A DNA stretch of 50,760 bases. It comes from Acidimicrobiaceae bacterium. GTDB lineage: Bacteria; Actinomycetota; Acidimicrobiia; Acidimicrobiales; Acidimicrobiaceae. A program made the position numbers and the translations under genes. Position 1 is the stretch's first letter, and the number at the start of each line of letters is the position of its first letter. Location of the stretch: the NCBI GenBank assembly GCA_013044385.1, contig JABEUN010000021.1, positions 1-50,760 of the forward strand, read 5' to 3'. Positions 1 through 50,760 of the stretch are shown piece by piece. Under the pieces are notes generated by a model. It was not told the DNA's origin, searched no databases, and worked only from the letters and a program-made list of their open reading frames with translations.

Positions 1-1
1 C

Positions 2-994
2 AACCAGCCCATCGTCGGCATGGCTGCAACACCCGATGGCAAGGGCTACTGGCTCGTAGCATCTGATGGTGGAATCTTCACCTTTGGTGATGCGACCTAT
101 GCAGGATCGGGCGTCTCGGCAAATATCGGGTCACCAGTCGCCGGGATAAGTAGGAACAGTGTTGGTGGTTACTGGATGGTCACGACCACTGGAAGTACCG
201 TCGACTTCCAGCCAGGATCTTCGCCGGTTGTAAATTCAGCCCCAACGCCGGTTTCAAGTGCCCCGGCACCAACAGGTGGACAGATCGCAGGCGGAAGTAG
301 CGGTGCGACCTGGGACTCATTTGGTGTCACCTCCGACGCTTCAGCAACCTTCCCGAATCTGCCCTATCATGAGATCACCCAGCCCGCGCCCGCATCGGCT
401 GGCTACAGCTTCTTACTCACACAGAATTCAAATTCGAACGCTCCCGTAAGGTGGAACCCTTGTGCCCCAATCAACTACCAAGTGAACCTCGGGTATGCGC
501 CATCGAACGGACTTGCTCTCATTCAGCAATCGCTCGCTGAAATATCAAACGCCACCGGCATTCAATTCAACTATCAGGGCACGACCACACAGCTACCTAC
601 CCTTGAGCGTAACTCAGTGGTACAGGGGCCAAACGGTCCGGAGTGGGCGCCGGTCCTAATTGCATGGGAACCAGCAAATGCGACCGACTACCTTCCCGGC
701 GGAAACGTCATCGGAATGGGAGGCTCAAGTGCCGCATTTACAGGTACCAGATGGACCTATGTCACCGGAGAGGCAGCGTTTTCTTCCACGTACGCCGCCA
801 CCGCCGGTCAAGAGACATCGCTAGTGCTCCACGAACTCGGACACGTCATGGGTATGGGACACGTGAATGATCCGACCCAGGTCATGAACCCCGTCGACAA
901 TTTCAATGCGCCGACCACCTACGGCAGAGGAGATCTGACAGGACTAGCTCACCTCGGACTTGCAGCCGGTTGCATCGCAACTCCGACACCGTAG
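2..994 (+). CDS. Secreted propeller-repeat / matrixin-like zinc metalloprotease, C-terminal part
   Basis: The reading frame is open from the first bases of the window (N-Q-P-I-V-G-M...), so the gene starts upstream and only its C-terminal part of about 330 residues is present. The first ~60 residues belong to the repeat type 'GYWLVASDGGIFTFGDA', which in Acidimicrobiia forms long arrays in secreted or surface proteins. A Ser/Pro/Ala-rich linker follows, then a matrixin/metzincin-type domain with the zinc motif HELGHVMGMGH at 830-862 (HExxHxxGxxH) and a Met-turn-like VMNP shortly after. The domain is therefore probably a zinc endopeptidase acting outside the cell; its substrate cannot be told. 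A strong hairpin lies 33 bases after the stop. The catalytic call is firm, the surface location is inferred. Confidence 0.85.
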   Translation, partial: NQPIVGMAATPDGKGYWLVASDGGIFTFGDATYAGSGVSANIGSPVAGISRNSVGGYWMVTTTGSTVDFQPGSSPVVNSAPTPVSSAPAPTGGQIAGGSSGATWDSFGVTSDASATFPNLPYHEITQPAPASAGYSFLLTQNSNSNAPVRWNPCAPINYQVNLGYAPSNGLALIQQSLAEISNATGIQFNYQGTTTQLPTLERNSVVQGPNGPEWAPVLIAWEPANATDYLPGGNVIGMGGSSAAFTGTRWTYVTGEAAFSSTYAATAGQETSLVLHELGHVMGMGHVNDPTQVMNPVDNFNAPTTYGRGDLTGLAHLGLAAGCIATPTP

Positions 995-1027
995 TCAATA
1001 CAAGTTCACTTCCCAAAACCACCCAAA

Positions 1028-1068
1028 AGTACATGAGCCGGGCCCACCTAGGGTCCGGCTCATGTACT
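1028..1068. terminator. Strong hairpin after the metalloprotease gene
   Basis: Arms at 1028-1041 and 1055-1068 are perfect 14-base complements, and the stem continues inward with one G-T wobble and three G-C pairs to a five-base loop (ACCTA). It sits 33 bases after the stop codon at 994. It has a short A-run before it and no clear T-run after it, so it is a terminator-like hairpin rather than a textbook intrinsic terminator; it may work in both directions. Confidence 0.6.
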
Positions 1069-1674
1069 TGAAATCACAACTTCGAAGAGTCCACACAATT
1101 CATCGAGTATGTGAAAAACCACGGGCCACGGCCTGCGTTGTTGGTTGTACCTGGAGATCGATCGCCACGACAGCGCCCGACTTAGCACAGGCCTAACCCC
1201 TTCCCCTAGGTCGGCTCCGCTGAAAGATAGACCTGCCATCAACGCCCATCTGCCGCCAAGTGACCAACAGATCTGGGTCCAGCTGTATCAACTAGCCCGC
1301 TGGATAGTCAGTGCCTCTGCATGGTAAAGCCGACAATGACTTTGCAACGCCCAGCTCTGGGCGAGGTCCTGAATCCCGTTCGGACCTAGATAATTCGAAC
1401 ATTCCAGACACCTTCACCCGCTTTAGCTTGGGCTCATCATCCAGACGCTGGCATACAGGCACCAGAGCTAAAGCGCAGAAACCAACCCTTTCGTCTACCA
1501 GATACTCAATCAGGGTGACCGTCGACAAGGCCCCGAATTGAGCACCTCGTCTACCAATCGGCCCACCGCATACAGACGCCGGCTCATACCGGCCCGCCGC
1601 GGCGCTCAACTGGTTAGGAACTCACCAGAAGTTTGCGATACGCACCTATCTGGTATGCGGCTAGCTTCGGATAG
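1069..1674. other. Gene-free stretch before the SDR gene
   Basis: About 600 bases with open frames on both strands (for example 1292-1609 minus) that show no recognisable protein motif and no ribosome binding site. I see no tRNA or known RNA fold. The promoter of the downstream SDR gene should lie at its right end, but no convincing -35/-10 pair is visible. Confidence 0.5.
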
Positions 1675-2421
1675 ATGGATCTAGGTCTGAACGGTAAAAC
1701 GGCACTCGTAACTGGTGGATCATCCGGCCTCGGGCTGGGCACAGCGGCCGCGCTCGCAGACGAGGGCGTGAATGTGGTAATCGCCAGTAGAAGTCGGGAG
1801 AAGATCGACGCGGCCCTCCTAAAGCACCCAAAAATACTGTCGGGGATCGAGTGCGACCTTTCTACTCCAGATGGGGTAGATGGACTAGTCAGTACCGCCA
1901 TCGCCCGGTTGGGGCAGGTCGATATCGTCATATTGAATGCGGGTGGCCCAAAAGCTGGCGGATATGAAGTTGGTACACCAGAAGCGATTCGAGGTGCACT
2001 CGAGCAGAATCTTGTTTCAATGGCGACTCTTGCACAAGCCGCGGTGGCACCGATGATCGAGCGAGACTGGGGGCGGATTCTTGCAATTACCTCGTTATGG
2101 GTCCGCCAGCCGAGTCCCGGACTAATCCTTTCGAATACAGCCAGATCTGGTTTGACCGCTTTCCTCAAGACTATGGCCACACAGGTAGCAAGGCATGGAG
2201 TCACGGTCAACACTATTCAGCCAGGCTTCCACCAGACCGACCGCCTGATGGCGTTGAATGGCGGTGACATATCCCGAGTTGCCGACGCTGTCCCATCCAA
2301 GACGGTTGGTGACCCCTACGACTTCGGAAAAGTGGCGGCCTTCATGGTTTCGGAGCCATCTCGCTTCGTAAACGGAGTCTCTTTGTGGGTGGACGGAGGG
2401 TCATACACAGGTCTTCAGTAG
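1675..2421 (+). CDS. Short-chain dehydrogenase/reductase (SDR) family protein, atypical active site
   Basis: A 248-residue protein of normal SDR length. The Rossmann cofactor motif TGGSSGLG is at residues 13-20, NAGG at 88-91 and the C-terminal 'VNTIQPG' and 'NGVSLWVDGGSY' blocks are typical of 3-oxoacyl-ACP-reductase-like SDRs. The catalytic serine is present (S140), but the positions 13 and 17 residues later, normally Tyr and Lys of YxxxK, read S153 and R157 ('LSNTAR'). A subfamily with this 'LSNTxR' sequence exists, so it is probably a conserved variant and not decay. NAD(P) binding is likely; the substrate and even the oxidoreductase activity are uncertain. No good ribosome binding site precedes the ATG. 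It lies 68 bases upstream of a Dabb protein on the same strand. Confidence 0.85.
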   Translation: MDLGLNGKTALVTGGSSGLGLGTAAALADEGVNVVIASRSREKIDAALLKHPKILSGIECDLSTPDGVDGLVSTAIARLGQVDIVILNAGGPKAGGYEVGTPEAIRGALEQNLVSMATLAQAAVAPMIERDWGRILAITSLWVRQPSPGLILSNTARSGLTAFLKTMATQVARHGVTVNTIQPGFHQTDRLMALNGGDISRVADAVPSKTVGDPYDFGKVAAFMVSEPSRFVNGVSLWVDGGSYTGLQ

Positions 2422-2489
2422 TTCCGCCACGAACCTACAACTACCGACCATTTCAGGTCGGTCAACTGAATCAGCCAATAGGAGGACCC

Positions 2490-2789
2490 TTGATTAGGCA
2501 CGTAGTCAATTTCAGATTCAACGCGGGTACGACCGACGAAATGGTGTCGGCTCTGTCTGCGGCATTGGAGACCTTGAGCGACCAGATCCAAGGCATACGG
2601 AACTTCACCCACGGCAAGGACCTCGGACTTTGGCCAGAGGGCTCCAACTACTCCTACACCGTGATCGCGGAGTTCGATACCGAGGAGAGCTATCGCGCTT
2701 ACGCCGCTGACCCTTATCATCAGGAAGTGATCCGGAAGTATCTGCTCCCTATCCTGAAGGACAGGGCGGCGGTTCAGTTCGAGGCTTAG
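2490..2789 (+). CDS. Dabb (stress-responsive alpha/beta barrel) domain protein
   Basis: A 99-residue protein starting at TTG 2490, chosen because AGGAGGA lies directly upstream (2480-2486) and because 'IRHVVNFRF' is the usual start of a Dabb domain; the open frame itself extends further upstream without support. The 'HVV.F.F' strand, the central 'GIRNFTHGKDL' and the C-terminal 'DPYHQEVIRKYLLPIL' match the dimeric ferredoxin-like Dabb fold. Members range from plant stress proteins to small bacterial enzymes, so no reaction can be assigned. It sits between an SDR and an MFS gene with the same orientation and could be cotranscribed with both. Confidence 0.85.
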   Translation: MIRHVVNFRFNAGTTDEMVSALSAALETLSDQIQGIRNFTHGKDLGLWPEGSNYSYTVIAEFDTEESYRAYAADPYHQEVIRKYLLPILKDRAAVQFEA

Positions 2790-2882
2790 TGGTAGATCGA
2801 TCATTCGCAAGCCTCCGGTGAGGGAAGGATTGACCTGACTGATTGGCTCATATCTATCGCCAGATTCATCAGGCGCCACCTG

Positions 2883-4130
2883 TTGGACACCGATCCAATT
2901 CGCGCTTCACAGGACTTCAGAAGGCTCCTAATATCCGAGGTAATCGGAACCATACCTGAGGAGATCGCCTATGTAGGAGTCCCCTTCCAGGCCTACCGCA
3001 TATCCCACTCGTCGCTGATCGTCGGCACAATTGTTCTTTTCGCCCTAATTCCGATGCTCATCGCAGCGATCGGCGGCGGGCTATTGGCCGATGTGATCGA
3101 CAAGAAGTTGGTCATCTTGGGCTCGAGGATTCTGTCCACACTCAGCGTTCTGATCCTATTTTTCGACAGCGGGCCAAGAACGGTCGGATTATCACTGCTT
3201 ATCGTTGGGGCGTTGGTTCGCTACTTCGCTATCTTCCTCCGCAGCCCCTCGATCGAATCACTGGTACCTGTCTACGTACGCTCCGACCAGCTCGCGGCGG
3301 GAGCGGCAACGGTGTCGAGCTTGGAGAACCTCGTCCAACTTGTGATGGTTCCGGTTGCTGGCCTGCTGATTGCATCGGTAGGGTTGAAAATGAGCTACGC
3401 GATAGGAATAGTGGTAGCAGCCATTGCCGTTGGCTATAGCTTCACCCTCGCCCCAGCAAGACCACCTGGCGACCGCAGGTCATCCGACAGTAGTGCGATT
3501 TCATCAGCCCTACGCGGCTTCCGTTATGCAGCAACACGCAAGGATCTGCTAGGAACATACCTGATCGACTTCCTGGCGATGCTATTTGGAGTTCCAAATT
3601 CGCTGTTTCCGCAAATTGCATCTCGGTCCGGTGGCGCCGGGTTCCTGGGCCTGATGTACGCGGCCCCTTCGCTGGGTTCCTTTGTCATGAGTCTGGCGAG
3701 CGGCTGGACCTCGAGGATCAGACACTATGGAAGGGCTATAGTCAGCGCTGCGATGGTCTGGGGGCTCGCCCTAATACCGATCGGCTTCGTGAATTCAAAA
3801 CTGGCAATCCTGACGCTTCTCGCTATCGCCGGAGCAGCCGACATGGTGAGTGGAATTTTCAGGAGGGCCTTTTGGAACCTGACTATCCCAAGCTCAGTCA
3901 GGGGGCGGATGGCCGCAATTGAGATGGTCTCCTACACATCGGGACCAGCCATCGGAGGATTCGAATCCGGCGTGGTGGAGAGGCTGTTCGGACTCGAAAC
4001 ATCGATCGTCTCCGGTGGGATACTCTCCATGGTCTCAGTTGGCTTGGCGGCTTCTCTGTTGCCGACGATGTGGAACTTCCGTTCGGACAGATTTAGCGGC
4101 ACGACTAGAGACCAAACAGAAGATACTTAG
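2883..4130 (+). CDS. MFS transporter, EntS/MFS_3-like exporter
   Basis: A 415-residue membrane protein beginning with TTG. Hydrophobic segments can be followed from residue ~45 to ~390, consistent with a 12-helix major facilitator. The loop 'GGGLLADVIDKKLVILGSR' after the second helix corresponds to MFS motif A (G-x-L-a-D-r-x-x-r-k/r). The general pattern resembles the EntS-like drug and siderophore exporter group. The substrate is unknown. It is the last gene of a plus-strand run SDR-Dabb-MFS and ends only 13 bases from the stop of the convergent tyrA gene, leaving no room for a separate terminator between them. A ribosome binding site for the TTG is not obvious, so the start is uncertain. 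Confidence 0.85.
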   Translation: MDTDPIRASQDFRRLLISEVIGTIPEEIAYVGVPFQAYRISHSSLIVGTIVLFALIPMLIAAIGGGLLADVIDKKLVILGSRILSTLSVLILFFDSGPRTVGLSLLIVGALVRYFAIFLRSPSIESLVPVYVRSDQLAAGAATVSSLENLVQLVMVPVAGLLIASVGLKMSYAIGIVVAAIAVGYSFTLAPARPPGDRRSSDSSAISSALRGFRYAATRKDLLGTYLIDFLAMLFGVPNSLFPQIASRSGGAGFLGLMYAAPSLGSFVMSLASGWTSRIRHYGRAIVSAAMVWGLALIPIGFVNSKLAILTLLAIAGAADMVSGIFRRAFWNLTIPSSVRGRMAAIEMVSYTSGPAIGGFESGVVERLFGLETSIVSGGILSMVSVGLAASLLPTMWNFRSDRFSGTTRDQTEDT

Positions 4131-4143
4131 GAAGTGCTCGGGG

Positions 4144-5133
4144 CTATATCGTGTGAAGGACCACATAGCCCCCCTCATTGGATGTTTCTATAATCCGCCG
4201 ACCACTGTTGCGGATCTGATCCAGGTATCCCTTCACCTCTGAGACGTCTCCCCTCCAGATTATGGAAGTGGGATTAGGATCATCCCGCTTCTGGCCCGCC
4301 AACTGTGAAGAGCGAATCCATCGGTAAAGCGAGACCTCCTCCTCCTCGGAGAGGTTCCCTTCGACCTCCATCAACAACGCACTTAAGTCCGCCAAAGCGG
4401 CCTTCAGTGCTACCCGGTTTGGCCAGCAGAGATCGAGAATCCGATCCGGATCCGTAGCTGCCACCCTCGTCGCACCCTTGAACGACCCGGCCGCAAGTAG
4501 CTCGACTACGGGAAGGTGATCGGACTGATGAAGTTGACGAACAAGGGCCAGAGCTATGAGGTGGGGCAGGTGGGAGACCTGAGCCACAGACTGATCGTGG
4601 AGTTCCACAGAGAGGGGAAGAAAGCATGCGCGCAACTGTCTCGACAGAAGTGCCAGGACAGCAATGACTAGATCTGATCCGTACTGTGTCGAAGTGTCGA
4701 CCTCCGCCCAGATCGCATCGTCCAAAACATGAGGATCCCTTGAGCCAAATCCGCTTCCCTCTCGGCCCGCCATCGGGTGAAGGCTCAAGTAGGAGACGGA
4801 TGCATCCGAACGGACCAGCTCTGAGATCGGTATGACGACGCCACTCTTCACCGAGGCCAGATCCACCACGACCAGGGGCGCCTCGACCCCCGTCGCACGT
4901 CTGTTATCCAAAAGGGCCTTAACCGACGACAAGACGGCTCCAGTTGGAACCGCGTAGATAACCACGTCGAATCGGACCAGCTCGGCCTCCGAATCGACCA
5001 CCCTTAGACCAGCCGCTGCCGCGGCGCTCCTAGAAATAGGGTCGCGATCGAAAACAGCGAGTTCAACATGGCCATTCAGCGCCTCGGCGAGTGAACCTCC
5101 AATGTGTCCTAACCCACAGATAGCCAGCTTCAT
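4144..5133 (-). CDS. tyrA: Prephenate dehydrogenase (tyrosine branch)
   Basis: A 329-residue protein with an N-terminal NAD-binding motif GLGHIGGSLA (residues 7-16) and the family signature HPMAGREGSG (119-128), followed by the all-helical dimerisation domain. It would convert prephenate to 4-hydroxyphenylpyruvate with NAD in the cytoplasm; an arogenate dehydrogenase cannot be excluded from sequence alone. There is no clear C-terminal ACT domain of its own. The ATG (5133-5131) follows the TAG stop of pheA (5136-5134) with no base between them, which points to translational coupling, so the two aromatic-branch enzymes form one operon transcribed on the minus strand. Confidence 0.92.
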   Translation of the reverse strand: MKLAICGLGHIGGSLAEALNGHVELAVFDRDPISRSAAAAAGLRVVDSEAELVRFDVVIYAVPTGAVLSSVKALLDNRRATGVEAPLVVVDLASVKSGVVIPISELVRSDASVSYLSLHPMAGREGSGFGSRDPHVLDDAIWAEVDTSTQYGSDLVIAVLALLSRQLRACFLPLSVELHDQSVAQVSHLPHLIALALVRQLHQSDHLPVVELLAAGSFKGATRVAATDPDRILDLCWPNRVALKAALADLSALLMEVEGNLSEEEEVSLYRWIRSSQLAGQKRDDPNPTSIIWRGDVSEVKGYLDQIRNSGRRIIETSNEGGYVVLHTI

Positions 5134-6039
5134 CTAGATCGCTATCGAGTTCGGCTCGAGACTGCCTAGTGGAAGCGAGTCGAACGGGGTGGTCACCTCC
5201 ACACCCTTCCACTTTGGATACGAACCCAATACCTTTACCGATGTTCCCGAAGCCAACAAAGAAGCCACTGCGTGCGAGACGGGCTCCTCCAGGATATGAC
5301 CTTCGCATGTGATCGAGAAACTGTGCATCCCGAGCTTCGCCTGCAGGGGTCTCGACAGGATTGATACCATATTTACCTCTGCGTCGGAGAAAATCTGGGC
5401 CACCTTGGCGAGACTTCCGACGGTATCTGCGGATGGCGTAACGATCAGGGACGTCTTATCCCTGCCAGTAGGCGCCGTTATCTCCTGGCCTATGAGCACG
5501 TATCTGGTGCGGATCTCATTGACGTCAGAGACCTGTGAAGCGTACATTGTGAGGTCGAACATCTCGCCAACTTCGGGAGGAGCGAGCGCCACCAGGGTGG
5601 GATCTCGCTCGACCACTACAGTCCTACACGCGTCTGAAGTGGAAAGGGCATGTCTAGTTGTAAGGCCGCGCTCCTTGATGAATCTCGACGACAGGTCGAG
5701 CACCATCGGGTGGGATATGACGGAGGTAAACACCTCCTGGCCGGTTAGACCGAAGCAGGCGATTCCCTCGGCGAGGACCACCTCACCTTGAATCCTGACG
5801 TTGGTGGAACCGAAGATCAACCTGTCCAAGATGGTGGTCATCTCCCCGTCCGTCGAGTTCTCCATAGGCAGGATTCCATAACATCCAGGTGTGTTGTTGA
5901 CGGTCTGGATCACCTCAGTTACCGACGGCATGGGAAGCGGCTCATACTTGCCGATAGAGTCGAAAAGTTCGATGGCACGGTAGTCAGACGTCCCCTTCGG
6001 GCCGGTGAAACAGACCAGCATCTCGCTATCGAACTCCAC
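5134..6039 (-). CDS. pheA: Prephenate dehydratase with ACT domain (phenylalanine branch)
   Basis: A 301-residue protein that would decarboxylate and dehydrate prephenate to phenylpyruvate. GPKGTSDYRA at residues 13-22 is the family's first signature (usually GPxGTFSE), and 'NEIRTRYVLIG' corresponds to the N-x-TRF catalytic motif, with Tyr in place of Phe. A C-terminal ACT domain begins at 'KTSLIVTPSADTVGSLAKVAQIF'; the usual ESRP allosteric motif reads LSRP here, so phenylalanine feedback inhibition may be altered. The GTG start at 6039 is chosen because AGAGGAGAGG lies just upstream on the minus strand. It is the first gene of the pheA-tyrA operon and divergent from an LLM oxidoreductase. 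Confidence 0.93.
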   Translation of the reverse strand: MEFDSEMLVCFTGPKGTSDYRAIELFDSIGKYEPLPMPSVTEVIQTVNNTPGCYGILPMENSTDGEMTTILDRLIFGSTNVRIQGEVVLAEGIACFGLTGQEVFTSVISHPMVLDLSSRFIKERGLTTRHALSTSDACRTVVVERDPTLVALAPPEVGEMFDLTMYASQVSDVNEIRTRYVLIGQEITAPTGRDKTSLIVTPSADTVGSLAKVAQIFSDAEVNMVSILSRPLQAKLGMHSFSITCEGHILEEPVSHAVASLLASGTSVKVLGSYPKWKGVEVTTPFDSLPLGSLEPNSIAI

Positions 6040-6193
6040 TTACCTCTCCTCTTGTTAGAACGCAAACCTACCAATAGCCTAGGGTGGCCGCGGCTCGAAG
6101 AACAGTGGAGTTCGACACTTCCGGACCAATTCCCAAACCCACCTCCAGAACCACTACCGTAGAGAGAAGTGGCGTTCGGAGACTGGAGTCGCA

Positions 6194-7126
6194 GTGGGTG
6201 GATCAGAACAGAACATGGGACAGTCCGATCAGCGAAAGGTCAGATTTCCCTCTCGGGTCGGAATCTGGACTACGACCCTCGACCTCGTGGACCCTGGCGA
6301 AGCCAGAGAGATTGCCACCGAGATCGACGAGCTGGGATACGGCTCGATCTTCTTCGGAGAGGCTTACGGTCGGGAAGCCTTCACAACTGCATCGCTGCTA
6401 CTTGACGCAACCGAAAATCTGGTGGTGGCAACCGCTATCGCAAACATCTATGCAAGGGACGCAATGGCCGCCAACGCAGCGTCTCGAACTCTCGATGCGG
6501 CCTTTCCGAACAGGTTCATCATGGGACTGGGTGTAAGTCACATGCCCCTTGTCGAGCGTTTCAGGGGACACCGGTACGAAAGTCCCGTCGCTACCATGAG
6601 CGACTACTTGGAGAAAGTTGACTCTGCAACCTTTTTGGCCAGCGGATTGAAAACACGTCCCAAGAGGGTGATTGCCGCACTCGGTCCAAAGATGCTAGAT
6701 CTGGCACGTAGTCAAGCAGACGGCTCGCATCCGTACTTGGTCACACCCGAGCACACCGAGATGGCGAGATCGACCCTGGGACCTGACCACATGCTGCTCG
6801 TCGAACAAGCAGTGGCCCTTACCGACGATGAGGATGACTTTCTGGCCCGTGCGCACGCCCACCTCGAGTTCTACACCGGACTGCCAAATTATCGAAACAA
6901 CTGGACCAGACTTGGATTCGAAGAGTCAGACTACGTCAGGGGCGGCTCACGTCGACTCAAAGACGCACTCGTTGTGCGCGGCGGAGTCGACGCAGCAGTA
7001 CGTAGGATCCGTGAACATCTTGATGCCGGCGCCGACCACGTGTGCGTGCAGTTCATCGGAAGAGATGGGCAGAGGCCACCGGTTGAGGACTGGCGAGCAG
7101 TGGCGCCCGAACTCATCGGGCTGTAA
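6194..7126 (+). CDS. LLM-class, probably F420-dependent oxidoreductase
   Basis: A 310-residue bacterial-luciferase-like TIM barrel. The opening 'VGIWTTTLDL', the 'ELGYGSIFFGEAYGREAFTTASLLLDATENLVVATAIANIYARDAMAANAASRTLD' block and 'FIMGLGVSH' are typical of actinobacterial members that use coenzyme F420; it resembles the MSMEG_4141-type subfamily as I remember it. The GTG at 6194 has GGAG six to seven bases upstream; ATG 6215 is an alternative that would remove seven residues. Substrate unknown. It is divergent from pheA-tyrA and stands alone, with a convergent VOC gene downstream. Confidence 0.85.
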   Translation: MGGSEQNMGQSDQRKVRFPSRVGIWTTTLDLVDPGEAREIATEIDELGYGSIFFGEAYGREAFTTASLLLDATENLVVATAIANIYARDAMAANAASRTLDAAFPNRFIMGLGVSHMPLVERFRGHRYESPVATMSDYLEKVDSATFLASGLKTRPKRVIAALGPKMLDLARSQADGSHPYLVTPEHTEMARSTLGPDHMLLVEQAVALTDDEDDFLARAHAHLEFYTGLPNYRNNWTRLGFEESDYVRGGSRRLKDALVVRGGVDAAVRRIREHLDAGADHVCVQFIGRDGQRPPVEDWRAVAPELIGL

Positions 7127-7154
7127 TGTCCTAGGGTCGAGCACCTGCAGGTCC

Positions 7155-7172
7155 GGCCAATTCTGATTGGTC
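7155..7172. terminator. Weak hairpin between convergent genes
   Basis: Arms 7155-7161 and 7166-7172 pair over seven bases with one G-T wobble around a TCTG loop. It lies 29 bases after the LLM oxidoreductase stop in the convergent gap to the VOC gene. There is no T-run. A perfect ten-base palindrome ACCTGCAGGT is just upstream (7143-7152). Confidence 0.3.
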
Positions 7173-7355
7173 CTAGGTAACACCTAACCGCCTGCTTAGT
7201 CCACAAGTAGGGCCGATTCAAAACGTGACAAAGGGGTCAGATCCCCGTTTCCAATCTCGAATTCGATGCAGAAACGTATTCACTCACACCGCCATACCTA
7301 AAAGCCCGCGCTCCAATTGACTGTGTTGCTCCACATCCAGTATGGGTCCGTTCAC

Positions 7356-7793
7356 CTACTCACTGGATGGGGGCACGTAATTGAACATCCAGCGCACTCC
7401 GAATCTGTCCAGACACGTACCCCAAGTGGCACCCCAAAACATATCTGAAAGCGGTGAGAACTCGGTTGAACCTTCGGACAGGGCATCGTACAAGCGTTGA
7501 GTCTCCTCCTTGGAGTCCGGCTCGAGCACAATCGTGGTATTGTTTCCCACCCGCAAATTGTGACCCATCGACTCCAGCATGTCCGTCGCCATCAGGACGT
7601 GACCGGACAGGATGGGAAGCTCCATATGCATCACCATCTGCCTCTCAGCGCTAGATAGTGACTCGGCATCAGGATTCGAGTCGCCCATTCGAAGGATCGG
7701 TCCGAGGAACTCCGTACCGAAGACCGACCTGTAGAAGTTGAACGCCTCCTCGGTATTTCCCATAAAGTTCAGATAGGTACTCACCCGTCCCAC
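7356..7793 (-). CDS. VOC (PhnB-like glyoxalase/bleomycin-resistance fold) protein
   Basis: A 145-residue protein starting at GTG. 'STYLNFMGNTEEAFNFYRSVFGTEF' and the C-terminal 'WGTCLDRFGVRWMFNYV' are the usual ends of PhnB-like vicinal-oxygen-chelate proteins. These small proteins act as metal-dependent enzymes or binding proteins with varied substrates, and nothing here points to one of them. It is monocistronic and its upstream region (7794 onward) is gene-free. Confidence 0.85.
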   Translation of the reverse strand: MGRVSTYLNFMGNTEEAFNFYRSVFGTEFLGPILRMGDSNPDAESLSSAERQMVMHMELPILSGHVLMATDMLESMGHNLRVGNNTTIVLEPDSKEETQRLYDALSEGSTEFSPLSDMFWGATWGTCLDRFGVRWMFNYVPPSSE

Positions 7794-8575
7794 TAGCGGA
7801 CCTCTTTCAAAGTACTGGCCTAGCCAACCAACTTTGGAGAACCTACAGCAGACCCCCGAGATGCTGGACAGACCTCAGATCATGGTTTCCCACTTTATCA
7901 CCCGTGAAATCACGAGATCAGCAAAGTACCTGCGGGATCTTCGGGAATGCTGTCCATTCCGAGACCATTCACATTTCCACAGGTTCTGCGAACTCAAAGG
8001 AACAGCGCCATTGTCGGTTTCGACACTAGATCTGTCTGATCGGTCAGCACCGACTAGGTGAATCTCTTTATCAGATGGGACCGGGGTGCTTCACTAGCAG
8101 ACAAACACTCAGCGGTGCCAAGTACCGATAGAAACCCTCTTCTGAAGAGCTACGTGAGTAGTCCAGCAAACGGGCCGTCCATCCGAAACTACAAAACTCC
8201 TGATCGGATCTGACGGTACTGCCCGATCCAAACCAACTTGTGCAACCCACAAATTATCCCCGACCATCCATCTGGTCGTGACACCCATAGTCCTTGTGAG
8301 CTCCTAGGAGGAATCGAGAGTGAAGCCGTTTTTGCCTTCGACGGCGACCGCTCAGTCCGACTAGATCTGCGGTCGGATCGCAAGGAGTAAGTCTGGGCCG
8401 CATCGCTACTTTGTGCAGCGAACTCACAGCGAAACTCGGGACAAACTGCGCCTCTTGCTCAATTCATAGCCCAATGCTACGTCGCCCAACGTGACCGAAG
8501 TTTGCGTTGAGACGCTTCACCAGTTGCCAGTTCCCCCGCTGTCGAACTTCAGATCGATCCTTTAGTGTTGATGGT
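7794..8575. other. Gene-free stretch between VOC and DUF1269 genes
   Basis: Almost 800 bases without a supportable gene. Two short perfect inverted repeats were seen: 8261-8266 with 8273-8278 (six bases, six-base loop) and 8345-8351 with 8369-8375 (seven bases). An AGGAGG at 8306-8311 precedes a GTG at 8320 by a good distance, but the frame closes after 14 codons. The promoter of the VOC gene should lie at the left end. No tRNA or known RNA family was recognised. Confidence 0.45.
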
Positions 8576-9088
8576 TCAGTCGCCGGCAGCAGCATTGCCA
8601 AGAGACTCTTTAAGTCTCTCAATCGTCATATCGTCCAAGGTGGTCCTAATCACCTTCGTTGGATGGTATGGATCAAAAGCCCTAGCCATCTCATCGGCGT
8701 CTCCCGTCACACCGATCAGCATCAGCGCTGAAGTGCCGGGAGTCAGTTCAGACTTGACCTCCTTGACGAGTTGCTCATCGATACCGGAGTGCTTCATAGC
8801 CTCTCCGACTAGCGCCCCAGCTCCCAAGCCTCCGAGCCACCCTCCGAAGAACCACGCAGGGGGGAACCACCATACAAGCAGAAGTCCAATAAGGCCGCCC
8901 CACATGGCTCCTTTTGCTACTGAGCCGTGAGGAGTGTGGAGTGTGACAAGTCCCGTCTTGTGTTTCTCGACAATTCCAACGTCACCTATCCAGGCGTAAC
9001 GGAGCTCCTCAAGGGCTCGAGCTGCCGACAGTGCCTTCTGTGCCCCGTACTGATCATCGAACTTGAGGACTATCAAGTCTGCTGACAT
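8576..9088 (-). CDS. DUF1269-type membrane-associated protein
   Basis: A 170-residue protein starting at ATG 9088, chosen over the upstream in-frame start because AGAGGAGAG precedes it and 'MSADLIVLKFDDQYGAQKAL' is the usual N-terminus of DUF1269 proteins. A Gly-rich hydrophobic hairpin (about residues 60-95, 'GGLIGLLLVWWFPPAWFFGGWLGGLGAGALVGEA') is followed by a basic/acidic C-terminal domain with 'LTPGTSALMLIG'. Function unknown; family members are often linked to stress or membrane processes. It stands alone between two gene-poor regions. Confidence 0.85.
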   Translation of the reverse strand: MSADLIVLKFDDQYGAQKALSAARALEELRYAWIGDVGIVEKHKTGLVTLHTPHGSVAKGAMWGGLIGLLLVWWFPPAWFFGGWLGGLGAGALVGEAMKHSGIDEQLVKEVKSELTPGTSALMLIGVTGDADEMARAFDPYHPTKVIRTTLDDMTIERLKESLGNAAAGD

Positions 9089-9743
9089 AATCTCTCCTCT
9101 GACAGTCATTCTGGAATCGCAACTGCGAAGCATCTAAGACCGCTCAAGTCTCAGACTGGTCGATCATCCCTAGGTTTTACTGAGATTTTCCAAACTGAGT
9201 CTGGGAGTAAGTAGCGGTGTCGACATCTTGTCTTGGTCTCCGTCAACAGCGGCTAACAAATTGAATTTCGCATAGCCGCGCTTTTCGCTCATTCACTCAC
9301 GCATCGAAGCCAAGTCGTCAATGCCAACGTATGCCACCGACTGCTAGGCCTATTCATCACTCGCCATAAGTGCCACAAACGAATGTGATGACTTGGTGTG
9401 CTGCGAACTGTTCCATCTTTCAAGTTCCGTACTTCTACACGCCCGGCGACAGCAGAAATCGACCTAGCCACAACACGACCATGGATTCGAAGAGGGTGCG
9501 ATCCTGTGAAGTTATACATCCGAAATCCAGGATCCGCAGATCTACAAATCGCCCACTAACTCCGCAACTGCACATGGTGGAGTAGTTCAGAGCACACGTC
9601 GCGCCCTCCTGCAAGAATCAACGTGCCCACCAAGCAGCTATGAATGACAGTTCAGCGCCTAGCAACCAGAGATTAACCTTCCCGTTTCCATGGCGACCGC
9701 AAATCAACCAAAGGGATTCACTTCGGAACCCTAACCTCACCTC
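9089..9743. other. Gene-free stretch upstream of the ETF fusion
   Basis: About 650 bases in which the open frames lack ribosome binding sites and recognisable motifs. One seven-base perfect inverted repeat, 9249-9255 with 9273-9279, is followed by GCTTTTCG on the plus strand; with no plus-strand gene before it, its role is unclear. A TAACCT at 9731-9736 lies seven bases before GTG 9744 and could be the -10 of a leaderless transcript of the next gene. Confidence 0.4.
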
Positions 9744-9818
9744 GTGGATATGTTTCTGAACCATGGCCCCGACCTACACAGCAGACTAATCAGGCCGCCG
9801 GTGGTCAAGCCAGCACCG

Positions 9819-11675
9819 ATGATCAAGGTCGCCGTGCTTATAAAACAGGTTCCTTCTATCAGCGACCTGAGACTAAATCCAGATGGGACCCTCGATCGCG
9901 AAAGCGCAGGAAGAGAGATGAACCCCCACTGCAGGAGGGCTCTCGGTAAAGGTCTTGAGATTGCAGAAGAGTACGGCGGCACAACCACAGTGTTCACACT
10001 TGGACCACCAGCTGCCGAAGAGGTCCTTCATCAGGCGATCGCCGCGGGCGCTAGTCGGGCTATACACATATCCGATCCACTGCTAAAAGGAGCCGACACT
10101 TATCTAACTGCGCGGTACCTTTCCAGGGCCCTAGCGATAGAGGGTCCGTTCGATCTGATACTCATGGGTCGGAATTCAATAGATTCCGACACCGGTCAGG
10201 TGGGACCACAACTTGCAGAATTCCTGGGCCTTGATTTTCTTCGAGGAGCGATCTCTTTGCAGATTCGCGGCACGTCGGCCGAGGTCTCCACTGAGGAGTC
10301 AGGGCCAACTGTTACTGAAGTCAGGCAGATGCCTCTGGTCATCAGTTGCGCGGAACGCCTGTGCGATCCGGTCAGGTTCATCGACTCACTTCCAGATCTG
10401 GACCCCGAACTTCTGGTCACACATACCTTGGAACGTCTGGGAGTCGTGAAGGGCGGGGCCCCGAGATCTCTGACCACAGTTTCACAGATAAAAGAGCACC
10501 GTACAGATCGACTAAGGCACCGCCTAGTCGGTTCGACTTCTGAGATTGCTGAAGAACTGACAAGGTTCCTGATCGAGCGTGGCGCAGTTGCAACATGCCG
10601 AGCCGGAGCATTGCCGGAGTCATCGATGCAGATTTCAGCAGTCCCAGAACCCACAGCCACCGCCCAAGGCAAAGACACCCGCAATGTCGACGATACCCAG
10701 CTAAACCCAGATGTAAAGCTCAAGGCGGGTGACCGCTACCTGATGCTTGTGGACATCGAGCAGCCGAACCAGACCGGAGCCCTGATCGGAACTATTGGTC
10801 AACTTGCAGATGGCGTCGACGCTTACGTCGATGCCATCGTCGTCGGAAGGTCCGATGATGATCTCAATAAACTCCTCCAAAATGTTCGGGTGTGTAGATC
10901 AATCCAGACCATCGACAGAAACCCACGCACCGTCAGCGAATTCATCAGCACGGAAGTAGATCTGCAACAGCCAAAAGCGATCTTCGCAGCATCTTCGGTC
11001 TTGGCAACCGAGGCATTGGCGAGAGTCTCTGCGAGACACGGTTTTGGAATGGTTGCAGATGCAATCGGAGTGGAAATCGTAAAGGACAGAATCGTCGGCT
11101 TGAAGCCCGCCTTCGGTGGCACGACGGTCGCAGAGATACTCTGCGAATCCCCTACGTCGGTCTTTACCTTACGCCTCGCCCCGACGTCGCGACTGTCCAA
11201 AGTTGGAGAAGGCATAGCCGATCCGCAACAGTCACAGTCTGGCGCATCCGGCCTGGCAGCGCTACACAGTGCAGAGGTCGTTATCGGTGTCGGCATGGGT
11301 GTCGCGCTTGCGGATTACGAAAGACTCGAGCCGCTTCGCAAAGTACTCCAAGCCGAGTACGCGGCAACCCGCAAAGTCACCGACCGTGGACACCTTGACC
11401 GCTTGCGTCAGGTCGGAGTCACGGGTACATTCCTACTAAGTAATCTCTACTTCGCGATCGGCATCTCAGGCAAACTGAACCACACGATCGGCTTGTCAAG
11501 AGTTGGAACGGTGGTGGCAATAAACCCAGATCCATCGGCACCGATTTTCGAGAACTCGGACTTCTCAATCGTCGCCGACTATCGGGTGGTGCTACCGGCA
11601 ATCGTTGCTTCGCTTGAGACAGCTCTAAATTCTCAAGCCCCTCCCTCAGAGCTCGACACCGTCTCGCTTCTGTGA
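9819..11675 (+). CDS. Electron transfer flavoprotein, beta and alpha subunits fused in one chain
   Basis: The first ~250 residues are EtfB-like: 'MIKVAVLIKQVP' and 'GRNSIDSDTGQVGPQLAE' (nucleotide-binding loop). After a ~60-residue linker comes an EtfA-like half ending in the FAD domain: 'ATRKVTDRGH', 'LYFAIGISGKLNHTIG' and 'VVAINPDPSAPIF'. It would accept electrons from acyl-CoA or other flavin dehydrogenases and hand them to an ETF:quinone oxidoreductase. Two conserved positions differ: the VGQTG loop reads VGVTG, and the S-G-x-x-Q-H signature has Asn for Gln. ATG 9819 is chosen by family N-terminus although it has no ribosome binding site; the frame is open to GTG 9744 (643 residues), which could be a leaderless start. 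No partner dehydrogenase is nearby. The 3' end overlaps the convergent histidine kinase gene by 43 bases. Confidence 0.88.
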   Translation: MIKVAVLIKQVPSISDLRLNPDGTLDRESAGREMNPHCRRALGKGLEIAEEYGGTTTVFTLGPPAAEEVLHQAIAAGASRAIHISDPLLKGADTYLTARYLSRALAIEGPFDLILMGRNSIDSDTGQVGPQLAEFLGLDFLRGAISLQIRGTSAEVSTEESGPTVTEVRQMPLVISCAERLCDPVRFIDSLPDLDPELLVTHTLERLGVVKGGAPRSLTTVSQIKEHRTDRLRHRLVGSTSEIAEELTRFLIERGAVATCRAGALPESSMQISAVPEPTATAQGKDTRNVDDTQLNPDVKLKAGDRYLMLVDIEQPNQTGALIGTIGQLADGVDAYVDAIVVGRSDDDLNKLLQNVRVCRSIQTIDRNPRTVSEFISTEVDLQQPKAIFAASSVLATEALARVSARHGFGMVADAIGVEIVKDRIVGLKPAFGGTTVAEILCESPTSVFTLRLAPTSRLSKVGEGIADPQQSQSGASGLAALHSAEVVIGVGMGVALADYERLEPLRKVLQAEYAATRKVTDRGHLDRLRQVGVTGTFLLSNLYFAIGISGKLNHTIGLSRVGTVVAINPDPSAPIFENSDFSIVADYRVVLPAIVASLETALNSQAPPSELDTVSLL

Positions 11676-13066
11676 TCTGAAGTCTCGACCTCACCGATCA
11701 GTGGGAGGGTGATGCTGACCATAGCCCCACCTTCTGGCCGGTTGGAGATCTCTATCTCAGATCCGTGCAGCCTTACAATTGTCGCTGCAATCGACAGACC
11801 TAAGCCGGCATGGTGTCTGCTATCGGACCTAAATTCCTGGGAAGTAGGACGGGTGAAGGGATCGAGTGCCCTTTCGACAAAAGCGGGAGGGAATCCTGGA
11901 CCCGAATCCAGGACCGCCAAGTTCAACTGGTCTCCATTAGTGCCAGATGAGATCACAATAGAAGAGCCCGGCACCGAGAAGCTGATCGCGTTGTCGATGA
12001 CATTTGCAAGAGCGATCGAGAGTTTTGACTCGTCGATGACCACAATCCGCCATCCCTCGATATCAAGGACGATGTCGATGCCAAGACCGTTGGCGACCGC
12101 TTGAAATGGCCGCAGTACTCCGAGAACGAAGGTGCCGAGAGCTACGGGCTTCGTCTCGATCTCGATCTCTGCCGACTCCAGGTTAGCCATCCGGATAAGT
12201 TCGTCACATATCGAGCAAAGCTCGTCCAAAGCCGTCGCCGCCCGCTCCAAGTAGTGCTGTCTACTCTCTGCGTCAGTACCATAAAGTAGCGCCAGCTCGA
12301 TATCGGCGGAGATACGAGCCAGCGGACTTCGAAGTTCGTGGCCAGCCGATGCTACGAAGTACTTCTGACGACCCATTAGCGACTCCACGCTGTCAAGGAA
12401 CACATTTAGGGTTCTGGCGAGTGCAGCCAGCTCGTCTCCGGTGGCTGGCACGTCGAGCCTCCCCTCGGCCCTGGCAACCAACAGACCCTCAGCCTGAACT
12501 CTGAGCACTTCGACCGGCCGCAGGGCACGTCTGGACAACAAGGCTCCGGAAATCGACGCAATGATGACGAATGCGGGAATCCCAAGGGCTAGAAGCTCAA
12601 GTAGTCGGCTCGAAGTATCACCGTACTGGTCCATCGTCGTAGCTACAAGTACCCGATACTGCCTTCCATCAAGATAACTCGATGAGAGGTAGGCGAGGTA
12701 CCTTTGACCATCTCCGCTGCCCTTCATGATCTGATATCCAGACCCTGACAGCCGAGAACTCAATAATGGAGATACGCCCTTGTTGTTCCCGTAGGCGAGA
12801 TCGCTTCCATACAGCAGCGCACCGGACGAATTGAAGATCTGCAGGTACTCTTGATCATTCGTTATCCTCGGATGACGGGGAGTTCCTATCTGCAGTGAGC
12901 CCTCCCCCAACTGTTCGAAGACCCTCTCACTGGTATTGCTGAGATCTCCCTTCATCGACCCCATGATCGTCCCAGTGACACTCAAGTACAGGACTAGACC
13001 GACGAGGCTGCCAAGGATGGCAGTAACAACGGCAACTGCCATCGCAAGTCGCGTGCTAATCGACAT
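11633..13066 (-). CDS. Sensor histidine kinase
   Basis: A 477-residue kinase starting at ATG 13066; its start overlaps the end of the response regulator gene by 11 bases. Order: TM helix at ~8-30, an extracytoplasmic sensor region of ~130 residues, a second TM helix ('GIPAFVIIASISGALLS'), HAMP, the H-box 'FVASAGHELRSPLARISADIE' with the phospho-accepting His, then N-box 'NVIDNAISFS', G1 'LDSGPGFP' and G2 'HAGLGLSIAATIV'. It should autophosphorylate and transfer the phosphate to the adjacent regulator. The signal is unknown. Its last 14 codons lie over the end of the ETF fusion gene on the other strand. Confidence 0.92.
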   Translation of the reverse strand: MSISTRLAMAVAVVTAILGSLVGLVLYLSVTGTIMGSMKGDLSNTSERVFEQLGEGSLQIGTPRHPRITNDQEYLQIFNSSGALLYGSDLAYGNNKGVSPLLSSRLSGSGYQIMKGSGDGQRYLAYLSSSYLDGRQYRVLVATTMDQYGDTSSRLLELLALGIPAFVIIASISGALLSRRALRPVEVLRVQAEGLLVARAEGRLDVPATGDELAALARTLNVFLDSVESLMGRQKYFVASAGHELRSPLARISADIELALLYGTDAESRQHYLERAATALDELCSICDELIRMANLESAEIEIETKPVALGTFVLGVLRPFQAVANGLGIDIVLDIEGWRIVVIDESKLSIALANVIDNAISFSVPGSSIVISSGTNGDQLNLAVLDSGPGFPPAFVERALDPFTRPTSQEFRSDSRHHAGLGLSIAATIVRLHGSEIEISNRPEGGAMVSITLPLIGEVETSDHRSETVSSSEGGA

Positions 13067-13823
13067 CGTCGCTCGCACTCCGGAGCCGTAGTCGGTAACC
13101 AAGCCCGTGTACAGTCTCGATACTGTTCAAGCCGAACGGCTGGTCGACCTTCTTCCTTAGCCGGGCAATGTACTGTTCGACAATGTTCTGGTTGACATCG
13201 GTATCGAACCAGACATCGGCCATCAACACACGTCGGCTCACGACGTATCCCGCGCTGCCCAACAGACACTCGAAGATCTGGAACTCCCGGTCGGACAGCT
13301 GAATTTCTGCTCCCGACCGCCAAACCCGGCGCTGTAGTGGATCCAGCGTGAACTCTCCACTTTGGACCAGCGGGGGTCTGCTCTCGTGGCTCCTTCGAAT
13401 CAACGCCGTGATCCTCGCCAAAAGTTCAGCAAAAGAGAAGGGTTTGATAAGGTAGTCGTCTGCCCCAGATCTAAATCCGACAAGACGATCCTCTATGGTA
13501 GCCATAGCCGTCACCATGATGATTGGTGTCCAGCTACGTCTGGAACGGATGAACTTCGCAAGCTCATACCCGTTAACCTCAGGAACCATGACATCCAGAA
13601 CCACGACGTCGAAGGCTTCAGCCGCTACCATGGACTTAGCCTCTTCACCGCTGGAAGCACATACAACTGACAGACCAGACTCGCTGAGAAATCTGACAAC
13701 AAGTTCCGCAAGCTCCACATCGTCTTCCACCAGAAGAAGATTCAGAACTCTCCCAACCGATCCATCCTCGTTACCGCTTTTTCCGGCGACTTTAAGGTCT
13801 CTCATAGACTGCGGGTTATTCAC
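13056..13823 (-). CDS. OmpR/PhoB-type response regulator
   Basis: A 255-residue regulator with an N-terminal receiver domain starting at 'LNLLLVEDDVELAE' (acidic pair ED), phospho-acceptor Asp in 'VVLDVMVP' and the conserved Lys in 'YLIKPFS', followed by a winged-helix DNA-binding domain ending 'IETVHGLGYRLR'. About 27 extra residues precede the receiver domain if GTG 13823 is the start; ATG 13805 would shorten this by six. It is cotranscribed with the kinase that follows. A seven-base inverted repeat at 13887-13908 lies about 65 bases upstream and could be an autoregulatory site. Confidence 0.92.
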   Translation of the reverse strand: MNNPQSMRDLKVAGKSGNEDGSVGRVLNLLLVEDDVELAELVVRFLSESGLSVVCASSGEEAKSMVAAEAFDVVVLDVMVPEVNGYELAKFIRSRRSWTPIIMVTAMATIEDRLVGFRSGADDYLIKPFSFAELLARITALIRRSHESRPPLVQSGEFTLDPLQRRVWRSGAEIQLSDREFQIFECLLGSAGYVVSRRVLMADVWFDTDVNQNIVEQYIARLRKKVDQPFGLNSIETVHGLGYRLRLRSASDDVD

Positions 13824-13886
13824 TTCCTGCCAGTGTTAAACTTGAGTTCGCCCTCGGGGGTGATCAAATAAGCCAAAGCTGCAAGC

Positions 13887-13908
13887 TCTAGGTTCTAACG
13901 GACCTAGA
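13887..13908. promoter_or_regulatory. Inverted repeat upstream of the two-component pair
   Basis: TCTAGGT-N8-ACCTAGA is a perfect seven-base inverted repeat in the 192-base gap between the ABC ATPase stop (14016) and the response regulator start (13823). Its 15-base centre-to-centre spacing would suit a dimeric regulator; it could also be a hairpin after the ABC operon. No clear -35/-10 pair was found. Confidence 0.3.
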
Positions 13909-14015
13909 TCACGGAACGGTGAACCATGGCTGAACGAAGGTCAAACAGTTGGAAACGAGACTCGATGATGGACCAAATCTTTCCCCACGACCGTCCCGGA
14001 ACCATGTGTCCTTGG

Positions 14016-15233
14016 TTACGGCTCCGTTGATCTCGCCTGCCTTGGAAAGGCTATGCACGCCTCCACCGGTATCCGGATCCCGACCGTACTCTGTCGCTCC
14101 CACCTGAACTCCGAGAAGACGCTATGGAGCAGGTTCCCGTCCATGGTCTCGATGACATGGTCGTATCCCCTTCCCCTGTAAGCAACGTCAACAACCCGAC
14201 CCTTCAACTCTCCAGCACCAAAGGCGTCACTCTGGATATGGATTGGCGCGCTACGTAACATTAGGGTCACCTCGTCACTATCCAGGATCGTGGAGCCCGA
14301 CAGTCTGGCATCGAGCTGTCCGGCAGAAGTCATGACTCGATAGTGGCCGGTAGGTAGCCGCTCTTGGATTGTCGCATCGATCTGACTCGCAACACCCGTG
14401 AAGTGGGCCACAAATGGTGTCGCAGGCTCGTTGTAGAGAGTCTCGGGTTTGCCAAACTGTACCAGTTCACCCTGATCCAAGATGCCGACCACGTCTGCGA
14501 GGGCGAAGGCCTCGGACTGGTCGTGAGTGATGTAGAGCACGCTCGAGGCGGACTCCCTGGTGAGTGCCGCAATCTCCACCCGAAGCCTCTCACGCAGGTG
14601 TGCATCCAGGCTCGACAGCGGCTCATCAAAGAGAATCATTCCCGGTGATGCCACCAACGCCCTCGCCAACGAGACCCTTTGCTGCTCACCTCCTGAGAGC
14701 GTATTCGGATAACGGTCCGCCTTGTGGGACAACCCCACCTTCTCCAGAAGGGCACCTACCTTCTCCTTCAGAACCCTTTTGTCGCTCTCAGACCTCTCCA
14801 AAGCAAAGCCAACATTCTCGGCGACAGTCATGTGGGGCCAGAGTGCGAAGTCCTGAAAGACCATGGCGAGGTTACGACGATCTGGGGGTAGATGTACTCG
14901 TGGAGAACTAACCACCGTGTTTCCAAATCGGATCTCTCCAGCGTCGATCTTCTCGAGGCCACCTAGACAGCGCAGCATCGTCGACTTGCCACTGCCAGAC
15001 GGACCGAGCAGAACTACGAACTGCCCCGGTTTAATGGATAGATGGATCGACTTGAGAGCCTTCTGCTCCGCGTAGTACTTCTCGACCCCGTCGAAGGTCA
15101 CTACGTCCGCTGCCACCGTACTCGACTGCTTTGCCACTCGCCTACCGTTCCCATACTTCCAGGTGGACCGCTCAGTCCCCTGTATCTGTGAATCCGCAAT
15201 GTTTAGTTTGGTCTCACTTGAAATGGACTTCAC
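14016..15233 (-). CDS. ABC transporter ATPase, ferric-ion/phosphonate importer type
   Basis: A 405-residue ATPase. Walker A 'GPSGSGKST', Q-loop 'MVFQDFALWPHMTVAENVGFAL', signature 'LSGGEQQRVSLARAL', Walker B 'MILFDEPLSSLD' and H-loop 'YITHDQSEA' are all intact, and the C-terminal ~120 residues form the regulatory TOBE-like extension found in FbpC/PotA-type proteins. There is a 40-residue N-terminal extension before 'VTFDGVEKYY'. The GTG start (15233) overlaps the permease stop by four bases (GTGA), so the subunits are translationally coupled. It powers uptake through the permease encoded just upstream. Confidence 0.92.
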   Translation of the reverse strand: MKSISSETKLNIADSQIQGTERSTWKYGNGRRVAKQSSTVAADVVTFDGVEKYYAEQKALKSIHLSIKPGQFVVLLGPSGSGKSTMLRCLGGLEKIDAGEIRFGNTVVSSPRVHLPPDRRNLAMVFQDFALWPHMTVAENVGFALERSESDKRVLKEKVGALLEKVGLSHKADRYPNTLSGGEQQRVSLARALVASPGMILFDEPLSSLDAHLRERLRVEIAALTRESASSVLYITHDQSEAFALADVVGILDQGELVQFGKPETLYNEPATPFVAHFTGVASQIDATIQERLPTGHYRVMTSAGQLDARLSGSTILDSDEVTLMLRSAPIHIQSDAFGAGELKGRVVDVAYRGRGYDHVIETMDGNLLHSVFSEFRWERQSTVGIRIPVEACIAFPRQARSTEP

Positions 15234-17026
15234 CGTCTACCCACTCCAATATTCTTCCAACCGGCGGGCGCAAATAGTCCGAAACTTGTCTGGACCGCAA
15301 CAATCACCAGCAAAACTATCGCCATCTGTACGACCGAGAACGCCGTGGCACTTGCAAGATGTGAGGCCTGGAATGAGGCAAGTATGGCGGTAGCCATCGT
15401 CCGGACTCCGGTTGGGGCCAGCATCTGCGAGGTCGGGAGCTCGCCAAAAGTTGATGCGAACGTCAGCAGCCAAGCCCAGACCACACTCTTGGCAAGCAGT
15501 GGGAGTACACACCTCCTGAACGACTTCGCCTGTCCGGCGCCGTGTATTCTCCCGGCCGCCATGAGTGAGCCATCGAGCTGCGCTACCGGACCGATTAGAA
15601 GTCTGGAGTTCGAGGGCAACGCTATCGCTAGGTATCCGATACCCAAAAGGATCAACGTACCGAAGATGTTGATTCCGAGGTGAACAGTGAGTGGCAGGTT
15701 GAAGACAAAGATAAAGCCTGCCGACAACACCAGGGCCGGCAGCGCAACAGATCCGACGAGTATCACGTCTGTGATCCTGCCGGTGAATCCGGGCCTGGGA
15801 GACGTGAGCACCTTGGCGATCGCAACTCCGATAATCACGGTGAGGGTGGCATTGATTACCGCCATCTTCAAAGAGACGAGTATCGGGCCACCGAGTGACT
15901 GTTGAGAGAACAGGGTCGTGTACGCACTAAGCGTAAGGTTCGAGAACTTGAATGGCGCGTACTGAACCAAAAAGGTTGAGATCACAGCGCCGAGCGCAGG
16001 AACAGCGAGGGTGATGGAGAAGAACGCGTAGACAAAGAGGTTTAGTCCGAAGGCGACCTTACCCTTCGGGTGGGACTTCGCCGCAAACGCCGATCTCCCC
16101 GACAACACGGTATAGCTCCGATTTCGAATGATCCGGTTCTGCACTGTAAGGACCGCACCAAGTATCAATACGAGGTACCAACTGACCGCTGCGGCCTCCG
16201 GGAAGTTAGTGGGGAACGTGGCGATGGCCGCCATGATGTTGGTGGTTGCGACTGGGATATTCGCATTAGCAGCGATTGTAGAGGCAACTCCGAAGTCCCC
16301 TAGGGCCTCAGCGAAGACGATTATGAGCGCGGCAAACAGCGCTGGCAGGATGATAGGAGCGACCGTCCGGATGGTCTTCGGAGTACGGGCGCCATGAATA
16401 CGGGCCGCCTCCTCGAAACGCTTTCCCATCCCAGCAATGGCCGGCGACATGGCGAAGTAGGCGAAAGGTACACCGCTAAAGCCGAGGATAAGCACTATGC
16501 CGAGCGGACCAAGAAACAGGTTTCGCACCCCTGCGTTCACAAGACCAATCTGGCTGAACAGATTCCCCTTGGAGAGGATCTCCTCCCAGCCAACTGCAAC
16601 CACGTAGGTAGGTACGAGAAGCACCCCCCAGAGTGCAGTGGGAATGTAACGGCCCACCTTCAGGTCTGTTCGCTGGGCAATCAGAGCGAGGGTAGCTGCA
16701 ATTGTGCTCGCAATTAGAGAAGCGCCTATCCCGATGAGAATGCTGTTTCTTAGACCCGCCAACTCCGTTCCGGCAGATGCCTGTTGAAACGCCAAGACCG
16801 AAAGCCAGCTGGGACCCTGATCGAACAGTCTTGGAGAGAAGGCAAGAATCAGAAAACTTGCCGTAGGTATGACGGACACCACTCCGAGTATGACCCAGAG
16901 TACTGGCCTGCCTAGGCGGGAGGTTAGCGCCTCAAACGATAGCTGATGGAGCTTACTGTTTGTGGATTCCTCACTGCCCCCGTCACCGATTTCGATGACG
17001 GGGGCTTCATTGCGAGTTATAGACAT
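15230..17026 (-). CDS. ABC transporter permease, fused two-domain (FbpB type)
   Basis: A 598-residue membrane protein with two BinPDT (binding-protein-dependent) permease halves in one chain, each with an 'EAA'-like loop: 'FEEAARIHGARTPKTIRTVAPIILPAL' in the first half and 'LMAAGRIHGAGQAKSFRRCVLPLLAKS' in the second. This double architecture is typical of ferric-ion (FbpB), thiamine and 2-aminoethylphosphonate importers. About 12 membrane helices are expected. It lies 13 bases after the binding-protein gene and overlaps the ATPase gene by four bases. Confidence 0.92.
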   Translation of the reverse strand: MSITRNEAPVIEIGDGGSEESTNSKLHQLSFEALTSRLGRPVLWVILGVVSVIPTASFLILAFSPRLFDQGPSWLSVLAFQQASAGTELAGLRNSILIGIGASLIASTIAATLALIAQRTDLKVGRYIPTALWGVLLVPTYVVAVGWEEILSKGNLFSQIGLVNAGVRNLFLGPLGIVLILGFSGVPFAYFAMSPAIAGMGKRFEEAARIHGARTPKTIRTVAPIILPALFAALIIVFAEALGDFGVASTIAANANIPVATTNIMAAIATFPTNFPEAAAVSWYLVLILGAVLTVQNRIIRNRSYTVLSGRSAFAAKSHPKGKVAFGLNLFVYAFFSITLAVPALGAVISTFLVQYAPFKFSNLTLSAYTTLFSQQSLGGPILVSLKMAVINATLTVIIGVAIAKVLTSPRPGFTGRITDVILVGSVALPALVLSAGFIFVFNLPLTVHLGINIFGTLILLGIGYLAIALPSNSRLLIGPVAQLDGSLMAAGRIHGAGQAKSFRRCVLPLLAKSVVWAWLLTFASTFGELPTSQMLAPTGVRTMATAILASFQASHLASATAFSVVQMAIVLLVIVAVQTSFGLFAPAGWKNIGVGRR

Positions 17027-17039
17027 TGGACTTTCCGAG

Positions 17040-18131
17040 CTATGCGATGTTTGAATTGAACCAGGTGTTGATCGAGGACTCCAGGGAACCCCACTTGTAC
17101 GGATTCACAAATCTGAACGGGATGGAGCTGATCGGTGGCACGTTTGGCAATGCCTTCGTTCCGTTGATAATCGGGAAGAACTGTGAATCACCTTGTGGGT
17201 CGCCTGCAAGCATCACCTTCTGGCCAGCAGGACTGTAGACAAAGTTGGCAAACTGCTTCGATTCGCTTATCTCCTGAGGGGAGGCCTTCCCATCGATCGC
17301 CATGGTGCTCGGCAATGCGGCGGAAGGATTCGGGTAGATAACCTTTATTGCGGGATTCTTGAACGCCCTTCCGAGGCCCGAGGTGTTCTGTCCGATAGCA
17401 ATCTCCACCTTCCCGGCCATCATGTCATCTGCAACACTGTTTGATGACACGTAGAATCCGTTCGCCTTCAACTGCTGCATGAACGACTCACCCTGGCTTA
17501 CACCACCGAGGTACGAGAATAGGTTCGCCAGGATCGGGTAGCTCGGACCATCGACCGAAGGATTATTCATCCCAACCTTGCCCTTCCACTGCGGCAAGAG
17601 GAGTTGCTGCCACGTGGTGGGCGGGTTTTTGACTACCTTGGAGTTGTAGATGAATGCACCAGCAACGGTGAGTCCTGTCGGAATGTAGCTCTTGTCCGCC
17701 GGGACTAACTTCTGCCCAATCGAATTCAGGGTCGCCGTAGTGGGCTCAAAACCCTTGAGCAACATACCCTGCTGATCAAGCGAAGCGTATGGAGCGTTGC
17801 CATCGGTCCATACGACTCCCCAGTGTGGATTGTTCTTCGTCGCCTGGATCTCTGCGAGCGTCGGACCGGTGGAGTTGTCAGAAAGCTTGCAGGTAATCCC
17901 GGTTGCCTTCTGAAAGGCTGTGCACTCGGCGGAGTCATACCCTTCCGAGGAGAGAACATAGAGTGGAACTTTGGCTGCTGATTGACTGGATGACGACGAT
18001 GCTGATGCTGACGTGCCGCACGCCGCAAGTAACGAACCGACAACTGCTGCACCTATCACTGGCACGATAACGCTGCGGCGTCGATCTCCGAGGTTCCCCG
18101 AAAGGGACCTGACTATTTGGTTCATGTTCAT
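17040..18131 (-). CDS. Extracellular solute-binding lipoprotein of the ABC importer
   Basis: A 363-residue precursor with basic N-terminus, hydrophobic segment and lipobox 'SLLAAC' (lipid-anchored Cys38), followed by a Ser-rich spacer. The mature part ('VPLYVLSSEGYDSAECTAFQKATGITCKL...') is a family 1 periplasmic-binding fold of the FbpA/PhnS type that captures the substrate at the cell surface. I see no clear paired tyrosines of a ferric-binding site near the C-terminus, so the ligand (ferric ion, phosphonate, thiamine or other) remains open. No Shine-Dalgarno sequence precedes the ATG, but TAACTT lies six bases upstream on the minus strand, which fits a leaderless transcript. It is the first gene of the three-gene operon. 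Confidence 0.88.
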   Translation of the reverse strand: MNMNQIVRSLSGNLGDRRRSVIVPVIGAAVVGSLLAACGTSASASSSSSQSAAKVPLYVLSSEGYDSAECTAFQKATGITCKLSDNSTGPTLAEIQATKNNPHWGVVWTDGNAPYASLDQQGMLLKGFEPTTATLNSIGQKLVPADKSYIPTGLTVAGAFIYNSKVVKNPPTTWQQLLLPQWKGKVGMNNPSVDGPSYPILANLFSYLGGVSQGESFMQQLKANGFYVSSNSVADDMMAGKVEIAIGQNTSGLGRAFKNPAIKVIYPNPSAALPSTMAIDGKASPQEISESKQFANFVYSPAGQKVMLAGDPQGDSQFFPIINGTKALPNVPPISSIPFRFVNPYKWGSLESSINTWFNSNIA

Positions 18132-18141
18132 GGAATCAAGT

Positions 18142-18169
18142 TACTGATCCCAGTTGAATCCGATCAGTA
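18142..18169. promoter_or_regulatory. Palindromic operator candidate upstream of the ABC importer
   Basis: TACTGATC-N12-GATCAGTA is a perfect eight-base inverted repeat with a 20-base centre-to-centre spacing (two helical turns), 11 bases upstream of the solute-binding protein ATG. On the minus strand it covers the probable -35 region and abuts the TAACTT -10 candidate, the position expected for a repressor site. The repressor is unknown. Confidence 0.45.
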
Positions 18170-18520
18170 CTGCAACCATCAGCAGTGTCAAGGATAGGTG
18201 AAGGACTGCCGAACTTATAATTTAGGCACTTTCATAATCTTCTGCCAGCCCCAACACAGAAACCTATCCTGCCTCAGTTTTTCACGCTCGAGGCGCCAGC
18301 GAGTCTGTACATCCCAAACCTTGAGCCTCGAACAGGCTATCCAGCCACCCTCAACGTTGCATGAAAGTCTTCGATTCAGCGTCATCTTCCATGCAACTCC
18401 GCAGATTCGTTCAGCCAGAAATGATGTAATGAACCGTTCATCCGGGGGAAATGGCGGAGATATACCCCACTGCGAGGATCTATCTAGAAAGTTTCATTTC
18501 GCCAAATGGGGGGTAAGCAC
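18170..18520. other. Divergent intergenic region between ABC importer and NCS1 permease
   Basis: A divergent promoter region of about 350 bases. TATAAT occurs at 18216-18221 but has no recognisable -35 at the usual distance on either strand. I looked for a thiamine-pyrophosphate or purine riboswitch because of the neighbouring transporters and found no conserved core of either. Confidence 0.4.
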
Positions 18521-20044
18521 GTGGCTGTAGACGATCCAACCAAGTTGACAACAACGAATGAGCAAGACCACCGACCTGAGGACCTCCTTTCACTCCTCGA
18601 AACCGCAGATCCGCTCGAGAGCGTCGTGCCCAGGGACCGAAGGGACGGACCGTGGAAGATGTCGCTGCTCTGGTTGACATTCCAGGCGAGCGTTTCAAAC
18701 ATGTACACCGGCTACTTGGCCCGCTCGTCGGGAATGTCGCTTTCACAGATGTTCTGGGCGTGCATAATTGCGGTGCTCGTCATGGTCGGATACGGGATGT
18801 TGGCGGCAAACGTTGGCACCGAGACTGGCCAACCGCACTCAGTTCTGGCAAGAAGCGTTCTTGGAAGGTCCGGAAGCGCGTTGGCCTCCGTGCTCTTGAT
18901 TGTGACAGGGATGGGGTGGTACGGCTTTCAGGCCGTGTTCCTTTCACTCGTCTTCAACGGTCTATTCGGCCTCACACACCTAGAGCTATTCTCTGCGCTA
19001 TTCGCCCTGGTAATGATAGTCAACAACCTCTTGGGCTTCAGGAGCGTATCCGGCTACGCCAGATACGTAGCTGCTCCGATTCTGTTGGCATGGGGCGTCT
19101 ATGCGATCATCAAGGCCTTCGCCTCCGCAGCTGGACCACACCTCTTCCAGCCTCCCCACATCGCCGTTACCCAGGGGATCCTACTTACGGTCGAGTTGCT
19201 TGTTGGGGTCGCGATGTTCGGGAACGAGCCCGACATATTTCGTCATGCCCGCAGCGACAAGGGCCACAACTTCGCATCACTAACTATCGGATATGGGGTG
19301 GGGATACTGGTATTCCCAATAGCTGGGTACCTGATGGCAGAACTCTCCGATGCGACCACGCTCGGCTCCACTATCCACTACTTCACCAAATTCTCACTGT
19401 TCGGTCTCACCGCCTTAGCTGTGGTGGTCTTCACCGTGAATCTCTTTGCGCTGAATGACGCAAATCTTTACGAGGCGGTGAATGCTGTACAGAACTTCCT
19501 AAAAGGCAAGAGGCGCGCCGAGACTGTACTGGCGCTTGGATTAGTCGGCTCATTGATTGCGATCTTGATGGAACGTTCCAACTCGATCCAGAACAACTTC
19601 TTCATCGTGGCCAACATCTGTGCAGTCTTCCTTCCCTGTACCACAATCGTGATGGCGCTCGACGTCTTCCTTTTGGAGAGGATCAGTGGCTGTCGGCGCT
19701 CAATGAGCAAAGACGGCGTCTCTTTGGCGGTCGTCAGCTGGAAAGAGGCTTCGCCCGGCAACATCGCCGGAATATTTGCGATACTCGTCGGACTAGTTGT
19801 AGGCGCCACGACTGGCGGACTCATACCTGGCACTGCAGGATTCGGCAAGACGAATATCGGCATCCCAGCACTTGAAGCATGGCTTGCAGCAAGCATCGTC
19901 TACATAGCTGCGATGTACTTTGCCAGATCCGTCAAGTCAGCATCTACACAGAGCCGCATCCTAGGACTTCCAATCGGAGCGGACAACGGTAGCTCCACAA
20001 TCATCGACCTCGAAAGGATCGGCAACAGTAGCGATGCCAATTAG
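18521..20044 (+). CDS. NCS1-family permease (cytosine/purine/allantoin type)
   Basis: A membrane protein of about 507 residues with ~12 hydrophobic segments beginning at 'WKMSLLWLTFQASVSNMYTGYLA', and the 'GWYGFQAVFLSLVFNGLFGL' and 'NDANLYEAVNAVQNFLKG' blocks that place it in the nucleobase:cation symporter-1 family. GTG 18521 is preferred because GGGGGG lies seven bases upstream; ATG 18506 is an in-frame alternative. It should import a nucleobase or related heterocycle. Its last codons overlap the downstream amidohydrolase by 11 bases, so importer and hydrolase are probably expressed together. Confidence 0.88.
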   Translation: MAVDDPTKLTTTNEQDHRPEDLLSLLETADPLESVVPRDRRDGPWKMSLLWLTFQASVSNMYTGYLARSSGMSLSQMFWACIIAVLVMVGYGMLAANVGTETGQPHSVLARSVLGRSGSALASVLLIVTGMGWYGFQAVFLSLVFNGLFGLTHLELFSALFALVMIVNNLLGFRSVSGYARYVAAPILLAWGVYAIIKAFASAAGPHLFQPPHIAVTQGILLTVELLVGVAMFGNEPDIFRHARSDKGHNFASLTIGYGVGILVFPIAGYLMAELSDATTLGSTIHYFTKFSLFGLTALAVVVFTVNLFALNDANLYEAVNAVQNFLKGKRRAETVLALGLVGSLIAILMERSNSIQNNFFIVANICAVFLPCTTIVMALDVFLLERISGCRRSMSKDGVSLAVVSWKEASPGNIAGIFAILVGLVVGATTGGLIPGTAGFGKTNIGIPALEAWLAASIVYIAAMYFARSVKSASTQSRILGLPIGADNGSSTIIDLERIGNSSDAN

Positions 20045-20990
20045 CACAACAGCAGAGCCACTCGTAGATGTACACGTGCACCTATACCCGACCAAACAGG
20101 AGGGGCAGCTCGCCAAGGATAGCTACGTCATTTGGGAGTACGGAGATGACCCTGGGGTAGAGTTCGCAACCGCTGGGGGAGATCTGGAGGATCTGACCGC
20201 CATCTACGGAAAGGGTGGTTTCACACGTGCGATCGTAGTACACCTCTTCGACACAGCCCTTGCTCGAAGAGACGCCACAGAGAGGCTCTCGATAAATAGC
20301 AAGCCAGCCGAGACGGACGCCGTCCAGGCGGAGATTCAGGTTGCCGTTGGCGAGGCGATGTTGGCATCTAACCGCTGGATTGCCTCAGTAGCGCTAAACG
20401 ATCCGCTGGTAGATGTACTGGTTTCGGTAGATCCAACGCTCCTTACACCAAAAGAGATCGCCGACCACGTAACCGACCTTGCCAAACTCGGTGTCAAAGG
20501 GATCAAATTACATCCGGTCTCCCAGGGATACCTTCCGTTCGACTCGAGGCTCCACGCAATATATGAGACCTGTAGCGACGCGGGGCTCGTCGTGCTGTCG
20601 CACTCAGGTCCAGGACACCACGGAAGCGCATCTGCCAAGCCGACCGAATTCGCATCGGTGCTCGAGAGGTGGCCAAACCTCAAACTAGTCCTGGCCCACT
20701 TGGGTGGAGCCTCCTGGCAGGAGACGCCCGCACTCGCAAAGGCATTCCCTCAAGTGATGTTTGACCTTTCCGAGATCATAGAGTGGTCCGGTGCGTCATC
20801 CGCTCCGACGCCGGATCTGATGTCCATGTTGATCAAAGAGATCGGCGTCGACCGAGTTATGATGGGCTCGGACTTTCCCTGGTACGACCCGATCCTAACG
20901 ACAGATCGTGTCATGGGTCTGCCGGGTCTCAGCACGCAGGAGAGGTCCGCTCTCTTGGGAGGCAACGCGGCGAGGGTCTTCGACATCTGA
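20034..20990 (+). CDS. Amidohydrolase-family metal-dependent hydrolase
   Basis: A 318-residue amidohydrolase-2 type TIM barrel. Metal-binding candidates are H14 and H16 in 'VDVHVHLYP', the His of 'GIKLHPVSQGY', 'LSHSG', 'LAHLGG' and the Asp of 'MGSDFPWYDP', in the family order. Such enzymes hydrolyse or decarboxylate cyclic and aromatic acids. Its overlap with the NCS1 permease gene suggests that it acts on the imported compound, perhaps a pyrimidine or hydantoin derivative; this is inference from context only. Confidence 0.85.
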   Translation: MPISTTAEPLVDVHVHLYPTKQEGQLAKDSYVIWEYGDDPGVEFATAGGDLEDLTAIYGKGGFTRAIVVHLFDTALARRDATERLSINSKPAETDAVQAEIQVAVGEAMLASNRWIASVALNDPLVDVLVSVDPTLLTPKEIADHVTDLAKLGVKGIKLHPVSQGYLPFDSRLHAIYETCSDAGLVVLSHSGPGHHGSASAKPTEFASVLERWPNLKLVLAHLGGASWQETPALAKAFPQVMFDLSEIIEWSGASSAPTPDLMSMLIKEIGVDRVMMGSDFPWYDPILTTDRVMGLPGLSTQERSALLGGNAARVFDI

Positions 20991-21381
20991 AAACCTACCC
21001 CACGTCGTCGCCAGTTTTCCTACCGATTTGGCTTCTTGCTGACTGGGAAATTCCCCCAATCAAGGTCTGATGCTCCTATGACAACCCGCACGAGTGGGCG
21101 CACTCATAATGGACTTCTGACGCCGGCTGACGCCGGCTACCACCGATCACGACCGTCGAAACGAACGGTATAGAACTGGACAAAAGAGGCCGTCTCGCTT
21201 ACCAAAAGCTATTGAGACCAGCTCACCACTGTTGGGGTGGTCAGCACGGTTCTGCCACCCCAACGGGGCTGGACCCCTGGTCACGCAGCGGAGACTTCGC
21301 TGTAAATCGCACACTTCGGGAGTCCAACCCCGGTCACCGAACCGGCGAATATGCCTCGGTGTGGGTCGGCTACCAAGCAGC
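20991..21381. other. Convergent gene-free stretch with a tandem repeat and a hairpin
   Basis: The gap between the convergent amidohydrolase and Nramp genes holds a tandem ten-base repeat CTGACGCCGG (21117-21136) and a strong hairpin listed separately. The sequence around 21285-21330 contains a tRNA-Tyr-like CTGTAAATC but does not fold as a tRNA. Confidence 0.45.
21229..21266. terminator. Hairpin between convergent amidohydrolase and Nramp genes
   Basis: Arms 21231-21240 (GTTGGGGTGG) and 21255-21264 are perfect complements; an inner CAG/CTG pair narrows the loop and a C-G pair extends the outside. It is the strongest structure in the convergent gap and a likely transcription end for one or both genes, although no T-run is present. 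Confidence 0.45.
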
Positions 21382-23028
21382 TCATCCGTGGATGGCCACC
21401 TCCACAATCTTCACTACGACCAGAGCGAACGCAACGAACAGGTAACCTCGAAGCGTCAAAAGTCCGATCTTCCTCTGAGTGGACATCACCGGCGTCTTGA
21501 GCGTTGCGAGGTTTGGCATCCGCCAGGTCTGTCGATCGAGCTTCTCGAAGATTTCTACGTCACCGCTCCTATCGCCATAGCGAGACTGGAACAGCAGAAA
21601 CGCACCGACGATTAGGCCGACTACTATCCCTCCCCCCATCACCGCCTCGATCTGGGTACTCGAAATATTCGGGAAGAGTACGCTTGCGGTAAGGATGATT
21701 GAGAGCAGTACCAGCACCCAGATGATTGCCGACGTCAGTATATTTAGCTTCTTCCCATTCACCCAAGGGCCGAGCACCTCCTTGTCGTTGCTCAGGAGCA
21801 TCAAGAAGACCACCGCACTAGGCAGGAGTACGCCTGCAAGTGTCTGGACTCCCTCGGTCAGCAGTCCAAGGGGCACACCTGGAATTATCACTAGAGCAGC
21901 GGAGAGTGCCATCAACCCGGCGTAGACGGCATAGAAACCCTTCGCCTTCGTCACGGGACGGTGCAGTGAGTGGTTCACGCCTAACACATCGGAACTGGCA
22001 TAAGCAGTTGCGAGACCAACCGCGGCCGCACCGATAATACTTGCATCGAGCAACGCAATGGCGAAGAGATCTCCGGCTACGTGGGACACGTACTTGCCGA
22101 GTCCAGCAGCGACTCCGGCAGCAGATGTGAAGTCACCGAAACCCGGTCTGCCAGCGAACACCGCAGATGAAAAGCCGAACATTGCGGCTGCGCCTAGCAC
22201 GACAATGCCAATACCGATCCAGAGGTCTGTCCGCTCGTAGTTTATGAATCTGGGGGTAATTCTCTTGTCGATGACGTAAGACTGCTGGAAGAAGAGCTGC
22301 CATGGGGCAACCGTCGTACCAATAATTCCGATGATCAAAAGCATGACCGTCGAAACCTGTGCACCGTGGGGGAAACCCGGGATGACGAAGTTGTGGACCA
22401 TCTGGCCGACAGGCGGATGCACCATCAAATAGATCGGAATGAGTATCAGCGAACCCGCCACCAAGGTCAAGCTGACACGCTCGAAACGCCGAAAGCTTCC
22501 CGTGCTTGCAGCCCCGACGACGGCGACCGCAGCAACGATGACCGACGGAATCTTCGGCAGCCCGAGATAGCCGGTCGCAAGTGTTACACCGATGAACTCG
22601 GTGACTATCGTCAAGGCATTCAAAATGAACAGGTCGATGACACTGAATGCGCCCCAAAATTTCCCGAACCGCTCAAGGATGAGTCTGGCATGGCCCACAC
22701 CTGAGACAGCTCCAAGTCGAAGAACCATCTCCTGGCTGACATACAATACCGGAACGAGTAGTAGCAGGGTCCACAGCAGATGGGTTCCGTAGTCCTGGCC
22801 CGCTTGGGTGTAGGTACCGAACGCTCCGGCGTCGTTATCGCCTACCATGACGATCAGGCCCGGACCAACGATTGCTAAAAGTGTCTTCAACTTCGCTGAA
22901 AGGTGCCGACGAGGCGACACATCACCGAGCGCGATTGTGCCTAGTGCGCCTCGGATATCACCAACGTGTGCACTGTCGAGGGCGGCAGTCGAACTCTCGA
23001 ACGAATCTATGTTGATCTCAGCAGGCAT
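21382..23028 (-). CDS. Nramp-related divalent metal transporter
   Basis: A 548-residue membrane protein with about 12 helices of the SLC11/Nramp fold. In helix 1 the canonical DPGN is replaced by DNDAG ('MVGDNDAGAFGTYTQAG', residues 61-77), and in helix 6 the MPH motif reads APWQ (241-244, 'IGTTVAPWQLFFQQS'). Loss of the soft-metal methionine is the mark of Nramp-related magnesium transporters (NRMTs), so Mg2+ import is at least as likely as Mn2+/Fe2+. ATG 23028 is chosen because a well-initiated leader ORF ends across it (11-base overlap); the frame is open to TTG 23130. It lacks its own Shine-Dalgarno, in keeping with translational coupling. It lies downstream of cysK-cysE after a long leader. 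Confidence 0.88.
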   Translation of the reverse strand: MPAEINIDSFESSTAALDSAHVGDIRGALGTIALGDVSPRRHLSAKLKTLLAIVGPGLIVMVGDNDAGAFGTYTQAGQDYGTHLLWTLLLLVPVLYVSQEMVLRLGAVSGVGHARLILERFGKFWGAFSVIDLFILNALTIVTEFIGVTLATGYLGLPKIPSVIVAAVAVVGAASTGSFRRFERVSLTLVAGSLILIPIYLMVHPPVGQMVHNFVIPGFPHGAQVSTVMLLIIGIIGTTVAPWQLFFQQSYVIDKRITPRFINYERTDLWIGIGIVVLGAAAMFGFSSAVFAGRPGFGDFTSAAGVAAGLGKYVSHVAGDLFAIALLDASIIGAAAVGLATAYASSDVLGVNHSLHRPVTKAKGFYAVYAGLMALSAALVIIPGVPLGLLTEGVQTLAGVLLPSAVVFLMLLSNDKEVLGPWVNGKKLNILTSAIIWVLVLLSIILTASVLFPNISSTQIEAVMGGGIVVGLIVGAFLLFQSRYGDRSGDVEIFEKLDRQTWRMPNLATLKTPVMSTQRKIGLLTLRGYLFVAFALVVVKIVEVAIHG

Positions 23029-23152
23029 CGGAGGCACCGCCCAACACATGTCGAGGCGAGCAATCAGACAGCGGTCTGCTCTTGGCGTAGTACAAAACGT
23101 ACTGTTCCGTAACCCGAAGTTCATGCGCAATGTAAGTATTGAATTGAAACAT
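23018..23152 (-). CDS. 44-residue leader ORF overlapping the Nramp start
   Basis: ATG 23152 is preceded by an A-rich tract and AGAGGAG six bases upstream, the best ribosome binding site of this part of the window. The peptide begins 'MFQFNTYIAHELRVTEQYVLYYAK' and ends 'GGASDAC'. Its TGA lies inside the first codons of the Nramp gene (ATGCCTGCTGA, minus strand), so ribosomes finishing here could reinitiate at the transporter ATG. No family is recognised. It may be a regulatory leader peptide or simply the loading site for the transporter. Confidence 0.6.
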   Translation of the reverse strand: MFQFNTYIAHELRVTEQYVLYYAKSRPLSDCSPRHVLGGASDAC

Positions 23153-23692
23153 GGAGATCTCCTCTTTTTTTTCTTTCAACCTGCGCTCCGAAAAGAGCGC
23201 GACACGATCCACTGAATTGTTGAAATACATACCGAGGTGGCGACTTAGAGTCGCTTGCGAACATTTACTCGGTGAACGCGGCAATCTCTACGAATCGAAA
23301 AGCCACGAGACACCCGACGCGCGCGAACTCTGGGTAGTTGAATCCCTACCGATTAAAAGACTTCGAAACGGGCCGATTAGCCGTTCTGTTTCGAATTCTG
23401 AGCCGCCATCGGTGAGCAGCAGGTACTCGGAGGTTCAGATTTCATCAGTGCTCACCTCCCTGTCGGTCACGGCACTCCAAGCGCCAAAACAACGGGCAAA
23501 AACCCAGCTAAATCGACAAAGTGCTCATGGTCATCATACCTCAATGGCACTTTACCTAGGCCAGAGTCGAGACCCCTGTCACAGTTATTAATGGTCCGAT
23601 CTGCATACCGTTCACCGTTTCGCCAATGGAGCACAGGCCCGTGACATTCACCAATTACCAGTTTTGTCCCGGCCGGTTCGACAAAGAAGACG
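23153..23692 (-). promoter_or_regulatory. Long structured 5' leader of the Nramp operon (candidate cis-regulatory RNA)
   Basis: 540 bases between the cysE stop and the leader ORF contain no gene but four perfect inverted repeats: 23450-23456 with 23411-23417 (7 bp); 23388-23395 with 23362-23369 (8 bp); 23268-23273 with 23231-23236 (6 bp) enclosing 23249-23254 with 23240-23245 (6 bp); and 23195-23200 with 23183-23188 (6 bp), the last just before the A-rich ribosome binding region. Such density upstream of a metal transporter suggests a sensing leader. I could not match it to the yybP-ykoY (Mn2+) or M-box (Mg2+) consensus. The Nramp promoter should also be here. Confidence 0.45.
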
Positions 23693-24394
23693 CTAGATGG
23701 AGAAGTCCTCGCCTCGCCAGCTACCGTCTTGCCCCGACCTGTTGCCGCTGAGCGATACGTGGCCAACGAGACTGGCTTCTAGTTCGTCCAATCTGGACTG
23801 AAGTGTGTGAAGGCCAGCACCGAGGACGTCCGGCAGAACCGACCCATCGAGATCCGGCTTTGCAAACTTCGAGCGGGGATGGCTCCTAGCGACGACTTGA
23901 CCAGGTATCCCCACGACCACGGAGTTGCTCGGCACCGGCTTGACGACGACAGCATTTGCACCAATTCTGCTGTCGTCGCCAATAAACAGTGGGCCGAGTA
24001 TCTTCGCACCCGCGCCGACTGTAACACGGTCACCTAGGGTCGGATGGCGCTTGCCCCTGTCAAATCCTCGTCCACCTAGTGTGACTCCATGAAAGATCGT
24101 GACATCTTCGCCGGTCTCGGCGGTCTCACCGATCACCACACCTGAGGCATGGTCGATGAAAAGTCCCGGTCCCAAATTAGCTCCCGGATGGATGTCCACA
24201 TTCGTCCAAGTGCGGGTAAGGGCAGATATCGTCCTGGCTGGGAACTTATACCCTCTCTCCCAAAGAGCATGTGCTATCCGGTGCATCACTAGCGCGTGGA
24301 AACCCGGATACAAAAGGACTACCTCGAGTCGGCTTCTCGCAGCGGGATCTCGGGCAAGTACTGCGTCGAGATCCCTCCTAAGTGTTGCGAGCAA
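23693..24394 (-). CDS. cysE: Serine O-acetyltransferase
   Basis: A 233-residue enzyme that acetylates serine with acetyl-CoA, the first step of cysteine synthesis. The N-terminal helical part ('[28 protein letters not shown]') is followed by the left-handed beta-helix of hexapeptide repeats with the active-site motif '[29 protein letters not shown]' and '[15 protein letters not shown]'. The C-terminus is about 35 residues longer than the short actinobacterial/Bacillus-type enzyme and ends in a Gly/Ser-rich tail rather than the usual Ile, so complex formation with CysK may differ, although the very last residue is Ile. Start TTG 24394 has GGAG eight bases upstream and lies three bases after the cysK stop. 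Confidence 0.93.
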
Positions 24395-24397
24395 CTT

Positions 24398-25330
24398 CTA
24401 ATCTCCGAGACCCGCATACAGCGGGGTGGAGAGATACCGCTCACCGAAACTTGGCACTATAACCACGATCGTCTTGCCCGCGGCCTCGGGCCGTTTTGCG
24501 ACTTGGATTGCTGACCAGATAGCCGCGCCAGAAGAGATTCCGACCAGCAGGCCCTCCTTGGCGGCCACGGCCCTTGCCGTCTCAAACGCATCGTCGGCCG
24601 AGACTTGGATGACTTCGTCTACTACCGACGCCTCGTAGTTGCCCGGGATGAACCCGGCACCAATTCCCTGTATTGGATGCGGACCCTTCTGCCCGCCGGA
24701 CAGTACCGGAGAAGCAGAGGGCTCAACTGCGATGATCTTCACTGACGGCTTGTGTTCTTTCAGGTATTCTCCGACACCCGAAATGGTCCCTCCAGTGCCA
24801 ACTCCCGCGATTAAGTAGTCGACTCCCCCATCGGTGTCGTTCCATATCTCAACCGCGGTAGTCGCCTTATGTATGGCGGGGTTGGAGGGGTTCTCGAACT
24901 GCTGCGGCATGAAGTAGGTCGGGTTCTCCTTTACCAGGGCCTCGGCCCGTGCAATTGCTCCACCCATGCCGTCGGGTCCAGGCGTGAGGATCAGCTCTGC
25001 GCCATATGCACGGAGCAGTATGCGCCTCTCCTTGCTCATCGTTTCCGGCATAGTGAGAATGCACTTATATCCTCTTGCTGCGCAGACCATCGCAAGGGCG
25101 ATACCAGTGTTACCACTGGTCGGCTCCACTATGGTGGAATCCGGTCCGATCAATCCAGCCTTTTCGGCAGCGTCGATCATCGCAACGCCGATCCTGTCTT
25201 TGACGCTGTGTGCAGGGTTGAAGTACTCGAGCTTCGCCACTACCTGGCCTGCGGCTCCATCGGTCACTCGCCTCAGTCGAACGAGCGGGGTATTTCCGAC
25301 CAGTTGAGTAACGTCGTCTGCAATCTTCAT
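24398..25330 (-). CDS. cysK: Cysteine synthase A (O-acetylserine sulfhydrylase)
   Basis: A 310-residue PLP enzyme that replaces the acetyl group of O-acetylserine with sulfide. The PLP lysine is in '[11 protein letters not shown]', the substrate loop in '[12 protein letters not shown]', and the phosphate-binding glycine loop in '[12 protein letters not shown]'. Standard length and start (ATG 25330, AAAGGCGG upstream). It forms an operon with cysE, giving both steps from serine to cysteine. A strong palindrome about 65 bases upstream (25394-25419) is a candidate operator for sulfur-dependent control. Confidence 0.95.
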
Positions 25331-25393
25331 GCCGTACCGCCTTTGGGAGACCTCTCCTGCACCACCGCAGGATGCTACGAAGCTTTAACAAAA

Positions 25394-25419
25394 AGTTAGT
25401 CTGGTAATTCCGACTAACT
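25394..25419. promoter_or_regulatory. Palindromic operator candidate upstream of cysK-cysE
   Basis: AGTTAGTC-N10-GACTAACT is a perfect eight-base inverted repeat with a partly symmetric AATT-containing centre. It lies about 65 bases upstream of the cysK ATG, in the promoter region. Rrf2-family regulators (CymR, IscR) control sulfur genes through palindromes of similar size, so such a regulator is a reasonable guess, but the sequence does not identify it. Confidence 0.5.
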
Positions 25420-25514
25420 AGGTCAGAGATGTCATAAATCACCAAATTGAACCATTTCGACCCTCAAATCCAAAGCTCAGTTTCATAGATTTCAGGGCCT
25501 AATGACCGGTGAAT

Positions 25515-27269
25515 TCAGCGAGATGCCTCGGCCTCTTCCGAAAGCTCCAGCCACTGCTCCTCGGCAGAATCGAGCTCGGCCTGACAGCCAGCGAGCTCGG
25601 CACCGAGCCTGGCCAGCTCGCCACGATCCGTGGTTGCCTCGAAGGCGATCAAAAAGTCATCTCTCTTCCGGGTCAACTGTTCGAGTCTTTTGTCGAGTTT
25701 GCGCAGTTCGGCGCTTATCGTACTTGCCGAGCGACCGCGTACTTCGTCAGACCGAGACTTCGTCGACCCCTTTGGAGCTGCAGCGGATTCGTCACCCGAA
25801 GGCTCTCGAACCTTCCGGACCGTCGACTCGGCGATCCACCCTTGCAGACCACCGGCAACCTCAGAAACCTTCCCATATCGACAGGCGACGATTCGGTCAG
25901 TCACCCTATCTAAGAAGGTACGGTCGTGGCTGACGGTGACGAGTGCACCTTTCCACTCCTCGAGGTAGTCCTCAAGGGCTCTCAGAGTATCGAGGTCTAA
26001 GTCGTTCGTCGGTTCGTCAAGAAACAGAACATTGGGTCGAGCGGCAAGAACGGTAAGTAGCTGCAGTCGCCGCCTCTCGCCACCCGAAAGCGTCCCCACG
26101 GTGGCCCATGGCAACTCTCCTGTGAACCAGAACCGCTCCATCAACTTCTGGTCTGCAAGGTCGCCCGGTGTCCGATTCGGTCCTGCGACCACATCGCGGA
26201 CCCGTGCACTTGGATCCAGGTCCGGTCCGTGTTGAGAGTAGTAACCCATCCTCACCGTGGTTCCTCGTTCAATCCGACCCGAGGTCGGCGACCTCACGCC
26301 AGCCAGCACCTCGAGAAGCGTCGTCTTTCCCGATCCATTTGAGCCCACCACTCCCATTCGCTCATCTGGATCGATACTGAGCGACACATCGCTGAATATC
26401 GGATCATCCGATGGACCATACCTAAAGCCCGCCTCAACAACTTCGATAACCTTGGAACCCAGACGGGGGCCATCAAAGCCCAGATCCAAAGACGTGGACC
26501 GGGCCGCCTCTTCCGGGCCCGAATCGATCAACTTTCTCGCTGCGTCGATACGAGCCTGCGGTTTTCGCGTTCGCGCCTTGGCTCCGCGCCGGAGCCAAGC
26601 CAACTCCCGCCTTGCAAGATTTCGCCTGACTGACTCCGCATCAGCGGCCTTCTGCTCTCTGTCGAACCCCGCCGCTAGGTAAGTGGCGTATCCACCGTTA
26701 TGGAAAAACGCCTTGCCCCGGTCCAACTCGAGCATCCGTGTGGTCACTCTGTCCAAGAGATACCTGTCGTGACTCACAAGAATCACTCCTCCGCTAAAGC
26801 GGGAGAGCCAAGCCTCCAGCCAGGCGATTGCAGCTAGGTCAAGGTGGTTCGTCGGTTCGTCCAGTATCAGGAGCTCCACCGGATTAGAAAGAACTCGCGC
26901 CAGCGCCACTCGCTTGATCTGGCCACCTGAAAGCTCACTGACGGGACGGTCTATCAGCGTCGTCATATCTAGTCGATCGAGAATGGCGATGCTTTGCCAA
27001 CCATCACCGACGACCTCTCGTACGGTGCCGGAAGGGAGGGCAGCCTCCTGGTCGAGCACGCCGATCCTTACTCCTCTGCCCCGCCGAACCTCACCGGACT
27101 CTGGAAGCTGAGTTCCGGCAACCACTCTGAGTAGGGTTGACTTGCCGGTGCCATTTATGCCTACAACGCCAAGTCTGTCACCATCGGAGACGGTAACTGA
27201 AAGACTTGAGAACAGGACTCGGTCTGAACGGGTAACGGTCACATTGGATGCATCGACGAGTATTGTCAC
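25515..27269 (-). CDS. ABC-F family ATPase (Uup-like)
   Basis: A 584-residue soluble protein with two ABC ATPase domains and no membrane helices: Walker A 'GINGTGKST' (37-45) and 'GSNGSGKTT', signatures 'LSGGQIKRVALARVL' and 'LSGGERRRLQLL', Walker B 'LLILDEPTNHLD' and 'VLFLDEPTNDLD'. The charged linker 'RRNLARRELAWLRRGAKARTRKPQARIDAARKLI' is the ABC-F interdomain region that reaches into the ribosome, and the C-terminal ~70 residues are a coiled coil as in Uup. It probably acts on translating ribosomes. The GTG start coincides with the end of a perfect hairpin (27269-27285). Monocistronic. Confidence 0.93.
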   Translation of the reverse strand: MTILVDASNVTVTRSDRVLFSSLSVTVSDGDRLGVVGINGTGKSTLLRVVAGTQLPESGEVRRGRGVRIGVLDQEAALPSGTVREVVGDGWQSIAILDRLDMTTLIDRPVSELSGGQIKRVALARVLSNPVELLILDEPTNHLDLAAIAWLEAWLSRFSGGVILVSHDRYLLDRVTTRMLELDRGKAFFHNGGYATYLAAGFDREQKAADAESVRRNLARRELAWLRRGAKARTRKPQARIDAARKLIDSGPEEAARSTSLDLGFDGPRLGSKVIEVVEAGFRYGPSDDPIFSDVSLSIDPDERMGVVGSNGSGKTTLLEVLAGVRSPTSGRIERGTTVRMGYYSQHGPDLDPSARVRDVVAGPNRTPGDLADQKLMERFWFTGELPWATVGTLSGGERRRLQLLTVLAARPNVLFLDEPTNDLDLDTLRALEDYLEEWKGALVTVSHDRTFLDRVTDRIVACRYGKVSEVAGGLQGWIAESTVRKVREPSGDESAAAPKGSTKSRSDEVRGRSASTISAELRKLDKRLEQLTRKRDDFLIAFEATTDRGELARLGAELAGCQAELDSAEEQWLELSEEAEASR

Positions 27270-27285
27270 CCTTACACGGTAAGGG
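27269..27285. promoter_or_regulatory. Inverted repeat abutting the ABC-F start codon
   Basis: CCCTTAC-ACG-GTAAGGG, a seven-base perfect inverted repeat with a three-base loop. On the minus strand its last G is the first base of the GTG start codon and it occupies the place of a ribosome binding site. It could act as an RNA hairpin limiting initiation or as an operator. Confidence 0.35.
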
Positions 27286-27857
27286 ATCTGCCCTAATCAG
27301 CAAACCCGATGCAATAGATGGAAGAACTCTGAAGCGGACATTCTCCCCTTAGCTAGAGCCCTTTATAAAACGTTTATTTGAGGCTCAGAATGGCTCAGCC
27401 CGATGTGGAGGTCTCGACTCATTGGACACCTCCCGCCATGGTCGCGTCCAAAGGCGACCCTTTGATGGCCCCAATTGCCTTCGACCTGCATTACCCGCAG
27501 TCTCGATTTGTCCAATGCGGAACAACAGAAGTGGCATATGCGTGCTAATTTTCGTTGACTCAATCTGGCACATATCCTGTCGAGTTGGCCAGAGGGCGTT
27601 CTTGCCTGGGTCGGACTCCGTTTGAGACAACACCCGAGTCCCGCAAGTCTGCTCCATCTGAAGAGTTTTGGACGCCTGAGTCGGTTTTCAACTGGCGCAA
27701 GTGCGAAAACTCAAGGTAAGCGTTCACGCTGAGGAATTTGCAGCGTGATAGTCAAGTTAAGATACTTGCATTCGCACAGTTAGTTCCTGTCCTCCGCCGT
27801 ACCTGGGGAGATCGCAGAGTTCTGATCAGCTAATCTTTAGCCACCAGGAGGTAGAAC
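27286..27857. other. Gene-free divergent region between ABC-F and PEBP genes
   Basis: Some 570 bases with no supportable gene; the short frames on both strands (27385-27657 minus, 27422-27625 plus) have no ribosome binding site or family resemblance. The right end holds the PEBP promoter and inverted repeat listed separately. Confidence 0.45.
27725..27767 (+). promoter_or_regulatory. Promoter candidate with overlapping inverted repeat, PEBP gene
   Basis: TTGCAG (27739-27744) and GATACT (27762-27767) are spaced by 17 bases, a fair sigma-70-type pair. A perfect eight-base inverted repeat, TCACGCTG-N9-CAGCGTGA (27725-27749), covers the -35, as expected for a repressor or activator site. Confidence 0.4.
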
Positions 27858-28403
27858 ATGTCCAATCAAGCTAGGCCGCCATTCCCCTACGACTTCCTTC
27901 CAGAGGTTCCGAGCTTTACGTTGTCCTCCCCAGACATCGCTGAGGGGAAGACGTTGGGCATCAACCAGGTGTCCGGCAAGTTTGGTGGAGATGGAAAGGA
28001 CATCTCCCCAGCACTGTCATGGTCCGGCTTCCCAGCTGAGACCAAGAGCTTCGCCGTCATCTGCTACGACCCCGACGCCCCGACCCTTTCGGGTTTCTGG
28101 CACTGGGCGGTTGCCAACATTCCCGCATCCGTAACTGAATTACCAGCCGACGCAGGAGACCTAAGCACGGGACTCCTTCCGGCCGGAGCCGTTACGCTTC
28201 GCAATGATGCTGGCTTCGCGGGCTTCGTCGGCGCCGCACCACCACAGGGCCATGGACCACACCGTTATATCTTCGCCGTCCACGCCCTGAGCGTAGACAA
28301 ACTCGAGGTGGACGCGAACGCAACGCCGGCCTATCTGGGATTCAACCTGTTCTTCACAACTATCGCCAGGGCAATAGTCACACCGATTTTCGAGAACAAG
28401 TAA
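27858..28403 (+). CDS. YbhB/YbcL-type phosphatidylethanolamine-binding protein (PEBP)
   Basis: A 181-residue protein with an ideal ribosome binding site (AGGAGG, seven bases before ATG). '[26 protein letters not shown]' and '[10 protein letters not shown]' are the two PEBP ligand-site signatures, and '[17 protein letters not shown]' is the third. Bacterial members are cytoplasmic or secreted with unclear roles; there is no signal peptide here. It is monocistronic, with its own promoter candidate and a perfect hairpin after the stop. Confidence 0.93.
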
Positions 28404-28426
28404 AACTTCAACGCCGTATTGGTTAG

Positions 28427-28458
28427 TGCACCCGATCCTGCCTGCAGGATCGGGTGCA
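28427..28458 (+). terminator. Perfect hairpin after the PEBP gene
   Basis: A 14-base perfect stem (28427-28440 with 28445-28458) and a four-base CCTG loop, 24 bases after the stop codon, followed by AAATTC. As with the other hairpins in this window there is no T-run. Confidence 0.65.
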
Positions 28459-28629
28459 AAATTCAAAGCGTGCGGATCCCCAACTTTGCCTTCAACTACA
28501 CTGCCTCCAGTCGAATTCTCCGGCTCCTGAGATGCCCTAGCATTCGCTGCTCAGCCAAGCAGAGCGTTGCTACCTGTATATTTCCAGATGGTCGATGATC
28601 GCTGTTGCGGAATTCGGAGGCTCGAACTG

Positions 28630-29394
28630 TTGAGACTGCTCGTCGTCGAAGATGAAGACAGAATGCGAGAGCTCTTAGGCGACGGCTTGAGCGAAGCTGG
28701 ATTCGAAGTCACCTGCGTGGCTGACGGTGGGGCTGGACTCAAGTCCGCACTTGAGAACAACTTTGACTTGGTAGTACTCGACGGAATGCTGCCAGTTATG
28801 GATGGATTTGAAGTGTGCCGCCGACTGCGCTCGATGGGTAGTAGTTCGGCGATACTGCTTCTCACTGCAAGGCATGACGTATCTGCCAGGATCGCAGGAT
28901 TGGATGCAGGCGCCGACGACTATCTTGTAAAACCGTTCAGCTTCGGAGAGCTACTAGCCCGGATTCGGGCACTCGGCCGGAGGATGGACATTCCGATTGG
29001 GAACTTCATCGAGTTCGGAGATGTCCGATGCGAGGTAATAGAAAAGCGGGTTGTACTTGAGGACATCCAGGTGTCACTCTCCGACACCGAATTCGATCTC
29101 CTGGTCTGCCTGCTGAAGAGGTCCGGCAACGCTATGTCCCGGGGCCGGATTCTCGAGGAGGTCTGGGAGTTCCCCTACGGTGGATCAGCAAATGTGGTTG
29201 ACCAATATGTCGGCTATCTGAGACGCAAGCTCACTCCGTTCGGAGACCGGATCGGCATCGAGACAGTTCGGGGCGTCGGATACCGATTGACCATCACGGA
29301 GTCCCGACGTAGCAGCACTACAGGGACAGACCCTGCGCAGTCATATAGTTGCGCGCCGGACGGCCAGATAACCAGTAGGGCGGTGGAGCGGTGA
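28630..29394 (+). CDS. OmpR/PhoB-type response regulator of the efflux module
   Basis: About 254 residues. TTG 28630 is chosen because GGAGG lies nine bases upstream and 'LRLLVVEDEDRMREL' then forms the usual N-terminus; the frame is open to 28567. The receiver domain has the acidic pair in VEDED, the phospho-acceptor Asp in 'VVLDGMLP' and Lys in 'YLVKPFS'. The C-terminal winged helix ends 'IETVRGVGYRLT', after which ~30 extra residues follow. Its TGA overlaps the GTG of the kinase gene by four bases. With the efflux genes starting 120 bases after the kinase, it is probably their regulator. Confidence 0.93.
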   Translation: MRLLVVEDEDRMRELLGDGLSEAGFEVTCVADGGAGLKSALENNFDLVVLDGMLPVMDGFEVCRRLRSMGSSSAILLLTARHDVSARIAGLDAGADDYLVKPFSFGELLARIRALGRRMDIPIGNFIEFGDVRCEVIEKRVVLEDIQVSLSDTEFDLLVCLLKRSGNAMSRGRILEEVWEFPYGGSANVVDQYVGYLRRKLTPFGDRIGIETVRGVGYRLTITESRRSSTTGTDPAQSYSCAPDGQITSRAVER

Positions 29395-30812
29395 AGATCC
29401 GAACCCGCCTCGCAATCGTCTTCGCAGCCGTCGCTTCTATCCTGTTCGGATTGAGCGGGTTTCTCGTGATACGACTGCTCCAGTCGAACCTCTACACAAC
29501 GATCGATCGAAGTCTCGTCAACCGTGCCCCATTTCTCGACCATCGCCTCTCCCTCGCCTCTCGTGGATTCCCGCAGCCCTTCGGGCCGTCGAACAGACCA
29601 ATAACGCTCAACGGATCCAGGGTCGTCCCCGTCGCTCAGCTCCTTAACGGAAAGGGACAAGTGATCGGCAGCTTCGGCTCCGACAAAAAACAGCCGCTCC
29701 TTATGGCGGCCCAGATCAGCTCGCACGGAGCTGGCGCAGTCTTCTTCACGACAACACCTGTCGGGATTCAGGGGGACTACCGATTCCTTGTCGAGCCGTC
29801 CTCACTCGGAGGCGGAGACACATTAGTTATCGCTAGACCTATCTCGTCAGACATTCAAACCATATCCAGAGTGACTGAGTACTTCTGGATAGGTTGGCTT
29901 TTGGTTACACTCCTGGCAGGAGCTGGTAGTTATCTGCTCGGCCGCAGAGCACTTGCCCCAGTGGAGCAGATACGCAAACAGGCCGAGTCGGTCGACGTGG
30001 AGGCAGAGACTTTCGCACTCAAATTACCAAATACAGGCGACGAGATAGAGGCGTTGGGCAGGACCATGAACGAGCTCCTTGCGAAACTACACAATTCGAT
30101 CTCAGAACAGCGTGCGTTCCTCTCCAATGCGAGCCATGAACTTAGGACTCCACTCGCCTCGCTCCTCCTAGAGCTGGAGTTGGCGAGCTTTCCAGGGCGA
30201 AATAGTGAGGAGTTGAGTAGGTCCGTCGGGCGGGCACTTGAGACCGCTCAACAGATGTCACGTCTCACTGATGACCTATTCCTCCTTGCCGTGCTGGACG
30301 AACACCGACGGAACTCCGCGTTCTCGGTGGTCGATGTATCGGAAGTCGCCCAGGATGCGATCAAGCTCAGAGAGGATCTCGCCGCCCGTTCCGGAGTCCA
30401 GCTCACCTTCTCCTCCAAAGGAAAGGCGACAGCCCTGGGTGACGTCCCCCAGATCAGGCTCGCAATCGGCAATCTCATAGACAACGCCGTTCGCCACTCG
30501 CCCTATCATGCAGAGGTCAGGGTATCAGTCACCGCGCTCAACGGGTCCGTCGTGATCGCCGTCACCGACTCCGGGCTTGGATTCCCGCCAGAGTTCATCC
30601 CAATTGCATTCGAACGTTTCTCACGACCAGACGCAGCCCGCGACCGGTCCGGTGGCGGGGCAGGACTAGGACTAGCTCTCGTCCAGGCCGTAGTGGAGGC
30701 GCATTCTGGAACTGTCGCAATCACAGATAGCAGCCATTTGGGAGCGACTGTATCGATTTCACTCCCCATGTTCGGGGACTCCGAGAACGTCGTTGCATCT
30801 GCGAGTAGTTGA
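29391..30812 (+). CDS. Sensor histidine kinase of the efflux module
   Basis: A 473-residue kinase starting GTG. TM1 at ~5-28, a ~130-residue extracytoplasmic domain, TM2 'YFWIGWLLVTLLAGAGSYLLG', HAMP ('RRALAPVEQIRKQAESVDVEAETFALKLPNTGDEIEALGRTMNELL'), H-box 'FLSNASHELRTPLASLLLELE', N-box 'LAIGNLIDNAVRHSP', G1 'VTDSGLGFP' and G2 'GGAGLGLALVQAVV'. All catalytic boxes are intact. It is translationally coupled to the regulator and likely senses a compound or envelope stress relieved by the downstream efflux genes. Confidence 0.93.
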   Translation: MKIRTRLAIVFAAVASILFGLSGFLVIRLLQSNLYTTIDRSLVNRAPFLDHRLSLASRGFPQPFGPSNRPITLNGSRVVPVAQLLNGKGQVIGSFGSDKKQPLLMAAQISSHGAGAVFFTTTPVGIQGDYRFLVEPSSLGGGDTLVIARPISSDIQTISRVTEYFWIGWLLVTLLAGAGSYLLGRRALAPVEQIRKQAESVDVEAETFALKLPNTGDEIEALGRTMNELLAKLHNSISEQRAFLSNASHELRTPLASLLLELELASFPGRNSEELSRSVGRALETAQQMSRLTDDLFLLAVLDEHRRNSAFSVVDVSEVAQDAIKLREDLAARSGVQLTFSSKGKATALGDVPQIRLAIGNLIDNAVRHSPYHAEVRVSVTALNGSVVIAVTDSGLGFPPEFIPIAFERFSRPDAARDRSGGGAGLGLALVQAVVEAHSGTVAITDSSHLGATVSISLPMFGDSENVVASASS

Positions 30813-30935
30813 TACTCACAGATTCTGAGAGCACTCAAATAAAAAGCAACAACTTCTCACAGGAACCACTCCATAGATTAGGTCGGGGAAACGACGTTGG
30901 TCAGGTCTGGCAGGCCATAGACACTTTGGAGCAGA

Positions 30936-32864
30936 ATGAGTGATACCGAAGTCAGCGATCTGACCCAGAATATCGAGAGTACGTCGCCAGCAGGACAAGG
31001 CTTCACCGACCCCCACTACGGGCCAGCCGGCCGTCCAAGACTTCCTAGAAGAGTCGTACGGGCGTTGCGAAGAAGACTCGGAATCACACTGCTGGTTGTG
31101 GCGGCACTTATCGCAGCTGGCGTCTATTACGGCTACCGCATCTCGGCCAAGACGTCATCCTTCGTGGAGGGCGTCGCCCAAACGGGTACAGTTAGGCAGG
31201 CCGTCGCCATCTCGGGAACTATCGAGCCGACGACGCAGTCCGACCTCTACTTCGCCTCAAGTGGTACAGTTTCGACGATCAATGTCGCAGCCGGACAGGT
31301 AGTGAAATCCGGTCAACTTTTGGCGACACTCGACAACACGACCGCGAACAACCAGATCACCCAAGCACAGTCGGCCTTGAGCACGGCGCAGGCGAATCTG
31401 AACAGCGCAATAGCTGCACTTCCAGTTGGAAATGCAGTCAACAGTCAAGGACTAACTCAGACCCAGTTGAGTGTGAACCAAGATCAGGCGCAGTTGGCTC
31501 TGGACCAGGCAACTTACACCCAGGACCAGGCGATAGTCACAAACTTCTGTCAGGCCGGGCCATCCTCTACTGAGTGCCAGACGGCCCAACAAAACCTCAT
31601 TGCTGCCCAATCTACGGTGAGCCATGACAACCAGTTGATCGCACAAGATCAGTTGGGCTTGACGGCGACCGAAAACAAGAACCAGCAGTCCGCAGACCAG
31701 GCTGCAGCGTCTGTCACCTCTGCCCAGGATCAACTCAGCTCAGCAGAGGCCGCCTGCTCGGGCACCTGCACCACACAACAGGATGCTGCAATCGCATCGG
31801 CCCAGGCCCAGCTCTCCAGTGCGGAGGTCTCCCAGACTGACACCCTGACCTCTAATCAGACGAGCTTGGCTCAATCCCAGCTCAATCTAAGCCAGGCACA
31901 GGCCACCCTCGCATCAGATCAGTCGACCGAGCAGCTCGATTCGGCGATTGCTGGCGGAGGCTGCAGCGTTGATCCGTCGTCCACCGAATGCGTCTCGGCC
32001 CAATCAGCACTCACGCAGCAGGCGCAGACGGTCACGGCGGCTCAGAACACGCTCGCTAATGCACAGACCCAAGTCAGCTCCACGCAGGACAAGAATTCTC
32101 AATCTCTGCAACAGTCCCAGTCCCAGATCACCCTGGATAAGCTTCAGGTGGCATCTGACCAGCAGACCTTGGCAACTGACCAAGCACTCATCAGCCAGTA
32201 CCAGATAACTGCCCCAACCGACGGCACAGTCGAAGCGATAAGTCTGACCGTTGGGAGTCCTTCATCGGGGGGCTTTATTACCTTCAAGAGCTCCAGCACT
32301 TGGGTGGTTGACGCAACTGTATCCGACACCCAGATCAGCTCGATCACCGTTGGTCAGCAGGCACTCGTTACGCCATCGACGGCGACCGCACCGCTATTCG
32401 GAACTGTGACCTCGGTGGCCGATACGGCGACGGTCACTTCAGGTGTCGCTTCGTTTGCAGTAGTGGTCTCGATCTCTCAGACCCAGCTCGGAGCAAATGG
32501 CCAGGTAATCAACGCATCAGGACTCTTCGCAGGTGCATCTGCCTCGGTCGAGGTGATCACGAAATCGGTGTCTGGCGTACTGACGGTTCCGACCAGCGCC
32601 ATCCACACAATCGGATCCCGGAGCATCGTCTTCGTTCCTTCGGGTACGAAGGAGAAGCCTGTGGTCGTGACCGTGGGTGCGACTGGAGTACCCCTCACCC
32701 AGATCACTTCTGGCCTCAAGGCTGGCGAAACCGTAATCATTGCCAATAGGTCCGTAGCGGCTGCCACCACGGCTGGGCCAGTACGGGGGCTCTTCGGAGG
32801 TGGTGGCGGCTTCGGTGGCGGCGGCTTAGGCGGTGGCGGTGGCGGTGCTCGTGCCGGCGGCTGA
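30936..32864 (+). CDS. MacA/HlyD-like efflux adaptor with very long coiled coil and Gly-rich tail
   Basis: A 642-residue protein with one N-terminal membrane helix (~48-70). A lipoyl-like half motif ('GTVSTINVAAGQVVKSGQLLATLDN') is followed by ~280 residues of Gln/Ser/Ala-rich heptad sequence, then the second lipoyl half ('APTDGTVEAISLTVG'), a beta-barrel region and a final Gly-rich tail of ~25 residues. The coiled coil is about twice the length usual for MacA and contains three Cys pairs, two in nearly the same context (CQAGPSSTEC and CSVDPSSTEC) and one as CSGTC. It would link the MacB-type transporter to the cell envelope. RBS GGAG upstream of ATG. First gene of the efflux set after the kinase. 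Confidence 0.88.
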   Translation: MSDTEVSDLTQNIESTSPAGQGFTDPHYGPAGRPRLPRRVVRALRRRLGITLLVVAALIAAGVYYGYRISAKTSSFVEGVAQTGTVRQAVAISGTIEPTTQSDLYFASSGTVSTINVAAGQVVKSGQLLATLDNTTANNQITQAQSALSTAQANLNSAIAALPVGNAVNSQGLTQTQLSVNQDQAQLALDQATYTQDQAIVTNFCQAGPSSTECQTAQQNLIAAQSTVSHDNQLIAQDQLGLTATENKNQQSADQAAASVTSAQDQLSSAEAACSGTCTTQQDAAIASAQAQLSSAEVSQTDTLTSNQTSLAQSQLNLSQAQATLASDQSTEQLDSAIAGGGCSVDPSSTECVSAQSALTQQAQTVTAAQNTLANAQTQVSSTQDKNSQSLQQSQSQITLDKLQVASDQQTLATDQALISQYQITAPTDGTVEAISLTVGSPSSGGFITFKSSSTWVVDATVSDTQISSITVGQQALVTPSTATAPLFGTVTSVADTATVTSGVASFAVVVSISQTQLGANGQVINASGLFAGASASVEVITKSVSGVLTVPTSAIHTIGSRSIVFVPSGTKEKPVVVTVGATGVPLTQITSGLKAGETVIIANRSVAAATTAGPVRGLFGGGGGFGGGGLGGGGGGARAGG

Positions 32865-32886
32865 GCAGGTTTCGAAGACAGGGATC

Positions 32887-33633
32887 ATGAACTCCGTACT
32901 AAGGCTTGAACAGATTTCCAAGAGCTACGTCACCGGAGAAAACCGAGTGGATGCACTCAGAGGTATCAACCTAGAGGTCAAAGAGGGCGAGTTCGTGTCG
33001 ATCATGGCTCCTTCCGGGTCTGGGAAATCGACTCTCATGCACATAATCGGGTGTCTGGACACACCGACTTCTGGTAGATACTTGCTGGCCGGAAGGGACG
33101 TGAGTCGCCTTGAGGAGGCCCAGCTCGCAGAGGTGAGGAACAGGTATATCGGCTTCGTCTTCCAACAGTTCCACCTACTCACCAACATGACAGCACTCAA
33201 AAACGTCGAACTTCCGCTCATATATGGAAAAGTTCAGCAGCACGAACGAACCCGCCGAGCCATGGAAGCCCTGGCTAGAGTGGGACTTGCCAATCGCTGG
33301 TCCCACAGGCCCAACCAACTGTCCGGAGGCCAACAGCAGAGGGTAGCGATCGCCCGTGCGCTTGTAACCGACCCAAAAGTGATCCTCGCAGATGAGCCGA
33401 CTGGAAACCTAGATTCAGCTTCATCCAAGGACGTACTCGATTGGCTGTCAGACTTCCAAAAGACCGGACGCACCGTGGTACTTATCACCCACGAGCCAGA
33501 TGTCGCTGAATACGCAGACCGAATTGTCTCGATGCGCGACGGACGGATCGTTTCGGATATCAAGAAGGAGCACGTTAAATCGGCCACCAATGGCAGCGCA
33601 GTTGCTGCAAAGATTGCAGGTGAGTTAGATTGA
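32887..33633 (+). CDS. MacB-type ABC transporter ATPase
   Basis: A 248-residue ATPase. ATG 32887 gives the standard start 'MNSVLRLEQISKSY'; the frame is open further upstream into the adaptor gene. Walker A 'APSGSGKST', Q-loop 'FVFQQFHLL', signature 'LSGGQQQRVAIARAL', Walker B 'VILADEPTGNLD' and H-loop 'VLITHEP' are intact and of the LolD/MacB class. The TGA overlaps the permease TTG by four bases. It supplies energy to the permease for outward movement of a substrate, using the adaptor encoded upstream. Confidence 0.94.
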   Translation: MNSVLRLEQISKSYVTGENRVDALRGINLEVKEGEFVSIMAPSGSGKSTLMHIIGCLDTPTSGRYLLAGRDVSRLEEAQLAEVRNRYIGFVFQQFHLLTNMTALKNVELPLIYGKVQQHERTRRAMEALARVGLANRWSHRPNQLSGGQQQRVAIARALVTDPKVILADEPTGNLDSASSKDVLDWLSDFQKTGRTVVLITHEPDVAEYADRIVSMRDGRIVSDIKKEHVKSATNGSAVAAKIAGELD

Positions 33634-34859
33634 ATTTCCGAGAGACACTCAGATCTGCACTGGAGTCCATCGTTTCACACCGGTCTCGATCCGTTCTCAC
33701 GGTCCTTGGGATACTCATCGGTATCGCAGCGGTGATCGTCACGGTCGGCTTGGGTCAAGGGTCGCAACAGAAGGTCAACGCGACGATCTCCTCGCTAGGT
33801 AGCAACCTGTTAATTGTCACGCCGGGCAGCACATCCTCCGGCGGCGTAAGTCGTGGCCTCGGTAGCTCGTCGACACTTACGATCCAGGACGCAAATGCTT
33901 TGGCAAATCACATTGACGCTCCAGACATCTCAAGTGTCGTACCGATTGTCCAGGCAGGCTCGGTACTACAGGCAAACGGGAACAGTTGGACTGCACCAGT
34001 AGTGGGTACTACAACTGGATACCTCTCCGCAAGAGATAGACAGATCGCTGTCGGTAGTTTCTTTACACAGCAAGACGTGACCACCGATGCTGACGTCATC
34101 GACATCGGGACCGTCGTCGCAGCCCAACTCTTCGGTACTGCCAATCCAGTCGGACAGACGATAACGATCCAAAACACTCCATTCCAAGTGATAGGGGAAT
34201 TGGCCTCAGCTGGATCTTCTGCGACGGCAAACGAAGATGACCAGGTGTTCATCCCGATTTCTACTGCGATGACCCAAGTGTTGGGAGGTTCAAATCCATC
34301 CTCGGTAAGTCAGATACTGCTCCAAGCGAAGAACTCCTCCTCGATTAATGCCGCATATCAGGAGGCAAACAACCTACTACTCCAGACCCACGGAATCACT
34401 AACCCCACCGCTGCCGACTTCACCATTACCACAGAGACTCAACTACTGACGACTGCGACAAGCGTCTCGAAGACCCTCACGTTCCTGCTCGCAGGAATTG
34501 CGGCAGTCTCTTTGATAGTGGGTGGCATAGGTGTCATGAACATAATGCTGGTCTCTGTGGCTGAAAGGGTAAAAGAGATCGGACTCAGAAAGGCCCTCGG
34601 CGCCACACCTTCGCTAATCCGAGACCAGTTCCTAACTGAGGCCCTGCTGCTTGGACTATCTGGAGGGGTGCTGGGGATAGCCCTCGGGGTAACCATCTCC
34701 CTGCTCGTGACACATCTTTCAAGCAATACCGTCATACTGTCGGCGCCCGTCATGATCGCGTCGGTGGTCATCTCAGGCTCGATCGGCCTAATTTTCGGCG
34801 TCTATCCCGCATCTCGGGCAGCCGCCTTGGCACCTATAGAGGCACTCAGGAGTGAATAA
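33630..34859 (+). CDS. MacB-type ABC transporter permease
   Basis: A 409-residue protein with the MacB layout: TM1 near the N-terminus ('RSVLTVLGILIGIAAVIVTVGLG'), a ~220-residue extracytoplasmic MacB-PCD domain, then three helices at the C-terminus (FtsX domain, 'GGIGVMNIMLVSVAERVKEIGLRKALGATP'). The TTG start lies across the ATPase stop. It works with the upstream ATPase and adaptor as a mechanotransmission-type exporter; substrates of such systems include macrolides, peptides and lipoproteins, and none can be chosen here. Confidence 0.94.
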   Translation: MNFRETLRSALESIVSHRSRSVLTVLGILIGIAAVIVTVGLGQGSQQKVNATISSLGSNLLIVTPGSTSSGGVSRGLGSSSTLTIQDANALANHIDAPDISSVVPIVQAGSVLQANGNSWTAPVVGTTTGYLSARDRQIAVGSFFTQQDVTTDADVIDIGTVVAAQLFGTANPVGQTITIQNTPFQVIGELASAGSSATANEDDQVFIPISTAMTQVLGGSNPSSVSQILLQAKNSSSINAAYQEANNLLLQTHGITNPTAADFTITTETQLLTTATSVSKTLTFLLAGIAAVSLIVGGIGVMNIMLVSVAERVKEIGLRKALGATPSLIRDQFLTEALLLGLSGGVLGIALGVTISLLVTHLSSNTVILSAPVMIASVVISGSIGLIFGVYPASRAAALAPIEALRSE

Positions 34860-34862
34860 AAC

Positions 34863-35720
34863 ATGACTATCGGAGGACAGATGTTTCCCGCCAATTTCGA
34901 TCAGAATGCCAATGGAAAGCCCAATAGGAGGAGATGGGCCGCCACGGCGACCCTCATAGCAGGATCAGCACTGATCCTTTCGGCCTGTGGTAGTTCGACT
35001 TCCGCGGTATCGTCATCGACCCCGACAACAGTAGTGGCGGGTTCATCCAGCAACAGTGGAACAACCCTTAGCGGCACCGGTTTGAAACGGAGACGGGGCT
35101 TCGGAGTCTTCGGCCAACTGACCGCTCTCGCTGGATCGGCAATGACGATCAGATCAAACTCCACAACCACTACGGTTCAGTACAACGGAAACACCAAGTT
35201 CACCGAACGGGTGGCAGCGACAGCCTCAGATATAACTGTGGGTGAGTGCATCAATGTTCGTGGCACTACGAATACCACAGGAGTAGTGGCGGCTAACACG
35301 ATAACCCTTACTCAGCCCACCTCAGGAGGGTGCCTCACTCGAAGGGGCCCTGGCGGCGGCGGGCTCGGCGGTTCAGCAGCAGGTGGAGGAGTCGCTAGCG
35401 GGTTCGCTGGAAGGGGGGCCCCATCTGCAGTAGGTGTCGTAGCATCCATCTCTTCGGGACTAATTGAGGTGCAGAACGCCACGGCCCAGACCAGTGTCAC
35501 CTACTCAGCGAGCACTGTTCTTTTCAAGCAGGAGGCTGTCCCCCCTAGTGCACTAGCCTTGGGAGAATGCGTATCCGCCCTATTCGGATTCGGCCCTAAG
35601 TCCACAACGACGACAACGACAGCCGGACCGAAAGCCGCGTTGGTGGTCAGTATTTCTGAACCGATAAATGGTGTCTGTCCAGCGCGGCCCGGTTTCGCAG
35701 CAACCGGTTCGGCCGCATGA
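34863..35720 (+). CDS. DUF5666-type Gly-rich lipoprotein
   Basis: A 285-residue precursor with signal peptide and lipobox 'LILSAC' (Cys42), a Ser/Thr-rich spacer, and two copies of a small beta domain of the DUF5666 type ('GQLTALAGSAMTIRSNSTTTTVQYNGNTKF...VGECINVRG' and 'GVVASISSGLIEVQNATAQTSVTYSASTVLF...LGECVSALFG'), separated by a Gly-rich stretch resembling the adaptor's C-terminal tail. It begins three bases after the permease stop, so it belongs to the efflux operon; a role outside the membrane together with the adaptor is possible but untested. A hairpin follows at 35779-35805. Confidence 0.85.
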   Translation: MTIGGQMFPANFDQNANGKPNRRRWAATATLIAGSALILSACGSSTSAVSSSTPTTVVAGSSSNSGTTLSGTGLKRRRGFGVFGQLTALAGSAMTIRSNSTTTTVQYNGNTKFTERVAATASDITVGECINVRGTTNTTGVVAANTITLTQPTSGGCLTRRGPGGGGLGGSAAGGGVASGFAGRGAPSAVGVVASISSGLIEVQNATAQTSVTYSASTVLFKQEAVPPSALALGECVSALFGFGPKSTTTTTTAGPKAALVVSISEPINGVCPARPGFAATGSAA

Positions 35721-35778
35721 CAAAGGACTAAATTCGGGTAAATCGCAAGTGGAAAGGAAGACGAAAACCTCGCGAGCG

Positions 35779-35805
35779 CCAGATCGACCCAAAGGGTCGA
35801 TCTGG
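35779..35805 (+). terminator. Hairpin ending the efflux operon
   Basis: A perfect 12-base stem (35779-35790 with 35794-35805) with an AAA loop, 58 bases after the DUF5666 stop and 18 bases before the stop of the convergent DUF3054 gene, so it could end both transcripts. Confidence 0.6.
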
Positions 35806-35823
35806 GTATTCGACATTCAAGAA

Positions 35824-36189
35824 TCAAATTGAATGGGAAGACCGCCTGTTGAATAGGTCAAACACGAGCCGCCAACCTATCAGGGTCAATGCAAAGTAGC
35901 CCAGAGATACCAACACGAACGGTATGGCGCTCCCTTGACCTACGATCAGTCTCAATACTTGGCCGATTACAACGGTAGATATCCAAACCACGACTGCTGT
36001 CGGAAATAGTTCAACTGGTCTTTTCCAAGCCCTGGCCAGCAACCAACCGATCACCATCCCGCTAAGAAAAGGTGCTGCGGTACTTGCGAATCCGGAGATG
36101 GTCTGCCTGTGTCCGTGCACTTTCCTACCGACCGCAACAAAGATCAATAGTGAGACAACATCGAGTATTCCAGCCACGTATCTCTTCAC
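35824..36189 (-). CDS. DUF3054 family membrane protein
   Basis: A 121-residue protein with four predicted membrane helices. The opening 'DVVSLLIFVAVGRKVHGH', the 'FLSGMVIGWLLARAW' second helix and the ending 'LGYFALTLIGWRLVFDL' match DUF3054, a small actinobacterial membrane family of unknown function. Start GTG 36189. A nine-base perfect hairpin lies 17 bases upstream in its leader. It is monocistronic. Confidence 0.85.
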   Translation of the reverse strand: MKRYVAGILDVVSLLIFVAVGRKVHGHRQTISGFASTAAPFLSGMVIGWLLARAWKRPVELFPTAVVVWISTVVIGQVLRLIVGQGSAIPFVLVSLGYFALTLIGWRLVFDLFNRRSSHSI

Positions 36190-36205
36190 ATCTGCACTCT
36201 ACACC

Positions 36206-36239
36206 GGCTTGCCCCACAAAGAGCGAAGGTGGGCAAGCC
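36206..36239. promoter_or_regulatory. Hairpin upstream of the DUF3054 gene
   Basis: GGCTTGCCC (36206-36214) and its complement at 36231-36239 form a perfect nine-base stem with a 16-base loop, 17 bases before the DUF3054 start codon on the minus strand. It may be a leader hairpin or a plus-strand stop signal; sequence alone does not decide. Confidence 0.35.
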
Positions 36240-36810
36240 TCAAATGGAGATCCTCGGGCCTAGTTGGGGTCAGCCGTAGGCGTCTTCAGCTAATGCCTTG
36301 CAGCCCAAGTGGGAGCCAAAAAATTAGCTCGGAACTTCAAGGCCTGCCACCACATACATCCAAACTATCCAAGCAAAGTTGGAACCTGACTGAGCTTCCA
36401 TTCACCTAGACAGGCTCCATAGAGATTGGGCGACCCACACCGTGGCCCAGAGACAGTCTGAGGAGATCGATCTCGAACCAGGGCCTCTATCAGTCCGAAA
36501 CGGTTGAACAGAGGTCTATCTCGGGAGATCTGACAATAATCAAACAACCGATCGAGACAGCGAACTCCGAACAGAACCTTTCAGTAGGACTCGAGACCGG
36601 CCGATTCAACTGTCCTAAACCCACCCATCCAGAGCAACGTGTACCTGAATTGCTAACAATTGTCGCGGGCCCAGTTATTTTTGCACCATATTAACGCGAG
36701 TTTTAGCAATAATCAGATCCGGTAGCAGTCGATTGCAGCGCAACGTTCTCTTTCCTCATACCAAACCATCATCCCTGCTGAAGAGAACCTGATACCCCTC
36801 ATGCAGACGA
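36240..36810. other. Gene-free region upstream of the cox locus
   Basis: About 570 bases without a supportable gene. A palindrome AATTG-CTAA-CAATT lies at 36648-36661, in an AT-rich patch about 150 bases upstream of the cox promoter candidate. No CooA-type CO-sensor site was recognised. Confidence 0.45.
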
Positions 36811-36839
36811 TTGACAGTGGAATCAACCCGGTGTAGCGT
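36811..36839 (+). promoter_or_regulatory. Sigma-70-type promoter of the cox operon
   Basis: TTGACA (36811-36816), exactly 17 bases of spacer, and TAGCGT (36834-36839). Transcription would begin near 36846, giving a short leader of about 47 bases before the coxM ATG at 36893, which has a GGGGGG ribosome-binding-like tract 11 bases upstream. The in-frame ATG at 36845 would lie right at the transcript start. Confidence 0.6.
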
Positions 36840-36892
36840 GGCCAATGTTCGGGCCAGCACCGTTGGCGCGGACATGGGGGGTAAAACTAAAT

Positions 36893-37768
36893 ATGCAAGT
36901 GCCCGCGCCTGTTGAATACGAGCGAGCAACGTCGTTGACAGAAGTTTTCGATCTTCTCGAACGCTACGGTCCCGAGTCAAGAGTCATCGCAGGAGGACAC
37001 AGCCTGTTGCCGATGATGAAGATCAGACTGGCTCGACCAGAGGTACTTATAGATATCAACGACCTAACGGAACTGGACTACATTCGCATCGATGGCGGTG
37101 AGCTCAGAATTGGCGCCATGGTTCGACATGCGACCCTTATGTCATCGCCGTTGGCAGGTGAGTACTATCCAATCTTTGCTGAGGCTGAAGCAGTCATCGC
37201 CGACCCGATCGTGAGAAACCGCGGTACCGTCGGAGGATCCCTTTGCCAAGCCGACCCAGCTGAGGACCTCTCAGCCGTCTTCGCCGCTCTAAAAGCAACA
37301 GTGGTGATCTCAGGAAAGAGCAGCAGCAGGACTGTGCCTATCTCCGAATTCCACACCGGACCTTATACGACCGTGGTCGGACCCGAAGAGATCCTCACCG
37401 AGGTGAGAGTGCATCTCAGAGCCAACGCAGGAAGCGCCTACGAAAAAGTTGAGCGAAGACTCGGGGACTGGGCTATTGCAGCAGTAGGCGCAATGGTCCG
37501 GATCGAGGGTGGACTGATCGTCGAGGCCGGCATCGGACTCGCTGCCGTTCGGGCAGAACACTACTCTGCACCCGAGGCCGAACAGATTCTGGTGGGCTCA
37601 GCACCTTCAGACGAGTTGGTGGAGCGCGCCGCCAGCCTGGCTGGAGAGCACTGCAACCCAAGTGCGGACCAGCGTGGACCAGTGGACTACAAGAGGCACC
37701 TAGTAAAGGAGCTCACAACACGAGCCCTCAAGAGATCAATTTCAAGAGCACTTCCGGAAGGGGCTTAG
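36893..37768 (+). CDS. coxM: CO dehydrogenase medium subunit (FAD-binding)
   Basis: A 291-residue FAD subunit. The two flavin-binding motifs of the family are clear: AGGHSLLPMMK at residues 33-43 and TVGGS at 112-116, at nearly the same positions as in the well-studied Oligotropha CoxM. It takes electrons from the iron-sulfur subunit and passes them to the respiratory chain at the inner face of the membrane. ATG 36893 is preferred over ATG 36845 by family N-terminus. It is the first gene of a coxM-coxS-coxL order that is typical of form I CO dehydrogenases, with a good promoter upstream. Confidence 0.92.
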   Translation: MQVPAPVEYERATSLTEVFDLLERYGPESRVIAGGHSLLPMMKIRLARPEVLIDINDLTELDYIRIDGGELRIGAMVRHATLMSSPLAGEYYPIFAEAEAVIADPIVRNRGTVGGSLCQADPAEDLSAVFAALKATVVISGKSSSRTVPISEFHTGPYTTVVGPEEILTEVRVHLRANAGSAYEKVERRLGDWAIAAVGAMVRIEGGLIVEAGIGLAAVRAEHYSAPEAEQILVGSAPSDELVERAASLAGEHCNPSADQRGPVDYKRHLVKELTTRALKRSISRALPEGA

Positions 37769-37770
37769 TT

Positions 37771-38268
37771 TTGCAGGTATCGATGACAGTAAATGGCGAG
37801 GCAGTAAGTGGCGAGGTTGAACCCCGCCTACTTCTCGTCCACTTCCTGAGGGACAACCTCAGGCTAACTGGAACACACTGGGGGTGTGACACCTCAAACT
37901 GCGGCACTTGCGTTGTGTGGATGGATGGTGTCCCAGTAAAGTCTTGCACCGTACTTGCCGCAATGGCATCAGGTCGAGATATTCGGACCGTAGAGGGTCT
38001 GGAGGTCAACGGCGAACTCGATCCCGTCCAGAAGGGGTTCATCGAGATGCATGGTCTTCAATGCGGATTCTGCACGCCCGGCATGATGCTGACAGCACGG
38101 TGGCTGCTTGACCACAATCCCGATCCGTCAGAAACCGAGATAAGAGAAGCGATCTCCGGTCAGATCTGTAGATGCACGGGTTACGAGAACATAGTTAGAG
38201 CCATACGGTGGGCTGCAGAAAACTCGAATGGAAATGGCGCAGCGATGAAAGAGGAGGTCGGAGCGTGA
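37771..38268 (+). CDS. coxS: CO dehydrogenase small subunit (two [2Fe-2S] clusters)
   Basis: A 165-residue protein with the plant-ferredoxin-like cluster ligands C39, C44, C47 and C59 and the second cluster's C98, C101, C133 and C135 (CGFC...CRC). It carries electrons from the molybdenum site in CoxL to the FAD in CoxM. TTG 37771 lies two bases after the coxM stop with AAGGGG upstream; ATG 37783 is an alternative start. Its TGA overlaps the coxL GTG by four bases. Confidence 0.95.
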   Translation: MQVSMTVNGEAVSGEVEPRLLLVHFLRDNLRLTGTHWGCDTSNCGTCVVWMDGVPVKSCTVLAAMASGRDIRTVEGLEVNGELDPVQKGFIEMHGLQCGFCTPGMMLTARWLLDHNPDPSETEIREAISGQICRCTGYENIVRAIRWAAENSNGNGAAMKEEVGA

Positions 38269-40643
38269 CCGATCTACAGCAGAGGCCCGACGGAGTCGGC
38301 TTCGGACGCGTCATAAGAAAAGAGGATGCCCGCTTCGTAAGGGGTAAGGGTAACTACGTCGACGACATAGTCCTTCCTGGAATGCTCTTCGGAGCAGTGC
38401 TCAGGAGTCCCTATGCACACGCCAAGATCGTCTCGATTGACACTTCTGCGGCAGAGGCTCACCCAAAGGTAAAGGCGGTGATTACCGGTGCCCTCCTGGA
38501 GACACTCAGTCTCGCTTGGATACCGTCACTCTCCCATGATGTCATCGCTGTCTTGGCCACAGACAAGGTGCGATACCAGGGCCAAGAAGTTGCATTCGTG
38601 GTAGCTGAGGATAAGTACGCCGCCAGAGATGCGCTCGAGTTGATCGACGTGGAGTACGAGGTACTTGCCCCGGTGGTCGACGCCAAGCGCGCCCTTGACC
38701 CAGATGCCGCCGTCATTAGAACCGACATCGAAGGCAAAAAGGACAACTACATCTTCGACTGGGGCTCCGGCGATGAAGATGCAACCGAAGCGGTGTTCAA
38801 GAAGGCCGACGTGATCGTGGAGCAGGACATGCTGTATCCCCGCGTTCACCCCGCTCCCATGGAGACCTGCGGAGCGGTCGCCGACATGGACCCGATCTCT
38901 GGAAAGTTGACGATCTACTGCACGACACAGGCGCCTCACGCGCACCGCACGCTCTATGCGCTTGTAGCTGGACTTCCTGAGCACAAGCTACGGGTTTTCA
39001 GCCCTGATATCGGCGGTGGCTTCGGGAACAAGGTCGGGATATACCCTGGTTACGTCCTTGCAGTCGTTGGTTCAATACTCACCAAGCGGCCGGTCAAGTG
39101 GGTCGAAGACCGCAGTGAGAATCTGATGAGCACCTCTTTTGCGCGCGACTATCACATGCACGGAAAGATCGCGGCGACCAAAGATGGAAAGATACTCGGC
39201 TTGCGGGTCGATGTGCTGGCAGATCACGGCGCTTTCAACAACACCGCCCAGCCAACCAAGTTCCCAGCCGGGTTCTTCCACGTGTTCTCGGGTTCATACG
39301 ACCTTGAGGCTGCGTACTGTGCCGTAAAGGGCGTCTACACCAACAAGGCGCCAGGCGGGGTTGCCTATGCCTGCTCCTTCAGGGTCACTGAAGCCGTCTA
39401 CGTAGTCGAGCGGATGGTGGACAGGCTCGCTTTGGAGCTGGACATGGATCCTGCAGACCTCAGAATGAAGAACCTCCTCCGTCCCGAACAGTTCCCCTAC
39501 ACCTCCCCCACGGGATGGGAATACGACTCAGGAGAGTACCCGCGGGCACTTGAACTTGCCATGAAGATGGCCGGCTATTGGGACCTCCGCAAGGAGCAGG
39601 CCGAAAAGCGGGCCAGAGGAGAGCTGATGGGAATCGGTATCTCCTTCTTCACCGAAACCGTTGGAGCTGGACCAAAAAAGCACATGGACATCCTCGGACT
39701 TGGGATGGCCGATGGCTGTGAGGTAAGGGTACACCCGACCGGCAAGGCGGTAGTTAGGCTCAGCGTACAGACCCAGGGCCAGGGCCATGAGACAACGTTC
39801 GCGCAGATCGTCTCTGAAGTGACGGGTATTCCGGTAGCTGACGTGGAGGTGGTCCACGGAGATACGGACAACACCCCGTTCGGCTTAGGAACCTATGGCT
39901 CGCGCTCCACTCCAGTGTCTGGTGCAGCAGCCGCAGTGGCTTCAAAGCGGATCGTCGACAAAGCGAGGCTAATCGCAGCCGCAATGCTCGAATGCTCCCC
40001 GGACGACCTCGAGTGGGAGCTCGGAAGGTGGCAGGTGAAGGGAGACCCTTCTGCCGGCAAGACCATTGCCGAGATCGCGTTTGCTGCCCATGCGACACTT
40101 GAGCTTCCAGAAGGACTAGAAGGACATCTCGACGCCTCCTGCGTCTACGATCCGCCCAACCTGACCTTCCCATTCGGAGCATACATCTGCGTGGTCGACG
40201 TCGACCCGGGCACTGCAAAGGTGACGGTGAGAAGATTCATCGCAGTAGACGACTGCGGTCCCAGAATCAATCCGATGATCGTCGAAGGGCAGGTCCACGG
40301 AGGACTCGCCGACGGTGTCGGAATGGCCCTTATGGAGAGCATCGCGTTCGATGAGGACGGCAACTGCTTGGGTGGGAGCCTTATGGACTATCTTCTGCCT
40401 ACATCGATCGAGTGCCCATCTTGGGAGACCGGAGAGACCGTCACCCCGTCACCCCACCACCCACTAGGGCTCAAAGGTGTCGGCGAGTCAGCTACGGTCG
40501 GGTCACCTCCTGCTGTGGTCAACGCTGTCCTTGATGCACTCAAACCCTTCGGCGTAAAGCACGCCGACATGCCGCTCACACCTGCTCAGGTCTGGCGAGC
40601 CATGCAGGGAAGGCCCATGAGGACGGACATGGCGATCCAATGA
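38265..40643 (+). CDS. coxL: Form I (Mo-Cu) CO dehydrogenase large subunit
   Basis: A 792-residue molybdopterin-cytosine-dinucleotide protein oxidising CO to CO2. The form I active-site loop AYxCSFR is present as AYACSFR (residues 367-373), with Cys370 in the place of the copper-binding Cys388 of Oligotropha CoxL; the flanking 'KAPGGVAY' and 'VTEAVY' are also form I. Form II enzymes and xanthine dehydrogenases have AYRGAGR-like loops instead. The catalytic Glu is E741 in 'KGVGES'. Other CoxL blocks: 'IGGGFGNKVG', 'SFARDYHMHGKIAATKDGKILGLR', 'GQGHETTFAQI', 'TYGSRSTP'. The variable position is Ala where Arg is usual. Start GTG 38265 overlaps coxS and has GAGGAGG upstream. Confidence 0.95.
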   Translation: MTDLQQRPDGVGFGRVIRKEDARFVRGKGNYVDDIVLPGMLFGAVLRSPYAHAKIVSIDTSAAEAHPKVKAVITGALLETLSLAWIPSLSHDVIAVLATDKVRYQGQEVAFVVAEDKYAARDALELIDVEYEVLAPVVDAKRALDPDAAVIRTDIEGKKDNYIFDWGSGDEDATEAVFKKADVIVEQDMLYPRVHPAPMETCGAVADMDPISGKLTIYCTTQAPHAHRTLYALVAGLPEHKLRVFSPDIGGGFGNKVGIYPGYVLAVVGSILTKRPVKWVEDRSENLMSTSFARDYHMHGKIAATKDGKILGLRVDVLADHGAFNNTAQPTKFPAGFFHVFSGSYDLEAAYCAVKGVYTNKAPGGVAYACSFRVTEAVYVVERMVDRLALELDMDPADLRMKNLLRPEQFPYTSPTGWEYDSGEYPRALELAMKMAGYWDLRKEQAEKRARGELMGIGISFFTETVGAGPKKHMDILGLGMADGCEVRVHPTGKAVVRLSVQTQGQGHETTFAQIVSEVTGIPVADVEVVHGDTDNTPFGLGTYGSRSTPVSGAAAAVASKRIVDKARLIAAAMLECSPDDLEWELGRWQVKGDPSAGKTIAEIAFAAHATLELPEGLEGHLDASCVYDPPNLTFPFGAYICVVDVDPGTAKVTVRRFIAVDDCGPRINPMIVEGQVHGGLADGVGMALMESIAFDEDGNCLGGSLMDYLLPTSIECPSWETGETVTPSPHHPLGLKGVGESATVGSPPAVVNAVLDALKPFGVKHADMPLTPAQVWRAMQGRPMRTDMAIQ

Positions 40644-41557
40644 GCAAACTGGATCTGCTCAGGCGGGCTTCAGACCTGAGAAGTCAACGTGTTCCGTTCG
40701 TTCTTGCCACTGTCATTCGGGCTGAGAAGCCAACGAGTGCCAAGCCGGGCGACTCTGCAGTGATACTCGCAGACGGAACAATCGAAGGCTTTGTTGGGGG
40801 CTCCTGTGCAGAGTCCAGCGTTAGAGTCGAGTCCCTCAAGGCACTTGACCGCCAACTACCAACGACGCTACTCATCTCACCAGGGACGGAGGACAGCTAT
40901 GTTGCCCGCCCTGGGGAGGTGAGCGTCTCCAATCCTTGCCTGTCAGGCGGGACACTGGAAATATTCCTTGAGCCCACCATCCCACTGCCGCAGCTGCTGG
41001 TATTCGGGCGGGCACCTATCGCCAACGCGGTCGCCGACCTCGCAACTTTCGTCGGATTCGATGCTTCGGCCGTTACAGACATCGGCGCTATATCTGATTC
41101 GGCCGATGCTGTGGTACTTGCCAGCCACGGAGTGGACGAGGAGGACGCCCTAAGGGCGGCGCTTAAGGCGGGAGTTCGCTACATCGCACTCGTGGCTTCG
41201 GAAAAAAGGGCCTCCGCCGTCCTTGATTCGCTTGGCATCGACGAGTCGGGCCGGTCCAGGATTCACTCACCGGCGGGTCTTAACATCGGAGCCAAGACTC
41301 CCCACGAAGTTGCCCTGTCAATTCTCGCGGAGGCTATCTCGACACGGCCCAAAGAGACTGAATCGAATGCCGAACAGGAGGCACCAAAAGGCGTCGACCT
41401 ATCAATAGCCGTAGACCCGGTCTGCGGGATGGACGTGGCAGTCTCTCCGGGTTCACTCCAGCTTGAACTAGGTGACGAGCTCTACTACTTCTGCGGAAGC
41501 GGTTGCAGGATAGCCTTCAGCGCTAATCCAGATAGTTATCTAAAATCAGATCGGTGA
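40640..41557 (+). CDS. XdhC/CoxI-type maturation protein fused to a YHS domain
   Basis: A 305-residue protein in two parts. Residues ~10-235 are XdhC-like: 'PFVLATVIRAEKPTSAKPGDSAVILADGTIEGFVGGSCAESSV' followed by a Rossmann-like part starting 'LLVFGRAPIANAVADL' and ending 'GLNIGAKTPHEVALSILAE'. XdhC proteins insert sulfurated Mo cofactor into xanthine-dehydrogenase-type enzymes. Residues 257-301 are a YHS domain, 'DPVCGMDV' (C262) and 'YYFCGSGC' (C285, C289), a small Cys-rich module often found on copper transporters. In the cox operon the fusion could bring sulfur and copper handling together for the Mo-Cu site. Start ATG 40640 overlaps the coxL stop by four bases. Confidence 0.88.
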   Translation: MSKLDLLRRASDLRSQRVPFVLATVIRAEKPTSAKPGDSAVILADGTIEGFVGGSCAESSVRVESLKALDRQLPTTLLISPGTEDSYVARPGEVSVSNPCLSGGTLEIFLEPTIPLPQLLVFGRAPIANAVADLATFVGFDASAVTDIGAISDSADAVVLASHGVDEEDALRAALKAGVRYIALVASEKRASAVLDSLGIDESGRSRIHSPAGLNIGAKTPHEVALSILAEAISTRPKETESNAEQEAPKGVDLSIAVDPVCGMDVAVSPGSLQLELGDELYYFCGSGCRIAFSANPDSYLKSDR

Positions 41558-42444
41558 CCGATCTTGCAGATCTATTCCCCGACGTCGAGACGCTTCGACT
41601 CGCAGTGGAGAAGAACGACTATCTGACATCTCCCGGACTTGCGACGGCACTCTTTTGTTCTTTGCGGCTCCACCAACCCCTGCTTCTCGAAGGCGAACCC
41701 GGAGTAGGAAAGACGGAGGCTGCCAAGGTTCTCGCATCAGTTCTAGGAACTCCGCTGATACGCCTACAGTGTTACGAGGGGATCGACATATCAGAGGCCG
41801 TCTACGAGTGGAACTACCCCAAACAGCTCCTTGCTATCAGACTCGCTGAGGCTGAGAAGCGACACCTGGAGGACCACGACCTCTTCGGCGAGGATTACCT
41901 GATCGAAAGGCCGCTACTCAAGGCGCTCCGACAGAATGGACCGATGCCTTCGGTACTGCTAGTCGACGAGGTGGACAGGTCAGACGACGAGTTCGAGGCG
42001 TTCCTGCTCGAGATGCTCGGAGAATCCACGATCACCATCCCTGAACTGGGAACCTTTAGCTCCAAGGTCCCACCGGTAGTCATCCTCACCTCCAACCGGA
42101 CGCGGGATCTTCACGATGCACTGAAGCGTCGCTGCATTTACCACTGGATCACCTATCCCGACACTCAGACCACGGTGGAGATACTCAGACGACGAGTTCC
42201 AGAGGCCTCTACATCACTACTGATACAGGCGGCTCGCGCAGTAAATCGGATTCGAACCGTCTCTCACCTGCAGAAACCCCCGGGCATGGCCGAGACGATC
42301 GACTGGGTCAAGGCCCTGATACTGCTCGGCGTCGACTCTTTGGTCGGCCTGAACTCCGACGCGGCGCTCGGCTCGCTCATCAAGTACCGCGAGGACTTCG
42401 AACTCGCCAGCGAGGCGTGGAGCGAGGATGTTGAACTCGGCTAA
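41554..42444 (+). CDS. coxD: CoxD-like MoxR-type AAA+ ATPase
   Basis: A 296-residue AAA+ ATPase: Walker A GEPGVGKT (47-54), Walker B 'VLLVDEVDR' (134-142), sensor 1 'VILTSNRTRD' and the arginine-rich 'ALKRRCIYHWI' of the MoxR group. CoxD of Oligotropha is a chaperone needed for building the Mo-Cu site, apparently unfolding apo-CoxL for sulfur and copper insertion; the same role is inferred here from position. GTG 41554 overlaps the XdhC-YHS stop by four bases, and the 3' end overlaps coxE by 17 bases. Confidence 0.92.
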   Translation: MTDLADLFPDVETLRLAVEKNDYLTSPGLATALFCSLRLHQPLLLEGEPGVGKTEAAKVLASVLGTPLIRLQCYEGIDISEAVYEWNYPKQLLAIRLAEAEKRHLEDHDLFGEDYLIERPLLKALRQNGPMPSVLLVDEVDRSDDEFEAFLLEMLGESTITIPELGTFSSKVPPVVILTSNRTRDLHDALKRRCIYHWITYPDTQTTVEILRRRVPEASTSLLIQAARAVNRIRTVSHLQKPPGMAETIDWVKALILLGVDSLVGLNSDAALGSLIKYREDFELASEAWSEDVELG

Positions 42445-43618
42445 CCAGCCCGATCTGGCACTGGTTGCGGCCGGATTCGCCAGTCGACTCAGGGAGGCGG
42501 GTATCTCTGTATCCGTCGACCGAACAGCCCGAATGGTGAATGCTGTCTCACTTATCGGACCAGCCTCCGTGGCCGAACTCTATTGGTGCGTCAGGATCGC
42601 GTTGCTAGGGGACATAGAAGAACTGCCGGTATTCGATTCGGTCTTCCTCTCGGTCTTCGGAAGCGACTCACTAAAGAGATCTGTCACGGGCGAAGTTCAG
42701 GTTGAAGGGGCTAATGAAATCCACTCGCTTCCAAAAGGTGACGAGGAATCGGGCCACAGCCACCAAGAGCCGAAAACCTCCACAGCTTCATCACCCTCGT
42801 CTTCAAACTCAGAAGGTCAGACCGACCTCGGTCAATTTGGTCTTCGGACCATGGCAACCACAGACGAAGCCTTCTCCCAGCGATCGCTGGCTGAGATGAA
42901 CGACGAGGAACGCAAGACCGCAGAGGAGATTGTGTCTGCATTCGCAATGTCAGCTCCGACCCGCCTGACCCGCAGGAGCTCGAGTCATGGCATGAGACCC
43001 TCCGTAGATGTGAAGCGGACGGTGCGAAAGGCGGTTAGGACCGGGGGTGATCCGGTCAAACTGATCACGAGCGGCCATAGCAGAACGCAGCGACGGGTGG
43101 TCGTGATAGTAGATATATCCGGCTCAATGGAGCCCTTCGCCCAGCTCTACGTGCACTTCATGCACTGCCTCTCAAAGGCTATCGATAGCGAGTCCTTCGT
43201 TTTTGCCACACGGCTAAGCCGGATCACAAACGAACTTGGAACCAACCGGATCGACGATGCGATAACCAGAGCATCGGAGGTGGCCAAGGACCGATTCGGC
43301 GGCACAAGGATAGCTGACGCGTTGCGGGGATTTATCGAAGAGTACGGAAGACGCGGCATGGCCAGAGGTGCTGTAATCGTGATTGCATCAGACGGTTGGG
43401 AGTGCGGCGACCCCGAACGACTTGGCGAGCAGATGCGACGGCTGTCGCTGCTTGCCAACCGGATCATCTGGGTGAACCCGAGGAGTGCGGCTAAGGGCTA
43501 CCAACCACTGACTGGTGGCATGAGTGCTGCACTGCCCTACTGCGACGTACTTCTCGGCGGGCAGAGCGTCGCGGGCCTGAGGGAACTATGTGACTACGTG
43601 GAGCGTTCGGCCAGATAG
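42428..43618 (+). CDS. coxE: CoxE-like VWA-domain protein
   Basis: A 396-residue protein. The C-terminal half is a von Willebrand factor A domain with the MIDAS start 'VVVIVDISGSM' (D229-x-S231-x-S233) and 'VIVIASDGWECGD'; the N-terminal half is helical with a Ser/Glu-rich linker at ~100-135. CoxE-like proteins pair with the MoxR ATPase CoxD in assembly of the CO dehydrogenase. The start overlaps coxD by 17 bases, as in many cox operons. CoxG, CoxF and membrane Cox proteins are absent downstream, so the operon ends here within the window. Confidence 0.92.
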   Translation: MLNSANQPDLALVAAGFASRLREAGISVSVDRTARMVNAVSLIGPASVAELYWCVRIALLGDIEELPVFDSVFLSVFGSDSLKRSVTGEVQVEGANEIHSLPKGDEESGHSHQEPKTSTASSPSSSNSEGQTDLGQFGLRTMATTDEAFSQRSLAEMNDEERKTAEEIVSAFAMSAPTRLTRRSSSHGMRPSVDVKRTVRKAVRTGGDPVKLITSGHSRTQRRVVVIVDISGSMEPFAQLYVHFMHCLSKAIDSESFVFATRLSRITNELGTNRIDDAITRASEVAKDRFGGTRIADALRGFIEEYGRRGMARGAVIVIASDGWECGDPERLGEQMRRLSLLANRIIWVNPRSAAKGYQPLTGGMSAALPYCDVLLGGQSVAGLRELCDYVERSAR

Positions 43619-43636
43619 CCCAGCCGCCCTACCGGT

Positions 43637-43828
43637 ATGTCTCAGGGTCTCCACGGCATCTGGATCTCCGGCAGCAGACCAAAGTCGATACAGGGGCCAA
43701 TCGGTACAGATTTACCAATCATGCTTATGTACGAGAATTATGCGGTCGCAGCTGCGCAGCTTAGGCGTCACTGGGATAGCGTAAGGAGGGATTTGATCGA
43801 CCCTGAACTTTATCTGGTTGATCAATGA
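43637..43828 (+). CDS. Possible small hypothetical protein after coxE
   Basis: A 63-codon frame, or about 35 codons from ATG 43721 ('MLMYENYAVAAAQLRRHWDSVRRDLIDPELYLVDQ'). The C-terminal part reads like a real helical protein and its TGA overlaps an ATG (43825) of the next frame by four bases. Against it, neither start has a ribosome binding site and no family is recognised. It may also be a chance frame. Confidence 0.35.
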   Translation: MSQGLHGIWISGSRPKSIQGPIGTDLPIMLMYENYAVAAAQLRRHWDSVRRDLIDPELYLVDQ

Positions 43829-43839
43829 TCTGGAGGCAC

Positions 43840-45006
43840 ATGCATAGGGCATCGATGACCAAGCTTGGTCCGTTCACTCTTACTGCGGCACTTCTACTTG
43901 CAGCCTGTGGTGGCGCCCCGGCGAAGCAAGCGCCAATCACGACGAGCACGACAATACCGAGTACCACAACGACCACAACCCCTACGACTTTGCTCCAGAC
44001 GACTACGACTATCAGGGACCTGACTTGGATCAGTTACCTAACTGGCTGGGCCATCGGCACAGTCGCGTGTCCTAGCGGCAGCTGCGGCACGATCTTCAGC
44101 ACTACCAATGGCGGTAAGTCGTGGTCGCAGGCTACAAGCCCCGCCCCAGTCAACTCCTACACCCATATCCGGTTCGCCAACTCCAGCGATGGATATATCT
44201 GGGGAGTCGGCGCAAACCAGCTCTATGTCACGACAGATGGGGGGACCACGTGGACAAAACAGACTGCTCCATGGATCATCGACCTCGAGCCGATTGCTGG
44301 AACCGTCTTCAGAATGATAACCGTTGGACTACCTGGGCCGGCGGAGTTGCAGGTGTCCTCTCCGGGAAGCCCGAGCTGGACAACGACAGCACTCGGGGCT
44401 AATTCGGGATTTTTCGGTGCTCAGATCATGGCTGCAAACCCCAAGAACATCTATATCGCATTCCCGGGCCATACTGCCGGAGGATCATCCAACGCACATA
44501 CGGTATTTGCCAGATCGGATGGCGGTGGGGCATCCACTTGGGTTAACTTCAACGATCCATGTGGGGGAACCGGCTCAGCAGAACAGGATGCGGCGGTCTA
44601 TGCGGCCGGACCTGGGTCGGCATTCGGTGTTATCTGCTATGCACGCCAGGGTTTCACCCCAGCCTCACTGCGTCTATCACAATTCGCAGGCAACTCCTTC
44701 TCTCCTCCGATCAAGCTCCCGCCACTACCACCAGGGAACCTGAGCCTTGCGCTTCCAGCGCCTGGAACGGTGGTTATTGCAGACAGCAACCCAAGTGGCC
44801 CTAGCGCCGTCTACACATCGGTGGACGGTGGGGCAACCTGGAAAAACACCCTAACATTCGACGGTCCAGCCATAAATGGCTCGGACCCTACACCCTGGCT
44901 CGGTTTCGAGGATACCGAAACGGGTCGGGTAGAGTTCGGCAATACAAATCAGATCTGGACCACCTCCGATGGCGGCACAACTTGGACCTCCACGCCGGTC
45001 CCATGA
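43840..45006 (+). CDS. BNR/propeller-repeat lipoprotein
   Basis: About 388 residues with a lipobox 'LLLAAC' (Cys23 from ATG 43840, which has GGAGG just upstream; 43825 and 43855 are other starts), a Thr-rich spacer, and at least four BNR/Asp-box repeats: 'STTNGGKSWSQ', 'VTTDGGTTWTK', 'SVDGGATWKN' and 'TSDGGTTWTS'. Such repeats form beta-propellers, often in sialidases or photosystem-assembly-like proteins, but no catalytic residues are recognisable. It is probably exposed on the outer face of the membrane. A second protein of similar kind follows 240 bases later. Confidence 0.8.
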   Translation: MHRASMTKLGPFTLTAALLLAACGGAPAKQAPITTSTTIPSTTTTTTPTTLLQTTTTIRDLTWISYLTGWAIGTVACPSGSCGTIFSTTNGGKSWSQATSPAPVNSYTHIRFANSSDGYIWGVGANQLYVTTDGGTTWTKQTAPWIIDLEPIAGTVFRMITVGLPGPAELQVSSPGSPSWTTTALGANSGFFGAQIMAANPKNIYIAFPGHTAGGSSNAHTVFARSDGGGASTWVNFNDPCGGTGSAEQDAAVYAAGPGSAFGVICYARQGFTPASLRLSQFAGNSFSPPIKLPPLPPGNLSLALPAPGTVVIADSNPSGPSAVYTSVDGGATWKNTLTFDGPAINGSDPTPWLGFEDTETGRVEFGNTNQIWTTSDGGTTWTSTPVP

Positions 45007-45246
45007 GACGAAGACAACACGGTTGGAGACTGGTTGAGAATGCGTGTTGACCGCTAGCAACTTTTTCACATCGAATCTCACGTGCCTGTCTGCATCCTCA
45101 GCCGCCTTCACCAGTCGTGTTACTCAGATAACAGACGAGACAGCCGTAGGGACTGGAAAGATCCGAACCTAAAAGCTGCCACAGCACCAATCGAGCCCAG
45201 CCGTACTTGCAGCTAGCATCGAAGGAAGATTTGAGAGTCGATTGAG

Positions 45247-47265
45247 GTGATTAACTTCTTCACTACTACTCAACACAGTGGGCGCACAATCCCGAGAACT
45301 ATCCTGCTCATAGCCCTTTCGGTACTGGCCTCCGCCTGTGGGAATGGCACCCCGGCAGCCACAGCGCAGACGCCGCAGACAACCTCGCAACTCCCTGGTT
45401 ACCTCCAAAGATCGCAACCTAGACCCAACCCGCTCACGGTCGATACCTCATTTCATGAGGCGGGATGCACCTTTGAAGGGATACCGCAGTCAATGAGTGG
45501 ATCGATATCGGCGTGTTACCGAATCCCCAATCTCCAGCCAGGTAACTACTGGCTGGCAGTCAACCAGGTTCTCCTTCAAAGGGGTACCTTGGCCAAAGAT
45601 TCGGGATTTCCCACTTCGAATGCTCAAGGCAACTCCGGACCGGCTGTAACGTTGTCTCTGAGCCCACCTAACGGTCCGGCAGGATCGAAAGTGCTGCTAC
45701 ATGGCGTCGTCGCCGCCACACTCAATCCCCTACCTCCTGTTGCCAACTTCTGCTGGGCAGGTTGCGTAAACGGCCTCCAATACGACGGCGTAAGCATCAC
45801 TTGGACCGGCAAGCATACCTTTAGCGCAAGCATCGTCACGCCTGCGGGACCTTGGATTGATGGCGCCACTGACCACCTAACCTACCCAAATGTCGGATAT
45901 TACCGAATCTCCACACAGTGCCTCGAACTCTTCAGAGGATGCGGACTCGGAACTTCCGAAGGGTCTACCGTCTTTCACGTGACACACACGCCGCCACCTT
46001 TTACCGACCAGCTGCACCTGAAGAGTCCGTTCGTCTTTCCAGGTCAGGTCGTGAAGGTTACCGGCTCCGTACCTTTGCTCGACATCATCGGTTCAAGTCA
46101 GGCCTTCGTGTTCCAATTCACGCTGGACCCAAAGCCATTACCGACTTATCACCTCGTCACCTCCGCAAAGTTGGCGGGACAGGCCACCTTCGTGGATCTT
46201 GGAGCTACCGAGGTATCCATCATCCCAGCCACATCAATCATAAGTCACCCCATCGTTGCGCCGAAAAATATTCAATTGGGCGGACTCTCTGACATCGCCG
46301 TCAACTCAAACCTTTTCGGTTTGGTCTTCACCTGTGTCGGGAACGGAATCGTCGAAACTCGCAACGGTGTGAATACAACGATCTCCGTCTCATCAGTCAA
46401 TCAAGCCCTCGGCAATTCCCCTTTCCCATCGCCGGGCTGCGTAACGATCGTCGACTCTGTCGGCGCAGCAAACAACCCTGTACTCGGAGCCGCTTTCATC
46501 TCTCCGACAAACTACTCATCGGGACCGCCTTATACACTCCGACCCTTCGTCAGCAAAGATATCGGCCAGTCCTGGACGCCCATACCGGTGCCAGCAGGCT
46601 TGCAGCAATCTAGTTTCATCGGTTTTGCACAGGGTACTCGTGCACTCACCGCCCTTTTCATTTCAAACTCCCTCGAGCCGATTGCCGAGACCACACCCAA
46701 CGGAATGACCTGGACAACCGGCCCAATGGACTGTCCAAAATCCGGCCCCTGCATCACCTATGGCGGCCTCAGCTTCGGAAACTGCGCAATGAACGGTAGT
46801 ACGCAGCAGATCTTCTACAGGCCGACCGTGGAGGGCCAACTACGACAAGTACCGTGGCCCAACCCAGTCAACGCATGCTTCGAGACCGAACTCTTCACAT
46901 CTGGGAAAGACGAATATCTGCTATCAACTTCATCTTCCTACCCGCTTAGGAAGTCGAGTGATGGGGGTGCACACTGGGAAGTCGTGTCCGGAATACCGAC
47001 CCTACCCGGCTCATCACCAGGGATTTCACAGGAGGAAGCAGAGACAGTGCTTCCAAACGGATCGCTGCTGTCAGCATCGTCAAAAGGTGGGGTCTATCTC
47101 TTGGGGGCCAACGACAGGTGGTGTAAGGTCCCGATTCCAGGTGTGCCGTCAAACTTTGGTCCATACCTAGTTCCCGGCAGGACACACGTCTACTACAAGT
47201 TTTACGAAAACGGAGGAATGGCCCTCGGCTCCATCAGTGACACACAGATTCACTGTGGTCGATGA
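45247..47265 (+). CDS. Large BNR-repeat lipoprotein
   Basis: A 672-residue precursor starting GTG with signal peptide and lipobox 'LASAC' (Cys31). The first ~330 residues have an IPT/TIG-like, Gly/Pro-rich extracellular character ('VTLSLSPPNGPAGSKVLLHGVV', 'FVFPGQVVKVTGSVPLL'), the second half a propeller with degenerate Asp boxes ('FVSKDIGQSWTP', 'KSSDGGAHWEV'). It contains several Cys pairs that could form disulfides outside the cell. Function unknown; it seems related to the preceding lipoprotein by architecture. Confidence 0.8.
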   Translation: MINFFTTTQHSGRTIPRTILLIALSVLASACGNGTPAATAQTPQTTSQLPGYLQRSQPRPNPLTVDTSFHEAGCTFEGIPQSMSGSISACYRIPNLQPGNYWLAVNQVLLQRGTLAKDSGFPTSNAQGNSGPAVTLSLSPPNGPAGSKVLLHGVVAATLNPLPPVANFCWAGCVNGLQYDGVSITWTGKHTFSASIVTPAGPWIDGATDHLTYPNVGYYRISTQCLELFRGCGLGTSEGSTVFHVTHTPPPFTDQLHLKSPFVFPGQVVKVTGSVPLLDIIGSSQAFVFQFTLDPKPLPTYHLVTSAKLAGQATFVDLGATEVSIIPATSIISHPIVAPKNIQLGGLSDIAVNSNLFGLVFTCVGNGIVETRNGVNTTISVSSVNQALGNSPFPSPGCVTIVDSVGAANNPVLGAAFISPTNYSSGPPYTLRPFVSKDIGQSWTPIPVPAGLQQSSFIGFAQGTRALTALFISNSLEPIAETTPNGMTWTTGPMDCPKSGPCITYGGLSFGNCAMNGSTQQIFYRPTVEGQLRQVPWPNPVNACFETELFTSGKDEYLLSTSSSYPLRKSSDGGAHWEVVSGIPTLPGSSPGISQEEAETVLPNGSLLSASSKGGVYLLGANDRWCKVPIPGVPSNFGPYLVPGRTHVYYKFYENGGMALGSISDTQIHCGR

Positions 47266-47344
47266 TTATCGGGGAAGGAGCGGTAGCAAGCGGCCGAATT
47301 ATGGAGTGGAACGTGTCGCTCGAGATACGCAACTTCCGTTGGAT

Positions 47345-47370
47345 GTACTGGCGGCAACTGTCGCCAGTAC
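47345..47370 (+). terminator. Hairpin between the large lipoprotein and MFS genes
   Basis: Nine perfect pairs (47345-47353 with 47362-47370) extended by a G-T and a C-G pair to an AACT loop, 80 bases after the lipoprotein stop and 67 bases before the MFS start. No T-run follows. Confidence 0.45.
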
Positions 47371-47436
47371 CAAAGATATGGACACGACCACCGAACAGTG
47401 CGCAGGTGAACTCTCAACAAATAGAATTGAGGCGCC

Positions 47437-48684
47437 ATGGACGCGAAAGAACGTAGGACACGCCTGCGGGACTGCCCGGGCTTTCTGCGCTTCTGGATGG
47501 CCTCCAGCCTCTCGGACTTCGGAACCTACGTCAGCACGATCGCCATTCAGGTCATTGTGGTGTTCACACTCCACGAAGGCGCCGCTGGCGTGGGACTCGT
47601 AAGTGCAGCTCGCTGGCTTCCTTATCTTTTGTTCGGCTTGGTGGCTGGCGTTCTGGTCGACCGTTCCCGTCGTCGCCCGCTGCTCATCATCACGGATCTG
47701 GTTCGAGGGGTTCTCCTTGTCGCAGTACCGGTACTCGCATTGATTCACCATCTTTCGATGGTGATCTTGATGTTGTTCATGGCGGCATTCGGACTGATGT
47801 CGCTAATTAACGACGCCGCCTCTCAATCCTTTCTGCCGCGCCTGGTTCCAGCAAATCTGTTGACCATCGCCAACGCTCGAATTGACCAAAGTCAAGCGGT
47901 CGCACAGACGTCCGGACCGGCTACCGGAGGTGGGTTGGTTTCACTACTTACCGCGCCATGGGCCGTGCTCTTCGACGCTGCAAGTTACGTCGCATCCGGC
48001 CTCCTGCTCCTGCGCATTCCGGTATCCGAACCTCCGCGCCTACCGACATCCCTACGTGGAGTACGGCGTGAGGCGCAAGAAGGTCTGCGATGGGTCTACA
48101 AGCACCCCACTCTCCGACCGCTCGCGCTGAGCACCCACGGCTGGTTTCTCTGCTACGCGGTAGCCAGCACGGTTCTACCCCTCTTCGTCTTGCGGACCCT
48201 CGGTCTAAGTGCCTTCGGCTATGGTGTGGCACTGTCTGTGGGTGGCATCGGAGCGTTGGTGGGAAGCCTCGCTGCAACACGACTTGGCGCGCGCTTCGGT
48301 TGCGGTCGGGTCGTCGTAACCTGTCGCGTGACGACGGCGGTCTCATGGGCGATCATGGCCCTCAGCCATGATCACTGGTCAGGCTGGGTCATGCTAGGCG
48401 CGGGCGAGTTGCTGCTTGGCACGTCGATGGGTGCAGAAAACGCAAACGAGATGAGTTATTGGCAAGCAGTGACACCTGATGCCCTTCAGGGCCGGATGAA
48501 CGCTACGAGGCGTTCGCTAAACCGAGCGATGCTCGTGATTGGTGCGCCAGCGGGTGGCTTTCTCGGCGACACTATCGGGTACCGGCCCATGCTCTGGATT
48601 GCTTCGGGAGGGTTTCTCGTTGTGGCAACCACGCTCGGATTGTCGCAGTTTCGAAACGCGCGCGTTGATAGCGCACCTAGTTGA
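47437..48684 (+). CDS. MFS transporter, MFS_3/EntS-like
   Basis: A 415-residue transporter with about 12 membrane helices. 'FLRFWMASSLSDFGTYVSTIAIQVIV' is the usual first helix of the MFS_3 exporter group, motif A reads 'GLVAGVLVDRSRRRPLLIITD', and 'DAASQSFLPRLVPANLLTIANARIDQSQAVAQTSGPATGG' is a family block. It resembles the exporter at 2883-4130 in size and class. Base composition seems richer in GC and 'gcgc'-type steps than its neighbours, so recent transfer is possible. Substrate unknown. Convergent with the ABC-2 transporter. Confidence 0.9.
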   Translation: MDAKERRTRLRDCPGFLRFWMASSLSDFGTYVSTIAIQVIVVFTLHEGAAGVGLVSAARWLPYLLFGLVAGVLVDRSRRRPLLIITDLVRGVLLVAVPVLALIHHLSMVILMLFMAAFGLMSLINDAASQSFLPRLVPANLLTIANARIDQSQAVAQTSGPATGGGLVSLLTAPWAVLFDAASYVASGLLLLRIPVSEPPRLPTSLRGVRREAQEGLRWVYKHPTLRPLALSTHGWFLCYAVASTVLPLFVLRTLGLSAFGYGVALSVGGIGALVGSLAATRLGARFGCGRVVVTCRVTTAVSWAIMALSHDHWSGWVMLGAGELLLGTSMGAENANEMSYWQAVTPDALQGRMNATRRSLNRAMLVIGAPAGGFLGDTIGYRPMLWIASGGFLVVATTLGLSQFRNARVDSAPS

Positions 48685-48900
48685 CGTGCTCACCCCTTGA
48701 ACCCAAACTGAGCCTAACCAGAAAAGGCGGACACTCTGATTACCAACGTACAATGCTGGTTCAATGGAAGTTGCCGTGGGAATCAGCAAAACGAACTTCA
48801 CCCTGGAGTTCAAGGTACAAGCAGCCCACATGGTTGAAACTTGGCGGTGACTCGTTTCCCAGACGGCGCTACGATTCCTCTAGCAGAGCTATTGCCCAAA

Positions 48901-49980
48901 TCATGGCTCAACCCTTTTTACCAGCCAGAAAGACAACCCAATGAGGACGAGCCCAGCCGCTCCTGTTGTCGCAGCGTAGATCCATTGAAGTTCCCAGAAG
49001 CGGGAAATTGGCTGGTAGCTGAACTTGTTATAGAAGTCGTAGGCGGCTACGCATTTGCTGAAGACTTGCTGATTGAAGGTGGCGGGACCAATTGCGCTGG
49101 TGGAGTTAGTCGTGGGCGATTTGTTCAGGACGAGCGAAGCACGGGTTGAACAGCCATCGATTGCATGATTGACGTATGAGTTTGGTATCGGGGCACCGTT
49201 TTTGGTAACGATTGTTGCTGCGACTAGCTGTGCGCCCTGCGGATATTGCTGAACCGGGTTTACTTGGATACCCCAGTTGCTGGTGGCGATTGTCGAATTC
49301 GGAGCGAGAAGTCTCGGCTCGGTAGCAGAGACTCCGTAGGCTATGGCTCCATAGGCAAGAGCCGTCACCAAGACAACGAATAATGGCCGCTTCAAAAGAA
49401 TCGAACAGAGCACTGAAAATGCGACCAACAAAACAGCTATGCCGACCGCGGTAGCGCCGCGAAATGGAAACATTCCCCATGGGTTGTAGTCGAAAGGAAA
49501 GTTGTGCGGAAAGACCCATCTCAAGGCTGCGACTTCTCCAACTATCGATATCAGCAGAGCACCAATTAGACCCGGCAATAATCTGGAAGCAAGCCATTGG
49601 TTTCGAGTTATGCCTTGAGTCCAAGAAAAACGGACGCTTTTTGTATCAAACTCCCTAGCGAGACTAGGGCCGACGAACACTAAAGCACATACTGCTGGAA
49701 GGAGATAGATCAACAGATTCGAAATCGGAACTGCGTAGGCGGGGGGCAGGCTCGCACCTGAGCAGGTGGTTGCTACGCACTTATGAAGTATCGCATAGCT
49801 TGAGGATCCGTTTGCTACCGTCGGCACGTTTCGGAGCATGTAACCGGCAAAGGCGAACCAAATGGTCTCAACAAGCGCCAACCCAGCCATGTAGATCGCT
49901 AAGCGGCGGTGGTAGGTCGAATATCTAAACGACAATCTAATTAGCGACGGTGCTCTAGTGGTCGAAGCCGAGGTGCTCAT
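48901..49980 (-). CDS. ABC-2-type transporter permease
   Basis: A 359-residue membrane protein with six likely helices: one near the N-terminus ('LAIYMAGLALVETIWFAFAGYML'), a group in the middle, a ~100-residue extracytoplasmic segment with three Cys after 'LLAPNSTIATSNW', and a final helix 'TTGAAGLVLIGLSFWLV'. This is the layout of YtrC/ABC-2 permeases. It begins three bases after the stop of the ATPase gene, so both form one transporter; export of a lipid, peptide or drug is possible but not shown. Confidence 0.85.
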   Translation of the reverse strand: MSTSASTTRAPSLIRLSFRYSTYHRRLAIYMAGLALVETIWFAFAGYMLRNVPTVANGSSSYAILHKCVATTCSGASLPPAYAVPISNLLIYLLPAVCALVFVGPSLAREFDTKSVRFSWTQGITRNQWLASRLLPGLIGALLISIVGEVAALRWVFPHNFPFDYNPWGMFPFRGATAVGIAVLLVAFSVLCSILLKRPLFVVLVTALAYGAIAYGVSATEPRLLAPNSTIATSNWGIQVNPVQQYPQGAQLVAATIVTKNGAPIPNSYVNHAIDGCSTRASLVLNKSPTTNSTSAIGPATFNQQVFSKCVAAYDFYNKFSYQPISRFWELQWIYAATTGAAGLVLIGLSFWLVKRVEP

Positions 49981-49983
49981 TTA

Positions 49984-50760
49984 TTACCCCCTTGCCTTGA
50001 TGGCCTCGGGGAAGACCCTTTTACCAGTCATCCTCGCGATCACGATCTCCTCTAGGCCGGCTGGCTTTGAGTCGAGTTGATAGCGCAGTGATTCATTGGC
50101 AGAACAGATCAAAAGCCGTGTGTCCATTTCGATCAGGTACTCCGACGGAGAATCAACAAGGCGATTGATCAGGTTTCGGTTCTCTTTTGAGTTTGTCGCC
50201 CAAAAATGAGTAGCTAGGAGTTCCTCGGTTGCCTGCGAAAGCGCTACGGAACCCTTAGATAAAAGTACTATGTGGTCACATGCCCGTTCCAGATCTCCGA
50301 TCAGGTGAGAGGAGAGCAGGATCGTGGCCGCCGAGTCATAGGCGTGCGAAAGAAGGATGCCGAGCAATGCTCTTCGGTTTATTGGGTCCAGCGAGGCAAG
50401 TGGCTCATCGAAGAGGAGTACAGAGGGCTCTTTTGCGAGAGCCATTAGGACGGCTACGACCTGTTTCTGTCCTCCAGACAGTCGATTGACGTGACGATCC
50501 AATGGAATCTCAAGCTGATCAGACCTTTGGAGGAGCATCTCTTCATTCCACGTGGAGTTGAGGTCTCGCCCCAGCTTGGAGAGCTTCTTTACGGATAGCC
50601 CCGTCGGCAATGAAACCTCCTGATCGACGAAGCCGACTTGGGATAGCCACGCTTGATCCTGAGATGGTGGCGATCCATTTATTTGGATCTCTCCGGAATC
50701 TGCCTTAGTAAGCCCCGCGAGAATGTACAAAAGGGTCGACTTACCAGCACCGTTTTTTCC
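49984..50760 (-). CDS. ABC transporter ATPase, 5' end cut by the window
   Basis: The frame runs through the right edge: the minus strand begins in the Walker A motif (GKNGAGKST), so the start lies outside. The rest contains Q-loop 'VGFVDQEVSLP', signature 'LSGGQKQVVAVLMAL', Walker B 'VLLFDEPLASLDP' and H-loop 'LLSSHL'. It is of the CcmA/YtrB class that pairs with ABC-2 permeases. The C-terminal ~100 residues are a variable domain with no recognised motif. Confidence 0.9.
   Translation of the reverse strand, partial: GKNGAGKSTLLYILAGLTKADSGEIQINGSPPSQDQAWLSQVGFVDQEVSLPTGLSVKKLSKLGRDLNSTWNEEMLLQRSDQLEIPLDRHVNRLSGGQKQVVAVLMALAKEPSVLLFDEPLASLDPINRRALLGILLSHAYDSAATILLSSHLIGDLERACDHIVLLSKGSVALSQATEELLATHFWATNSKENRNLINRLVDSPSEYLIEMDTRLLICSANESLRYQLDSKPAGLEEIVIARMTGKRVFPEAIKARG

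Follow-up and report, generated by a model that had tools for sequence, protein, structure and literature searches.

The window analysed here, a stretch of 50,760 nucleotides from an Acidimicrobiaceae bacterium, carries an NRMT-like transporter gene (Nramp-related magnesium transporter; 21382..23028 (-)), whose 548-aa product matches Pfam Nramp at 8.2e-75. Upstream on the same strand lies cysE/epsC, encoding serine O-acetyltransferase (23693..24394 (-); NCBIfam TIGR01172, NF041874), followed by the cysteine synthase gene cysK (24398..25330 (-); NCBIfam TIGR01139). An earlier note on this DNA had singled out the leader in front of the transporter, and much of what it described is there: a 44-codon ORF, here uORF2, at exactly 23018..23152 (-), which ends in ..LSDCSPRHVLGGASDAC and is preceded by the Shine-Dalgarno sequence AGAGGAG (23159..23165 (-)); an overlap, in ATGCCTGCTGA, between the stop of that ORF and the transporter ATG at 23028; and a transporter ATG without a preceding Shine-Dalgarno sequence of its own (CATGTGTTGGGCGGTGCCTCCG). 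The end of cysE and uORF2 are separated by 540 bases, the length that the note had given, but these are not wholly non-coding: they hold a second ORF, which the note missed. This uORF1 (23377..23445 (-); MKSEPPSTCCSPMAAQNSKQNG) has 22 codons, a Glu-Pro-Pro-Ser(AGT)-Thr core and its own Shine-Dalgarno sequence, GGAGGTG (23453..23459 (-)).

The best solved relative of the transporter is 7qia (174 bits, 3.6e-50), which corresponds to EleNRMT (PMC8806188). Among the matches listed, the next solved relative reaches 57 bits (1.6e-14) and every MntH scores below 7qia; by this measure the protein is nearer to EleNRMT than to MntH or DMT. NRMTs are described as carrying DxxG in helix 1 and TxxA/T in helix 6, without the methionine of AxxM (PMC8806188). 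The helix 6 motif is present in the window transporter (T238-T-V-A241, no AxxM methionine), whereas helix 1 reads D66-A-G-A69, that is, DxxA; DAGA recurs in L003, L004 and L005, and the other seven aligned relatives have DAGG. It is because of this substitution that we label the gene NRMT-like, the cited NRMT features otherwise being in agreement. The metal carried is probably Mg2+, a cargo suggested by the NRMT-like character of the transporter, by the lack of any CorA or MgtE match in the window's own genome (95%-complete) and by the related leaders that accompany M-boxes at other NRMT genes. Counting against Mg2+ is one NrmT without an M-box, which was reported to carry mainly Mn2+ (PMC4072509).

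uORF2 has clear homologues in the three nearest orthologues (L003, L004 and L139), where it likewise overlaps the NRMT start, and a doubtful one at L060. Its length stays within 42-44 codons and its SPRHV end is conserved, with purifying selection on the 3' segment: over the conserved 12-codon segment, three window pairs give pN of 0.04-0.10 vs pS of 0.36-0.59. A protein-versus-genome search across 42 family genomes matched four: the window and three weak hits (E 0.02-0.23), among them the genuine homologue at L004. A DNA search yielded one clearly orthologous match outside the window (G006, E 6.6e-4), and NCBIfam has no name for the window uORF2.

uORF1 is conserved more widely than uORF2, with counterparts at L003, L004, L139, L005, L140, L110, L118, L022 and L024-L031. 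In relatives of uORF1 the Shine-Dalgarno sequence keeps its position, being weak in L060; the Pro codons differ at the third base among the nearest orthologues, and every member of the EPPS group carries the AGT codon (18/18). The window version, SEPPS, has one acidic residue and two prolines and contains no EPDP as such. For none of the 10 leader peptides searched does NCBIfam offer a name.

Defined by a Shine-Dalgarno sequence, a Ser/Pro-rich start and an in-frame AGT serine codon, uORF1-type ORFs lie upstream of 69 of 109 NRMT genes vs 1.9 expected, a count from the same loci that had been inspected before the motif was defined; controls gave 0/109 on the opposite strand and 1/105 downstream. 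A first test on new loci found the type at 1/16 (0.25 expected), and 13 of those 16 have NRMT directly behind a CBS-domain gene, a layout mostly without the uORF (1/22, plus five with non-standard starts). With criteria written beforehand, plasmid loci returned the type at 6/17 vs 0.27 expected, 17 of 39 records having been sampled, roughly one for each genus or species; the distance limit had been raised from 550 to 650 bases after the 1/16 test and before the plasmid test, which brought in L184 and L185. Where no CBS gene lies upstream (105 loci), 27 loci lack such an ORF and in five the only one has a non-standard start; CBS genes were identified with a permissive pattern or by visual inspection. 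In CBS-NRMT operons the leader might instead sit ahead of the CBS gene, but this was rejected: 12 stretches, each about 3.1 kb long and extending past that gene on its upstream side, held no motif uORF (at L186 the frame named as CBS is another gene, and the whole stretch was still scanned). Duplicates were removed from the counts (L141 of L110, L059 of L004, L076 of L066), as was L023, with 97 bases upstream; L182, at a contig end, was left out of the CBS/M-box layout count, and L052-L054 and the paralogue L002 went unused.

The codon pattern within these ORFs is pronounced. When uORFs were chosen blind by Shine-Dalgarno strength, AGT stood in frame 122 times and out of frame seven times. Of AGY codons, 107/124 are AGT vs 161/926. 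Compared with NRMT genes, uORF residues 2-13 are rich in Ser (24.7% vs 5.0%), Pro (18.8% vs 4.2%) and Cys (5.9% vs 0.5%). Tails and lengths vary between groups and only the start pattern recurs, while within Streptomyces the tail (..SSGTR or similar) is conserved as well as the start. One Streptomyces uORF of this type, with an M-box, reads MDCSSSSPGHSRP.

The type is found at 32 of 35 M-box-led NRMT loci, a figure that stood at 30/33 until L184 and L185, first scored as having no M-box, proved M-box-positive. The M-box scan covered 80/80 named loci and 40 further ones; L173, L176, L177, L179 and L180, which were unscanned, entered the layout count as 'no M-box', and the status of L167, L174 and L183 was assigned by position. 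uORF1-type ORFs also occur downstream of M-boxes that precede PPE-like genes (L163, L164). In the window, covariance-model searches found no M-box (RF00380), no yybP-ykoY and no other Rfam riboswitch; the window's own genome, searched with stricter filters, likewise gave no M-box match.

The leader is real and looks regulatory. Sequence comparison establishes both ORFs with their conservation, codon-level constraint and position, the NRMT relationship of the gene and the co-occurrence of uORF1-type ORFs with M-boxes. We favor, with moderate confidence and on the strength of sequence comparison, a reading of it as a two-uORF, MgtL-like, translation-based Mg2+ control region of the NRMT-like gene. 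uORF1 would be translated in the cell as a leader peptide of the MgtL kind, and at low Mg2+ its early Glu-Pro-Pro-Ser(AGU) codons would make ribosomes slow down or abort. Slowed or aborted ribosomes could then alter leader folding or Rho access, such that transcription and translation reach NRMT; the downstream switch may work through Rho, attenuation or Shine-Dalgarno exposure. Ribosomes on uORF2 would terminate at the NRMT start codon, itself lacking a Shine-Dalgarno sequence, and hand over by translational coupling. More broadly, uORF1 is one of a widespread group of Ser/Pro-rich leader peptides, apparently not described before, through which the translating ribosome probably senses Mg2+ and controls its uptake. 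A more ambitious proposal, which we regard as tentative, is that a single Mg2+-linked leader class spans Actinomycetota and Pseudomonadota, with an early Ser(AGU)-Pro stretch sensing Mg2+ through slow or aborted AGU/Pro decoding, with or without an M-box. This class would include the mycobacterial Rv1805A uORF, and the window would represent an M-box-free state in which the peptide acts alone, with a second, coupled uORF added.

The earlier note saw in the same leader a cis-regulatory RNA with a coupled ORF ahead of a divalent-metal transporter, and proposed a structured metal-sensing riboswitch, perhaps of a new class. The leader and its conserved ORF stand, but the riboswitch is unsupported, and we consider it highly improbable. 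The metal-transporter context speaks for it, as do perfect inverted repeats of the kind that the note had pointed out, which number 10 vs 3.9 in shuffles (P 0.003; arms of at least 6, loops of 3-40). One hairpin, GGTGAGCA/TGCTCACC (23411..23456 (-); arms 23456-23449/23418-23411), spans the uORF1 Shine-Dalgarno sequence, start and first codons, with an alternative pairing of GGAGGT from the Shine-Dalgarno sequence with ACCTCC from the Glu-Pro-Pro codons; another, TTCGAAAC/GTTTCGAA (23362..23395 (-); arms 23395-23388/23369-23362), covers the uORF1 3' end and stop and is followed by GTCTTTT; further repeats are GCGCTC/GAGCGC and GCGACT/AGTCGC. Against a riboswitch, the window has no Rfam match at gathering, just three chance-level snoRNA/UTR matches at E 1.3 or worse, and the fold of the whole leader is not clearly beyond chance (z -1.36; 9/100 shuffles equally or more stable). 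The note had staked its proposal on conservation in orthologues, where the leader ORF is kept but the hairpins mostly are not: in the alignment with L003, L004 and L139, which are the closest orthologues sharing this layout, the sole conserved helix joins the uORF1 Shine-Dalgarno sequence to the Glu-Pro-Pro codons, and the others, including TTCGAAAC/GTTTCGAA, are not conserved. The window uORF1 Shine-Dalgarno sequence is paired with probability 0.98, which 8/60 shuffles equal. General occlusion of the Shine-Dalgarno sequence by the uORF1 coding region was rejected (mean rank 0.45 over 41 loci, no excess over shuffles), and the window leader, with C/G of 0.57-1.24 over 80-base windows, has no evident C-rich, G-poor, rut-like stretch.

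An RNA-level role for the AGT trinucleotides, as a structure or protein site that falls inside a short ORF by chance, also seems very unlikely: while the invariant AGT codon of the EPPS group and the pairing of AGTCC with GGACT in some predicted Streptomyces folds (L067, L070) would suit it, 122 of 129 AGTs share the reading frame of the start despite their varying distance from it, and third-base changes occur in the Pro codons. The bias toward AGT among AGY codons would be unexpected were the peptides selected purely as products, which bears on the view that uORF1 and uORF2 are functional small proteins acting in trans, for instance on the transporter, with leader control secondary. We hold this unlikely, since uORF1 tails and lengths differ across groups and the start pattern alone recurs, even though uORF2, at 42-44 codons, has a conserved SPRHV end subject to purifying selection, the Streptomyces uORF1 tails are well kept, a peptide role has been suggested for mycobacterial Rv1805A (PMC12810186) and MgtR and MgtU are known regulatory peptides (PMC8092293). 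Quite unlikely, too, is amino-acid attenuation, in which the leader would read charging of tRNA-Ser (AGU/AGC), tRNA-Cys or tRNA-Pro and not Mg2+. It would account for the enrichment of Ser, Pro and Cys and the dominance of one rare serine codon, fits the adjoining cysK and cysE, and has a parallel in Salmonella mgtP, which responds to charged tRNA-Pro (PMC8092293); yet leaders of this type occur with Mg2+ M-boxes and in front of both NRMT and PPE-like genes, and in the plasmid loci with annotation (13 of 17) no cys gene is listed within 1.5 kb.

Known systems offer close parallels to the Mg2+ control reading. In MgtL of mgtA (Escherichia coli, Salmonella), a short uORF with early acidic and proline residues ahead of a Mg2+ importer gene, ribosome drop-off at EPDP in low Mg2+ turns mgtA on (PMC11282234); the window similarly places a short uORF with a Shine-Dalgarno sequence ahead of a putative Mg2+ transporter gene, and the Burkholderiales NRMT uORFs, which read MPDPEP.., come near to EPDP. 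Unlike MgtL, the window combines another transporter class with EPPS bearing an AGT serine codon and a second uORF that overlaps the gene. The mgtQ uORF before mgtB is also short, with ribosome-destabilising residues, and affects translation of a Mg2+ transporter, but has 8 codons with Asp2/Glu5 and is intergenic in Salmonella mgtCBRU (PMC8092293). NrmT of Clostridium acetobutylicum belongs to the same transporter branch as the window gene and is under M-box control (PMC4072509), whereas the window genome gave no M-box match.

The Mg2+-responsive leader peptides in the literature covered here are enterobacterial (mgtA, corA, mgtB), and among the matches listed from open-licence PMC literature no paper concerned uORFs of NRMT genes or an AGU leader signature. 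If the leader type does occur at NRMT genes in two phyla with its AGU signature, the generality of ribosome-based Mg2+ sensing becomes testable, and the uORF1 type could serve as a marker of Mg2+-regulated NRMT genes. It would also furnish a concrete hypothesis for the unexplained uORF after mycobacterial M-boxes, Rv1805A/uORF2, a short ORF with its own Shine-Dalgarno sequence and a proline at residue 7, whose peptide the paper calls mycobacteria-specific, leaving its role open (PMC12810186). Rv1805A follows an M-box, whereas none was found in the window, and its putative kinship to the EPPS uORFs is one of pattern. In mycobacterium-like genomes, ORFs ahead of PPE-like genes begin MSPGDSPY.. 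and MSPDDSPY..

On the minus strand, the window reads cysK (25330-24398), cysE (24394-23693), a leader of 664 bases and an Nramp-like gene (23028-21382). The 44-codon leader ORF described in the earlier note, uORF2, lies exactly where it was placed (23152-23018, minus strand) with AGAGGAG in front; its TGA overlaps the transporter ATG, which, as claimed, lacks a Shine-Dalgarno (SD) sequence of its own. The upstream stretch reported as 540 non-coding bases, on the other hand, contains a 22-codon ORF, uORF1 (23445-23377, minus strand; product MKSEPPSTCCSPMAAQNSKQNG), which begins GGAGGTGAGCACTG-ATG AAA TCT GAA CCT CCG AGT ACC. The inverted repeats exist and outnumber those in shuffled sequence (10 perfect repeats with arms of at least 6 bases versus 3.9, P 0.003), but the fold of the entire leader is only slightly more stable than those of shuffles (z -1.36). 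The proposal of a new metal riboswitch is not supported: an Rfam search of the window returned no matches at the gathering threshold and, at E 10, three snoRNA/UTR matches only, each at E 1.3 or worse. The earlier finding is real in part, and its most telling element is another ORF, uORF1. On the plus strand, at 18506-20990, a cytosine/purine-type permease gene (PF02133) overlapping an amidohydrolase gene (PF04909) converges on the transporter gene.

Both leader ORFs are present in the nearest orthologous loci of Nramp-related magnesium transporters (NRMTs): L003 (NRMT identity 88%; uORF1 MKLEPPSTWRSPASAQVLIHIG, second ORF of 43 codons), L004 (86%; MNSEPPSPWRSPAPD.., 43 codons) and L139 (78%; MKSDPPSTWRLRPAL, 42 codons). 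In these three and the window, the uORF2 stop lies at the NRMT start, and L[SF]D[CR]SPRHV[LM].G recurs near the uORF2 C-terminal end. The 12-codon segment with this motif gave pN of 0.04-0.10 and pS of 0.36-0.59 in the three pairs with the window; across the whole ORF, L003 versus L004 gave pN 0.21 and pS 0.45, and in the two alternative frames pS did not exceed pN. From these four sequences and small numbers, uORF2 looks like a translated, selected ORF. Further out, L005 (75%) and L140 (74%) have uORF1 and lack uORF2. At L060 (75%), MKPPSTRPVTP.., identified by eye, starts with CTG behind a weak SD, and a 44-codon ORF whose homology to uORF2 is doubtful overlaps the NRMT start.

The AGT serine codon of uORF1 is kept in 18/18 members of the EPPS group, whose proline codons differ at the third base. 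We scanned 109 loci (the window, 30 relatives and 78 of an 80-locus set) for an ORF with an SD of at least 5, an ATG, GTG or TTG start, and AGT in frame among codons 2-10 with a proline close by. Such an ORF precedes 69 of the 109 NRMT genes, where dinucleotide shuffles predict 1.9; the opposite strand gave 0/109 and the region 3' of NRMT 1/105. Going by our reading of the sequence-record labels, matches comprise 39/44 Actinobacteria, 13/34 Proteobacteria, most of whose loci therefore lack such a uORF, and 17/31 others (the window and its 30 relatives). When one ORF per locus was picked blindly by SD strength alone, 84 loci supplied one, with AGT in codons 2-13 in 60; AGT occurred 122 times in frame and 7 times out of frame, and made up 120/213 serine codons versus 161/2891 in NRMT genes. 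Among AGY codons, its share was 107/124 in uORFs with an SD of at least 6 versus 161/926 in NRMT genes. Other amino acids shift toward T-ending codons too, but more weakly. At residues 2-13, uORFs contain 24.7% serine and 18.8% proline (NRMT genes, 5.0% and 4.2%). Loci L006, L008, L009, L010 and L014-L017 carry uORF1-like ORFs after a good SD that would require an ATT start, among them ATT TTA CCC TCA AGT AGC TGG and ATT AAA CCC CCA AGT CTG TGG.

Loci outside this set served as tests. In a phylum-wide sample, just 1 of 16 new loci had a matching uORF within 550 bases (0.25 expected); 13, including the sole match, L181, have a CBS-domain gene directly upstream, L182 lies at a contig end, and L184 and L185 carry a uORF at -560 and -583, beyond that limit, each with an M-box (Mg2+ riboswitch). 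Twelve stretches extending upstream of CBS genes held no motif ORFs. With the limit widened to 650 and 127 loci counted, a uORF was found in 73/105 loci without an upstream CBS gene versus 1/22 with one; non-standard starts added five in each class, leaving none in 27/105 and 16/22, respectively. Plasmid-borne loci, scanned with the criterion fixed beforehand, matched in 6 of 17 cases versus 0.27 expected; the 11 misses include three with an upstream CBS gene (L215-L217, L216 by eye) and two, L208 and L211, with an MPDPEP form without AGT. These two and L103, L108 and L119, all Burkholderiales, show another two-uORF layout, MPDPEP.. and a 49-codon ORF (MxFALLVSQLPxxxEAR..) with an SD of its own. 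On plasmids, a CBS-domain gene comes just after NRMT in L201, L202, L204 and L205 and before it in L215, and an MgtC/SapB gene occurs at L202 and L215. Very short ORFs with similar ends (MSRRHASGHVLRGPF, MHCRHLSRHVQRGTF, MAAPRRPVQRGSF) come directly after the CBS stop, ahead of NRMT, in L177, L178 and L168, and behind the CBS gene in L011, L012 and L013 an SD-led, CTG-started SADRG.P..P.AP.. ORF without AGT precedes NRMT, accompanied in L012 by an M-box.

M-boxes lie upstream of NRMT in 30/80 loci of the 80-locus set and in 1/20 and 2/20 of two further sets; three more loci were assigned by position from the phylum-sample scan, which found M-boxes in 21/296 genomes. Once the duplicate L076 is removed, 32 of the 35 M-box NRMT loci have a uORF, the exceptions under the scan criterion being L012, L095 and L167. 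Of the uORF-bearing loci near the window, most lack an M-box, and the scan was negative at L003, L004, L005, L139, L140, L060, L110 and L118. A second M-box lies near the NRMT M-box in L090 (949-1126, minus strand) and L113 (1161-1337, plus strand). In mycobacterium-like genomes, SD-led uORFs such as MSPGDSPYSRS.. follow the M-box by ~90 bases; M-box and uORF together precede NRMT in L165/L174 and L166/L183 and, in L163 and L164, genes judged by eye to be PPE-like. Several other phylum-sample M-box loci gave no such ORF in the uORF scan. In these mycobacterium-like uORFs, residue 7 is a proline, a feature also reported for the published uORF2/Rv1805A, a peptide described by its authors as mycobacteria-specific and of open function (PMC12810186). 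Set beside that description, our loci suggest a leader type that reaches beyond mycobacteria.

Known leader peptides offer a template for how uORF1 might act. For MgtL of mgtA, low Mg2+ is described as causing ribosome drop-off at EPDP and leaving a Rho terminator inaccessible (PMC11282234); proline and acidic residues are reported to matter in the mgtA leader uORF, and corL of corA to behave in a similar way (PMC11552253), and mgtQ is reported to affect mgtB translation (PMC8092293). uORF1 matches this template in its position and its SD, and it carries an early Glu-Pro-Pro and has relatives with MPDPEP; its AGT signature is additional. By this likeness, the window leader most likely works in the manner of an MgtL-type leader. 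Low Mg2+ would probably cause ribosomes to drop off within uORF1, as described for MgtL at EPDP. AGU codons might, as a guess, be decoded slowly, and uORF2 would pass ribosomes on to the SD-less NRMT start. The sole helix kept in the closest four leaders pairs the uORF1 SD, GGAGGU, with ACCUCC from the Glu-Pro-Pro codons and shows no covariation; over 41 loci, occlusion of the uORF1 SD did not exceed that in shuffles.

The transporter itself carries a Pfam Nramp domain (8.2e-75), and its closest solved protein is 7qia (E 3.6e-50, 174 bits; runner-up 57 bits), described as the Eggerthella lenta Nramp-related magnesium transporter EleNRMT (PMC8806188). The NRMT motif of helix 6, TxxA, is present (T238-A241); that of helix 1, DxxG, is replaced by DxxA, and we therefore label the protein NRMT-like. 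DxxA is shared with L003, L004 and L005; the remaining seven relatives in the alignment read DAGG. The window's own genome (95% complete) yielded no match to CorA or MgtE and no M-box, which, together with the relationship to EleNRMT, makes Mg2+ the likely cargo. One tested NrmT without an M-box, however, is reported to have transported mainly Mn2+ (PMC4072509). At L141/L110, the NRMT N-terminus carries tandem in-frame TAGAAVLD copies before the AVLDT.H region.
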